From: a virus
Virus record (IMG/VR): IMGVR_UViG_3300039412_000015
Location: 1-29,377 of that record
Length of the DNA: 29,377 nucleotides
Reading direction: 5' to 3' (one strand)
This document shows positions 1-29,377 of the stretch, one piece after another. Every line of letters starts with the position of its first letter. Positions within the stretch are counted from its first letter, which is position 1. The translations under genes were made by a program, and so were the position numbers. The notes beneath the pieces are model-generated. The model had not been told where the DNA came from. It did no database searches and saw only the letters and a program-made list of their open reading frames with translations.

Positions 1-1
1 A

Positions 2-244
2 ATTAAATACCGATGCGGCCTTAGCGTCTTTCGAGAATGGGTTTGCCTTGACCATCCAGGAGAAGCCGGCCAAATCGCACAAGAATGGTGGAAAAAAAGA
101 TTCCAAAACAAAAACAAAGTCACGGTCAACGAAGCACTCCAAAATATGTTCGTTTCGCAAACGCTCCTCGACTACACAAAAACGATCACAGTAGTTCGTA
201 AGGGTAAATATTTCCAGATAATTGGGTATAACAAATCTATATGA
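2..244 (+). CDS. C-terminal end of phage DEAD/DEAH-box helicase (5' truncated by window)
   Basis: The frame is open from the window edge to a TGA at 242-244 and shows 80 residues. It contains the phrase YRCGLSVFREWVCLDHPG, then an EWWKKR stretch, then a VNEAL segment and a closing GKYFQIIGY. I know this order (YRCGL..REWVCLEH, a WW pair, then GKYxxI) from the C-terminal tail of DEAD/DEAH helicases in many phage replication operons. The ATPase motifs would lie outside the window, so the family call rests on the tail alone. The next gene starts inside its stop (ATGA overlap), which places it in the same early operon as the primase. It would be expected to unwind DNA during phage replication. 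Confidence 0.7.
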   Translation: MKYRCGLSVFREWVCLDHPGEAGQIAQEWWKKRFQNKNKVTVNEALQNMFVSQTLLDYTKTITVVRKGKYFQIIGYNKSI

Positions 245-420
245 AAAAGAAAAATTTAATGGCATATATTTCTAAGTTTGATCTTGTGGGGGGGATTCAT
301 TATTTTGTAAGTTTTCAACCATTTACTCCGCGATTAGGGAAAAAATTTAATCATTATAAAGATGCTAGGAAGTATGCTTTAAGACACGTTTACGTAAAAA
401 ATTTAAATAGCTATTGTTAA
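241..420 (+). CDS. Small hypothetical protein, 59 aa
   Basis: This short frame begins with ATG inside the helicase stop (ATGA at 241-244) and ends at TAA 418-420, where the primase ATG overlaps it (TAATG). The protein is basic (starts MKKKNLMAYISKF, ends HVYVKNLNSYC), with a Tyr/Phe-rich core and no Cys pairs, signal peptide or membrane segment. I do not recognise a family. Support comes from exact packing between two real genes: without it there would be a 170-bp hole in an operon that otherwise has none. It may be a nucleic-acid-binding accessory of replication, but only its charge suggests that. Confidence 0.6.
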   Translation: MKKKNLMAYISKFDLVGGIHYFVSFQPFTPRLGKKFNHYKDARKYALRHVYVKNLNSYC

Positions 421-2693
421 TGAACCAACTCCTTGAAGCTGCATTAAGCTACGCCAATATCGGTTGGCATATATTTCCGCTTGTTCCCAAGCAAAAGGTT
501 CCGCTTACTGAACATGGCGTAAAAGACGCTACTGTCGATACAATACAAATTAGAGAGTGGTGGTCTAAATGGCCTAATGCAAATATAGGTTTAGCCTGTG
601 GTGAAAAAAGCGGAGTTTATATAATTGATGTTGATGTAGATTTAGAAAAAGGAATAAATGGTCTTGAATCATTAAAAGAATTTCCTCCCTTACCAGAAAC
701 AGTTAAACAATTTACTCCTAGGGGTGGCTTTCATGCGTTTTTCAAAACTAACAACCCGCCAGCTAATCGCAATAGTTTCCGTCCCGGCCTCGATATTCGC
801 GGTTCTGGCTACTATGTGGTCCTTGCCCCTAGCGTGCATCCTAACGGCGGTCGGTATTGCTGGTGTGATAGCTGCTTATCAGGAGATATTGTCTTAGCCG
901 AATACCCCGATTTCATGCGTCCTGTAACGCGGGCACCGTGGGCCTGTTCGGCTATGGCAAAAGACGCTACAAGCGTTTCGGTGCCCGCTCCTTTAGATAT
1001 TTTACAACGTGCAAGTTTGTATCTTGCCCAATGTGACCCAGCCATACAGGGTCAAGCCGGTCACGATAAGTTATTGTGGGCCGCTACTGCTTTAGTTCAC
1101 GGGTTTCAATTGTCAGACAACCAAACTTATGATTTACTTACAAGGGAATATAACCCTCGTTGTGTCCCTCCCTGGGATTTAAGCAATAAAAAAGATCAGA
1201 AAGACTTTGAACGTAAAATATCGGAAGCAAGAAAACTTACACCACAACATCAGAAAGGATGGTTGTTAAATGAACGAACTACTTGTGATTCTCTTTGCAC
1301 TATTGATATTGATAAATTGGTTTCAAACCAGAATACAATTACACATTGCGGAAAATCTACAATTTATTCATCAACAGTTGATCCAACAGCGTCCATCGCA
1401 CATAGATTATGTTCCACCCGAAAATATGAATTAGATTTCCTTTGCCAACCAACTGGATTATTAGGAGAAATTTGTTCATGGATAAATTCGACATCGCTAA
1501 AGGCACAGCCATTTTTATCTTTGGCCTGCACCCTCGCTTTTTTGGGTGCTCTCTTTGGGAGAAAGATCAAGGACCAACTTGGAAGCCGGACTAACTTATA
1601 TTGTATGGGAGTAGCTCAATCGAGTGCGGGGAAAGCCCATGCTATGAATCAGATTCGGAAGATTTGCATGGAAGCCGGGATCATAGAGATACTGGGTGGT
1701 GATGATATTGCCTCCGATGCTGCTATAGAAGAAAGAATGAGTAGAGTCGAATCTACCCTTTTTTTGTGGGATGAAATCGGCCATTTACTTACTCATATAA
1801 AATCCGGGGCAAGTAAGCATTTATCCCAAGTTGTTTCTTTGCTAATGAAATTATATTCTGCTGCCGGCAGCAGTTATTGCGGGAAAGAGTACGCAGAACA
1901 AGGAAAACAGCGTACAATTATACAACCGTGTTGTTGTATTTATGGCACATCTACACTAGAGCGATTTGCTACAGGAATTACACAAGCAGAATTGCAAGAT
2001 GGTTGGTTAAGTAGATGCTTAGTATTTCATTCTCCCGAAAATCCGATCAAATGTCGAGATAGACCAGACTCGACAGTACCTAAGTCTATTATAGATCAAG
2101 TTCAAAAATGGTATCATAGACAAATTGGACCTGAAAATGATGGACATACACTTGACCCTTTTATTTCTCCGAGTTATACTAAACCTATCCCACAACAAAT
2201 TATAGTTTCAACTGACAATGAAGCCGAAAAAATCTTTATCGAATGCGACAATGAAAGTATCAAATATGGAAAAGAACAACCAGCACTTAATTGTCTCTGG
2301 GGAAAAGCTGAAGAGAACGCTAGAAGAATTGCTCTTATTATTGCCGCTGGAGAAAGATATACTGACTTACGAATTTCTTCCGCAAATGCTGATTATGCGT
2401 GTAGGCTCAATAAATATTTACTTATAGATTTTGAAAAAAAGATTGTGCCAGAAATAGTAGCTGGTGAACTTGATAGCAGGAAGAGAAAGTTAGTTTCTAT
2501 TATCGAAAAGAAAGGGGAAAAGGGTTGTGGCAAACGAGATTTAACTCGTAACTCACAGTGGACCAACCAAAAACAACGTAATGATCTAATTTCCGATCTT
2601 ATTGAAGCCGGAGAAATTGAACAGCAATTAGATAAAGCAGGGCATTTAAAATATTGGACAACGGAATACTTTTTGAAATTGGAGAAGAAATGA
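420..2693 (+). CDS. Bifunctional primase-polymerase / helicase fusion (AEP prim-pol N-terminus, P-loop C-terminus)
   Basis: This is a replicative priming enzyme of 757 aa. Residues about 8-165 match the prim-pol (AEP) domain: GWHIFPL near the start, the acidic IIDVDVD metal motif near 70, PRGGFHAFF near 102-108 and LDIRGSGYYVVLAPS near 124. Residues about 210-275 look like a primase C-terminal helical domain (LLTREYNPRCVPPW). Residues about 345-460 form a P-loop segment: GVAQSSAGKAHA as Walker A, then LFLWDE as Walker B. The C-terminus (about 690-740) resembles a winged helix. The Walker A Lys is followed by Ala, not Ser/Thr. I chose ATG 420 (TAATG overlap with the preceding stop) over the in-frame TTG at 414. 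The protein should synthesise primers and unwind the fork together with the helicase upstream. Confidence 0.88.
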   Translation: MNQLLEAALSYANIGWHIFPLVPKQKVPLTEHGVKDATVDTIQIREWWSKWPNANIGLACGEKSGVYIIDVDVDLEKGINGLESLKEFPPLPETVKQFTPRGGFHAFFKTNNPPANRNSFRPGLDIRGSGYYVVLAPSVHPNGGRYCWCDSCLSGDIVLAEYPDFMRPVTRAPWACSAMAKDATSVSVPAPLDILQRASLYLAQCDPAIQGQAGHDKLLWAATALVHGFQLSDNQTYDLLTREYNPRCVPPWDLSNKKDQKDFERKISEARKLTPQHQKGWLLNERTTCDSLCTIDIDKLVSNQNTITHCGKSTIYSSTVDPTASIAHRLCSTRKYELDFLCQPTGLLGEICSWINSTSLKAQPFLSLACTLAFLGALFGRKIKDQLGSRTNLYCMGVAQSSAGKAHAMNQIRKICMEAGIIEILGGDDIASDAAIEERMSRVESTLFLWDEIGHLLTHIKSGASKHLSQVVSLLMKLYSAAGSSYCGKEYAEQGKQRTIIQPCCCIYGTSTLERFATGITQAELQDGWLSRCLVFHSPENPIKCRDRPDSTVPKSIIDQVQKWYHRQIGPENDGHTLDPFISPSYTKPIPQQIIVSTDNEAEKIFIECDNESIKYGKEQPALNCLWGKAEENARRIALIIAAGERYTDLRISSANADYACRLNKYLLIDFEKKIVPEIVAGELDSRKRKLVSIIEKKGEKGCGKRDLTRNSQWTNQKQRNDLISDLIEAGEIEQQLDKAGHLKYWTTEYFLKLEKK

Positions 2694-2857
2694 GTAAAGA
2701 TTTTGTTACAAAAATTGAGGAAATAGTAGAATCAATTTCGCTAAATCCTACACAGCTAAACCTAGCCCATTGTTTTTTATTGGGGAGTTATTTAATTGCA
2801 AATGCCGTTAGGGAAACTTCTATAGAAATAGAATGTGATGACATATATGATGTCTGA
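2690..2857 (+). CDS. Small hypothetical protein, 55 aa
   Basis: ATG 2690 overlaps the primase TGA (ATGA) and has a GGAG Shine-Dalgarno at 2681-2684. The frame can be extended upstream to 2654, but that would run inside the primase gene and lacks a good ribosome site, so 2690 is preferred. The protein is helical and acidic (MSKDFVTKIEEIVESIS at the start, ECDDIYDV at the end), with a hydrophobic middle (AHCFLLGSYLIANAV) that is too short and interrupted for a confident membrane helix. The family is unknown. It overlaps the start of the RusA-like gene, so the three are probably translated in a coupled way. Confidence 0.6.
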   Translation: MSKDFVTKIEEIVESISLNPTQLNLAHCFLLGSYLIANAVRETSIEIECDDIYDV

Positions 2858-3233
2858 AGAAATAACCATTATACTTCCGCTTCCTAATAAAGTTTTACAA
2901 CCGAACTTTACTATTGGAAGTTTTGGTGGTCGTATGATGAAGGCAGCAGCAGCAAAGAAATATCGCCGACTAGCAAGAGAAGCAATTGAAGCAGAACAAC
3001 TTGAAACATTGCCTTGGAAGAAAATATTTGTACAAGCTACTTTTCATTATAAAACAAGGCGAAGGAGAGATACGGATAATGCAATGGGAGCTTTAAAATC
3101 CGCCTATGATGGTATTATTGAATCAGGTCTTATACCAGATGATACCCCAAATTATATGAAACGAAAAGAACCAGATTTTAAACTTGACAAAGAATTTCCA
3201 CGAGTTATACTAACAATTACGAGGTTAGAATAA
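2850..3233 (+). CDS. rusA: RusA-family Holliday junction resolvase
   Basis: A homodimeric, Mg-dependent endonuclease that cuts four-way DNA junctions. The C-terminal half carries the RusA signature: RRRDTDNAMGALKSAYDGI followed by LIPDDT. The family's catalytic Asp residues sit in the D-x-DN and DD segments. The N-terminus is the family's usual beta strand with Pro (ITIILPLPNK). Length (127 aa from ATG 2850) is normal for RusA (about 120). The start is uncertain: GTG 2835, ATG 2838, ATG 2847 and ATG 2850 are all in frame and none has a strong ribosome site. I chose 2850 because the product then begins right at the conserved strand. In this operon it would process branched replication or recombination intermediates before packaging. 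Confidence 0.88.
   Translation: MSEEITIILPLPNKVLQPNFTIGSFGGRMMKAAAAKKYRRLAREAIEAEQLETLPWKKIFVQATFHYKTRRRRDTDNAMGALKSAYDGIIESGLIPDDTPNYMKRKEPDFKLDKEFPRVILTITRLE
3184..3211 (+). promoter_or_regulatory. Strong sigma70-type promoter inside the RusA gene
   Basis: TTGACA at 3184-3189, a 16-bp spacer, then TATACT at 3206-3211. This is 6/6 in the -35 and 5/6 in the -10. Transcription would start near 3218, about 15 nt before the next ATG (3233), leaving room for the GAGG ribosome site at 3221-3224. The other strong promoter in the window (9229-9256, - strand) has the same -35, the same spacer length and the same -10. The site lies in coding sequence, so chance cannot be excluded. Confidence 0.6.
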
Positions 3234-3526
3234 TGGTAACACAAAAACAGGAAGGCGCAATAAGACACTATTCCGACTATTACACAACTGACTCGTGTAT
3301 TTCCGAAATTACTAAAGTAGACCAAAAGATAGTCGGCATTATACGCAGATATTATATTTTTACAACCGAACAAGAAAGGGAGAGGGTTGAAAAATTATTA
3401 AATGACAGTATTCCCGACGGGGCAATAGAAATTAAAACTAAAATTCCCTTGCATACGATACACACAATTAAAAATTATTTAAAATTTAAGGAGAAAAATG
3501 AAAAAGAAAAACCAAAAAATAAATAA
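3233..3526 (+). CDS. Hypothetical early protein, 97 aa
   Basis: ATG 3233 overlaps the RusA stop (TAATG) and has GAGG eight bases upstream. The protein is hydrophilic. It has a Tyr-rich N-terminal part (RHYSDYYTTDSC), a central IIRRYYIFTTEQERERVEKLL helix and a very Lys/Glu-rich C-terminus (KFKEKNEKEKPKNK) that overlaps the start of the next gene. I see no catalytic motif or Cys pair and do not recognise a family. It is the first gene downstream of the internal promoter at 3184-3211, so it and the genes after it may be expressed more strongly, or at a different time, than the replication genes upstream. Confidence 0.65.
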   Translation: MVTQKQEGAIRHYSDYYTTDSCISEITKVDQKIVGIIRRYYIFTTEQERERVEKLLNDSIPDGAIEIKTKIPLHTIHTIKNYLKFKEKNEKEKPKNK

Positions 3527-4346
3527 TCTCATTATAGTAAGTGATTTGCATTGCGGGTGTCGGCTTGGCTTATGTCCAGCAAATAGAATAAAACTCGATG
3601 ACGGAGGTGAATATTTTGCTTCTGAAATACAAAATAAAGTATGGACATGGTGGAGGGAATTTTGGAATATATGGGTTCCCGAAGCAACTAAAGGCGAACC
3701 TTTTGCAGTTTGTATAAATGGAGATGTAATTGATGGGGTACACCACAATTCTACAACTCAAATTAGTCATAATCTTCAGGATCAAAAACGTATTGCAATT
3801 GTAGTATTAAAGCCAATTGTAAAATTATGCGAAGGCCGATTTTACATGGTTAGAGGAACTAAGGTCCATGTCGGCGAAAGTGGTTGTGACGAAGAAAACA
3901 TTGCAGAACAATTAGGAGCGATACCAGACGAAGAGGGTCGGTATGCTCGCTGGGAACTTTGGTGTCGCATTGGTAAGGGACTTGTACATTGTATGCACCA
4001 CATAGGAACTACAGGAAGCGCACATTATGAATCAACAGCAGTTACTAAAGAGCTTACCGAATCTTACACTCAGGCAGGTAGGAATAGACTTGAGCCGCCA
4101 GATGTCGTGGTCCGATCACATCGTCATAGACATATTGAAGTTCGCGTACCAACATCTCTCGGATATGGTATATCATTTGTTACGGCAGGGTGGCAACTGC
4201 GGACTCCCTTTGCCTACAAAATTCCTGGAGGAAGAGTAATGACTCCGCAAATCGGAGGAAGCCTAATTCGTCAAGGTGACGAAGATTTATTCACGCGACA
4301 CAAAATTTGGGATATTGGTCGCAGTAAAGTAGTGGAGAATTTATAA
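3498..4346 (+). CDS. Calcineurin-like metallophosphoesterase, 282 aa
   Basis: A two-metal phosphoesterase. The family's motifs appear in order: SDLH at residues 15-18, INGDVIDG around 73-80, RGTKVHVG around 119-126 in place of the usual GN(H/D), HCMHH around 164-168 and SHRHRH around 207-212. The five His/Asp clusters would bind the dimetal centre. The altered third motif still has His124 but lacks the usual Asn, which may change substrate use. The start has a good ribosome site (AAGGAG before ATG 3498) and overlaps the preceding gene by 29 bases. Phage relatives are thought to act on nucleotides, DNA ends or RNA. The substrate here cannot be read from sequence. No signal peptide, so probably cytoplasmic. 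Confidence 0.82.
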   Translation: MKKKNQKINNLIIVSDLHCGCRLGLCPANRIKLDDGGEYFASEIQNKVWTWWREFWNIWVPEATKGEPFAVCINGDVIDGVHHNSTTQISHNLQDQKRIAIVVLKPIVKLCEGRFYMVRGTKVHVGESGCDEENIAEQLGAIPDEEGRYARWELWCRIGKGLVHCMHHIGTTGSAHYESTAVTKELTESYTQAGRNRLEPPDVVVRSHRHRHIEVRVPTSLGYGISFVTAGWQLRTPFAYKIPGGRVMTPQIGGSLIRQGDEDLFTRHKIWDIGRSKVVENL

Positions 4347-4642
4347 TGGTATATAACAAAAAAAAGAAAAAATTTATTCCATATAAGGAATTTGAAGATG
4401 AAATTTCAAAAGAAGTAGAATCTGAAATTTCTTTATCTGAATGGCAGGAAGCGTTAAACGTAAACCAACCAAATGATTCTGGAAATACGATTACAGAACT
4501 ATCCGAAATGCTTAATTTATCAAGATCATCATTACGGAAGCGTCTTAAACGAGGAGTTAAAGAGGGTTGCATAAAATCAGGATGCGCTATGCGTAATAAC
4601 CGTGTTCACGAAGTATACCAAATAATTAAGAAAGGGAAATAA
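4346..4642 (+). CDS. Winged-helix/HTH DNA-binding protein, 98 aa
   Basis: Residues about 50-95 form a helix-turn-helix with a likely wing: NTITELSEMLNLSRSSLRKR is followed by a Lys/Arg-rich turn and CAMRNNRVHEVYQI as the wing strand. The N-terminal third is strongly charged (KKKKKFIPYKEFEDEISKEVE). ATG 4346 overlaps the phosphoesterase stop (TAATG), with GGAG just upstream. It could regulate the early-to-late switch or be a DNA-binding accessory of replication. No operator can be assigned. It is the only obvious DNA-binding regulator candidate in the window. Confidence 0.65.
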   Translation: MVYNKKKKKFIPYKEFEDEISKEVESEISLSEWQEALNVNQPNDSGNTITELSEMLNLSRSSLRKRLKRGVKEGCIKSGCAMRNNRVHEVYQIIKKGK

Positions 4643-4643
4643 T

Positions 4644-5105
4644 ATGGAACCAGACCCAAGACCTCCTTATACACAACAAAATCACGAGGACTTTTGCAAA
4701 GAAGTTATACGTAGATTCGATACTGGAGCAACACGAGATACAGATGAAGGAAAATTAGACTTCGAAGGGTTTTTAAGTCCGTTAGTACTAGAACGATATG
4801 CCCAATATATGAATAAGCATCGCAAGCAATCGGATGGCAAACTGCGAGATAGCGATAATTGGCAAAAGGGAATTCCTTTGAAGGCTTATATCAAGTCTCT
4901 TTGGCGGCATTTTTTCGATCTATGGAAAATTCATCGTGGAGCCAATTGTCCAATCTATGACAAGAAAGATGGACATTTAATTACCGCACCAGAAGCATTA
5001 TGCGCCATTATATTCAATGCTTCCGGATACTTACATGAGTTGTTAAAGCCGAAAGAACCTACGTATTACGAATTACGCGACAGGGTATTAGGAGAAATGA
5101 AGTAA
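4644..5105 (+). CDS. DUF5664-type dATP/dGTP diphosphohydrolase-like protein, 153 aa
   Basis: The protein shows a recurrent phage signature: RFDTGATRD and a K-x-DFEG near the start, LSPLVLERYAQYMNKH, then RDSDNWQKGIP, then SLWRHFFDLW, and an acidic GHLITAPEALCAIIFNASGYL helix. I recall this as the DUF5664 (PF18909) family, named dATP/dGTP diphosphohydrolase in databases. From memory, the all-helical arrangement with conserved Asp/Glu and RH is compatible with a nucleotide-binding fold. Activity has not been shown for this protein. A purine-rich site (AAAGGGAAATAAT) precedes ATG 4644. It sits beside a deoxyribosyltransferase-like gene, so the two may act on the phage deoxynucleotide pool. Confidence 0.75.
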   Translation: MEPDPRPPYTQQNHEDFCKEVIRRFDTGATRDTDEGKLDFEGFLSPLVLERYAQYMNKHRKQSDGKLRDSDNWQKGIPLKAYIKSLWRHFFDLWKIHRGANCPIYDKKDGHLITAPEALCAIIFNASGYLHELLKPKEPTYYELRDRVLGEMK

Positions 5106-5377
5106 TGCCATACATTAAACAAGACCGACGTGACAAGATGGACAATCTCATCAATGTAATTATAGATGAGATTGATAGGGGAGATTGTCCTGAAGGCGAA
5201 GTAAATTATGTTATATCCAGAATTGCTTCGCGCGTTTTATCGGGTCCAAGATATAAGGATATTTCTGTTGTAGTCGCAGCTTTTGAGTGCGCAAAATTGG
5301 AGTTCTATCGTAGAGTTGCATCTAAATTAGAAGATCAGGCAATACAACGTAACGGAGATATTAAAGAGTATGAATAA
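5105..5377 (+). CDS. Small conserved phage protein, 90 aa (DUF6899-like)
   Basis: The start MPYIKQDRRDKMD, the middle EVNYVISRIASRVL and the end AKLEFYRRVASKLEDQAIQRNGDI match a pattern I recall from many phage genomes next to DUF5664-like genes, probably DUF6899. I could not check the accession. The protein looks entirely alpha-helical, has no catalytic motif and has no known function. ATG 5105 overlaps the preceding TAA (TAATG), with AGGAG about ten bases upstream. Its conserved partnership with a nucleotide-metabolism gene suggests a role in the same process, perhaps as a subunit or regulator; that is inference only. Confidence 0.7.
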   Translation: MPYIKQDRRDKMDNLINVIIDEIDRGDCPEGEVNYVISRIASRVLSGPRYKDISVVVAAFECAKLEFYRRVASKLEDQAIQRNGDIKEYE

Positions 5378-5828
5378 CATTTATTTAGCAGGGCCAATTC
5401 AGGGTTTAAGACATGGAGAAGCAGAATCTTGGAGAAAACAAATTATACGTTTACTAGATGATGCTAGTTCTGAAGTTAATTGCTTATCGCCAATGCGTGC
5501 AAAAGATAAGTTAAGAAATGTAGGCGTGATAAACACAGCCTATGAAGAACTTGGATGTTTATATTCTGCACATGGTATTATGTCCAGGGATTTCCACGAT
5601 TGTACAACTTCTTCTATGGTAATATTTAATTTCCTTGGCGCAAAAAAAATTAGCGTAGGCACTGTGATGGAATTGGCGTGGGCGTATCAGGCACGTATTC
5701 CTACTGTGGTGATTATAGAAAAAGAAGGTAATATACACGAACATCCGATGGTTAACGAAGCCATTAACTTTCGCGTAGATTCGATTGAAGAGGCAGTTGA
5801 AGTTGCACTTTCGGTTTTGGGATTATAA
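5370..5828 (+). CDS. Nucleoside 2-deoxyribosyltransferase-like protein, 152 aa
   Basis: The protein opens with IYLAGPIQGLRHGEAESWR, typical of the Rossmann-like nucleoside 2-deoxyribosyltransferase fold (YLAGP loop). The later DFHDCTTSSMVIFNF strand and the SVGTVMELAWAYQARIPTVVI segment carry the Asp and the Glu that in this family contact deoxyribose and act as nucleophile (Glu in the G-T-x-x-E-L motif). The length matches the family (about 150 aa). Likely reaction: transfer of deoxyribose between bases, or hydrolysis of a deoxynucleoside monophosphate. The start overlaps the preceding gene by eight bases. Alternative: a related TIR-like or DUF4406 nucleotide-binding protein with a different substrate. 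Confidence 0.8.
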   Translation: MNNIYLAGPIQGLRHGEAESWRKQIIRLLDDASSEVNCLSPMRAKDKLRNVGVINTAYEELGCLYSAHGIMSRDFHDCTTSSMVIFNFLGAKKISVGTVMELAWAYQARIPTVVIIEKEGNIHEHPMVNEAINFRVDSIEEAVEVALSVLGL

Positions 5829-5829
5829 T

Positions 5830-6147
5830 ATGACTACACATCAATGGCGTAAATTGACAAGATGGATTAGAAAAGTTTTCCCTGTAGCTTCAAGAGTAAT
5901 TTTAAAGCGCAGAAAAATAAAAAAGAATTGTGCCGTAAGAACCGTTCATTCCATCCCGTCTTATCCTTATGCTATTTTTAGGCTTTATATAAATTCTAAT
6001 GCAACTGTAATAGAGCAAACAGATGCTTTATTGCATGAGTGGGCACATATCCTATCGGAAGAAGAAACGCATTCTCATGCCGGTAATTGGGGAATATTAC
6101 ACGGTAAAATAATTGAAGAGTGGGGTAATATCTTTGGAAGCAAGTAA
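5830..6147 (+). CDS. HExxH zinc-metallopeptidase-like phage protein, 105 aa
   Basis: The C-terminal half contains LLHEWAHIL, an HExxH zincin motif, followed by EEETHSHAGNWGILHGKIIEEWG, which can supply the third ligand (His in HSHAGNWG or ILHG). The N-terminal half is basic (RKLTRWIRKVF, ILKRRKIKK). The frame extends upstream to 5785, but that portion lies inside the deoxyribosyltransferase gene; ATG 5830, two bases after its TAA, is preferred. Small phage proteins with HExxH and a following WG-x(3)-H are common and lack an assigned substrate. They resemble SprT/ImmA-type minimal zincins. It is the last clear gene of the early operon. Confidence 0.7.
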   Translation: MTTHQWRKLTRWIRKVFPVASRVILKRRKIKKNCAVRTVHSIPSYPYAIFRLYINSNATVIEQTDALLHEWAHILSEEETHSHAGNWGILHGKIIEEWGNIFGSK

Positions 6148-6148
6148 G

Positions 6149-6319
6149 ATGATTAAAGACCTCGCCAATCAACGATGTCTAATATGTGGTGAACTTCGCA
6201 AGTGGTGCCTATGTCAATGCAAAAAGCTTCCCGATAATACCGGGAAGCCTTCTGCTGAATCAAATCATAAGACTAGTCATCATCAAGAAGATCATCCAGC
6301 TTGTGACAAGCCTGCTTGA
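6149..6319 (+). CDS. Possible small zinc-ribbon-like protein, 56 aa, overlapping the opposing operon
   Basis: ATG 6149 follows the zincin stop by one base. The product starts MIKDLANQRCLICGEL and carries CxxC plus a C-x-C-x-C run (WCLCQC), then a His-rich tail. The N-terminal third looks like a genuine zinc-binding segment. The last 47 bases run antisense to the opposing gene at 6273-6479, and the middle is occupied by that operon's terminator hairpin (6226-6248), so codons in that part serve two purposes. It may be a real small protein whose tail is opportunistic, or an accidental frame. No family recognised. Confidence 0.4.
   Translation: MIKDLANQRCLICGELRKWCLCQCKKLPDNTGKPSAESNHKTSHHQEDHPACDKPA
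6221..6251 (-). terminator. Rho-independent terminator of the central minus-strand operon
   Basis: GCTTCCCG at 6226-6233 and CGGGAAGC at 6241-6248 form a perfect 8-bp stem with a 7-nt loop. Read on the minus strand, the stem is followed at once by five T (6225-6221). On the plus strand the hairpin is followed by a non-T-rich stretch, so it should work mainly for the minus-strand transcript. It lies 22 bases past the stop of the gene at 6273-6479 and sits at the convergence point of the two operons. Confidence 0.88.
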
Positions 6320-6479
6320 GCAAGTCGTAACCTGTTTTAAATCTATTGGCAACATCATCTTGACTGCCTGATACTTTGAACTTTGCATCTGATGTAGCCA
6401 TAAATCCTTCGATAAATATATCACACATTCCTATCAGTGTTTTCTCTTTAACTCGATTGATAATTTCTTGTTTATTCAT
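6273..6479 (-). CDS. Small acidic hypothetical protein, 68 aa
   Basis: Last gene of the central cassette. It starts at ATG 6479, just after the thioredoxin stop, and ends 22 bases before the terminator. The protein is helical: MNKQEIINRVKEK at the start, an FKTGYDLLKQACHKLDDLL helix and a DDD terminus. Two Cys residues (near 19 and 58) are not in a CxxC. No signal peptide, no membrane segment, no family recognised. Its place directly behind a membrane thioredoxin suggests a cytoplasmic partner or a small regulator of the cassette, but this is position only. Confidence 0.65.
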   Translation of the reverse strand: MNKQEIINRVKEKTLIGMCDIFIEGFMATSDAKFKVSGSQDDVANRFKTGYDLLKQACHKLDDLLDDD

Positions 6480-6482
6480 AGT

Positions 6483-6929
6483 TTACTCGCAAAGTTTAGT
6501 TACTTCATTTACATTATGAGTCCATTTCATTTTATCATCTATCGAAATCATAAAAGTGGGGATACTTCTTATGCCATATTGCGCTGCAATTTGCGGGCAT
6601 TCATCAATATCTATGATTTCTACCCTCAGACCGAGGGATATGGCTTTTAATAGGGCTGGCTTCGCTTCCTGACAGGGCTTGCACCACTTGGCAGTAAAGG
6701 CCAAAACCTTAACCGGAGCGCAACAGGGAGGCCGTGGCGCATCCGGTTTCTTGGGTTTACAGGGTCCAGGACATGGACAAGGTGGTTTTACGGGTTCAGG
6801 GACCGGAACAACCACCGGAGCGGGTGGTTGAACAGGAGTTGGTTGTTTGGGGCAAGCATAAATGCTTAAAACAACAACGCCAATTATAATTAATACAATT
6901 ATCAAAATACCTTTATTTTTCTTCGTCAT
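6483..6929 (-). CDS. Membrane- or lipid-anchored thioredoxin with Pro/Cys-rich stalk, 148 aa
   Basis: Three parts (numbering from M at 6929). Residues 1-26 are a Lys-rich start and a hydrophobic helix (ILIIVLIIIGVVVLSIYAC); Cys26 sits in a weak lipobox-like IYAC. Residues 27-72 are a Pro/Val stalk that becomes Cys-rich (PPCPCPGPC, later PPCCAP). Residues 73-148 are a thioredoxin fold: VLAFTAKWCKPC with the redox pair at 83 and 86, an IIDIDECPQIAAQYGI segment and cis-Pro in SIPTF. The catalytic domain should lie outside the inner membrane. ATG 6929 is preferred over ATG 6938 because AAAAGG stands nine bases before it. It may reduce or exchange disulfides in envelope proteins, possibly those of the neighbouring C1 peptidase. 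Confidence 0.85.
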   Translation of the reverse strand: MTKKNKGILIIVLIIIGVVVLSIYACPKQPTPVQPPAPVVVPVPEPVKPPCPCPGPCKPKKPDAPRPPCCAPVKVLAFTAKWCKPCQEAKPALLKAISLGLRVEIIDIDECPQIAAQYGIRSIPTFMISIDDKMKWTHNVNEVTKLCE

Positions 6930-7266
6930 GTTTTTCATCCTTTTCTTCTAATAGAGATTTTAGTGAAACAATGCCCATCTTCTCGCATATTCTCTCAAGC
7001 AGATGGGTTTGTGCATCCAGAGACTTAGCATTAACTGCTGCTGATATTTCCATTCCATCTAAAAATGTATTGAATCTATCTACTACTCGATTGCCCAAGC
7101 GATATCCTATCCATCCTATCGCAAGGATAAGTACAAAAAAAGCTACAAAAACGAATACTGCAAAAAACAGCATAGGACCGATCTTGTCTGCGAGGGTAGC
7201 CCATGCCGCTGGATCAGTTGCCCCGCGACTTATATTCTCTTCTGCAAAAAGAATTAGAGAATACAT
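6913..7266 (-). CDS. Small membrane protein with charged C-terminal helix, 117 aa (holin-like candidate)
   Basis: The protein has a short polar N-terminus, one long hydrophobic segment at residues about 32-56 (MLFFAVFVFVAFFVLILAIGWIG), then an amphipathic helix and a strongly charged tail (LLEEKDEKHDEEK). Only one membrane helix is clear. The size, the membrane helix and the charged tail fit the loose pattern of phage holins or antiholins, but no family motif is seen. The start follows the stop of the 76-aa gene by three bases, with GAAGG a little upstream, and the end overlaps the thioredoxin start. Confidence 0.65.
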   Translation of the reverse strand: MYSLILFAEENISRGATDPAAWATLADKIGPMLFFAVFVFVAFFVLILAIGWIGYRLGNRVVDRFNTFLDGMEISAAVNAKSLDAQTHLLERICEKMGIVSLKSLLEEKDEKHDEEK

Positions 7267-7269
7267 AGT

Positions 7270-7500
7270 TTACTTTACCTTCGCTGACGTTCCTGTTCCG
7301 GTAGTAGTTGTTGAAGTTGTAGCAGTTGCCTTGGTAAGCAATGCAGTTACAAATTTATAAAGAGCGGCAGGAGAAGCAATAACCGTCTTAGCAACTGCTG
7401 TAGCTACGGCATCACCAGCGGCAATACGCTCTTGATAATATGCCAAAAACAAACCACTAGCAAAAACTCCAATAATTAGTCTAACCCAAATAGGTAACAT
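7270..7500 (-). CDS. Small membrane protein with Thr-rich tail, 76 aa (holin-like candidate)
   Basis: MLPIWVRLIIGVFASGLFLAYY makes one membrane helix at the very N-terminus. A second, weaker hydrophobic helix covers about 33-55 (AVATAVAKTVIASPAALY), and the protein ends in a Thr-rich, Lys-tipped tail (TTSTTTTGTGTSAKVK). GAGG five bases before ATG 7500 is a good ribosome site. Small size, one or two helices and a basic tail are typical of holins, but the family is not recognised. It lies between the C1 peptidase and the 117-aa membrane protein. An alternative is a scaffold for the membrane thioredoxin or peptidase. Confidence 0.65.
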   Translation of the reverse strand: MLPIWVRLIIGVFASGLFLAYYQERIAAGDAVATAVAKTVIASPAALYKFVTALLTKATATTSTTTTGTGTSAKVK

Positions 7501-7507
7501 AAGAACC

Positions 7508-8266
7508 TCACTTTGAATAAGTAACTTGTCTCACAACATAAGCTTCACTAGGAACTTTATGACTTCCACTTACCAACATATCTTGTCCAGCACCCCAAGT
7601 ACCCGGAAGCCAAGGGCAAATTTCCGTGCCTTTGTATTGTAACTCTTCCATGTTCATCGCATGACTTAACCAATCGTATGCGATATAAATTGCATCTCCA
7701 GATAGCAACGCCGTTACGCATTCTGCCCACATATCTTTTGCGCCAAGATCAAATCTTTCTAATGGCACAACATCAAGAGACTTAGCTGCCCAGCCTGGAA
7801 TGAATGTCTTAGGGTCAAGGTCATATAGAGGAACCATTGACCGTGGAGCTACTCCATGCGTTGCAATGTAAGCAAGAGCGTCGTCCAATGCTCCGCCTTG
7901 ATCTTTAAAGTTATAAGTACCAGCAATTGATTCGGGAGCTAATTGATGATACGGAAGATTTTCCTTAGCTCTAACACACTCAATATGTTGCGCCAAAGAA
8001 AACGCCCAACACAGTGGATGGTTCCCCTGATTTTGCAATACTGGATTAAAACTCTCGTACCTTTGCCGAATGAACTTACCCTTCATTGCTTCCATTCTGG
8101 CCGGCCATTCCGATTCGGGAATTAACTGTATTATATCAGCATAAGGCCGAACGCCTTCTAATTGACCAAGAATACTATTACGTGGCAATGCCCCGCATAA
8201 CCCTGGCGTATTTAAGGCTGCTCTTGCATATTGCTCCCAATTTCCGTCGTGAATATGGATGGTCAT
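7508..8266 (-). CDS. Papain-like C1 family cysteine peptidase, 252 aa
   Basis: Residues 78-90 read LQNQGNHPLCWAFS. This is the papain active-site box, with the oxyanion Gln at 80 and the nucleophile Cys at 86, six apart as in papain. Downstream come LAPESIAG, a GGALDDALAYIATHGV segment (the family's GG...A..Y....G) and a SHAMNM stretch with His202 as the general base. The usual NSWG box with the third catalytic residue Asn is not seen; the segment around 216-226 reads ICPWLPGTWGAG. There is no signal peptide or obvious propeptide. ATG 8266 overlaps the preceding gene. It could cleave peptide bonds in host envelope or virion proteins. With no other lysis enzyme visible, a lysis role is possible. 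Confidence 0.85.
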   Translation of the reverse strand: MTIHIHDGNWEQYARAALNTPGLCGALPRNSILGQLEGVRPYADIIQLIPESEWPARMEAMKGKFIRQRYESFNPVLQNQGNHPLCWAFSLAQHIECVRAKENLPYHQLAPESIAGTYNFKDQGGALDDALAYIATHGVAPRSMVPLYDLDPKTFIPGWAAKSLDVVPLERFDLGAKDMWAECVTALLSGDAIYIAYDWLSHAMNMEELQYKGTEICPWLPGTWGAGQDMLVSGSHKVPSEAYVVRQVTYSK

Positions 8267-8679
8267 TTCAATTTCCCCAAAGCCGTCTTTTCATCAACAG
8301 GAAGCGGGATAGCTGTTACACTTAGTCGGCGTTTGTAAACAAGTGCTGGCAATTTCACTTTCTTAGCAGCTTCTAAGTAAGACACCAAATCTTGCGGAGG
8401 CTTCTTATCCCGATCAACAATGTCTTTATCAAAGCAACCTAGATAAGAGCCTCCAGATTTTTGTATCTCTTGCGGAAATGTCACTGAATCCATCAATGCA
8501 ACTTGACTTGCTGGTAAAGTAGATCGAATAGCCGTCTCTTCAATAATTGCCACAGTTGCCGGCCCATGCACAGTCCAATTCAATGGATCAAGCCAATCGG
8601 GAATTACAACATTACCGCCTTGTAATAGTAATCCAATTCCGATTAGTAATATAGCAATTGGTATGCGAACATCTTTCAT
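8263..8679 (-). CDS. N-terminally anchored envelope protein of unknown fold, 138 aa
   Basis: Residues about 5-22 (RIPIAILLIGIGLLLQGG) are a membrane anchor or uncleaved signal; the remaining 115 residues would face out of the cytoplasm. That part alternates beta strands and helices: ATVAIIEETAIRSTLP, a SGGSYLGCFDKD loop with the only Cys, and KLPALVYKRRLSVTAIPLP. The LPALV turn is reminiscent of the cis-Pro of thioredoxin folds, but there is no CxxC, so I do not assign it. AAGG precedes ATG 8679, and both ends overlap neighbours by four bases. It lies directly upstream of the C1 peptidase and might tether, inhibit or present it. Confidence 0.65.
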   Translation of the reverse strand: MKDVRIPIAILLIGIGLLLQGGNVVIPDWLDPLNWTVHGPATVAIIEETAIRSTLPASQVALMDSVTFPQEIQKSGGSYLGCFDKDIVDRDKKPPQDLVSYLEAAKKVKLPALVYKRRLSVTAIPLPVDEKTALGKLK

Positions 8680-8933
8680 GCCGGCACCTTAGACATTAAT
8701 GTCCAAACTTCCGCAACTTTCGCGGCTAATTCCGCGTTCTTGTTTTTCCAAGCGATGTTAGTAAGTGTTACGCAAGCTGCCGAGGCATCCGTCAAATCTT
8801 GATTGACGGTAGTTGTAGTGGTAGTTGTAGTGGTTGTGGTAGAAGTTTCAGTCTTGAAATAGTTTATATAAATAAGATAACCCAACCACACAACCCCGAT
8901 TCCAATTAGCCCAATCGAAACATAACTTAACAT
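8676..8933 (-). CDS. Membrane protein with poly-Thr linker, 85 aa
   Basis: The first 27 residues (VSIGLIGIGVVWLGYLIYINYF) form a membrane helix. Next comes KTETS and an uninterrupted run of eleven Thr, followed by an alpha-helical domain (NQDLTDASAACVTLTNIAWKNKNAELAAKVAEVW). The Thr run is encoded partly by a 12-bp tandem repeat. An outstanding ribosome site (AAAGGAGAG) precedes ATG 8933. The layout, anchor plus flexible linker plus small helical head, would let the head reach away from the membrane. No family recognised. Confidence 0.7.
   Translation of the reverse strand: MLSYVSIGLIGIGVVWLGYLIYINYFKTETSTTTTTTTTTTTVNQDLTDASAACVTLTNIAWKNKNAELAAKVAEVWTLMSKVPA
8809..8832. repeat. 12-bp perfect tandem repeat encoding part of a Thr run
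   Basis: GTAGTTGTAGTG occurs twice in a row (8809-8820 and 8821-8832) and is followed by a diverged third unit. On the minus strand it encodes Thr codons of the linker in the 85-aa membrane protein. Slippage here would lengthen or shorten the linker by four residues per unit without breaking the frame. Confidence 0.85.
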
Positions 8934-8945
8934 TCGTTCTCTCCT

Positions 8946-9044
8946 TTAATCTAAATCGTGTGGTGTTGAGGTATAAACTGCCCAAACAATTGTCAAAAAT
9001 ACCCCAACTGAAATACCGCTAATGAATACAACAAAACTAATCAT
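8946..9044 (-). CDS. Membrane microprotein, 32 aa
   Basis: ATG 9044 begins one base after the stop of the 58-aa gene, and TAA 8948-8946 lies directly before the strong ribosome site of the next gene. The product MISFVVFISGISVGVFLTIV... is almost all one membrane helix (residues 2-24) ending in a short polar tail (TSTPHDLD). An AGG six bases upstream can serve as a ribosome site, and re-initiation from the preceding stop is likely. Tiny one-helix proteins are frequent in phage lysis cassettes. No family recognised. Confidence 0.6.
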   Translation of the reverse strand: MISFVVFISGISVGVFLTIVWAVYTSTPHDLD

Positions 9045-9045
9045 T

Positions 9046-9222
9046 TTATACCTGTTCACCTTCTCTTAAAATGTGATGAATTTTAGGGGGGTCTCGTGGC
9101 TGAATTAATCTCCCTCTAGGTTGCAAGCATCCCCTAGAATGTAATACCACTATAGCCAGAATAAGGAATGTCAGGCACCACCAGATTGTCGTTGGTATAG
9201 CACCTAAAAGTGTTTTAAGCAT
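9046..9222 (-). CDS. Single-helix membrane protein, 58 aa, first gene of the central cassette
   Basis: Begins at ATG 9222 and ends at TAA 9048-9046. Residues about 9-28 (IPTTIWWCLTFLILAIVVLH) form a membrane helix; the rest is Pro/Arg-rich (QPRGRLIQPRDPPKIHHILRE). The ATG falls about seven bases past the -10 box of the promoter at 9229-9256, so the mRNA from that promoter may be leaderless. AGGAG at 9235-9239, 12 bases upstream, lies inside the promoter spacer and could act only in read-through mRNA. Topology fits a small spanin- or holin-like protein, with no motif to decide. Confidence 0.65.
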   Translation of the reverse strand: MLKTLLGAIPTTIWWCLTFLILAIVVLHSRGCLQPRGRLIQPRDPPKIHHILREGEQV

Positions 9223-9228
9223 AATTGT

Positions 9229-9256
9229 AGTATACTCCTAAAAAAGTATTTGTCAA
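9229..9256 (-). promoter_or_regulatory. Consensus sigma70-type promoter of the central cassette
   Basis: On the minus strand, TTGACA (9256-9251), a 16-bp spacer and TATACT (9234-9229). This is 6/6 and 5/6 against the consensus. It starts three bases beyond the stop of the 1543-aa gene and points into the cassette that ends at the terminator 6221-6251. The predicted start point is at or next to the A of ATG 9222. It is the only strong promoter I find in non-coding sequence in the window. Confidence 0.8.
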
Positions 9257-9258
9257 GT

Positions 9259-12200
9259 CTATTCTTCGCGTAATTCATTAACCCTTTCAGGGGTATATTG
9301 TTCTCTGAATTTAGTAGCTATTTTAAGGCGATTTTCTTTTGCTTTATCATAAGCATCTAACTGTTCTTTATTCAAAGTCTGTTTAAATTGATACTCAAGT
9401 TTCTTATTGTCTAAGAAAGTCTTGTGTGGATATTGCTGAAAATATTTAAAAATAGCTGGAGTTTCTTTTATTTTCACTAATTCCTTCATTGCTTTATCGG
9501 CACGTTCAGTATCATCCTGTCTCAGAGCGTGGGTTAATTCAGTATAATCCCCTTCAGCGGTAGGAGGTTTAGGTGGCAACTTAACACCCGTTTTGCTTTC
9601 GTAATGCTTTCTAAATTCATCAGCTAAAGCATATATGCGCTGTTCATGCAATGGAGCGGTATCAACCTTAATGCCGCCAGTTGCAAATAATTGCCTCTCC
9701 ATTTGGCCTGGATAATCTTCTATTGGCTTTCCGCCTATAATAGATTTTCCAGCAGAGACAATTGCTTTGCCCGGTATAGGAGCCGGTATTAATCCCTGTC
9801 CTGTAGCTTTAATTGCATCCCAATCCGATCCTCCTTTACTAAGTTCTCTTAAACCAGTCATACCAGATCGAAGCAATGGTCCTTCTTTGAAACTAGCAAC
9901 CTCATCAGCGGCCCCTAGTAATGTTTTCTTTCTCTGAAGCACTTGAATAAATTGGTTAGTCAGTTCAGCGGTTATCGCTAATGGATTCAAAAATACTCCG
10001 CCTTGTCCAAATGGATTAGGGACAAATGCACTTATCTTGGAGCCGATACCTTCCTCCTCATTTTCCCATGTAGGTTTACCGCGAGTAGCAAAGTTAATAA
10101 GTTGACTTCCCGCGAATATTGCTGCTATAGAAGTTAACGTAGACCTTGTGAGTTGGTTCATTACAAACCGTCCAGCCAAGGCTTGCTTTGCTGTTTCTCC
10201 TAATCCAGCAGCAGATTTCCACTCAGACCTCAATAGACCCTCTTCCCACTCTGGCGCAAGGGCTATCAATCTAGCAATGTCTTTTCCGGTAGCGCTTTTA
10301 ATCCATCCCTGAGAACCCAAGTTGCCATATCGGGTGTTAACTTCTGTAACAGTTCGTCTGGCGATTTCCCGGTCACTTAATTCCGGCAACATCGCTTTGT
10401 TTTTATCAAAGAGAATATCTGCTGAAGTTGCCATTTGACCACGAATTAATTGCTCAAATACAAACTTATTATACCTTCCAGCAGTTTGCTTTATTCCGGG
10501 GAATATATCCAGAAAAGCGGGGGTAATGTTATCGGAAAGTCTACCGAGATTACAGCCCTCTTCAAGCATTAAATTTTGTTTCTGGCGTTTGTACTGTAAG
10601 TCCTTGATGTACTCTTTAGGTATTTCTCCATTGTAAGCCATACGCTGTAATTCAGCATCAGTATTATCTAATAAATCAAGCCCTTTTTTATAAAACGCCT
10701 CCCCTTTAATACTTTCTGTAGGATGAAAGAAAGTTCCATAATACGCAGTACGAAGCGGGTGGAATGGGCTAAACAACATCAATCCATGCTTAATCGTACC
10801 CTGTGCTGCAAGTAATGCTCGCCCAATAGGATTGCTCCTAACCCAACTTGGGTTAAGCAAGGCGGAATATATTGGACTATATCCTTCATGTACAGCAGAC
10901 ATCCCACTTCCTAACTTCATAGTGACATATCCAGGAGGTGCAACCGTATCGCTTACTACTTCTTTACCCTCCGCATTCTTTTTAGTCTTAATCTGTAAAT
11001 CGGTTATCAACGGCCTCTCAACGCCTTCTGGAGTAGTGGAACCAATAATAGATCGACCGGCCTCTATAAATTCCTTTTGAGTCTCCATGCGAATGCCTTT
11101 GCGCATTCTGGCTTCAAACAAATCTAAAGCACTTTCAGTCTTAAATTTCATATCATTAATAACAGCGTCTACTAATGAATCGTATGTACGTTGGTGAGTA
11201 AAGGATCGACCAGAGCCATATCCCTTCTCAGAGAATAATAAATTTAATTCTGGCTTTACTTCCCATTCTCTAGGAAAATAATTTTTACGATAGTCAACGT
11301 CAAAACCTTTCTCTTTTTCTGTATATTGTCTATCTTCCAATCTATTGCGCATTATATCGTAGGATTTAGCTAGTTTATCGGAGTGGTCTATAGCATATTG
11401 GATTTGTTCAATATATTTTGAATTTGGTTTTGCAGCCTTAAGTTTTACTAAATCTGCTTTAAGCTGCTCGACATCGCCACCTCTATCTCCATACCACTTC
11501 ATCGCCCAATCTTCAGGCGTATCATGCGCTTTTAAATTTTTATTTCCAATGTCCCTTGCAAGCTGATGCTCGGCTTCATTGCGATAACGCCTTCCCTCAA
11601 TTTTTGGTATATTGTCAGAAGCATCCTTAGCAATAGAAAGTGCTTGCTTAGGTTTGAGTGTTCGTAATTGATTACCTATCTTTAATCGTACATCTTCTAA
11701 TTTTTCTGCAATAGGTTCAATAGGAACCGCCGCCTCTTCAGATTTTATAAATCCTTTCTTTTTTGCGTATTCAGTAATCGGTTCCGGTAATTTTTCTTTC
11801 TGCTGAACTGCTTCAGATGTAGGCCACGATACTTCTTTCTTGCCAGCCATTACATCTTGTTCATTAATAAATTGTCCTTTATAAGTCCACCCAGTTTCTT
11901 TTACATCATCAGCAGAGTATCCAACTTTTTTCGCTTCTTCTAAAGCATCAGGATGATGCTGCTGATTGCCAGCCTCAAAGACTTTATCATCTGACATCTT
12001 AACCGCTGGCCGACTTGTCTCTTTAAAATCTTTTGTAAACTCTTCTTCGCTAGTAGGAGGAGGCGCATTGCGTACATCACCTTCGCCCTTTTCGGCCCAT
12101 CCCCACTCAAGTTTATTAGCTTCTTTATGAGCAGACTCATAGTCCATTCCTTTAGTGCGCATTAGGTGCTCTTCTGACGCTTCGTGTGCAGCCCATTTGG

Positions 12201-13890
12201 GTAGTTCTTCAGGCGGAACGTAATCCGCTACCCAGAGTTCATTATCTTTGGGGCCTTTGCCATTCTTGAAAAGTTCCTTCCACCAAGGAGCATTGCCACC
12301 ACTAATAAAATCTTCTGCACCCTTTTTATCAACTAATGCCCTATTAACATCTATGGCATTAACGGCTATAACCTTCTTTCCATTTACATCGCCTAAATAT
12401 TCACCCTTAACTTCCGGCTTATCTCCTTCTGCGGGATAGAGAACTTCTGTTTTTTCTCCAGTTGGAGGTTTTAGCTTTAATGCCTGAGACTTAATAGTAT
12501 CAGTTAATTCCTTGGAAACATTCAGAGATTTTGATATATCTTCGGCCTTTTCAGAGGGAACCGTTGTAGTCTCTTGCGGAGCCTTCTGGGGTACAGGAAC
12601 TTCTGCTGGCTGCTGGGCCTTATATTCAGCCGCCGCCTTCTGGAGAGCCACTGTGCGATTCTCAGCGTTATTCTTACCTTCTACCTTCAACTCCCAATCA
12701 TCGGCTTGAGTACGAGATGGTTTAACCCCTCTTTCGGCTGCATCAACTATGGCCTTTTGGGTGTCAGTTAATTCCGGCTTTAGCTGACCAATCTTGCCCG
12801 CTCCTTCCGCTACGGCACCGGGTAAGGCTAGCGCGGCCATAGTTGGAATAGATTTTAAATATGTATTAGCTGCATTTTTTGCGATCTGTTTAAACTCCGG
12901 GGTTTTTCCTTGAGCGAAATCTTCGATAGCTTCATTAGTGGCCTCTGCTCCGGCTATAGCGGAAGGACCACGAACAAGCGCAGTCTTGGCGTATCGAGAA
13001 ACAAAATTTTCAGCAAGCTCACTTCCGAGGGCCTCTTGCGTCATACCTTTAGGTAACATCTTCTCCGGCAACCCCCTGAAGATTGCTCCTGTAACAACCC
13101 CACTTAATGCTGCTGCTGCTTTAGCTGTATTGGGGGACACCCCTTTTTCTAATAAATCATCGTACGTTTTACCGGCAGCAGGAACACCAAAAGCTAACAT
13201 TGGACCCATACCAATTGCTGCCTCCATTTGAGGAGCCGCCTGAGCCACTTCAACTCCTATTCTTCTGGGACTATACCAAGGAGCATCAGGATTTGTAAGC
13301 GGATCAGCCTTACTCCATGCAGCGTCTACATTCTTTTCAAACTTGCGCATATCTTCCGGCTCTTGAGCAACGCCTGTTTTTTCAGCAAATAATTCCGCAA
13401 AATCGGTAGCTGCGTTAAACATTCCTACAGCCATTGCTTTAGGGGCACCCATTTTTTGGGATGTTTTTTTGTGGCCGGCATATTCGTGAATAGCCTGAAG
13501 AAATTCCTCTCTATTTTCAGGAGGAACACCACCGGCAGCAGCCATAGAAAGAACTTTATTATACGGATAGTCAGTGAGTTTATCAGCCGCTTTATATGCC
13601 TGAGTATTATACTTTTCAGGATTAGCCAACTTCCTGAAAGGGAGAGATTGACTAGCTACATTTTCAAAGTCGTTAACCAAATGGTCAGGCGGTTGTTGGG
13701 GCGACCCCTGTTCTCCCGCTTTACTCCGTAACATCTGTAGCATTTCCATGCCGCCGCGATGCGAGGCTTCTTGTTCCGGGTTCACTTGAGGAAGCTGTTG
13801 ATCTTGCAGGGCGGGAGCAGCCTGATCTGATCCGGCCCTCCTTTTCCACACTTCTTCAAATTGACTAATTAAATCCGTGGAATCATCCAT
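9259..13890 (-). CDS. Very large internal virion / DNA-ejection protein candidate, 1543 aa
   Basis: Last gene of the virion operon and by far the largest. The N-terminal 120 residues are Gln/Pro-rich and disordered. Ala/Gly-rich helices follow, including AMAVGMFNAATDFAEL and AAAALSGVVTGAIF, then a Lys/Glu-rich middle. A segment near residue 570 reads WAAHEASEEHL, followed by YESAHKEAN; this HE...AH pattern recurs in large phage polyvalent proteins. The C-terminal 500 residues are better ordered, with FSPFHPLRTAYYG and a hydrophobic helix near 1257 (TSIAAIFAGSQLINF). Size, place after the fibre genes and low-complexity start fit podovirus ejection proteins (T7 gp16-like role, not sequence). 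No lytic transglycosylase motif was found. ATG 13890 follows the previous stop by two bases. Confidence 0.75.
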   Translation of the reverse strand: MDDSTDLISQFEEVWKRRAGSDQAAPALQDQQLPQVNPEQEASHRGGMEMLQMLRSKAGEQGSPQQPPDHLVNDFENVASQSLPFRKLANPEKYNTQAYKAADKLTDYPYNKVLSMAAAGGVPPENREEFLQAIHEYAGHKKTSQKMGAPKAMAVGMFNAATDFAELFAEKTGVAQEPEDMRKFEKNVDAAWSKADPLTNPDAPWYSPRRIGVEVAQAAPQMEAAIGMGPMLAFGVPAAGKTYDDLLEKGVSPNTAKAAAALSGVVTGAIFRGLPEKMLPKGMTQEALGSELAENFVSRYAKTALVRGPSAIAGAEATNEAIEDFAQGKTPEFKQIAKNAANTYLKSIPTMAALALPGAVAEGAGKIGQLKPELTDTQKAIVDAAERGVKPSRTQADDWELKVEGKNNAENRTVALQKAAAEYKAQQPAEVPVPQKAPQETTTVPSEKAEDISKSLNVSKELTDTIKSQALKLKPPTGEKTEVLYPAEGDKPEVKGEYLGDVNGKKVIAVNAIDVNRALVDKKGAEDFISGGNAPWWKELFKNGKGPKDNELWVADYVPPEELPKWAAHEASEEHLMRTKGMDYESAHKEANKLEWGWAEKGEGDVRNAPPPTSEEEFTKDFKETSRPAVKMSDDKVFEAGNQQHHPDALEEAKKVGYSADDVKETGWTYKGQFINEQDVMAGKKEVSWPTSEAVQQKEKLPEPITEYAKKKGFIKSEEAAVPIEPIAEKLEDVRLKIGNQLRTLKPKQALSIAKDASDNIPKIEGRRYRNEAEHQLARDIGNKNLKAHDTPEDWAMKWYGDRGGDVEQLKADLVKLKAAKPNSKYIEQIQYAIDHSDKLAKSYDIMRNRLEDRQYTEKEKGFDVDYRKNYFPREWEVKPELNLLFSEKGYGSGRSFTHQRTYDSLVDAVINDMKFKTESALDLFEARMRKGIRMETQKEFIEAGRSIIGSTTPEGVERPLITDLQIKTKKNAEGKEVVSDTVAPPGYVTMKLGSGMSAVHEGYSPIYSALLNPSWVRSNPIGRALLAAQGTIKHGLMLFSPFHPLRTAYYGTFFHPTESIKGEAFYKKGLDLLDNTDAELQRMAYNGEIPKEYIKDLQYKRQKQNLMLEEGCNLGRLSDNITPAFLDIFPGIKQTAGRYNKFVFEQLIRGQMATSADILFDKNKAMLPELSDREIARRTVTEVNTRYGNLGSQGWIKSATGKDIARLIALAPEWEEGLLRSEWKSAAGLGETAKQALAGRFVMNQLTRSTLTSIAAIFAGSQLINFATRGKPTWENEEEGIGSKISAFVPNPFGQGGVFLNPLAITAELTNQFIQVLQRKKTLLGAADEVASFKEGPLLRSGMTGLRELSKGGSDWDAIKATGQGLIPAPIPGKAIVSAGKSIIGGKPIEDYPGQMERQLFATGGIKVDTAPLHEQRIYALADEFRKHYESKTGVKLPPKPPTAEGDYTELTHALRQDDTERADKAMKELVKIKETPAIFKYFQQYPHKTFLDNKKLEYQFKQTLNKEQLDAYDKAKENRLKIATKFREQYTPERVNELREE

Positions 13891-13892
13891 TA

Positions 13893-15434
13893 TTATTGAT
13901 TCTCTTGAGGTTGCTCTGTTGATAATGCTTCAAGCAGTTGCTTATACGCCTGTAGTTCGTCTATCTGGCTGCGCCTCTGAGGAGGAGGATTAGACTCTGA
14001 TGCAATTCGCCATCCACCAGTGAATCCCGTTGCGGGGTTCTCGCCTCCGGGATATTGAGGAGGCGTCTGAGGTGATGGTTGGTTAATCTGCTGCGGCTGT
14101 GGCTGTTGTTCTGGAGCAGGCTGTTCAGGCTGCTGTGGTTGCTGCATATTTTGGTAAGCATCCCACGCCTGCTTAGCGAAATTAGGATCATTTAATTTAT
14201 GGGGATTATTAATTGCATCCTTCAATATATCTTGATATTGGTTACTTCGGGGTTGCTGTTGTTTGGGAATAGGTAGAGCAGGAGGCTTCCTGAGGCCCAT
14301 CGTATTGTTCATAATTTCATCAATTTCATCTATAGACCGATGTTTAGACGGCAACGGAATACCATCACTATCCGTCAAGCCAGCATGTAAATTCTCCGAG
14401 GCTAATTGATGACGTTTTTCAATAAAATCTTTACTCTGTTCCTGATCCCTAATCTCCTGATTCTGTTTGAATTCCATTTGAGAACCGCTGTTAGTTTCAT
14501 TCATCTTAGCTATTCTCTTTACGCTCCCATCGGCATCCCTTGTTTTATGAACACCATCCTCCGTCCATGTATCACCTATTTTTTGACCATCTTTATACGG
14601 CTGGAGTTTAGGAAGATAAGACGGAGTGATGGAAAGTTTTTTCTGCGCCCACGCCTGATGCCCGGCTGCCTTTTCTTCAGCACTAAAATTAGGATTGTTT
14701 TCTAATTCCTGATCGGCTTTTTCTCCAGCAGAAATTTCCTGCTTCTGTTTATTAGTATATCGCTTTTCAAATTGACCTGCATCAAATTGAGCTTTTTCTT
14801 GCACAGCTTTAACTTTTGGATCAACTTGTTGCTGGGGTTGCGGAGTTGGCAATGATTGTAAATACTGAGGAGTCGCTTCCGGCATACCGGCAGCCTTACG
14901 CATTGCAGCAACTCTAGCACGACCTTGTTCATCAGTTTCTTGATTTTGCGTATATCGTCCAGCCTGTATTCCTTGTACATTTTCTGGAGTAAGTTGACGC
15001 TGTAGATTTTCAGGATGAAATGATTGATTTATAATTTGATCGACTTCATCTGGAGTACGCATCCTCTTTTTGCCGGTATCGTTTCCTTTTTTATCAAGTT
15101 CAGGAACTTCCTGCGTATTCAAGCGCAGCCTTGCTTCGAGAATTTGATCCTCAATATGGCGTCGATTTTTTTCATCAGTCATTTTCTCGGCGGCCTTTTC
15201 GCGTGCTGATCTAACTACACCTTGAGCTACTTGGGATTTTAATGCAGCTTCTCGACGAGCATTCAGTTCTGTTTGAATACGTTGTGCATCGCGTCGAGCT
15301 TTTTCTTCTTCACGTTTAAAGATATTATTTTGCTGCTCTTCAAAACGCTTCTGTCGTTCTTCATCTTCTCGGCGCAGGCGAACTTCTCGGTCAATTGATG
15401 CTTTAGTATTAGTAAAAGATCGTCTTTTTGCCAT
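13893..15434 (-). CDS. Coiled-coil Gln-rich virion protein, 513 aa (ejection protein candidate)
   Basis: Residues 1-130 are an unbroken charged coiled coil (REVRLRREDEERQKRFEEQQ, continuing with EEEKARRDAQRI). The middle is polar with scattered helices. Residues about 390-470 are a Gln/Pro-rich low-complexity stretch (QQPQQPEQPAPEQQPQPQQ), and the end is again Gln-rich. No enzyme motif. It lies between the other two internal-protein candidates, in the place where podoviruses encode their medium-sized ejection proteins, and its composition is typical of them. A scaffold-like role is a less likely alternative because of its distance from the capsid gene. Confidence 0.7.
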   Translation of the reverse strand: MAKRRSFTNTKASIDREVRLRREDEERQKRFEEQQNNIFKREEEKARRDAQRIQTELNARREAALKSQVAQGVVRSAREKAAEKMTDEKNRRHIEDQILEARLRLNTQEVPELDKKGNDTGKKRMRTPDEVDQIINQSFHPENLQRQLTPENVQGIQAGRYTQNQETDEQGRARVAAMRKAAGMPEATPQYLQSLPTPQPQQQVDPKVKAVQEKAQFDAGQFEKRYTNKQKQEISAGEKADQELENNPNFSAEEKAAGHQAWAQKKLSITPSYLPKLQPYKDGQKIGDTWTEDGVHKTRDADGSVKRIAKMNETNSGSQMEFKQNQEIRDQEQSKDFIEKRHQLASENLHAGLTDSDGIPLPSKHRSIDEIDEIMNNTMGLRKPPALPIPKQQQPRSNQYQDILKDAINNPHKLNDPNFAKQAWDAYQNMQQPQQPEQPAPEQQPQPQQINQPSPQTPPQYPGGENPATGFTGGWRIASESNPPPQRRSQIDELQAYKQLLEALSTEQPQENQ

Positions 15435-15444
15435 GTTATATTCC

Positions 15445-16161
15445 TTATGAAACCGCCGTCGCCGTAGTTGGATTAAAAACAGCAGGCGTTGTAGAAGTCG
15501 TAGTTGAAGGCGTTACATTATATCCGGTCCCTGCCCCCTGAGTCATACCTCCTAGAGCCTGTCCAGCGGCAGCCGTTCCATAGGGACCAGCCCCGGCAGT
15601 CAGGGATTGAATAAGGGCTTGTATCGCACTTTGATTAGGAAGATTTTGCTGCATAATATTTCCGTATTGTCCTATTACACCCAATCTTTCTTGTGCCAAT
15701 GTATCAGAAAGTGTACCAAGGGCAGCAGATTGCTGCCTCCCTGTTCCTTGTTGCAACGAAGCTCCAACAGTCGTATTCCCCATACCTAACTTAGCAAGAT
15801 TCTGCATTTGCTGAGAACCTTGAGCAGCAAAGGTACTCATAATATCCGATCTTTGCTGACCACCTAACGTATTAACTATATTTTGCATTTCTTGGTAATG
15901 CTGGGAATTTATTGCTGTAGCGGCATTAAAGGCTGTATTATAACTATTTACTAAAGATTCAAGACCGCTGCGACCTGCTGCACCGGCAGCTTGTTGGGCT
16001 TGCATTGTTGCATAATATTTATTCCAATCCTCTTGAGTAGCAAGATTTTTGCTAGCCGCCTGAACGTCTGCTACATATTTTTGTGTCGTTGCCTCGGTAC
16101 CAAATTTACCACCAAAGGGATCATAATTTTGTCCAGGCAATTCGCCATGTCCTTGTCCCAT
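15445..16161 (-). CDS. Ala/Gln-rich internal virion protein candidate, 238 aa
   Basis: The protein starts MGQGHGELPGQNYDPFGGKFG. A long Ala/Gln-rich helical section follows (YYATMQAQQAAGAAGRSGLE, SQHYQEMQNIVNTLGGQQR), then a Gly/Ala-rich, flexible end and a Thr/Ser tail (TPSTTTSTTPAV). No membrane helix by simple inspection and no catalytic motif. Helical, Ala/Gln-rich composition and position before two larger proteins of the same kind fit the smallest of a three-protein ejection set (compare the roles of T7 gp14, gp15 and gp16). This is inferred from order and composition, not from sequence match. Confidence 0.65.
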   Translation of the reverse strand: MGQGHGELPGQNYDPFGGKFGTEATTQKYVADVQAASKNLATQEDWNKYYATMQAQQAAGAAGRSGLESLVNSYNTAFNAATAINSQHYQEMQNIVNTLGGQQRSDIMSTFAAQGSQQMQNLAKLGMGNTTVGASLQQGTGRQQSAALGTLSDTLAQERLGVIGQYGNIMQQNLPNQSAIQALIQSLTAGAGPYGTAAAGQALGGMTQGAGTGYNVTPSTTTSTTPAVFNPTTATAVS

Positions 16162-16177
16162 ATTTATGTTCCTTTAT

Positions 16178-16942
16178 TTAAAGTTCTGTGATTACTTGAG
16201 TTGTAGTATTGAATGATAGCCAACTTTCATCAAGGGTATCGGAAGTATAATCTCCAGAATATGTAAATTCTTTATTGTACTCATGTATAAGATTGTTTCC
16301 CGAATAAAATTTTGCATTACAAATAATATCCCACGAACCAGATAAAGGATTATCGGGATTATTTGTACTTATATCGCCCATTATAGATAAAATGTATACT
16401 TTACCTAAAACAGGATTAGTAATTGTAATTTTAGAGGAGCTACTATTAATTTCATTAGCAGTGTATTCGCTATTAGTTCCGTCATCCTCATAATCGTTAT
16501 GCAAAGTCGCAGAATTCCAAACAGCATTAGTTGGCGGAAAGTCGTGTCCTGGCGTCCAATCGTATGAATACTGTCGGTTAAATCCACTATAACACCATCC
16601 AAAATCATCACCAATATAAATATCCATTTCAGCCGTACTATCCGACACCGAAAAACTTTCCGCATAAGGTGGATCAGTATCCATGTTCCACCCACTTAAT
16701 TCATAAGAATAATTGATACTAACATTCTGTATAGTTAATGTAAAAACTATTTTATCAATTGTAGCAGGCGGTGGATGCGGTTTCCCCTTCACTAAAACCT
16801 CTGCCGTAACCATATAAGTAAAATCTTCAAATGGCGTAACTTGTGCTGTGACTTCAGCCATATAATCTGTTGTCGAAGCGGGAAAAGTAATATCATCGCT
16901 TGCTTCGTAAAAACCAGATTCGGTTAATTCTAAATCACTCAT
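16178..16942 (-). CDS. Beta-rich accessory fibre/adhesin protein, 254 aa
   Basis: From ATG 16942 the protein is beta-rich and acidic, with many aromatic residues: MSDLELTESGFYEASDDITF, DFTYMVTAEVLVKGK, DDFGWCYSGFNRQYSYDWT. The last 120 residues repeat the alternating strand pattern (VYILSIMGDIS, SGSWDIICNAKFY). It looks like two or three Ig/beta-sandwich modules. ATG 16942 overlaps the preceding stop (ATGA). A longer frame to 16957 starts with TTG inside that gene and is not preferred. The first 55 residues read like the continuation of the Ig-like domain at the end of the upstream gene. It sits among tail-fibre genes, so a host-contact or fibre-cap role is likely. Confidence 0.65.
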   Translation of the reverse strand: MSDLELTESGFYEASDDITFPASTTDYMAEVTAQVTPFEDFTYMVTAEVLVKGKPHPPPATIDKIVFTLTIQNVSINYSYELSGWNMDTDPPYAESFSVSDSTAEMDIYIGDDFGWCYSGFNRQYSYDWTPGHDFPPTNAVWNSATLHNDYEDDGTNSEYTANEINSSSSKITITNPVLGKVYILSIMGDISTNNPDNPLSGSWDIICNAKFYSGNNLIHEYNKEFTYSGDYTSDTLDESWLSFNTTTQVITEL

Positions 16943-17205
16943 GGCGTTTGTGACCAAGTTACAGTAACGCTAGTGGGTTCACTTGTTACGTAAGGATTTC
17001 CGTCGCTTCCTAAGGTCGCTAATTGAGCCGTAAAAGTCGATGTATCTCCAGCATTAACTTGTGTTGGAGGATTTAAAAAATTTAACTCATATACTGATTC
17101 ATATCCCGGTGGGTCCGGTCCTGGAAACTCCCAATTAGATTTCCATCCAGGAGGCTTTACTGGCACTATAACAGGTTCGGGTAATGCTACATAAGCTCCG
17201 GGCAT
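16939..17205 (-). CDS. Pro-rich protein ending in a partial Ig-like domain, 88 aa
   Basis: The N-terminal 35 residues are Pro-rich (YVALPEPVIVPVKPPGWKS). The rest has strands of an Ig-like domain: NPPTQVNAGDTSTFTAQLAT, then EPTSVTVTWSQTP, and it stops there. The domain appears cut in the middle, and the next gene, one frame back (-1), continues with strands that would complete it. ATG 17205 follows the previous stop by one base. It may be translated alone and coupled to the next gene, or the two may form one protein by -1 frameshift or after a sequence error. Confidence 0.6.
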   Translation of the reverse strand: MPGAYVALPEPVIVPVKPPGWKSNWEFPGPDPPGYESVYELNFLNPPTQVNAGDTSTFTAQLATLGSDGNPYVTSEPTSVTVTWSQTP

Positions 17206-18420
17206 TTATAGCTCCCCGTCTTTAGTCCAGTGAAATACTATATAATTACTTGCGGTAATCGCATTCCCCGCCGATGTAATTTTTATATCATAAATTGCAG
17301 TATCTCCAGGATTATTATCAGAAGCACCTGAAACATTTTTTCCTGTTGAATTATCATAAACAGCACCTAAAGTTCCGTCAGGAGTATAGAAAGTTACGGC
17401 TGGAATAGTGCGCATACGTTGATGCAATACTAATCCATTTATATCTCCACTTCCAGATTTTGCTATTCCCCACATCGTCGGCCAGAAATGCGCATTTACC
17501 CAAGTATTCGAACCGGGAGCTGTGCCAATTTCATAACTTTTTTCATAATATCGCTGGCAAAGCACAAGTTCTTCTCCATCTAATCGTAATTGATAATTAG
17601 TTCTTAATGCTGCGGATAAATATAAACCACAAGCCGTTATATCAAGCGTTACATTTTGCGCAGCCGTTCCTTCTGTCCAAATAAATACAATAAGATTATT
17701 ATAATTTGCACTCCCTGTTCCGTTTACATTTAAGGTAGTCCAAACATTAGCGGTTGGAGTTACCGAAGAAACAGCTATTACGCCTAAATTTGAAGTTAAA
17801 AAAAAGTTACCCGCCGTATATGTTCCGCTGGTCCAATCGTTTACTACATCACTTGTTACGGAATCTCCGGTTCCTTCCCAACCTAAAATAGCTATTCTAA
17901 TTGGTTGACTTGAGCTACATCTTATTTGTGTTTGAAAACTTAGTGTCTGACGTAAAGAAGTAGATTCTGTGCATGCAATAATTTGCAACAACCCCATCCG
18001 CTGCGCTGCCGCTTGATTTTGTTTTAATTGCCCGGCAAATCGACAATTACCCGAGCCTGTAATTCGTTGGATTTGTACCGATGCTGTTTGCGTTAAGATA
18101 TTCCATCTATCTGGTCCATAATTATCATCGCTAATTGCAGTAAGGGTTCCCGACGAGGTTCTTTGAAAAACTGCAAATCCACCATTTATAATATAATTAT
18201 AATTATCTACTCCTGCGTTAGTTACAGATAAAGTTGGAACAGATAAAGTGGTGCCGTCAAAAGTGCCGCCGGAATAATCTTGTAATGTAGAAGCTGATGC
18301 ACTAACGGCAAGCCTTCCAGCAGTTAAACCACTAATCGGGGATACAATAGATAATTGATCTCCTGATTGGAGTTCTTCTGGCTGGCCATTCTGTAGTACA
18401 AGCGGAATTCTTACTGTCAT
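17206..18420 (-). CDS. Tail fibre protein with carbohydrate-binding-type domain, 404 aa
   Basis: From ATG 18420 the protein starts MTVRIPLVLQNGQPEELQSG, a common phage fibre start. Near residues 75-105 comes NYIINGGFAVFQR with YGPDRWN, a signature of a jelly-roll domain in many fibre and surface proteins, followed by a LLQIIACTESTSLRQTLSF segment. Near 260-275, ELVLCQRYYEKSYE starts a second beta domain that reaches the end (AITASNYIVFHWTKDGEL). ATG 18420 overlaps the preceding TGA; the longer frame to 18438 would need GTG and lies in the upstream gene. It is likely to bind a cell-surface sugar, together with the collar protein just upstream. Confidence 0.78.
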   Translation of the reverse strand: MTVRIPLVLQNGQPEELQSGDQLSIVSPISGLTAGRLAVSASASTLQDYSGGTFDGTTLSVPTLSVTNAGVDNYNYIINGGFAVFQRTSSGTLTAISDDNYGPDRWNILTQTASVQIQRITGSGNCRFAGQLKQNQAAAQRMGLLQIIACTESTSLRQTLSFQTQIRCSSSQPIRIAILGWEGTGDSVTSDVVNDWTSGTYTAGNFFLTSNLGVIAVSSVTPTANVWTTLNVNGTGSANYNNLIVFIWTEGTAAQNVTLDITACGLYLSAALRTNYQLRLDGEELVLCQRYYEKSYEIGTAPGSNTWVNAHFWPTMWGIAKSGSGDINGLVLHQRMRTIPAVTFYTPDGTLGAVYDNSTGKNVSGASDNNPGDTAIYDIKITSAGNAITASNYIVFHWTKDGEL

Positions 18421-19412
18421 TTGATTCTCATTATCCACACGACATTGTAATAGGGCGGCTTATTCTCGTGGGCGGTTCCACCGCCGGCACTTCCAGTTGC
18501 ATCCGTTCCACTCGAACCTGTATTGATAGTTCCTGTTAGTGTTATTGGACCATACGCGCCAATCTGCGAACTTATGCCAGTACCTCCACTCACTACAGTA
18601 TGTGTATGTGCTGGTCCAGTATGCGTATGCGCCGGCATTTCAGCCGTTGTTAAAGTATGTGTATCTTCACCACCTGTTCCGCCACTAGTTGAGTTGCCGC
18701 GTAAGAAATAGTTACTTCCATTTAAGTTTGGAAGTGTCTGCCCATTATAGACACTTGCGGCATCACTTAATACTGAACCATCGCATTCATGCCAACCTGC
18801 CGGTAAAGTTTGTGGTGTATTTGTATAAGTTTTAAGCCATGCTACAACGCTTCCGATTGGAGGTTGAGTTATAGTAGTGGCTGTTAAAGTAGTACCATCA
18901 AAAGTTAAATTAGCACTACCAACTATTAAACCAGAACCGTTGGCATAGGCCACTTGGTTGGCAGATAAACTAATCCCTCCTTGGCCTGCGGCAGCCGTAC
19001 TGAGTTTAATAGGTTGCTTGATATTAATGTCAAGTTCTGTAGTCGATATGGCTTGTCCAACTTCTACAACATATCCAGTTGTCGGTGGTGTTAGTGTTAT
19101 CTTTCCGGCAGTTGCCGCACTAAGATAATAAACAGAGCCGGTAGTCAATCCACCTGCACCTTCTTCTGTAACGGCATTCCATTGTGCAACAGTACCAACG
19201 ATTACACCATCAGGTTGGCAAAATCCACTAGCGGCACCAGCAATATCTGCCATAACGAACGCCAACACCCGCGTAGTAGCTGCTGCATTTGCTCTTGCAG
19301 GCGCGACCTTATCAACATCAATATCATATACAGGTGTACAAATAACAATTGTAACACTTGCACTATTATTTGTAAGCAATGGTCGTGTTGATACAGGATA
19401 TGTAGTCGCCAT
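18417..19412 (-). CDS. Tail fibre protein with phage tail-collar domain, 331 aa
   Basis: Residues about 1-180 are a beta-rich shaft; the motif NLTFDGTTLTATTI is a typical fibre repeat. Residues 184-240 are the tail-collar domain: PPIGSVVAWLK, LPAGWHECDGS and LPNLNGSNYFLRG. Residues 251-272 hold HTLTTAEMPAHTH and AHTHT, the His-x-His motifs that in T4-type fibre tips bind metal ions along the trimer axis. The C-terminal closing strand is NKPPYYNVVWIMRI. The start overlaps the stop of the upstream gene (TAATG). It would form a trimeric receptor-contact fibre or tip. Confidence 0.85.
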   Translation of the reverse strand: MATTYPVSTRPLLTNNSASVTIVICTPVYDIDVDKVAPARANAAATTRVLAFVMADIAGAASGFCQPDGVIVGTVAQWNAVTEEGAGGLTTGSVYYLSAATAGKITLTPPTTGYVVEVGQAISTTELDINIKQPIKLSTAAAGQGGISLSANQVAYANGSGLIVGSANLTFDGTTLTATTITQPPIGSVVAWLKTYTNTPQTLPAGWHECDGSVLSDAASVYNGQTLPNLNGSNYFLRGNSTSGGTGGEDTHTLTTAEMPAHTHTGPAHTHTVVSGGTGISSQIGAYGPITLTGTINTGSSGTDATGSAGGGTAHENKPPYYNVVWIMRIK

Positions 19413-19957
19413 TATAGATTAAAAACTATACACTTTAAATTGGAATTATAAGAAGCCATAGCACTGTAAGCAGATTTTATTTGTGCTGGAGTTGTTGAAG
19501 CAGTTCCATCTGTAACAGCCGAAACTTCGATGGGAGTTTTCGTAGTTCCATCCGATGTAGTAACCTTCATGGTACCGGAATCATTAACAATTTTAGGCCC
19601 GCTATTTCCGCTATCAATCTGAAAACTAGTCGATGTAGTTCCGGTATCAGTATTCTGGGTGTGGGCCGCTACTGAAACCCATGCTGCACCATTATATTGA
19701 TAGAAAGCTGCATCGGCGGTGCTCCACAACTCCATGCCGGCTACAGGATTATCAAATGACCATGTGCCAGGAGTACCAGCAACACTACACCAAGCAATTT
19801 TATCTTCTTGGCCTGTCCATTGTGCTCCAGTGGCAGTTGCTTTAACAAGGTATCTTTGCCCCTCAGTCGGACTTGAAGGTTGCGCATCCAATCGGCTTAT
19901 TACTTGTTGTTGCCAAGGAAATGTACTAAGCTCGGCAACACGATATGTCGTTGTCAT
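19412..19957 (-). CDS. DUF2793-like tail fibre/appendage protein, 181 aa
   Basis: Residues about 25-100 read SPTEGQRYLVKATATGAQWTG, KIAWCSVAGTPGTWSFDNP and FYQYNGAAWVSV, the pattern of the DUF2793-type module common in phage fibres. A Ser/Thr/Asp-rich beta shaft follows (DTGTTSTSFQIDSGNSG). The last 13 residues, SYNSNLKCIVFNL, closely repeat the end of the neighbouring gene at 19970-20182. A good ribosome site (AGAAAGGAAA) precedes ATG 19957. Likely part of the fibre assembly with the collar protein downstream. Confidence 0.72.
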   Translation of the reverse strand: MTTTYRVAELSTFPWQQQVISRLDAQPSSPTEGQRYLVKATATGAQWTGQEDKIAWCSVAGTPGTWSFDNPVAGMELWSTADAAFYQYNGAAWVSVAAHTQNTDTGTTSTSFQIDSGNSGPKIVNDSGTMKVTTSDGTTKTPIEVSAVTDGTASTTPAQIKSAYSAMASYNSNLKCIVFNL

Positions 19958-19969
19958 AATATTTCCTTT

Positions 19970-20182
19970 CTAAAAAACATTAGTTAAACATTTAAGATTT
20001 GAATTATAATGAAGTTCACGATTATATGCTTCATCCCAATGTGCTTCCTTGCTATTTACGATTGAAGTTGTATTATTCCAATTACCTATTGTCACTTGTG
20101 TTACACCATCAAGATTGGTATTTAAATCGGCTATGGCTCGACGAACCTCTTGTGGACTGTTAGTGTTGGGTGTACGAGGCAA
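19970..20182 (-). CDS. Small appendage-type protein, 70 aa, TTG start
   Basis: No ATG is available; TTG 20182 has GGAAAGGG seven bases upstream. The protein (PRTPNTNSPQEVRRAIADLN and so on) ends in HYNSNLKCLTNVF, which shares YNSNLKC with the end of the next gene. A 14-residue frame with a perfect ribosome site lies just upstream in another frame; joined by a -1 shift it gives a coherent N-terminus (LEERGIDLPRTPNT). The function may be as a short fibre adaptor or linker. The start is therefore uncertain: an independent TTG gene or the second part of a shifted gene starting at 20229. Confidence 0.55.
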   Translation of the reverse strand: MPRTPNTNSPQEVRRAIADLNTNLDGVTQVTIGNWNNTTSIVNSKEAHWDEAYNRELHYNSNLKCLTNVF

Positions 20183-20184
20183 GT

Positions 20185-20229
20185 CTATTCCCTTTCCTCA
20201 AGATATAAAGCAGCGCTATTTGTACTCAT
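20185..20229 (-). CDS. Micro-ORF (14 aa), possible true N-terminus of the downstream small gene
   Basis: ATG 20229 overlaps the stop of the nozzle gene (ATGA) and is preceded by AGAAGGAG at ideal spacing, one of the best ribosome sites in the window. It reads MSTNSAALYLEERE and then TAG. The strong ribosome site would be odd for a 14-residue dead end. The frame of the next gene lies one base back and continues in the same style (GIDLPRTPNT), so the two could be one gene broken by an indel or joined by frameshifting. Confidence 0.4.
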   Translation of the reverse strand: MSTNSAALYLEERE

Positions 20230-22628
20230 GGTATTCTCCTTCTGCCAGCCTCCTTCGTCACTGCCGTTATCTCTTCAACAGCCCATTTCTTGCCGCTTAC
20301 TCCGGTTAACTTCAAGACAAAGGCTTGGCCGCGACACGCCGGATGAACAGAAGCATTCAAACCAGCAATCCAAGTTCCTGTATCACTTGCAGCAGCAGAC
20401 CAAACTCCTTCAAATGTATCGGCACATTGAATAGCCCATGTTATATCCCCGCTATCGGAAGATAGAACCCCGTCCAACGAAAGCATGGTTCCTATTTGAT
20501 ATATTGTAGGTGCCGCCGTACTGGTTGATGATAATGCAATTGGGCCTAAGAAAGCATAACTCGTAAAATTAGCACCGCAATCAGTAAAGGCTAAATCACT
20601 ATATCGTCTTAATTTACCATCGCGTCCACCTAAAATTACTCCAGATTGTTCAATTGCAAGTGATTGAACCGTACAGCTTGATGTTGGTTCGTGATCTGAA
20701 TTCAAGGATACCGGCCAATATGTTTTAGTTGTCCAATCAAACCACCAATGCAATCTTGCATTAGAAGAAGTCGATGTAAGATAAATATGAATCCCTCGCC
20801 CTTGAACATCATATTCAATAGAGGGAATTACCATATCGGGATTGATATTTGTAAATTCTGCCGGTAAAGTATCGCGTGAAATAGAAACGGGATAAGCATC
20901 GCCTCCGGCATCAAGCGAATACAGTCCATCTAATGATAAGAAAATCATGCTTCCATCAGGACAAATACACCACGCATTAGCTCCAATAATGCCTACGGTG
21001 CGGCTTAGACTAATTAAAATCCCACCATTAGCAGGATCGCCAGTCATCCGCCACAACGAACTACGGCAGCCAATAACAAGATAGTCGTCACTATGGACCG
21101 CAAGTGCTGTTATGGGATCGCCGGGCATCCCGGCTGTGCTGGAGGTGCCTGCAACGGCCCTTTGAACATCCATAGCAATTGGCGCATAATCCCAGTCAGT
21201 TTCATTATTCTGCCGAGACATATACCATACATGGGGGGCAACTGCTGCCCCAGCCAACACAATCCTGCTACTAAAATATGCAATTAAGGGACATCCCGTG
21301 GGTACTTGACCAACTGTAGAAGTCCAGATTACTAAAGAATCGTCTGAGGGATCGTAAACTTTAGGAGCACGTTCAACTCGATATGAACAAGCCCCAGAGC
21401 CGGCAGTAGTGGCGAGTGTTAAACTGGCGTTTCCAGATGTGATGGTAAATTCATATGTACCGGCAATAGCCGTTCCTTGCGGCTCTGTAACTACGACCAC
21501 CATATCATTTGGTAAAGCTCCGGCAGTTGTCCAATTCGATATACTAGTTGCCGTAAATATAGTATCGCTTATCGTACCATCAGTCCCCACGGCAACTGGC
21601 GTTCCGTAGTCTGCAATATATAACTGTTGACCGCTTTGTGTAGCATCAATTGCTACATCTGAATTGATGGTAAGAGTTTCGGTGACGTATTCAATCCAAC
21701 CGTAGGGATGTTCTTTATACAAATAACCACCGGCAGAAGCAACTAACATAGACCGTAATGCGTTAGTAGTTCCTGTAGAATAATATTGAGCGCGATAAAC
21801 ATTAGTAAGACATAATCCACCGGCCACAGTACATTGCATTCCAAATCCAACTCGACACCCAACTCTATGACTTACGGCTTGAGAATAAATTTGTACTCCA
21901 TTCCAATAGATTGTTACGTCAGTATTATCAACAAGTGCTGACAACAAAGCCGGTTGTGCCGTTAAATTATCTCCAGTAAATATAATCGGAGTTAATGTAG
22001 TGTTAGTGGGAGTTCCACCATCAACAACGCTAAAAGTCCCCGTGTATGCCATAGAATTAGCTGTCAATACTAATTCAATCATTACGCCATCGTTTTTAAT
22101 GTTTGGGGTAGTATTATCCAAGAATAGATATATTCTATACTTCCCAGCAAATCCATCCATCGTAGGCGTAATCAGCATATCTACTGAATAGGCTTTAGAA
22201 GTATCAATTGGCAATAATTTGAGAACAGCTTCACCAAGAAATTGCGTAGTATCCACGCTCGCTAATGCTGTAGGAAGAATTTTAGGCATAGCAATAGCCA
22301 CGCCGCCGTTTGTCCAAAGAGGTGCCGACCATGCAGATGACATGGCTGTTCCGTCAAATACGTCAGACCATGCCGTAAATCCATCCCCTAAAGCTAACGT
22401 CATGGGAGCCAACATCCGTACAGAACCAGCTAGAGCGTTGGTGTAGGCGTGTTCTAGTCCAGGCCGAGAGCCACCTCTAAGCCGTCCATCCAAGACGGAC
22501 TTGGGACGGACATTAAGAAGGTCAGAAGATGTATAAGGAGCCTGTTGTCTGTAGGCGGCTTGACGGTTTAGACCTCCTAAAGGAAACTGCACATTGATCT
22601 GACGTTGTTTTTGCTTGGATATTGCCAT
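20226..22628 (-). CDS. Tail nozzle / neck protein, T7 gp12-like by position and architecture, 800 aa
   Basis: The N-terminus FPLGGLNRQAAYRQQAPYTS, then LLNVRP and LRGGSRPGL, is a start I know from large podoviral neck/nozzle proteins. Beta-rich throughout: residues about 130-270 look like a concanavalin-type insert (YRIYLFLDNTTPNI), residues about 349-420 hold an inserted beta domain shared with the adaptor, and residues about 440-680 look like propeller blades (ALAVHSDDYLVIGCRSSLWRM, GSMIFLSLDGLYSLDAGG, LHWWFDWTTKTYWPVSL). I chose ATG 22628 over TTG 22631. It would form the short tail tube below the adaptor. Confidence 0.75.
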   Translation of the reverse strand: MAISKQKQRQINVQFPLGGLNRQAAYRQQAPYTSSDLLNVRPKSVLDGRLRGGSRPGLEHAYTNALAGSVRMLAPMTLALGDGFTAWSDVFDGTAMSSAWSAPLWTNGGVAIAMPKILPTALASVDTTQFLGEAVLKLLPIDTSKAYSVDMLITPTMDGFAGKYRIYLFLDNTTPNIKNDGVMIELVLTANSMAYTGTFSVVDGGTPTNTTLTPIIFTGDNLTAQPALLSALVDNTDVTIYWNGVQIYSQAVSHRVGCRVGFGMQCTVAGGLCLTNVYRAQYYSTGTTNALRSMLVASAGGYLYKEHPYGWIEYVTETLTINSDVAIDATQSGQQLYIADYGTPVAVGTDGTISDTIFTATSISNWTTAGALPNDMVVVVTEPQGTAIAGTYEFTITSGNASLTLATTAGSGACSYRVERAPKVYDPSDDSLVIWTSTVGQVPTGCPLIAYFSSRIVLAGAAVAPHVWYMSRQNNETDWDYAPIAMDVQRAVAGTSSTAGMPGDPITALAVHSDDYLVIGCRSSLWRMTGDPANGGILISLSRTVGIIGANAWCICPDGSMIFLSLDGLYSLDAGGDAYPVSISRDTLPAEFTNINPDMVIPSIEYDVQGRGIHIYLTSTSSNARLHWWFDWTTKTYWPVSLNSDHEPTSSCTVQSLAIEQSGVILGGRDGKLRRYSDLAFTDCGANFTSYAFLGPIALSSTSTAAPTIYQIGTMLSLDGVLSSDSGDITWAIQCADTFEGVWSAAASDTGTWIAGLNASVHPACRGQAFVLKLTGVSGKKWAVEEITAVTKEAGRRRIP

Positions 22629-22637
22629 CAAGCTAAC

Positions 22638-22817
22638 CTATTTCTGTTTAGTGCGTTTCCAAATTTCTCTTCTAATCTCTCTTTGTAAAGCCATTTTTCC
22701 CGTAGGTAGATTCGTTTTTGGGGGCGCAGTTATGGCCTTTGCAACTTTGGGTAGATGTACTTCTACCTTCTTTGGCTTTTTTATATTCAGTTTAAACGCC
22801 TTTTTCTTTTTAGCCAT
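22638..22817 (-). CDS. Very basic small protein, 59 aa
   Basis: This frame fills the space between the 109-aa gene (8-bp overlap) and the nozzle gene (9 bases downstream). The product starts MAKKKKAFKLNIKKPKKVEV and ends QREIRREIWKRTKQK. Lys and Arg make up about a third of residues and only two are acidic before the final helix. It is Pro-containing and probably disordered with a C-terminal amphipathic helix. It could bind packaged DNA or an acidic virion surface. No family recognised. Confidence 0.65.
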   Translation of the reverse strand: MAKKKKAFKLNIKKPKKVEVHLPKVAKAITAPPKTNLPTGKMALQREIRREIWKRTKQK

Positions 22818-23139
22818 TGTAAACTTTCAATCCCTTCTGTACAAACTCTTCGTAGAGTCCAAAAGTATCTTGATTAAGTTCCTTTTTCTCGTCCAGCTTC
22901 TTTAATGAGGCTACAATTAAATCCATAGCCTTTTCGCCAATTTGAATATCCTTCATCGGATCAGCCTCAGCTTCCCACTTAACCTGCTGTCCATCATTAG
23001 AAAGTTTGAGGGACTTTGTTTCTTCTTCGCTAAACGAAAGAGCCTCTCGCAGTTGTCTTACTATTTTGAGAGTAAGGAAATCACCCGTTGCAGGAAGAAT
23101 ACCAAGCAAAACAATACGATCTTTAACACAAAGTTTCAT
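22810..23139 (-). CDS. Conserved-type small phage protein, 109 aa
   Basis: The sequence starts MKLCVKDRIVLLGILPATGD, then LKIVRQLREALSFSEEE, then IGEKAMDLIVASLKKLDEK and ends EEFVQKGLKVYNG. I recall similar small all-alpha proteins (DRxxLLxxLP at the start, then SFSEEE, then a final YExF-like helix) in virion operons of other phages, without known function. GAGAGG precedes ATG 23139. It is the first gene after the terminator at 23161-23200. A chaperone-like or assembly role fits its size and position, but is unproven. Confidence 0.7.
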   Translation of the reverse strand: MKLCVKDRIVLLGILPATGDFLTLKIVRQLREALSFSEEETKSLKLSNDGQQVKWEAEADPMKDIQIGEKAMDLIVASLKKLDEKKELNQDTFGLYEEFVQKGLKVYNG

Positions 23140-23160
23140 TTGAACCTCTCTTCAAAAAGT

Positions 23161-23200
23161 AAAAATAACCCAGCGGGGCCTTTGAAGGAATCCCGCTGGG
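23161..23200 (-). terminator. Intrinsic terminator after the 337-aa virion gene (copy B of a related hairpin pair)
   Basis: CCCAGCGGG (23169-23177) and CCCGCTGGG (23192-23200) form a perfect 9-bp stem around a 14-nt loop. On the minus strand it is followed by TTATTTTTACTTTTT. It begins 17 bases after the stop of the gene at 23217-24230. Loop and flanks match those of the hairpin at 27517-27548. Confidence 0.85.
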
Positions 23201-23216
23201 AGTAAATCACAAATCA

Positions 23217-24230
23217 TCACGGAATATATGTTCCAGCGAAGATGAAATGCACAACCCCATCAGGAGTTTTCACCGGAATAGCATGAGTTGAAGTTAGTGT
23301 CTTACCGGCAGCAGCTACGACAACCGTGCAGTTAGTAAAATCAATAACTTGAGTTCCGATAGAACCGATAGCAAGAGCAGTAGGCATGGTTCCACCCGTA
23401 TTTTCAATTTTTATAGCGGCTGTAGCTGTCCCTGCGTTGCATTTAATATGCAAGATGTCAGGAACCGTAGTGCCTGCACCATTTTGACTAAACAGAACAA
23501 CATCAGTAATACCTCCACCCGTATTGACGTTAGTTGCTTCCAATACTGCAACAGCATTAGGACCGGCAGGAGTAACTGTGCCGGTACCTTGTATCGAAAA
23601 GTAGCCAGCCAAGCATTCTCCCGTCGTAATCGTCACAGCACCGTCAATGGAAACTGACGCTTGCAGAATGGATGATTGATTGACATTATGGGCAATACTC
23701 TGCCGTAATTCAACGCAATTATGATTAGTAAGTGGAGTAGCCCCGCCAGTATCAACTTGCAATCGCATAGCAGCAATGTCGTATGCTGAACTTCCGGTAT
23801 TCTTCAAATTGACTTGAATCGGAACCCAATGGTCGCCATTAAGCACCACATTCATCGGCGTAGACCAAGTACCGATTGCGATAAATGGATGGCTTCTACC
23901 ACTGGCATAAAGTGGAGTCAGACCAGAAAAATCCAATACCCCATTTGCACTAGCAATAAGTGCTTTAGAAGCCGTAACAACCCCGGCAGTTGCCGTAAGC
24001 AAAACAGTATCCTCAGTCATAACCGCATCAAAATTACAAGCAGCTTCCGTACCTTCATTGACATAGAGGGATGTTCCGGCACCCCCATTGGTTGCCTGAT
24101 AAAGGCAACCAGTTTCATAACCCGGCAATCCATCAGTAGGAATTGACGCAGTTAGGCCGCTGCTAAACAACCATCCTGATGTTAAGCGAACGGGTTTCAT
24201 TTTCAACAGTGAATGAATTTTTGTGGCCAT
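23217..24230 (-). CDS. Virion surface/head-fibre-type protein, 337 aa
   Basis: Beta-rich with a low content of charged residues. Motifs: TGCLYQATNGGAGTSLYVNE near residues 41-60, common near the start of phage head-fibre and surface proteins; an aromatic GDHWVPIQVNLKN strand near 132; and an end of PVKTPDGVVHFIFAGTYIP, a typical closing pair of strands. The middle has a repeated Thr/Gly/Asn-rich beta pattern (GAVTITTGECLAGYFS, GTGTVTPAGPNAVAV). GAGGAAA nine bases before ATG 24230 is a good ribosome site. It lies between small capsid-type proteins and its own terminator, so it is probably an abundant structural protein. Exact location on the particle unknown. Confidence 0.7.
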   Translation of the reverse strand: MATKIHSLLKMKPVRLTSGWLFSSGLTASIPTDGLPGYETGCLYQATNGGAGTSLYVNEGTEAACNFDAVMTEDTVLLTATAGVVTASKALIASANGVLDFSGLTPLYASGRSHPFIAIGTWSTPMNVVLNGDHWVPIQVNLKNTGSSAYDIAAMRLQVDTGGATPLTNHNCVELRQSIAHNVNQSSILQASVSIDGAVTITTGECLAGYFSIQGTGTVTPAGPNAVAVLEATNVNTGGGITDVVLFSQNGAGTTVPDILHIKCNAGTATAAIKIENTGGTMPTALAIGSIGTQVIDFTNCTVVVAAAGKTLTSTHAIPVKTPDGVVHFIFAGTYIP

Positions 24231-24283
24231 TGATGGCTTTCCTCATAGTAAAAGTAACGATATATAAAAACGCAAACAATAAA

Positions 24284-24334
24284 CTATTCTAAATAAGTAG
24301 CGGCTTTACGAAGTAGCTCAGGGGAATCATTCAT
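24284..24334 (-). CDS. Micro-ORF, 16 aa (21 aa from the upstream in-frame ATG)
   Basis: Lies in the 153-bp gap between the 94-aa and 337-aa genes. ATG 24334 has GAGGAAAA at good spacing and gives MNDSPELLRKAATYLE. An in-frame ATG at 24346 would add five residues. The peptide is an acidic-basic amphipathic helix. The second half of a two-frame 30-residue element, see the companion micro-ORF. Nothing else is visible in the gap. Confidence 0.35.
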   Translation of the reverse strand: MNDSPELLRKAATYLE

Positions 24335-24374
24335 ATTTTTCCTCATGGCAATATGTACATCTTTTGGTTAGCAT
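24327..24374 (-). CDS. Micro-ORF, 15 aa, Cys-pair peptide
   Basis: ATG 24374 follows GGGGG by five bases and gives MLTKRCTYCHEEKYE with a CxxC pair, then TGA. It overlaps the start of the other micro-ORF in a different frame; a +1 shift would join them into a roughly 30-residue Cys-pair peptide. The GGGGG site is part of the duplicated 3' end of the paralogous genes upstream, so the frame may be accidental. Confidence 0.3.
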   Translation of the reverse strand: MLTKRCTYCHEEKYE

Positions 24375-24383
24375 TATATCCCC

Positions 24384-24668
24384 CTAATAGGTATACACGA
24401 TAAGACCGCCCTGTTGCCAAGTACCTTGTCCCCCATTTCCGATTGCATATATTGCCTTCCTGGCATCTGCCCCTTCGATTGCTACAGGACTTCCACCTGT
24501 AAATAACTGTACTCCTTTACCAGCTACGGCATCTTCTCCAAGTCCAAGGGCAACTTGAGTAGAGCTACCGATTGAATGTTGAATAAACAACGAATCCCTA
24601 TAGGGATCGGCGGGCACAATAAGAGTGCTATTTCCGTCAGTAAGCGACCATGAGCCTTTTCTAGCCAT
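24384..24668 (-). CDS. Small beta-rich virion protein, 94 aa (paralogue B)
   Basis: Shares with its upstream neighbour the segments GSW near the start, STLIVPADPYRDSLFIQ, VALGLGEDAVAGKGVQ, TGG, and DARKAIYAIGNGGQGTW. This is clearly a tandem duplicate. The pattern (strands with PA-x-x-YRD and GE-A-x-x-G) resembles small decoration or cement proteins in phage heads. ATG 24668 has GGGG eight bases upstream. No Cys, no membrane segment. Probably a repeated surface subunit of the capsid or neck. Confidence 0.72.
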   Translation of the reverse strand: MARKGSWSLTDGNSTLIVPADPYRDSLFIQHSIGSSTQVALGLGEDAVAGKGVQLFTGGSPVAIEGADARKAIYAIGNGGQGTWQQGGLIVYTY

Positions 24669-24679
24669 TATATGTACCC

Positions 24680-24994
24680 CTAATAGGTAAAAGCAATTAC
24701 TTCGCCAGTTTGGAAATAACCAGTTCCGGTTCCGCCACTTGCAAGGCCATAGATTGCCTTACGGGCTTCAGGACCATGAATAGTTAAGATAGAACCGCCA
24801 GTATAAAATTGTGCCCCTTGGCCAGCAACGGCGTCCTCTCCAAATCCAAGAGCAACCTGAACTCCTCCGGGTTGTGTAATCTCATATTGCAGAAACAAGT
24901 GATCCCGATAAGCGTTAGCGGGAACAATTATTGAACTTGTCCCCGTAGCTGTCCATGAACCGGCACGACCTGAAGTATTTGTTGCGTATGCCAT
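24680..24994 (-). CDS. Small beta-rich virion protein, 104 aa (paralogue A)
   Basis: Tandem paralogue of the 94-aa protein immediately downstream. Common segments include SSIIVPANAYRDHLFLQ, VQVALGFGEDAVAGQGAQ, FYTGG and EARKAIYGLASGG. It is about ten residues longer at the N-terminus (AYATNTSGRAG). The genes also share the same end (Thr-Tyr-stop followed by a G run that serves as the next gene's ribosome site). ATG 24994 follows the stop of the 156-aa gene by three bases. A decoration-like role is likely; the two copies may occupy non-equivalent sites. Confidence 0.72.
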   Translation of the reverse strand: MAYATNTSGRAGSWTATGTSSIIVPANAYRDHLFLQYEITQPGGVQVALGFGEDAVAGQGAQFYTGGSILTIHGPEARKAIYGLASGGTGTGYFQTGEVIAFTY

Positions 24995-24997
24995 TTG

Positions 24998-25468
24998 TTA
25001 TCCTATTGCTTCGTAGTTAATGTAATAAGTTTCGTCACAGTCTTGAAAGTCAAGAGTAAATCCGCCATCATCCATTGAAACAAAATTTGCAGTTACGGGA
25101 GGGCTATCTCCATCGGCAACAGATATACGAATACAATGATCCGCTCCAATATCCTGAACTACTCCGTAGGACGCATACACTTGATTGCCGCTTTCGTCAG
25201 CGTGTCCAAGACTCGTGGAAACATTATCTTGTTTAGCAGCACAGGTAAAACGCAGTAATTTAGGCTTAAAACCCATACCACTTACCGAATAGTGTCCAGA
25301 ATTATCGGGACTAGGACACGAAAATTGTCCAACCCTAACTTTGCTTACAACTAGCGGAATAATCGCCGGAATAATTGTCGGCACAACTAATGGTACAACT
25401 AACGGCGCAATTACTGGAGCGATATTCTCTGATACTGCTTGTACTATTCCACGCGAAGGCTGAGGCAT
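24998..25468 (-). CDS. Virion protein with hydrophobic Pro-every-fourth-residue stalk and beta C-domain, 156 aa
   Basis: Residues 16-41 repeat a tetrad with Pro at 18, 22, 26, 30, 34 and 38 and Val/Ile/Leu/Ala between (IAPVIAPLVVPLVVPT and onward). Residues about 44-156 form a beta domain: VGQFSCP, GMGFKPKLLRFTCA, SVADGDSPPV, FVSMDDGGFTLDF and TYYINYEAIG. The G-F-x-P-K...DGGFTL...YEAIG arrangement is a recurrent phage fibre or surface module. The stalk is uncharged and could be a rigid oligomeric rod or a membrane-active tip. ATG 25468 follows the upstream stop closely. Confidence 0.72.
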   Translation of the reverse strand: MPQPSRGIVQAVSENIAPVIAPLVVPLVVPTIIPAIIPLVVSKVRVGQFSCPSPDNSGHYSVSGMGFKPKLLRFTCAAKQDNVSTSLGHADESGNQVYASYGVVQDIGADHCIRISVADGDSPPVTANFVSMDDGGFTLDFQDCDETYYINYEAIG

Positions 25469-25470
25469 TA

Positions 25471-25824
25471 TTATCCTCCTGGAGCAGCTTGTTGTTGTTG
25501 TGGCTGAGGCGGAATTAATCCCGATCCCTGAGTCTGTTGTTGCAACTGTTTAGTTTGTGGATTTTGCAGAACTTTCTTTTGGTCTGGCGTAGGTTGATCT
25601 GCAATAGGCTGTGCCCCTAAGAGATGGGCTAAAGCTTGCATTGCAGGAGGTGTAAACCACGTCCTAACTTCATTTGCCTTGTGCATGGCAAGTTCTTGAG
25701 TTGTCAGTGGCTTGTTCACATTATCAAAGTATGCCCTTCTCTCTGCTAACTTCTTAGATATAAATTCGTCTACTCGTTTGCGTTCTGCTATTCTGGCTTC
25801 GTATTCTTCTTTTGTTTCTTGCAT
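25471..25824 (-). CDS. Charged, Gln-rich hypothetical protein, 117 aa
   Basis: Residues 1-45 are a charged helix (MQETKEEYEARIAERKR, continuing KKLAERRAYF). A middle helical part reads MHKANEVRTWFTPPAMQALAHLLGA. The tail is low-complexity Gln/Pro (QTKQLQQQTQGSGLIPPQPQQQQ). The ATG overlaps the stop of the adaptor gene. Small proteins of this build downstream of head-tail connector genes are common in phages and may be structural or assembly factors. No family recognised. Confidence 0.62.
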   Translation of the reverse strand: MQETKEEYEARIAERKRVDEFISKKLAERRAYFDNVNKPLTTQELAMHKANEVRTWFTPPAMQALAHLLGAQPIADQPTPDQKKVLQNPQTKQLQQQTQGSGLIPPQPQQQQAAPGG

Positions 25825-26843
25825 TATATTACCTGATTGTGGTACGTAATTGGGTATACCGTACCCGTATACCCACGCCTAAATTCAAGATCAATATTTT
25901 CTTTATGGCCCATAGCCCCAAAGTATCTTGCGCCATGTTTCATATCACGATTAATTGCATCAATAAGTAATGCCTTAAATTGTTCGGTATGTTGTCCAGG
26001 TGCATCATTGATACGGCTTTCCGCGATAGCCAAACATGATTCTAAATAAAGTTCCGAAAGATACATTCCGCCAAGGGGGTACGGATAAGTAGTTGTGAGT
26101 GGTCCATTATAAGCTTCATATTCGTAAGATAATTCATAATTTTGATCCGGGGTGGGAAAGAACATGATTTCCTGGCGTTGCCCGGTTTGTTTCTCAGGTG
26201 TCGTCAAACGCGGCTTGTAGCGAATTGCGGCGTGCGTAGGCGCGCCCGTGAAATCACTCCAAGTTCGCATCTGCATCAACTTACCAACGCTTACAAGCAC
26301 AATAGAGGCGTAATATGTGGCCGGTGGGAAGTGGAGAGTTCCAATCAATCGTCCAAAATCATCCGGGAGGTCATAGTCGGCACTCATACTAAAGTAGTAG
26401 TTACAATTACCTACTCCGATGCTTTCCGCAAGAGTAACTGTGTTGCCGCTTACATTAGAAATTTCATAAGTACCATTGACAACCGTACCACTTAAATTGG
26501 TGATATTAACTACCATCCCGGAAGTAACACCTTTAGCAACCCAATCAGAGACACTCGTTGCTGTTAAGGCCGTTCCATTAACAGCGCCATCAGACCCGGC
26601 GATAGCGGCTGCGCCATAAATATTCATTGTAGTTGTAGGTCGTAACCAACTCCATTCATATCCTAAAGTCTGTGCTTCTACAGCAGGTGGATAATATACA
26701 CGACGAATACCGCTCTGTACATTAGCATCTATTGTTGCTAATTGTACAGCAGTATAATCAGTCGTAAGTTTTCTTCCATATCCAAGGAAGAAGCCGACTT
26801 CAGCACAGAAATCAGGATAACCTAAACTTAAACCCGCTTCCAT
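25824..26843 (-). CDS. Head-to-tail adaptor protein (T7 gp11-like role) with inserted beta domain, 339 aa
   Basis: The N-terminus (FCAEVGFFLGYGRKLT, then DANVQSGIRRVYYPP) and the C-terminal two-thirds are typical of podoviral adaptor proteins: SADYDLPDDFGRLIGTLHFPP and QEIMFFPTPDQNYELSYEYEAY, ending in a helical bundle (SELYLESCLAIAESRIND). Between them, residues 84-152 are an extra domain (GTALTATSVSDW, MVVNITN, NGTYEISNVSGNTVTLAE) related to one in the nozzle protein. Position two genes after the capsid and before the nozzle supports the call. GAGG stands ten bases before ATG 26843. It would sit between portal and nozzle. Confidence 0.78.
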   Translation of the reverse strand: MEAGLSLGYPDFCAEVGFFLGYGRKLTTDYTAVQLATIDANVQSGIRRVYYPPAVEAQTLGYEWSWLRPTTTMNIYGAAAIAGSDGAVNGTALTATSVSDWVAKGVTSGMVVNITNLSGTVVNGTYEISNVSGNTVTLAESIGVGNCNYYFSMSADYDLPDDFGRLIGTLHFPPATYYASIVLVSVGKLMQMRTWSDFTGAPTHAAIRYKPRLTTPEKQTGQRQEIMFFPTPDQNYELSYEYEAYNGPLTTTYPYPLGGMYLSELYLESCLAIAESRINDAPGQHTEQFKALLIDAINRDMKHGARYFGAMGHKENIDLEFRRGYTGTVYPITYHNQVI

Positions 26844-26879
26844 TATTTGTTTTCCTCATCTTTATAACTCATAAAAATT

Positions 26880-26924
26880 TTAAAAATTGCTACAGCCTAC
26901 CGAAGAGAGAAAGTAGGCTGTAGC
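26880..26924 (-). terminator. Strong intrinsic terminator after the putative decoration gene
   Basis: GCTACAGCCTAC (26889-26900) pairs perfectly over 12 bp with GTAGGCTGTAGC (26913-26924) around a 12-nt loop. On the minus strand it is followed by AATTTTT and another T run. It lies 25 bases past the stop of the gene at 26949-27455 and before the adaptor gene. Confidence 0.9.
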
Positions 26925-26948
26925 TTGAACAACCCAGGTTGGTTATGA

Positions 26949-27455
26949 TTACGCACACAAAGCTTGAGTAGCGCCAGTTTCCAAATAAGCTAAAACTTTC
27001 TGGAATGCGGCAGTACCCGCAATGGTCTGTAAAGCAAGGGCACTACCCTTACCAGAAGAAGAGTTGAGTTTGAATGTTCCAGCCCAACTACCAGTAGTTG
27101 CACTAGCGTCATAGCTACAAACAAGAGCAGTATTGGCGGCTAAAACCGTAGTGACATTATATGTCAATACATTGCATACGCTTCCAGGGCCGTAAATTTG
27201 TATAAGTTGTCCAGTGGGACTAGCGGCATAATCGGCGGCGGCTACACCGGCGAAGATTCCGCCAGAAGCACAAACTTTTACGCGGGTCCATCTGCGGGCA
27301 TCGGCTACGGTTGCGGCACCAACGGGAGTAGCAACGTCAACCGAGTCGCGCTGCACTCCTTGTCCTTCTTTAATAGCATCCACGCCAATGTACCAAACCC
27401 ATTCAGGAAATACAGGACCACATTTTAACGGAGAATTAATACTAAAATCAGGCAT
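26949..27455 (-). CDS. Putative capsid decoration / head protein, 168 aa
   Basis: Starts MPDFSINSPLKCGPVFPEWV, followed by a beta-rich chain with low charge (RWTRVKVCASGGIFAGVAAADY, GQLIQIYGPGSVCNVLTYN, NTALVCSYDASATTG), ending GATQALCA. Such Ala/Gly/Val-rich beta proteins directly after the major capsid gene often decorate the head. The pattern GxxxGVAAxDY and Q-I-Y-GPGS is similar to DUF2190-like decoration proteins, but I only infer this. Good ribosome site (GAAAGG) before ATG 27455. It is bracketed by two terminators, so it probably has its own high expression level. Confidence 0.68.
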   Translation of the reverse strand: MPDFSINSPLKCGPVFPEWVWYIGVDAIKEGQGVQRDSVDVATPVGAATVADARRWTRVKVCASGGIFAGVAAADYAASPTGQLIQIYGPGSVCNVLTYNVTTVLAANTALVCSYDASATTGSWAGTFKLNSSSGKGSALALQTIAGTAAFQKVLAYLETGATQALCA

Positions 27456-27514
27456 TAAATTAACCTTTCAAAAAACTTCCTACTAACTCCAGCCTTCCAT
27501 GATAAAAAATCCAT
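27455..27514 (-). CDS. Micro-ORF, 19 aa, leader-like
   Basis: ATG 27514 lies right behind the terminator stem; the frame reads MDFLSWKAGVSRKFFERLI and its TAA overlaps the ATG of the decoration gene (TAATG). The peptide is a basic amphipathic helix. No ribosome site precedes it, but the exact TAATG coupling is striking. It may be a leader or chance. Confidence 0.28.
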   Translation of the reverse strand: MDFLSWKAGVSRKFFERLI

Positions 27515-27548
27515 AACCCGGAGGGGCCGTTTAAGGAATCCCTCCGGG
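27504..27548 (-). terminator. Intrinsic terminator after the major capsid gene (copy A of a related hairpin pair)
   Basis: CCCGGAGGG (27517-27525) and CCCTCCGGG (27540-27548) form a perfect 9-bp stem around a 14-nt loop. The minus-strand continuation is TTATGGATTTTTT, so the T run starts about seven bases past the stem, which may make it leaky. It lies 15 bases after the capsid gene's stop. Related to the hairpin at 23169-23200. Confidence 0.8.
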
Positions 27549-27563
27549 AGAAAATACTATTTA

Positions 27564-28658
27564 TTACGCACCAGTAGTAAGCACACCCTGCCTACGCAAG
27601 TTAGTGCAAACCATCTGTAAAGTGCAATCGAGGTCCACGCGACGAACTAGATGCCGTCCGGGAACCATATACGGCTTGGTAAGTTGATTTTCCCAGCCTT
27701 CCAAAACACCGCAAGCCAACCATTTCCAATCCAGCATAAAAACTGGATTATTGGAATTTGATACCGTTGGATCAACAGAACCATTCCAAGTCGTGCCCAC
27801 GGCACAAGCGCCATTTAAATATGGCACATAAGTAACCGGAGAACTCTGGAAACGAACCTTACCCTCGTAGCTATCAAGATCGCCACCAAGGCTCATATTT
27901 TGCTGTTCGAGTAATTCCTTCAGTAGAATATAAGTATTACGGTTAGTATAAATACCATTCTTCATGTTGCCTAGCTCAGGTGTTGAGTGAGTAACCGGAG
28001 AACGGAAATTAATATCCAAAGCCATATAACACATCTTACGTAGCAAATCTTCTTTGCTAACATCAGTATATTGTCCGGTCCAGTTTTGCCAACGCTTAGG
28101 ATAGGTAGCGGCCAAGATACCAGCTTTCCCTGTGCCAGTAAATCCAACAGGATCGGGGCCATTGAATCCAGAAGTATTAGACTGGGTAACCCAATAACCA
28201 ATACCATAAGGGGTTTTGGTGTCGGAGCTATCTGAGGGTTTGCCCCAGAGAACAGCCTCAAGATACTCATACAAGCTAACCATCATAGCGGTGTATCGGG
28301 TCTGAACCAAATCGACGATAGAAACTCCACCGCGCTGGAAATCTGGTTCCCGTTGATCGTATTCGTAGAACGCATTAATATGGCGAGGTTGGACTGTACC
28401 CTTAGCCATCGTATCGTTAATGGCACCGCCATCAGTTTCGTATAATCCAACAGCACGAGCACTATGATTGTGGTCTGTTTGGATTTCAAATTCCCACGGA
28501 TTACCGCCCTCAAACTTACGCTGTCTATTTTTCCAGACCTCTCTCACAGCCACATGGTCAGATAGATCAGTCTGCAAATCCACAAATGCACCTCTTTTAA
28601 CTAGCTCTTGCTGAGTCAAAAGAACTGCGTCATCAATATCAGAAAACTGTAAGGTCAT
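27564..28658 (-). CDS. Major capsid protein (HK97-fold type), 364 aa
   Basis: The protein forms the icosahedral head shell. N-terminal region: DAVLLTQQELVKRGAFVDLQ, a helix, then VWKNRQRKFEGGNPWEFEIQ, with the PW and beta strand of the E-loop region. The middle has VQPRHINAFYEYDQREPDF and a long spine-like helix (VDLVQTRYTAMMVSLYEYLE). Late: a P-domain strand set with FQSSPVTYVPYL and the end PGRHLVRRVDLDCTLQMVCTN. The size is normal. I place it by general HK97-fold features, by position after a scaffold-like gene and by the strong terminator behind it. ATG 28658 has AAAGG about eleven bases upstream. Confidence 0.82.
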   Translation of the reverse strand: MTLQFSDIDDAVLLTQQELVKRGAFVDLQTDLSDHVAVREVWKNRQRKFEGGNPWEFEIQTDHNHSARAVGLYETDGGAINDTMAKGTVQPRHINAFYEYDQREPDFQRGGVSIVDLVQTRYTAMMVSLYEYLEAVLWGKPSDSSDTKTPYGIGYWVTQSNTSGFNGPDPVGFTGTGKAGILAATYPKRWQNWTGQYTDVSKEDLLRKMCYMALDINFRSPVTHSTPELGNMKNGIYTNRNTYILLKELLEQQNMSLGGDLDSYEGKVRFQSSPVTYVPYLNGACAVGTTWNGSVDPTVSNSNNPVFMLDWKWLACGVLEGWENQLTKPYMVPGRHLVRRVDLDCTLQMVCTNLRRQGVLTTGA

Positions 28659-28671
28659 AGTACATAAGCCT

Positions 28672-29181
28672 TTACGTCAAATCCTCAAGGTACTGAACAG
28701 CAGCTTGAAGGATATTTTTGTTATCATTTGCTAATCCAAGCATCATATTACATTTCTGGCAAAGCCAACCCCTGAAGGCTCCGGTCCTATGGTTATGATC
28801 GAGATGAAGTTTAGATTTGCACATAGTTTCCAGAATTCCACAGAGAGCGCACTTACCTGTAAATGTTGCTTCCAATTGTTCAGCGGTTAGAGTACAGGCC
28901 ACATGGCATCGCGCATTCGCGGCAACCCTAGATTGTTGTAGAGCTTTTTTAAACCTATTCTCATTACGCCATCTTTTCAAATTTTCACCAACATGCCCGG
29001 AATTATTTTTGACCCAGTCACGAGCACGCCGATTAACAATCGCACGGTTGTCATCGCGGTATTTCGCATCGCGGATAGCACAACATTGTTTGCATTTATA
29101 TTTCAGACCATCTTTATTTCTAAGACATTTCTGAAACTCGCCCTCCTCTTTACTCTCTCCACACTTACTACAAATTTTCAT
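28672..29181 (-). CDS. Free-standing endonuclease VII / HNH-type nuclease, 169 aa
   Basis: A metal-dependent DNA endonuclease. The N-terminus is a zinc ribbon (ICSKCGES with Cys 4 and 7, and CKQCC at 30-34). A basic helical middle follows (RRARDWVKNN, RWRNENRFKK). The C-terminal catalytic part has CALC at 111-114, LHLDHNHRTG at 125-134 with the beta-beta-metal His, FRGWLCQKCN at 137-146 and LGLANDN. This is the recombination endonuclease VII (PF02945) pattern. It lies three bases after the gene upstream and 13 bases before the capsid gene, inside the head operon, which is typical of mobile homing-type nucleases. An intended junction-cutting role is the alternative. Confidence 0.87.
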   Translation of the reverse strand: MKICSKCGESKEEGEFQKCLRNKDGLKYKCKQCCAIRDAKYRDDNRAIVNRRARDWVKNNSGHVGENLKRWRNENRFKKALQQSRVAANARCHVACTLTAEQLEATFTGKCALCGILETMCKSKLHLDHNHRTGAFRGWLCQKCNMMLGLANDNKNILQAAVQYLEDLT

Positions 29182-29184
29182 CTT

Positions 29185-29377
29185 TTACTTTTTTGCTTGA
29201 ATAAACTCATTAACCCTATCTACTACTTCGTCAATCGGTTCTTTATGAGTTTTTAATTTTTGTCCACCTGGACGGTTAATATGTTGTTTCTCTCTCTTGC
29301 TTAAATCAGCAGATAACTTCTTTTCATAATTTTTCTGATATTCTTCAGCAAGAACCGTTTTCGCAGCCTGCTCAAAG
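29185..29377 (-). CDS. C-terminal part of an upstream gene, possibly scaffold protein (5' truncated by window)
   Basis: Sixty-three codons are visible to the stop at 29187-29185. They encode a charged coiled segment (AKTVLAEEYQKNYEKKLSAD, then LSKREKQHINRPGGQKLKTH) ending EPIDEVVDRVNEFIQAKK. A Lys/Glu-rich helical protein with a basic C-terminus located just before the capsid gene (with only the nuclease between) is what a scaffold protein looks like, but other short head proteins are possible. It is only an end fragment, so the call is weak. Confidence 0.5.
   Translation of the reverse strand, partial: FEQAAKTVLAEEYQKNYEKKLSADLSKREKQHINRPGGQKLKTHKEPIDEVVDRVNEFIQAKK

Follow-up and report, generated by a model that had tools for sequence, protein, structure and literature searches.

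A terminator-like RNA hairpin with a conserved loop between the capsid and adaptor genes of a clade of uncultured phages

Results

A conserved RNA hairpin behind gene 2

In the window analyzed here, i.e. the whole 29,377-nucleotide stretch of IMG/VR record IMGVR_UViG_3300039412_000015, two similar hairpins (hereafter the twins) enclose a third one, element B, which we found to be a new conserved RNA signal beside the capsid genes: its loop is the same in dozens of uncultured phages, and every pair of its stem has changed. Element B is a sense-strand RNA hairpin of approximately 13 bp with a loop ending in UCUCUUC. In one clade of these phages it is fixed behind gene 2, the gene next after that of the capsid, and before the gene of an SU10-type adaptor (Table 1). 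It was noticed when the hairpins in the intergenic gaps of related loci were listed.

Table 1. Genes and hairpin elements discussed in the text, with their positions in the window
Feature	Position	Strand	Description and basis
Major head (capsid) protein gene	27564..28658	-	relatives match phrog_9953, major head protein
Twin copy 2	27500..27548	-	stem-loop 27517-27548, tail TTATGGATTTTTTATC; probable intrinsic terminator, from sequence and fold
Gene 2	26949..27455	-	flanked by the capsid and adaptor genes; copies in relatives are ~100 aa longer (alignment)
Element B hairpin	26889..26924	-	13-bp stem 26924-26912/26901-26889, loop 26911-26902 UUCUCUCUUC; covariance model, covariation, loop identity
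Element B T-rich tail	26873..26888	-	AATTTTTAAAATTTTT; sequence
Gene 3, head-tail adaptor (SU10 adaptor family)	25824..26843	-	PF24175, E 2.3e-7; synteny in relatives
Twin copy 1	23155..23200	-	stem-loop 23169-23200, T-rich tail to 23155; probable intrinsic terminator, from sequence and fold

Every substantial gene beyond about 6.5 kb, as far as the window's right end, is encoded on the minus strand. Relatives were gathered by means of a capsid profile, yielding 80 loci. The phrog_9953 profile was matched by 14 out of 29 aligned capsid relatives (best E 2.5e-8), while the window's own copy gave no match. Gene 2 had no match in PHROG and its window copy none in Pfam; from its position we suspect that it encodes a head decoration protein. 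A tblastn comparison of capsids (three queries) with 50,697 INPHARED phage records retrieved no recognizable cultured relative. Three genome records encode a relative of the capsid, namely Cerasicoccus frondis, a Verrucomicrobia MAG and a Balneolia MAG, and the gene was found in 2 of 388 Verrucomicrobiota genomes searched. Verrucomicrobiota are thus the likely hosts of the phage group, and we infer the same for the phage of the window.

Position and distribution of element B

The window copy (26924-26873, minus strand) reads GCTACAGCCTACT-TTCTCTCTTC-GGTAGGCTGTAGC, followed by the T-rich tail. After merging contigs present under two locus numbers, 39 distinct loci had a hairpin at this position, with stems that are unrelated in sequence but paired, and with a loop that retains CUCUUC. 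The hairpin lies 14-59 nt after the gene 2 stop codon (median ~24 nt), with L080 as the sole outlier. Where the genes have the standard arrangement, gene 3 follows at a distance of 12-45 nt; in the window it starts 45 nt past the stem. In four loci (L010, L103, L115 and L127) tRNA-like genes, an HNH-type endonuclease gene or small ORFs are inserted between element B and gene 3, the tRNA-like genes standing directly downstream of the hairpin in the last three. Relatives with a gene 2 of ~350 aa do not have the element, and the Cerasicoccus frondis prophage (L089) is one of them. Mapped onto the capsid tree, the loop required two changes, compared to a mean of 18.1 with shuffled labels.

Covariation and strand

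Pairing was counted in the 20 copies with 10-nt loops, since loops of 8-13 nt misregister the stems in the MAFFT alignment of 34 copies. In these 20, 98.1% of 260 cells were paired (46% when shuffled), 131 cells held double changes (42 when shuffled), and all 13 pairs included such changes. The covariation score was 1.31, against 0.26 when shuffled and at most 0.28 when the pairing was slid by one to three columns. The 11 inner stem positions were all paired in 24 out of 24 sequences, by many types of pairs. Each of the last six loop bases, CUCUUC, was retained in at least 33 of the 34 rows. Element B thereby combines compensatory changes above the controls with conserved unpaired sequence, as expected of a conserved structured RNA; the sequence of the stem is free to vary, and its pairing and the loop are constrained.

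Pooled over stem positions 1-11 of the 33 correctly placed rows, approximately 42 cells were G-U and none A-C. The row of L115, the sole source of A-C cells, was misanchored and left out (its true hairpin has the loop CTCCTCTCTCTTC). A constraint on DNA would have given A-C and G-U equally, so the element acts as RNA of the sense strand. Inserts after element B in the four loci named above could be taken to speak for a cruciform, or a hotspot of insertion or recombination, but such a role as DNA is extremely improbable given this one-strand selection, and it was rejected.

The 20 copies were made into a covariance model, which scored 42.6 bits in the window. In 1.47 Mb of relatives' loci it matched at 52 sites with E up to 1, always on the sense strand and at most once per locus; in each locus where the match was located relative to the genes, it was in the gap between genes 2 and 3. 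The 20 copies used for building match by construction.

Tail, loop partners and database searches

A T-rich tail (five or more T among the 10 nt that follow the stem) was found in 21 of the 39 loci, compared to 6.9% of random windows, and the stretch before the stem, used as a control, was T-rich in none of the 39. The U-rich tract is present in the window (AATTTTTAAAATTTTT) and absent from the other 18 copies, for which reason termination cannot be the whole function of the element. The tails nonetheless make it likely that the element terminates transcription or derives from terminators. That element B is a plain intrinsic terminator, with its pyrimidine loop kept for a reason of folding or of RNA polymerase/NusA and with no dedicated partner, would agree with these 21 tails and with the location at a gene end. 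We consider this unlikely in view of the 18 copies that lack the tail, and the loops of the further terminator-like hairpins of these phages are of all sorts. Furthermore, the model had a single match in 289 Verrucomicrobiota genomes, flanked by genes which, from reading their translations, we take to be flavodoxin-like and glutamine-synthetase-like. This lone match was taken as chance, and a host type of terminator was consequently rejected.

Another reading is that of an RNase processing or mRNA-stabilizing hairpin, i.e. a site for a double-strand-specific nuclease or a block to a 3' exonuclease, which would set the half-life of the capsid mRNA, its loop contacting a nuclease or chaperone. 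A perfect 13-bp stem whatever its sequence, a median distance of ~24 nt from the gene 2 stop, the copies without T tails and the three loci with tRNA-like genes directly downstream are all in line with it, but cleavage of a double strand does not require a conserved loop, and we regard the reading as doubtful.

No excess complementarity to the loop was found in cis, either in the 70 nt downstream or in the 300 nt upstream. A pseudoknot with the ribosome-binding site of gene 3 was likewise rejected, since complementarity showed no excess there and the loop is retained despite tRNA-like or other inserts. Being kept despite inserts before gene 3, the hairpin belongs with the message of the capsid gene and gene 2 and not with the translation start of gene 3. 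Rfam (4227 families) had no match above the gathering score in the window, and a permissive search of 26800-27600 returned sub-threshold, chance-level matches only. A literature search that covered phage hairpins with a conserved loop, loops with CUCUUC and phages of Verrucomicrobia gave no pertinent paper. That a hairpin may follow a phage capsid gene is already known; what is new in element B is a terminator-like RNA motif whose loop is conserved.

The twin hairpins

A preliminary description of the window had reported two hairpins with 9-bp stems, 14-nt loops and nearly identical loops and flanks, and the coordinates, stems and flanks proved exact (stem-loops in Table 1). On the plus strand the stems are CCCAGCGGG/CCCGCTGGG in copy 1 and CCCGGAGGG/CCCTCCGGG in copy 2, with the loops GCCTTTGAAGGAAT and GCCGTTTAAGGAAT, respectively. 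As transcribed from the minus strand, the element is CCC[A/G]G[C/A]GGG-AUUCCUU[CAAA/AAAC]GGC-CCC..GGG, then UUAUUUUUACUUUUU (copy 1) or UUAUGGAUUUUUUAUC (copy 2). The stems differ at two positions (A/G and C/A), each compensated in the opposite arm, as had been pointed out; selection for the fold had been concluded from this, for which two sequences with two changed pairs are thin evidence. The loops, 4.3 kb apart, share 12 of 14 bases, and of the four bases described as variable, only two differ.

Over 52 nt the twin regions are identical at 37 positions, compared to 27 at the next best site in the window, and their core pattern (up to three mismatches allowed) occurs in the window at these two sites only, with a chance expectation of 0.17. 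A chance likeness is therefore very unlikely and common descent the simplest reading. The minus-strand fold has -24.4 kcal/mol (z -5.4) in copy 1 and -21.2 kcal/mol (z -2.2) in copy 2. Within the 14-nt loop, an AUU/C internal loop and an inner stem of 2-3 bp (CC/GG) are predicted, so the apparent conservation of the loop is partly structural.

Copy 1 is situated in a gap of 77 nt that separates a gene of 337 aa without assigned function (23217-24230) from one of 109 aa (22810-23139), and copy 2 between the major head protein gene and gene 2. Both are GC-rich hairpins on the transcribed strand (9 bp, of which eight GC) followed by T-rich sequence, TTATTTTTACTTTTT in copy 1 and TTATGGATTTTTTATC in copy 2. 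As a U-rich tract that of copy 1 (UUAUUUUUACUUUUU) is good, and that of copy 2 (UUAUGGAUUUUUUAUC) is interrupted, its tail not being an ideal terminator tract. The proposal that the twins are terminators agrees with these tails and with the location at gene ends. The sequence thus gives good support to the view that they are paralogous Rho-independent (intrinsic) terminators, which serve as punctuation within the cluster of structural genes in an uncultured phage. It is likewise well supported that they are alike through derivation of one copy from the other within this lineage, with selection keeping the stem paired.

The twin loop in relatives

Exact scans of IMG/VR for the twin core gave four stretches, i.e. 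three contigs ~99% identical to the window and one chance match in a coding region without homology to it. In 388 Verrucomicrobiota genomes there was one match, which was chance-like, and capture of the twins from a host was accordingly rejected. In the nearest relative (L006, capsid ~90-95% identical) the flank GGATTTTTTATCA.GGAAGGCTGGAG is preserved at the copy-2 position, but the hairpin that precedes this flank, CCCTAGAGCAGG-ATGGCTCATAAACCG-CCTGCTCTAGGG, has a stem and a loop unrelated to the twins. A hairpin also follows the capsid gene in about 18 other relatives, different in stem and loop in each, and many have none. The single recognizable orthologue of the copy-1 site, CCCAGGCGGCA-aaa-TGCCGCCTGGG, stands in L021 ahead of the counterpart of the 109-aa gene, and in further relatives the probable syntenic site holds unrelated hairpins. 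The terminator site is hence conserved while the hairpin itself turns over.

These results bear on the suggestion in the preliminary description that the conserved loop of the twins (AUUCCUU....GGC) is a functional motif, e.g. for protein binding or recombination. The 12 shared loop bases and the compensated stems are compatible with it, as are two relatives, L028 and L035, whose hairpin behind the capsid gene has the same AUU(U)/C internal loop. Such a motif is nevertheless very unlikely, with the core confined in IMG/VR to this one phage and a chance coding match, a single chance-like match in the Verrucomicrobiota genomes and unrelated loops at the homologous positions of relatives, and as a family motif it was rejected by the scans. 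Absence of the loop from relatives, with other loops in its place, is also the outcome that the preliminary description had named as refuting the idea. We infer that the twin loop has no family-wide function. A weak architecture common to the twins and these two relatives is suggestive; many hairpins of these genomes have internal loops of the 3-4 x 1 kind. The twins are ordinary members of the intrinsic-terminator class, found in one phage species. The idea of a hairpin with a conserved loop, which fails for the twins, holds for the third hairpin between them, which the preliminary description does not mention.

Discussion

We think it probable that the twins are lineage-specific terminators and that element B is the 3' end of the capsid-gene 2 message, or a partial stop, with a putative factor that reads its loop. 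For element B itself, the most likely reading of the sequence comparisons is a hairpin that terminates transcription in part or makes up the 3' end of the mRNA, with a loop that a putative trans factor would read. The hairpin would form the 3' end of the message, or stop transcription in part, so that the capsid and the gene 2 protein would be made in excess of the adaptor and tail proteins. A putative trans-acting protein or RNA may recognize the loop and thereby set stability or read-through. More specifically, and tentatively, the UCUCUUC loop may be recognized by an RNA-binding protein of the phage or of Verrucomicrobiota, as part of a regulated stop or a stabilizer that controls how much capsid is made relative to tail proteins; element B would then be the first example of a new phage RNA motif.

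By themselves the twins are nothing unusual, and the interest rests on element B, a strongly covarying RNA with a fixed loop. It belongs to a phage group without a match in the sequenced phage collection searched, whose probable hosts, the Verrucomicrobiota, have little known phage biology. Judging by its position, RNA may here be the means by which capsid and tail proteins are balanced, and the loop offers itself as bait for an RNA-binding protein of these hosts.

Among known systems, Rho-independent terminators are the class that the twins resemble, being GC-rich hairpins with T-rich tails at gene ends on the transcribed strand. Roughly half of the element B copies share these features (GC-rich hairpin and T-rich tail at a gene end), but the loop sequence is kept throughout the clade and the T tract is often absent. 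In phage T7, the terminator T-phi stands behind the capsid gene 10. Like element B, it is a hairpin that comes directly after the capsid gene(s) and precedes the head-tail genes, a location that would reduce downstream expression; the difference is that T7 uses a polymerase of its own and that the T-phi loop is, to our knowledge, not a conserved family motif. Lastly, boxB/N and the MS2 operator are examples of phage RNA hairpins that are bound by proteins. The loop of element B differs from these in being a run of pyrimidines located at the 3' side of a gene, whereas the form of constraint is the same, i.e. by pairing in the stem and by sequence in the loop.

Element B and its genomic surroundings

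The main result of the follow-up is element B, a conserved-loop hairpin between gene 2 and the adaptor gene, which was missing from the preliminary description and recurs in several loci of related phages (L-numbers in the table). The gap separating element B from the adaptor gene holds, in some loci, tRNA-like genes, an HNH-type endonuclease gene and small ORFs, and looks like an insertion hotspot.

Features of the window and their counterparts in related loci
Feature	Window position	Strand	Remarks
Element B	26889-26924	minus	also L006, L010, L013, L028, L149, others
Inserts 3' of element B			L103, L115 and L127; L010:12013-12514
Gene 2	26949-27455	minus
Conserved block, post-capsid terminator/gene 2 gap	27456-27500	minus	L006:6370-6455; L068:11085-11162; also L021, L022, L025
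Endonuclease VII-like gene	28672-29181	minus	PHROG match, E 1.7e-24
Adaptor gene	25824-26843	minus
801-aa protein	20226-22631

Gene 2 of the window and of L006, the nearest relative, lacks the C-terminal ~100 aa seen in the clade's other relatives, and relatives without element B carry a longer version (~350 aa) with an additional inserted region. An inserted domain of roughly 75 aa (..TATS.S.W...G....MVV..T...GT...GTYE...) is common to the adaptor and the 801-aa protein, with 42% identity between the two copies; the L041 and L055 adaptors have similar inserts.

In L149, gaps around positions 6584 and 7047 contain two hairpins; most of the inner loop of one (CCCAATCGG) is complementary to that of the other (GCCGATTGGC). 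The Endonuclease VII-like gene lies directly upstream of the capsid gene.

GGA is repeated in the block 3' of the post-capsid terminator, which reads GG..GGAG....AGTAGGAAG in the window and takes the form of AGTC-GGA-GACT or AGCC-GGA-GGCT hairpins in L022, L025 and L021. Possible readings of this block before gene 2 are a promoter and a CsrA-like leader.
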